Below are positions 1 through 8,484 of a stretch of DNA of 8,484 nucleotides, piece by piece (the stretch's first letter is position 1; each line of letters begins with the position of its first letter). The translations under genes were made by a program, and so were the position numbers. This DNA comes from Candidatus Thioglobus sp. (lineage in GTDB: Bacteria; Pseudomonadota; Gammaproteobacteria; PS1; Thioglobaceae). Where the stretch lies: contig QOAH01000066.1 of NCBI GenBank assembly GCA_003978185.1, positions 1-8,484 on the forward strand. Reading direction: 5' to 3'. A model generated the notes under the pieces. That model was not told where the DNA came from. It saw only the letters and a program-made list of their open reading frames with translations, and did not search any database.

Positions 1-1275
1 GACATCAACCCAATTGATTTAGTCGTGGTGAATCTCTACCCTTTCCAAGCAACCATTGCCAACCCTAATTGCACCCTAGAAGATGCGATTGAAAATATTG
101 ATATTGGTGGCCCGGCAATGTTGCGTTCAAGCGCCAAAAACCATGCATCAGTGACTGTTGTAGTTGATGCGTCAGATTACCAAACGGTAATCGACGAAAT
201 CAATGCAAATGGTGATACGACCCTAGAGACTCGCACTAAGCTTGCACTTAAAACGTTTGAGCATACAGCGCAATATGATGGTGCCATTGCTAATTATCTT
301 GGCAAAGGCGAAGATGGTTTTTCGAATACTATGAACTTACAATTCAATAAAGTACAATCTATGCGCTATGGTGAAAACCCACATCAAAATGCCGCATTTT
401 ATGTTGAAAATAATATTACCGAATCTTGTGTAGCTTCATCAATACAGTTTCAAGGCAAGGAGATGTCTTACAACAACATGGCCGATGCCGATGCTGCACT
501 CGAATGTGTACGCAGTTTCAATGAGCCTGCTTGCGTAATTGTTAAGCACGCTAACCCTTGTGGTGTGGCTGTTAGAAAAGACATTCATACAGCTTATTTA
601 GATGCCTTTAAAACAGATCCAACTTCTGCATTTGGTGGCATCATTGCTTTTAACCGCCCATTGGATAAAAATACGGCGCAAGATATTATCGACAAGCAGT
701 TTGTTGAAGTCATCATCGCACCACAAGTAGACGATGACGCTAAAGAAGTGCTGTCAGCTAAACAAAATGTCCGTGCCCTAGAGTGTGGCGATCTTAGTAC
801 CTCTCAACCATCACTAGACTTTAAACGAGTAACGGGCGGACTGTTAGTGCAAGACAAAGATCTAGGCGTTATCACTGAAGACGACATCAAATGTGTCAGC
901 GAAATCCAACCTACCGCTGAGCAAATTAAAGATTTATTATTCGCTTGGAAAGTAGCCAAAACCGTTAAATCAAATGCCATTGTTTATGTGAAAAACGAAA
1001 TGACAATTGGTGTTGGTGCGGGACAAATGTCTCGTGTTTATTCAGCCAAAATTGCCGGTATTAAAGCTGCTGACGAAGGCTTAGTCGTCGAAGGTTCAGT
1101 AATGGCCTCAGATGCCTTCTTCCCATTCCGTGATGGCATTGACGCAGCAGCAGAAGCTGGCATCAAAGCCATTATTCAGCCGGGTGGATCAATGCGTGAT
1201 AACGAAGTGATTGAAGCCGCTAATGAACACGGCATTGCCATGGTGTTGACGGGCATGCGTCACTTCAAACACTAA
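1..1275 (+). CDS. purH: Bifunctional AICAR transformylase / IMP cyclohydrolase PurH, 5'-truncated by the window edge
   Basis: PurH catalyses the last two steps of IMP synthesis: it formylates AICAR with 10-formyl-THF, then closes the ring. The reading frame is open from base 1 ([15 protein letters not shown]), so the true start lies outside the window. The family is about 530 residues; 424 are visible, so roughly 90-100 residues of the N-terminal cyclohydrolase (MGS-like) domain are missing. The rest of that domain is seen as NLYPF and [10 protein letters not shown]. The transformylase domain is complete: the catalytic Lys-His pair is in [12 protein letters not shown] (residues 182-183 of the visible part), followed by [55 protein letters not shown] and the usual C-terminal [14 protein letters not shown]. 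No frameshift is seen. It stops one base before a palindromic repeat. purD does not follow it, unlike in E. coli. Confidence 0.97.
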
Positions 1276-1403
1276 TTTCTAGAGGTGCTTTTCGCCTAAC
1301 TCTGCGTTACAAACCAAACTTCAGAATGGTCATTTACAATTTGTAAACTCCCAACCCTTGTTCGGCTTATGCCTTGATTTAAACAAAAATCATTCTCTAG
1401 AAA
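1276..1403. repeat. 128-bp imperfect palindrome (MITE-like element) abutting the purH stop
   Basis: The segment opens with TTTCTAGAG (1276-1284) and closes with the exact reverse complement CTCTAGAAA (1395-1403). Its exact middle holds a second perfect inverted repeat, TTTACAA-T-TTGTAAA (1333-1347). Between these, the two arms pair imperfectly (for example TGCTTTT..TAA..TC on the left against the reverse complement of GA..TTA..AAAAATCA on the right), so the whole unit could fold into one long hairpin. No open reading frame fits and I see no target-site duplication. This is the shape of a small non-autonomous palindromic element. It could also act as a purH mRNA 3'-end structure. Whether it is dispersed in the genome cannot be seen here. 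Confidence 0.6.
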
Positions 1404-1421
1404 AGGTTTATCAAATAGTCC

Positions 1422-1549
1422 CAAAGGACAGGCTTCGCGCTCCATATTTTTATTATAAGCCAGGTCTTGTATCAGTCGTTTATAAGTAATAAACTCCTAA
1501 TTCTCGTTTGTCTTATACCTCAATCTGAATAAAAATTACCGCCTATAAT
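1422..1549. repeat. Diverged second copy of the palindromic repeat
   Basis: Bases 1477-1536 align without gaps to 1331-1390 (offset 146) with 43 of 60 identities. Of the 17 differences, 14 are transitions. The left arm (about 1432-1476) is much weaker, matching around GCTT..CGC and a few later blocks. The outer ends are extrapolated from the offset, because the terminal TTTCTAGAG/CTCTAGAAA is not preserved. It reads as an older, decayed relative of the unit at 1276-1403. No gene is seen in 1276-1655; apart from the two repeats and the terminator the stretch looks empty. Confidence 0.4.
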
Positions 1550-1596
1550 TTTTTTGAATTTCATGACAGTGCTTTAACAGTTTTTTATAATGCGAC

Positions 1597-1636
1597 AAAA
1601 AAAAGAGCCGACCATTGAACGCAATGGTCGGCTCTT
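1597..1636 (-). terminator. Intrinsic terminator of the Met-rich protein gene
   Basis: On the minus strand a perfect 14-bp stem (1636-1623 with 1616-1603, GC-rich core GAGCCGACC) encloses a six-base loop that can add one more G-C pair. It runs straight into eight T residues (complement of 1597-1604). It starts 19 bases after the stop codon of the gene at 1656-2084. On the plus strand there is no T-run after the hairpin, so it acts in one direction and does not terminate purH. Confidence 0.92.
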
Positions 1637-1655
1637 GAATGCTTAGACTTGTAGT

Positions 1656-2084
1656 CTATTTCATCATTTCTTTTGCTTGTTCAGGTGTTATATTCTGCAT
1701 CAGTTCTAAATGCGCTATTGTCATAGTCTGCATTGCACCCAGCTGATCCGGTGTAACACTAACCATCATATCTCTCATCATCACCATTTGATCGGCAGAC
1801 AGCTTTGACATCATTTCTTGCATATCCTGCATCTGCTTTAGTGTCATAGACTTCATCATATCCAACATCATTTGTTTCTGTTCAGTTGAGACGGTTTTCA
1901 TCATTTCTTGCATCAACTGCGTTTCCTGTGGGGACATTTGACCCATCATGCTTCCAAATGCATCCTTTTGTTCAGGAGTCATATCTGGAAAACCTGCGGG
2001 CATACCTGCAACAGCAGACCCATACATAGTTGCGGATAGAATCGATACCATTAATAATTTCATACTGTTCTTCAATAATTTCAT
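1656..2084 (-). CDS. Small exported methionine-rich protein with tandem LTxxQ-like 15-residue repeats
   Basis: No named family is recognised. The chosen ATG (2084) follows GGAG (2096-2093) with an 8-base gap; an in-frame GTG at 2126 has no such signal. The 142-residue product begins with a signal peptide (MKLLKNSMKLLMVSILSA.. then GSAVA, likely cut near residue 26), so export to the periplasm is expected. The mature 116 residues hold 27 Met, one His and no Cys. They are almost entirely 15-residue repeats: 35-49, 50-64, 65-79, 80-94, 95-109, 110-124 and a partial one at 132-142. Each opens with a hydrophobic residue, then S/T, and usually Gln at position 5 (MTPEQ, VSTEQ, MTLKQ, LSADQ, VTPDQ, ITPEQ; MSPQE deviates), and most carry a Met pair at 12-13. 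This recalls the LTxxQ motif of the Spy/CpxP periplasmic chaperones, here in tandem; Met-mediated copper or silver binding is another possibility. Both roles are inference. The gene is monocistronic with its own terminator. Confidence 0.85.
   Translation of the reverse strand: MKLLKNSMKLLMVSILSATMYGSAVAGMPAGFPDMTPEQKDAFGSMMGQMSPQETQLMQEMMKTVSTEQKQMMLDMMKSMTLKQMQDMQEMMSKLSADQMVMMRDMMVSVTPDQLGAMQTMTIAHLELMQNITPEQAKEMMK
1659..1982 (-). repeat. Seven coding repeats of 15 codons (last one partial) in the Met-rich gene
   Basis: The units follow [MVLI]-[ST]-x-x-Q, four variable residues with Met or Phe at position 9, then Met-Met at 12-13. Units 1-6 are contiguous and exactly 15 residues each. A 7-residue spacer (HLELMQN) separates unit 6 from the short last unit (11 residues), and unit 6 lacks the second Met of the pair. 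S/T-x-x-E/Q/D is a helix N-cap pattern, so each unit probably makes one short amphipathic helix. The nucleotide sequences have drifted, so this is an old protein-level repeat rather than a recent tandem duplication. Confidence 0.8.
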
Positions 2085-2085
2085 A
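2053..2085 (-). repeat. In-frame 12-bp direct repeat duplicating the start of the Met-rich gene
   Basis: AATAATTTCATA occurs at 2053-2064 and 2074-2085 on the plus strand, 21 bases apart, which is seven codons. On the coding strand this gives ATGAAATTATT twice, so the protein starts MKLLKNS-MKLLMVS and a second in-frame ATG lies at 2063. Only the first ATG has a GGAG at proper distance. Starting at the second would still leave a plausible 19-residue signal peptide. Confidence 0.6.
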
Positions 2086-2212
2086 TTTTTTTCTCCAAAA
2101 ATAGTGATAAATAGCCTTATCTCCACCGGGATCTAAGATGTGAAAATGTATATTAACACAATATATCTTGGAATAATGAAGAATTATTTATATGCACTAT
2201 CTTTATAAATAG

Positions 2213-2244
2213 ATGAATACGGTATTGCCATGGTGTTTACTGGC
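2213..2244 (+). pseudogene. Remnant copy of the purH 3' end
   Basis: These 32 bases match 1223-1254 inside purH at 28 positions. Read in the purH frame from 2212 they give DEYGIAMVFTG against [11 protein letters not shown]. Three of the four differences fall on third codon positions, as expected for true coding descent. Similarity ends abruptly on both sides: nothing purH-like lies upstream in 2127-2212, and the MRHFKH end is absent. The copy ends three bases before the avtA stop codon (2248). It is best explained as the displaced end of an ancestral purH, or as one edge of an inserted segment. It is too short to encode anything. Confidence 0.7.
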
Positions 2245-2247
2245 GCT

Positions 2248-3501
2248 TTAAAAAACCTCTCGAAAAACAACCTCAAGACCTTTTCTTAAAGTTGTCTCAT
2301 TCTTAGCATAATTAATACGAATACATTGGTGTTGGTGTGGCCAGTTGTCATCCATGCCGATAAAGAAGTTATGCCCAGGAATGATGTAAACACCTTTAGC
2401 TTTGAGTTTTTGGTACAGCTCTTCTGAGGTGATTTCAAGCGTTGGAAACCAAATCCACATAAAAAATGCACCTTCAAGTTTGTGTAATTTGGCATTGCTA
2501 TTGGAAAATATTTCATCGAATAATTTAACGGCAATATCAGCCTTAGCTTGATAATAAGGTTTAACAATATGATTGGCTAATGCTATTAATTCATTATCTT
2601 TCACCATTCTAGTTAAAAGGTTAGGGCCAACACTACTAGGGGCAAGCGTCAAAATACCACTCATTCGGCTCATCGCCTCTATCACTGTCTGATTGGCAAT
2701 AACAATGCCCGTTCTAATGCCTGGTAAGCCAAGCTTAGATAGCGATAGGCATAAAATGGTATTTTCATTCCAGCTTAGTTTAGCATCGGTATAAATCGCG
2801 CCTGGAAAAGGATTGCCATAAGCATTATCAACAATCAATGGGATATCGTGAGTTTGGGAAATACTATCTAGTTTTTCTAGCTCATCATCAGTAATAACAT
2901 TGCCAGTTGGGTTGGTGGGACGGGACACACAAATAACACCAATATCTTCTTGCTTAAGTGTTTGCACTAATTTGTCAAAATCAATCTGATATTTAAATTG
3001 TTGACGCTCAAGCTCTTGAATCATAGGCTTTACCGCCACAAACATACCTTCTGATAAGCCCTGATCGGCATAGCCGATATATTCGGGCGCGAGTGGCAGC
3101 AGTACTTTCTTCTTCGTACCATCTGGCATATCACCAGCAAACAAATTAAATAGTGAAAAAAAGCTACTTTGTGAGCCATTGGTAATAGCAACATTGTCTT
3201 TATCCAAGTTCCAGTCATAATGTTCATTCAGCATTTCAACTAAAGCTTCAATAAACACCTCTGAGCCTTGCGGGCCATCGTAACACCCCAACATCTGATC
3301 GACACTAGAATCGTCAATCATTTTTTGTAACTCAGCCACAAAAATAGCATGAGCTTCGGGTATTAATGCAGGATTGCCACCACCCAGCATAATAATATTT
3401 TCATCATTACTATGGTTGGCTTTGCCCAAATCATCCATCAACTGAGTGATGCCAGAATAGCGGGTAAATTTTTGACCAAATTTTGAATAGTTTTTATTCA
3501 T
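2248..3501 (-). CDS. avtA: Valine-pyruvate aminotransferase AvtA
   Basis: This cytosolic PLP enzyme (fold type I) exchanges amino groups between valine or alpha-aminobutyrate and pyruvate/alanine, linking branched-chain and alanine pools. The 417-residue protein is full length (E. coli AvtA is 417 as I recall it) and matches it strongly: KFTRYSGITQLMDDL, IMLGGGNPALIPE, CYDGPQG, LPLAPEYIGYADQGL, CVSRPTNPTGNVITDDEL and PGHNFF. The PLP lysine is Lys256 in SLSKLGLPG. Other cofactor and substrate residues are Asn197 (PTNPTG), Asp225 (VDNAYG), Arg263 and Arg395 (CIRINYA). Start: ATG at 3501, with no clear Shine-Dalgarno. TTGAAA, 18 bases, then TATTTT, read on the minus strand just inside 3594, could be its promoter. 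It is divergent from the unknown gene at 3595. Its 3' end lies against the purH remnant, and no terminator is visible there. Confidence 0.96.
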   Translation of the reverse strand: MNKNYSKFGQKFTRYSGITQLMDDLGKANHSNDENIIMLGGGNPALIPEAHAIFVAELQKMIDDSSVDQMLGCYDGPQGSEVFIEALVEMLNEHYDWNLDKDNVAITNGSQSSFFSLFNLFAGDMPDGTKKKVLLPLAPEYIGYADQGLSEGMFVAVKPMIQELERQQFKYQIDFDKLVQTLKQEDIGVICVSRPTNPTGNVITDDELEKLDSISQTHDIPLIVDNAYGNPFPGAIYTDAKLSWNENTILCLSLSKLGLPGIRTGIVIANQTVIEAMSRMSGILTLAPSSVGPNLLTRMVKDNELIALANHIVKPYYQAKADIAVKLFDEIFSNSNAKLHKLEGAFFMWIWFPTLEITSEELYQKLKAKGVYIIPGHNFFIGMDDNWPHQHQCIRINYAKNETTLRKGLEVVFREVF

Positions 3502-3594
3502 GGGTTTATTTTATGACAAATACAATTGGTTTTTATATGTATAAACAGACTTAACTATAGATTAAAATAACGCATTGCTACAAACATTTTCAAC

Positions 3595-4011
3595 ATGAGT
3601 ATAGAAAAAATTACTGCTTTTCCTGAAATCACTTTCGCCGTTGTTGAGGGTGAAGATCTTGTTTCCATTACCCAAGGATATTACGATATTGACAAGGTAA
3701 CAGAACACATACAAACCTGTATTGGAATGGTTAGAAAATACGAAAAAATGGGTTATTATAATTTAGCAAAACCTGAATTTATCAGTGAAGTTATCACCAC
3801 TTTTACCAATTTAGAAGTCAGTAAAAAAGACGTTATTCGTGCTAATAATTTTATGGAAATTTCGGGCTATGAATGTAATCGTGTGTGGCAACTGCCCGAT
3901 CAAATGAAAGTACAAGCCTCACAAATGCTACATGGTTTCTACATTACTTACGATACAGACAACTGGGAAGATTTTAGTATTGAGCCGATTGAAGATGAGG
4001 CTTCAAATTAA
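3595..4011 (+). CDS. Unrecognised acidic 138-residue protein
   Basis: I do not recognise this family. It is a soluble-looking protein with no signal peptide or membrane segment, and it is acidic: 24 Asp/Glu against 11 Lys/Arg, with a very acidic tail (DNWEDFSIEPIEDEASN). It has two cysteines (QTCIG, YECNRV) that are not in a CxxC pattern and many aromatics (QGYYDID, MGYYNLAKPEF, HGFYITYDTDNW). The regular hydrophobic pattern, acceptable codon use and tight fit between neighbours argue that it is real. ATG at 3595 is the natural start but has no clear Shine-Dalgarno. Upstream, TAAAAT (3563-3568) is a possible -10 with no good -35. It is divergent from avtA (93-bp gap), and its TAA shares a 4-bp TTAA overlap with the dbpA stop. 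Confidence 0.75.
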   Translation: MSIEKITAFPEITFAVVEGEDLVSITQGYYDIDKVTEHIQTCIGMVRKYEKMGYYNLAKPEFISEVITTFTNLEVSKKDVIRANNFMEISGYECNRVWQLPDQMKVQASQMLHGFYITYDTDNWEDFSIEPIEDEASN

Positions 4012-5381
4012 GAAAGAATCCTCACTCTGAACGATCTACCTTTGAGCTTATCATTACTGATTTTTTTCAGCGCTTGTTTAACCAATTCTGAGCTCACTGC
4101 CACATAAGACCAGTTACTAGCAACAATAATCTTGCCGATTTTGTCACCAGGAATCCCATCCTTACCTGTTAATCCACCGACAATATCACCAGGGCGAAGC
4201 TTATGCTTTTTACCGCCATCGATTTTAAGCGTGGTCATGGCCGGTTTTTTAATTGGCTTATCAAGAAGGCTATCACTTGGAAGTGGATCGGGCTCAATAT
4301 CAAGCTCTAAAGCATTGAGTTTATGTGTTTCACGATCACCATACAAAGTGCAGGCAATACCACTACGCCCCGCTCTACCAGTACGACCAATACGATGTAC
4401 ATGCACTTCAGCATCATGAGCAATGTTAAAGTTAATCACCATATCGAGTGAATCAATATCTAAGCCTCGTGCAGCAACATCAGTCGCTACCAAAACAGAA
4501 ATGCTTTTATTGGAAAAACGAATTAGCGCCTGATCACGTTCTCGTTGATCAAGGTCACCATGAATTGCCAATGCGTAAAAACCATAATAGATAAGCTCAT
4601 CAGCCACATCTTGAGTATCAATTTTAGTATTACAAAAAACTAAAACAGAATCTGGTTTGTATTTGGCCAAGAGCAAACGTAATGCCATCATCCGATCATC
4701 CGCACTATTAGCTTTATAAAAATATTGTTTAATAGTAGACTCTTCATGGGTAGAAGGCGCCTCTACCATAGTAGGATTTTGCATCACTCGCTCAGCAATA
4801 CTGGCAATTTCATCAGGGAAAGTTGCACTAAACAATAAGGTTTGACGTTGGGTAGGAATCTTTTCAATAATTTGATCAATAGTGTCTTGAAAGCCCATAT
4901 CAAGCATACGATCTGCTTCATCCAGTACCAACGTAGTAATATGATCTAGCTTGAGCGTACCTTTTCGCAAGTGCTCCTCAATACGTCCTGGCGTACCAAC
5001 GACAATATGCACGCCATGCTCTAATGAGCCAATCTGTGGGCCAAATGGCGCGCCACCACAAAGAGTTAAAACTTTAATGTTATGAATGGCTCTAGCGAGT
5101 TTTCTAATCTCACTAGCAACTTGATCAGCCAACTCACGCGTTGGACACAAAACAATCGATTGTGCCTTGAAAGACTTAACATTAAGTTTTTGCAATAAGC
5201 CCAAACCAAAAGCTGCAGTTTTTCCAGAACCTGTTTTACCTTGGCCAATAACGTCCTTTCCTGATAGGATCACTGGCAAGCTTAGCTGCTGAATAGGCGT
5301 CATTGAGTCATAACCTAATGTGGTCAAATTCTTTAATAAATCAGGATGTAAATCCAGCGTTGAAAAGTCAGTTGAGCTCAA
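4008..5381 (-). CDS. dbpA: ATP-dependent RNA helicase DbpA (DEAD-box)
   Basis: DbpA is a DEAD-box RNA helicase activated by 23S rRNA hairpin 92 and acts in late 50S subunit assembly. From the TTG start the protein has 457 residues, the length I recall for E. coli DbpA. Helicase motifs in order: Q motif (TPIQQ, 28-32), Walker A GKTGSGKT (48-55), PTRELADQ (80-87), TPGR (130-133), DEAD (154-157), SAT (185-187), then ATDVAARGLD and HRIGRTGRAG. The C-terminus has the DbpA-type RNA-binding domain (KIDGGKKHKLRPGDIVGGLTG.. to SFRVRILS), which separates it from RhlE, SrmB and DeaD. Start choice: AGGTGAT sits about six bases before TTG at 5381. An upstream in-frame GTG (5390) lies inside that Shine-Dalgarno and has none of its own. 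It converges on the unknown gene, sharing TTAA at the stops. Confidence 0.95.
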   Translation of the reverse strand: MSSTDFSTLDLHPDLLKNLTTLGYDSMTPIQQLSLPVILSGKDVIGQGKTGSGKTAAFGLGLLQKLNVKSFKAQSIVLCPTRELADQVASEIRKLARAIHNIKVLTLCGGAPFGPQIGSLEHGVHIVVGTPGRIEEHLRKGTLKLDHITTLVLDEADRMLDMGFQDTIDQIIEKIPTQRQTLLFSATFPDEIASIAERVMQNPTMVEAPSTHEESTIKQYFYKANSADDRMMALRLLLAKYKPDSVLVFCNTKIDTQDVADELIYYGFYALAIHGDLDQRERDQALIRFSNKSISVLVATDVAARGLDIDSLDMVINFNIAHDAEVHVHRIGRTGRAGRSGIACTLYGDRETHKLNALELDIEPDPLPSDSLLDKPIKKPAMTTLKIDGGKKHKLRPGDIVGGLTGKDGIPGDKIGKIIVASNWSYVAVSSELVKQALKKISNDKLKGRSFRVRILS

Positions 5382-5399
5382 AATAATCACCTTAAAAAG

Positions 5400-5419
5400 T
5401 TAACTTTGAATAAAGTTAA
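5400..5419. promoter_or_regulatory. Inverted repeat upstream of dbpA, possible operator
   Basis: TTAACTTT-GAAT-AAAGTTAA is a perfect 8-bp inverted repeat with a 4-base spacer, 10-30 bases ahead of the dbpA GTG and 19-38 bases ahead of the preferred TTG. A further CTTTAA (5434-5439) repeats one half-site. It could be a regulator binding site or a 5' leader hairpin. The sequence is AT-rich, so chance is a real alternative. The rest of the gap to the 6S promoter (5420-5495) shows nothing clear. Confidence 0.3.
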
Positions 5420-5495
5420 AGACATGTATTTTACTTTAACCTGACTATGCTACACCTGATATACATATATTTACTGCTTTATTTATACAAAAAAG

Positions 5496-5525
5496 TTGAA
5501 TATCTGCAATCTAGGAGGTGATAAT
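5496..5525 (+). promoter_or_regulatory. Sigma70-type promoter of 6S RNA
   Basis: TTGAAT (5496-5501) is followed after 18 bases by GATAAT (5520-5525), each close to the sigma70 consensus. This places the transcript start near 5531-5533, which agrees with the 5' end inferred independently from 6S RNA length and closing-stem pairing. Confidence 0.6.
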
Positions 5526-5529
5526 AATA

Positions 5530-5701
5530 ATTGTCTGTTGTGTTTGTAGTTGACTATATCCCCTGAGCCGATAAATAAACAACTAAGGAGATGAGATAGC
5601 TTACTATTGTGCAAGCCCACCTAGAAGTGGGAAGCCTGCGGTAATCTTCGAACTTCCGCCCTGCGCCTTCTTGGTTCAGGTTTCTTTCAGCGAGATACAA
5701 T
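5530..5701 (+). ncRNA. ssrS: 6S RNA
   Basis: 6S RNA mimics an open promoter and sequesters sigma70 RNA polymerase in stationary phase. The hallmark CCCCTGAGCCGATA of the gammaproteobacterial 5' strand is exact at 5560-5573. CCTGAGCC (5562-5569) pairs without mismatch, apart from one G-U, with GGTTCAGG (5673-5680). An outer closing stem can form from ATTGT (5530-5534) with ACAAT (5697-5701) and GTTG (5537-5540) with CAGC (5688-5691). The apical part contains the hairpin CCCAC-CTAGAA-GTGGG (5616-5631). Length is about 172 nt against 184 in E. coli. It lies directly upstream of fau, the same order as ssrS-ygfA in E. coli. The exact ends are inferred from pairing and are uncertain by a few bases. 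Confidence 0.9.
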
Positions 5702-5729
5702 GGACCCTTCTTATTTTTAGCACTTCAGA

Positions 5730-5735
5730 TATAAT
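5730..5735 (+). promoter_or_regulatory. Perfect -10 box seven bases before the fau ATG
   Basis: TATAAT at 5730-5735 would start transcription at about 5742-5743, the A of the fau ATG, giving a leaderless mRNA. The -35 region is poor (TTCTTA at 5708-5713, 16-base spacer). No Shine-Dalgarno precedes the ATG, which fits a leaderless message, though fau may instead be read through from the 6S promoter. Confidence 0.35.
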
Positions 5736-5742
5736 TCATACA

Positions 5743-6297
5743 ATGAAGACGCTTAGACAATCCATTCGCATTCAAAGACGATCAATCTCTACCTCTGATC
5801 GTGAGAAATTTGCTAAACAATTATTACCTCAAGTGCAAAAATTAGCAAATTTTCAAAACGGATCGAAAATTGCACTTTATTTGGCAAATGATGGTGAAAT
5901 CGACACAAAATACATACAAAACTTCTTAATAAATAGAGGTTTTGTCATATATTTACCTGTATTAGTCGGTAAAAGACTTAAATTTGCAAAAGTTGGTAAA
6001 AATTTCAGAAAAAATCGATATGGCATCGATGAACCAGTTTCTACCCAAATTCTGAATGCTAACCGGCTCAATATTCTGTTTATGCCATTGGTAGGTTTTG
6101 ATCAATTCAAAAATCGCATTGGCATGGGTGGTGGGTTTTACGATCGAACCTTAAGTTTTAAAAAACGACAACAAAACTACAAAAACCCAAAACTTTATGG
6201 CCTAGCTTTTGATTGCCAAGAAGTGGCTAAGTTAAATGCTGAACCTTGGGATGTGCCGCTAGATGCAGTAGTTACACCGACTACAATTTACCGATAG
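5743..6297 (+). CDS. fau: 5-formyltetrahydrofolate cyclo-ligase
   Basis: This enzyme (YgfA/MTHFS) uses ATP to turn 5-formyl-THF into 5,10-methenyl-THF, returning a dead-end folate to the one-carbon pool. The 184-residue protein is of normal length. Visible are the basic N-terminus (MKTLRQSIRIQRRSIS), LYLANDGEIDT (46-55), YGIDEP (93-98) and the family signature GMGGGFYDRTL (127-137), ending in LYGLAFDCQE and DVPLDAVVTPT. ATG at 5743 is chosen because an in-frame extension to TTG 5671 would run through the 3' strand of 6S RNA and add sequence foreign to the family. The gene follows ssrS at about 40 bases and overlaps the hydroxylase gene tail to tail by 17 bases. Confidence 0.94.
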   Translation: MKTLRQSIRIQRRSISTSDREKFAKQLLPQVQKLANFQNGSKIALYLANDGEIDTKYIQNFLINRGFVIYLPVLVGKRLKFAKVGKNFRKNRYGIDEPVSTQILNANRLNILFMPLVGFDQFKNRIGMGGGFYDRTLSFKKRQQNYKNPKLYGLAFDCQEVAKLNAEPWDVPLDAVVTPTTIYR

Positions 6298-7438
6298 CAT
6301 GTTTTTGAAAAAATGATTTAAACGTTGGGTTGTCGTTAATGATGTTCATGCCGAAACCACGCAACCATCGTAATGGTTCGTTATTTTCTTTATAAATCCA
6401 GTTTAGCCCTGTCATGGTTTTTGCCATCAATTCATTATCAAGTCGACGTGCTCTGGCATAAGTGCGTAACACGCCATAATCTCCTAATGGTTTAGATGAA
6501 GACTGTAATTGACCTGATAATTCATTAACATCTGAAAAACCTAGATTAACACCTTGTCCTGCAAGCGGGTGAATATTGTGCGCTGCATCACCAATTAAGG
6601 CTATGTTTTCTTTAACGTAATCTTTGGCACTGCGCTCAATCAGTGGAAACGCCTGAACCTCGTTTAGTACTTTAAACTGGCCAAATCGATATTCCACGCC
6701 GGCCGAGAGTCGGTCAGCAAAGTCTTTAGTGGAAAGTGATAACAACTCATCGGCAAGATGATTTTCAGCTGACCAAACGATGGATGCTTCATTATCACTG
6801 AGTGGCAATAGTGCAATAATACTGTCGGATAAAAAACGTTGCCAAGTAGTATTCTCAAAGCCCTTTTCTGAATGGATATTACAAATAATGGCTTTTTGAT
6901 GATAATTAGTTTCACTGAATTCAATTTGCATTAAATCACGAATGCGTGACCGTGCGCCATCAGCACCAATTAACAAAGCACAGGATAAGGGTTGATCATT
7001 ATTCAATTGTAATTGATAGCCCTCATTCACTTTTTCAATGCTATCGAGTTTAGCGTTAATGAATTTAACCTTGGTATCGCTTAACGCTGCAAACATGGCT
7101 GACTGAATCGCATCGTTTTCAATAATGTGGCCTAAATGCGTTAAGTTGTCATCCGCTGCAGAAAAATCTAAACACCCGTGGGAATTTTGATCCCAAACTC
7201 TGGTTTGTGTAAACGCATGTTTACGTTTAATTAAATCCCAAACACCAAGCTTGGCCAGGAAAGCTTCAGAGGTTGGGGTGATAGCACTAACGCGTGTATG
7301 GAAGTCTTTATCCAGTTTTGGGTTAGGATTGTTTGGCTCAATAATGGCAATCGAGGCATTGGTTTTTTGTGCCATACTCAAAGCAAAGGCCTGTCCCACC
7401 ATGCCACCACCTACAATTACCACATCAAACTGACTCAT
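6281..7438 (-). CDS. FAD-dependent ubiquinone biosynthesis hydroxylase, UbiI/UbiH/UbiF family (UbiI-like)
   Basis: The UbiH/UbiF/VisC/COQ6 family hydroxylates the aromatic ring of ubiquinone precursors, using FAD, NAD(P)H and oxygen. The 385-residue protein is full length. It has the N-terminal dinucleotide fold VVIVGGGMVG (6-15) with the ribose-binding Glu34, the mid-protein LLIGADGARSRIR (156-167), and the second FAD motif GDAAHNIHPLAGQGVNLG (283-300). HLGHIIEND (101-109) and the spacing recall UbiI (VisC; C5 hydroxylation) more than UbiH or UbiF, but one sequence by eye cannot fix regiospecificity, so no symbol is given. Its ATG overlaps the pmbA stop as ATGA, implying co-transcription and translational coupling. 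Its TAG lies inside the end of fau on the other strand. Confidence 0.93.
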   Translation of the reverse strand: MSQFDVVIVGGGMVGQAFALSMAQKTNASIAIIEPNNPNPKLDKDFHTRVSAITPTSEAFLAKLGVWDLIKRKHAFTQTRVWDQNSHGCLDFSAADDNLTHLGHIIENDAIQSAMFAALSDTKVKFINAKLDSIEKVNEGYQLQLNNDQPLSCALLIGADGARSRIRDLMQIEFSETNYHQKAIICNIHSEKGFENTTWQRFLSDSIIALLPLSDNEASIVWSAENHLADELLSLSTKDFADRLSAGVEYRFGQFKVLNEVQAFPLIERSAKDYVKENIALIGDAAHNIHPLAGQGVNLGFSDVNELSGQLQSSSKPLGDYGVLRTYARARRLDNELMAKTMTGLNWIYKENNEPLRWLRGFGMNIINDNPTFKSFFQKHAIGKL

Positions 7439-8484
7439 GATCCCCCTGCTATGGTCATTTGGTTAATCAACACCGAGCCAACTTTTAGATTGCTACGATG
7501 ATCAATATCTGTTCCTACGTGCTCAATACCCAATAGCATTTCTTTTAAATTACCAGCAATGGTAATGCCAGAAACAGGGTATTGAATTTCGCCATTTTCC
7601 ACCCAAAAGCCTAAAGCACCTCGTGAATAATCACCGGTTGTTGCATTCACACCCTGACCCATAAGCTCGGTTACTACCAAACCCTTGTCCATGGCTTTGA
7701 TCATTGCCTCTAAACCACCATCAAAATTAGCGGTGACGTTCACATTGTTAGTGCCGCCTGAATTAGCCGTGGTTTTAAGGCCAAGTTGATTGGCTGAATA
7801 TTGTCCCATCACATAGCTTTTAACCCGTCCATTTTCAACAAAATATTGTTCGCGTTTAAGTACGCCGTCATGATCAAAAGCCTTGGCACCCAATGTCTTT
7901 TTTGCAAAGGGCTGCTCAAACAAACTCAAGCTTTCCGGAATGACAATCTGATCGATACTGTTTAATAAAAAAGTTGATTTTTTATATTGTCTTGAGCCAC
8001 CTAAAGCACCTAATAATTGGGCAAACAATCCGCCTGATAAACGCGATGTAAAGATAACTGGGCATTTTTGTGATGTGAGTGATTGTGCGCCCAACTTTTG
8101 TTGTGCCAATAGTGCCGCCTTCATGCCTACTTGCTGTGGTGACTCCAAGTCATTCGCATCAAGTGCTGTGGTGTATTCATAGGCTGTTTGCATATCGTCA
8201 CCACGCTTTGCAATTAAAGAGCAGTTAAGTGAATGGCGTGTGCTACTTTGCGCGGCAATGAGACCATTAGAATTGGCATACAGGCCCTCGCCTTGAAAAC
8301 TAGAAACTTCTGCACCTTCTGAATTATCAATTTCATCTTGTTCTAGGGCGATTTCTTCACAAGCTTTAGCTAGATCAATACTGTGTTGTGCGTCTAAATC
8401 CCATGGGTGGTAAAGATCTAAATCAGGCACATCAAAGGCCATCAGATCTTTTGGTGCCAAGCCACTAAAAGGATCTTCTTGGGT
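7435..8484 (-). CDS. pmbA: Metalloprotease-associated protein PmbA (TldE), 5'-truncated by the window edge
   Basis: PmbA (TldE) is the partner of TldD. The heterodimer is a cytosolic zinc protease that unfolds and cleaves peptides, known from microcin B17 maturation and CcdA antitoxin decay. The zinc residues are on TldD; no HExxxH is seen in the visible part here, as expected for TldE. 349 residues are visible; the frame stays open to base 8484 and the outermost residues (TQEDPFSGLAPKDLMAFDVPDLDLY) still match the family, so the TTG at 8460 is not the start. Roughly the first 100 residues are outside. Matching blocks: STRHSLNCSLIA, YRKSTFLL-like YKKSTFLLNSID, GLVVTELMGQGVNA, GDYSRGALGFWVENGEIQY and PVSGITIAGNLKEM. 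The stop overlaps the downstream hydroxylase start by four bases. Confidence 0.95.
   Translation of the reverse strand, partial: TQEDPFSGLAPKDLMAFDVPDLDLYHPWDLDAQHSIDLAKACEEIALEQDEIDNSEGAEVSSFQGEGLYANSNGLIAAQSSTRHSLNCSLIAKRGDDMQTAYEYTTALDANDLESPQQVGMKAALLAQQKLGAQSLTSQKCPVIFTSRLSGGLFAQLLGALGGSRQYKKSTFLLNSIDQIVIPESLSLFEQPFAKKTLGAKAFDHDGVLKREQYFVENGRVKSYVMGQYSANQLGLKTTANSGGTNNVNVTANFDGGLEAMIKAMDKGLVVTELMGQGVNATTGDYSRGALGFWVENGEIQYPVSGITIAGNLKEMLLGIEHVGTDIDHRSNLKVGSVLINQMTIAGGS

Follow-up and report, generated by a model that had tools for sequence, protein, structure and literature searches.

The 8,484-nucleotide window analysed here, from Candidatus Thioglobus sp., contains a short purH-like stretch lying against the convergent aminotransferase gene avtA. 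Judging from comparison with related genomes, this stretch is a purH 3' end which formerly abutted avtA and is now severed from purH, itself carrying another end. The features of the region are listed in Table 1.

Table 1. Coordinates of the features discussed, in positions of the window.
Feature	Position	Strand	Remarks
purH	1–1275	+	3' part only, 5' end beyond the window
purH 3' half	676–1275	+	94% identical to G084 (5' half 84%); looks like a recombined tract
Spacer element 1	1276–1403		bounded by TTTCTAGAG and CTCTAGAAA; window 1270–1403 recurs at 92% identity in the purH flank of G050
Spacer element 2	1440–1549		in the purH 3' flank of G084 (89–90%) and G070 (81%)
Terminator-like hairpin with T run	1603–1636	−	behind the small gene
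Small methionine-rich gene	1656–2084	−	within the purH–avtA spacer; 142 aa; 156 aa if the GTG at 2126, upstream, is the start
Orphan purH 3' end	2212–2251	+	33 bases (2212–2244) followed, after a 14-base gap, by GCTTTAA, which overlaps the avtA stop
avtA-like class I/II aminotransferase	2248–3501	−	PF00155; convergent with purH
"DUF" gene	3595–4011	+	function unassigned, no Pfam match
DbpA-like helicase and further genes	3' of DUF		
6S RNA	5529–5710	+	RF00013, 60.1 bits

Genomes Compared

The family set comprised 83 genomes, searched with avtA and with purH. The purH gene was matched in 73 of them, the other ten giving no match at E 1e-60. The G017 copy, which ends at a contig end, was left out, and the set of purH tails consisted of 72 fetched 3' flanks and the window (n = 73). 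The flanks were scanned up to 3 kb; eight of the 72 were shorter, the shortest being 79 bases long. Among named records, Candidatus Thiodubiliella endoseptemdiera provided the best full-length relative of the window purH, with 88% identity over 416 residues, and the window probably belongs to its family; a broken proteobacterial contig reached 90% over 345 residues. On the downstream side of purH in Ca. Thiodubiliella (L001, 6250–6412), a stretch of approximately 160 bases with inverted ends AGAGACCTTTGCATAAATA looked MITE-like by eye. Further along the window, the 6S RNA sits just upstream of a gene resembling that of a 5-formyltetrahydrofolate cyclo-ligase.

The Orphan purH Tail

The repeat search aligned positions 1223–1254 of purH with positions 2213–2244, 28 of the 32 nucleotides being identical (88%) at a spacing of 990. 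The frame was kept and three of the four changes fell at third codon positions, which confirms the match described in the sequence-only reading. The fourth change affected a first base (CAC/TAC, H to Y). When the last 300 purH bases were compared, ungapped, with the spacer (1276–2247), the score was 20, and the best of 300 dinucleotide shuffles reached 12; with all of the purH sequence contained in the window as the query, the shuffle maximum was 14 (60 shuffles). The window also scored 20 when 149 purH flanks were scanned each with its own tail. With a profile of the 73 purH tails, the orphan scored 44.7 bits, and no more than 22.4 was reached in 73 control scans of the reverse strand. The match is short, as a chance resemblance would be, but the shuffle scores, the position flush with avtA, as for the purH end in G083 and G079, and the longer copy present in G084 make the probability of such a coincidence negligible.

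It had also been claimed that what lies on either side of the 32 bases is unrelated sequence. This was true on the left side, where the copy can begin at position 2212 (GAT codon) and no similarity to purH was found beyond. On the right side the copy resumes after the gap, with GCTTTAA at 2245–2251 facing GCATTAA in the alignment with G084, G083 and G079. This piece of seven bases falls where purH and avtA have their stops, and it carries weight only by virtue of the position which it takes in this alignment.

The purH–avtA Junction in Related Genomes

In genomes G083 and G079 the end of purH overlaps avtA by 11 bases with no insert, each stop codon lying within the end of the other gene. Direct purH–avtA neighbours devoid of the segment 1276–2212, as predicted from the sequence, thus exist. 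In the G079 avtA (L218/L091), codon 15 of the aligned sequence is an in-frame TAA, and for this reason the 3' end of this gene alone was used here. In genome G084, whose purH protein is 96% identical to that of the window, 914 nt separate purH from the avtA stop and hold a relative of the small gene of the window. Flush with avtA lies a decayed purH tail, GATATTGCTACGATATTTACCGGCATGCGTCACTCCAAGCATTAA, of 45 bases including the stop, in the register of the purH end of G083 and G079. Its profile score was 53.7 bits (control maximum 22.4). The scan with its own tail gave only 15, the value of the best reverse-strand control and of L063, and the G084 orphan therefore stands on the family profile and on the alignment. 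The old end is kept downstream in the register of the neighbouring gene in both genomes, complete to the stop in G084 and with the gap in the window. The overlap in G083 and G079, together with the fuller orphan of G084, points to 2212–2251 as the former avtA-abutting end of purH. The idea of a displaced end, raised from the sequence of the window, is supported both by the existence of direct neighbours and by this second genome with a related insert.

A full-length avtA match was present between purH and DUF in seven flanks (G084, G081, G078, G008, G083, G050 and G079), and in G070 avtA was reduced to a short remnant at this place. In 30 of the 72 fetched flanks, DUF was located within approximately 120 nt of purH and avtA was absent. 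In nine further flanks, purH and avtA stood 1.2 to 10 kb apart and DUF gave no match within the sequence retrieved. The distribution of avtA in the 83 genomes was patchy. Versions of DUF with 32–96% amino-acid identity occupy the same place in relatives.

The new end of the window purH reads MVLTG, a tail found in five of the 73 sequences (window, G084, G081, G050 and G040). The first four of these carriers have spacer parts in common. At the position of the L, F is retained in the two orphans and in the two genomes lacking the insert. An intact end resembling DEYGIAMVFTG had been anticipated; the exact string was observed in none of the 73 intact ends, and similar EYGI ends were present as NEYGIAMVFTG (G062) and NEYGIAMIFTG (G046), and also in G040.

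The Spacer and the Small Gene

Element 2 of the spacer was found in the purH flanks of G084 and G070, and as an 18-base stub in G081. The stub is weak, the shuffle maxima being 26 for scores of 33 or 31 and, in the comparison with G070, 31 for a score of 35. Elsewhere in the 83 genomes, element 2 gave a single weak match of 38 bases (G034). From its presence beside purH in two genomes and this one weak match elsewhere, element 2 seems to go with a purH end, and the flank contained in the spacer seems to belong to a purH end. A dispersed-repeat origin of the spacer was dropped after searches of nine and then 83 genomes, as the matches adjoined purH except for the one in G034.

The same observations bear on a local origin of the repeat. 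A staggered or template-switching repair event might have doubled the last 54 or so bases of purH around an insert, in which case no donor purH would be needed. The same picture would be expected, with a full tail on either side of the insert, and both tail copies fit the same clade. However, 54 bases exceeds the usual target duplications of transposons, which are shorter, and element 2 lies beside purH in G070 as well, an indication that the new end came, or remained, together with a flank of its own. We regard such a local duplication as unlikely.

The only relative of the small gene among the 83 genomes was that of G084, at about 70% amino-acid identity and with a broken frame. A database of about 5.8 billion proteins yielded one relative of the small protein, 99% identical and on one contig. 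The protein has a signal-peptide-like start and repeated T/S-x-x-Q segments and is rich in methionine and glutamine; its single Pfam match was far below the cut-off. The Pfam search of this protein, P0001, the insert genes of G050 and G008, and DUF gave nothing above the curated cut-off. From the appearance of the sequence, our best guess is a periplasmic methionine-rich helical protein. In the hairpin behind the gene, two pairs appeared by eye to be changed on both sides in G084. Over window positions 1420–2060, which cover spacer and small gene, the identity with G084 was 82.5%, about the local background.

Apparently Different Histories of the Two Sides

The window and G084 purH genes, compared in steps of 75 bases, were 79–89% identical over the first 675 bases and 89–99% thereafter. 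In trees built on 8 to 13 chosen rows, the purH 3' half placed the window and G084 in one clade (support 100/99), and the window avtA grouped with those of the uninserted G079 and G083, with moderate support (93/94 and 84/89). The purH side and the avtA side therefore seem to have different histories. The ubiH tree, which was built without G083, G050, G078 and G070, also joined G084 to the window (95/99), a pairing absent from the dbpA tree. It is possible that the high-identity purH tract is a later exchange. The pairing of the window and G084 may also be the species history, with avtA as the odd one.

This last possibility leads to a serious rival of the reading that we prefer, in which the polarity is reversed. 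The purH end, its flank and the small gene would be native, and a fragment made of a purH tail, avtA and DUF would have come in from a genome with overlapping genes, by recombination on the DUF/avtA side and illegitimate joining upstream of avtA, bringing the orphan tail along. The frequent arrangement of DUF close to purH without avtA and the patchiness of avtA are in agreement with it. So is the association of the window avtA with the two overlapping-gene genomes when the purH 3' half and ubiH go with G084; because of the ubiH pairing, this rival was given more weight and the preferred polarity less. On the other hand, the small gene, present in only one of the 83 genomes, was never seen without avtA. 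In each of the window, G084, G081 and G050 the shared spacer parts occur together with avtA; in G070, element 2 is accompanied by a broken avtA. On balance we consider the reversed polarity rather improbable, at a level which still deserves attention.

Mobile Elements and the Question of an Attachment Site

A new end on the gene, the old end at the far border and an empty site in relatives resemble what integration at gene 3' ends leaves. This is the configuration observed here, and a site-specific element could have found an attachment site within the 3' end of purH, entered there and lost its integrase since. The other insertions in the purH–avtA gap, of 764 nt (G050), 480 nt (G008), 169 nt (G078) and approximately 2 kb (G070), differ in cargo and are without a detected tail remnant; they stand partly behind shared spacer elements. 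No tyrosine-recombinase motif was present in the open frames of at least 150 codons over 748 kb beside 150 purH ends. These correspond to 148 distinct ends, two genomes being counted twice, and the motif was used without a positive control. The profile scan, up to 3 kb, detected no orphan purH tail in the other 71 of the 73 flanks; tail-bounded insertions, expected at further purH ends if the site is a general target, were limited to the two flanks with related insert sequence. A search for two intact tail motifs in one genome was negative in 369 genomes of the class, with a weak pattern which matched in 56 only, once each. The attachment-like site proposed in the sequence-only reading thus finds no support beside these purH ends, and we hold integration at such a site to be very improbable.

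In G070 (L154, 559–2407 and 2465–2800), where avtA is a remnant, the gap contains an inverse autotransporter beta-domain gene, and in G075, a close kin of G070, DUF starts 9 nt after purH. In a phage collection, nine records matched at 60–80% identity, but only within the purH portion of the query or at its very end, and revealed no element. In IMG/VR, 37 loci matched purH at 42–59% identity, which we read as remote purH genes or ones borne by phages; a search with avtA gave no relative.

A Model for the Displacement of the purH End

We give about an even chance to the following sequence of events. In the ancestor, purH and avtA would have been convergent and overlapping by approximately 11 bases at their stop codons. 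The entering DNA, most simply a linear fragment from a related cell, would have consisted of the 3' part of a purH gene, its own downstream flank and the small cargo gene. Homologous recombination inside purH would have anchored the incoming piece, and its non-homologous side would have been joined illegitimately within the last 18 or so codons of the resident purH. The gene would thereby have gained a complete new end, with the old one left about 0.94 kb downstream, where it would still supply the stop region of the overlapped avtA. The stranded tail would have decayed since, by the 14-base gap in the window and by substitutions in G084. Since the two genes would have shared their last 11 bases, a simple insertion would have cut into one of them, and the shared end had to be doubled. 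We infer both the status of the purH-side DNA as the newcomer and the illegitimate joining step.

The families ComEC and DprA were found in five of the six relatives searched, which counts for the entry of DNA in this model; G084 was the one in which this search gave no ComEC or DprA match. Other observations count against it. No foreign origin is visible in the new purH end, which falls inside the variation of the same clade. The identity of the insert with G084, close to the local background, implies that the event is old and its junctions eroded. The arrangement of purH, flank and small gene with no orphan tail, as a donor might show, was found in no genome (72 flanks, 83 genomes).

More generally, and as a doubtful suggestion, overlapping convergent ends might act as a filter for insertions, with entry allowed only when the overlap is doubled; stranded 3' tails flush with the stop of a neighbour might be general fossils of insertion, and the orphan might be kept as the source of the avtA stop. 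The fossil described here shows how flanking DNA can be added beside a housekeeping gene with the gene unbroken, and the overlapping, displaced and eroded states are all visible among related genomes. Stranded 3' tails against convergent neighbours could provide a genome-wide measure of illegitimate insertion between overlapping genes.

Comparison with Known Systems

Integrative elements that enter at the 3' end of a gene can supply a replacement end. The purH case resembles them in the doubling of the end at both borders and in the empty site of relatives; it differs from them in that neither an integrase nor a recurrence with tail copies was found. Homology-facilitated illegitimate recombination has been described in E. 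coli conjugation (Amarir-Bouhram et al. 2011, PMC3240628). In the account of the effector-immunity arrays of the Vibrio cholerae type VI secretion system, it is proposed as the origin of displaced effector ends and called putative (Kirchberger et al. 2017, PMC5361080). As these accounts present it, homology anchors one end, the other is joined without homology and the old 3' part stays downstream, as in our model; the purH case, unlike theirs, is deduced from a sequence fossil, with neither donor nor fresh junction seen. Displaced C-terminal ends are also known in rhs genes, for which homologous recombination with circular intermediates is proposed in the account of Jackson et al. (2009, PMC2935791). 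There, as in our model, the gene takes a new 3' end from the incoming segment and its former end comes to lie, silent, farther downstream. The rhs tips described in that account are variable, whereas purH encodes a conserved housekeeping enzyme and its new end hardly differs from the old one. The displaced purH end adds a clear, if small, example to a type of genome reshuffling which was known before.
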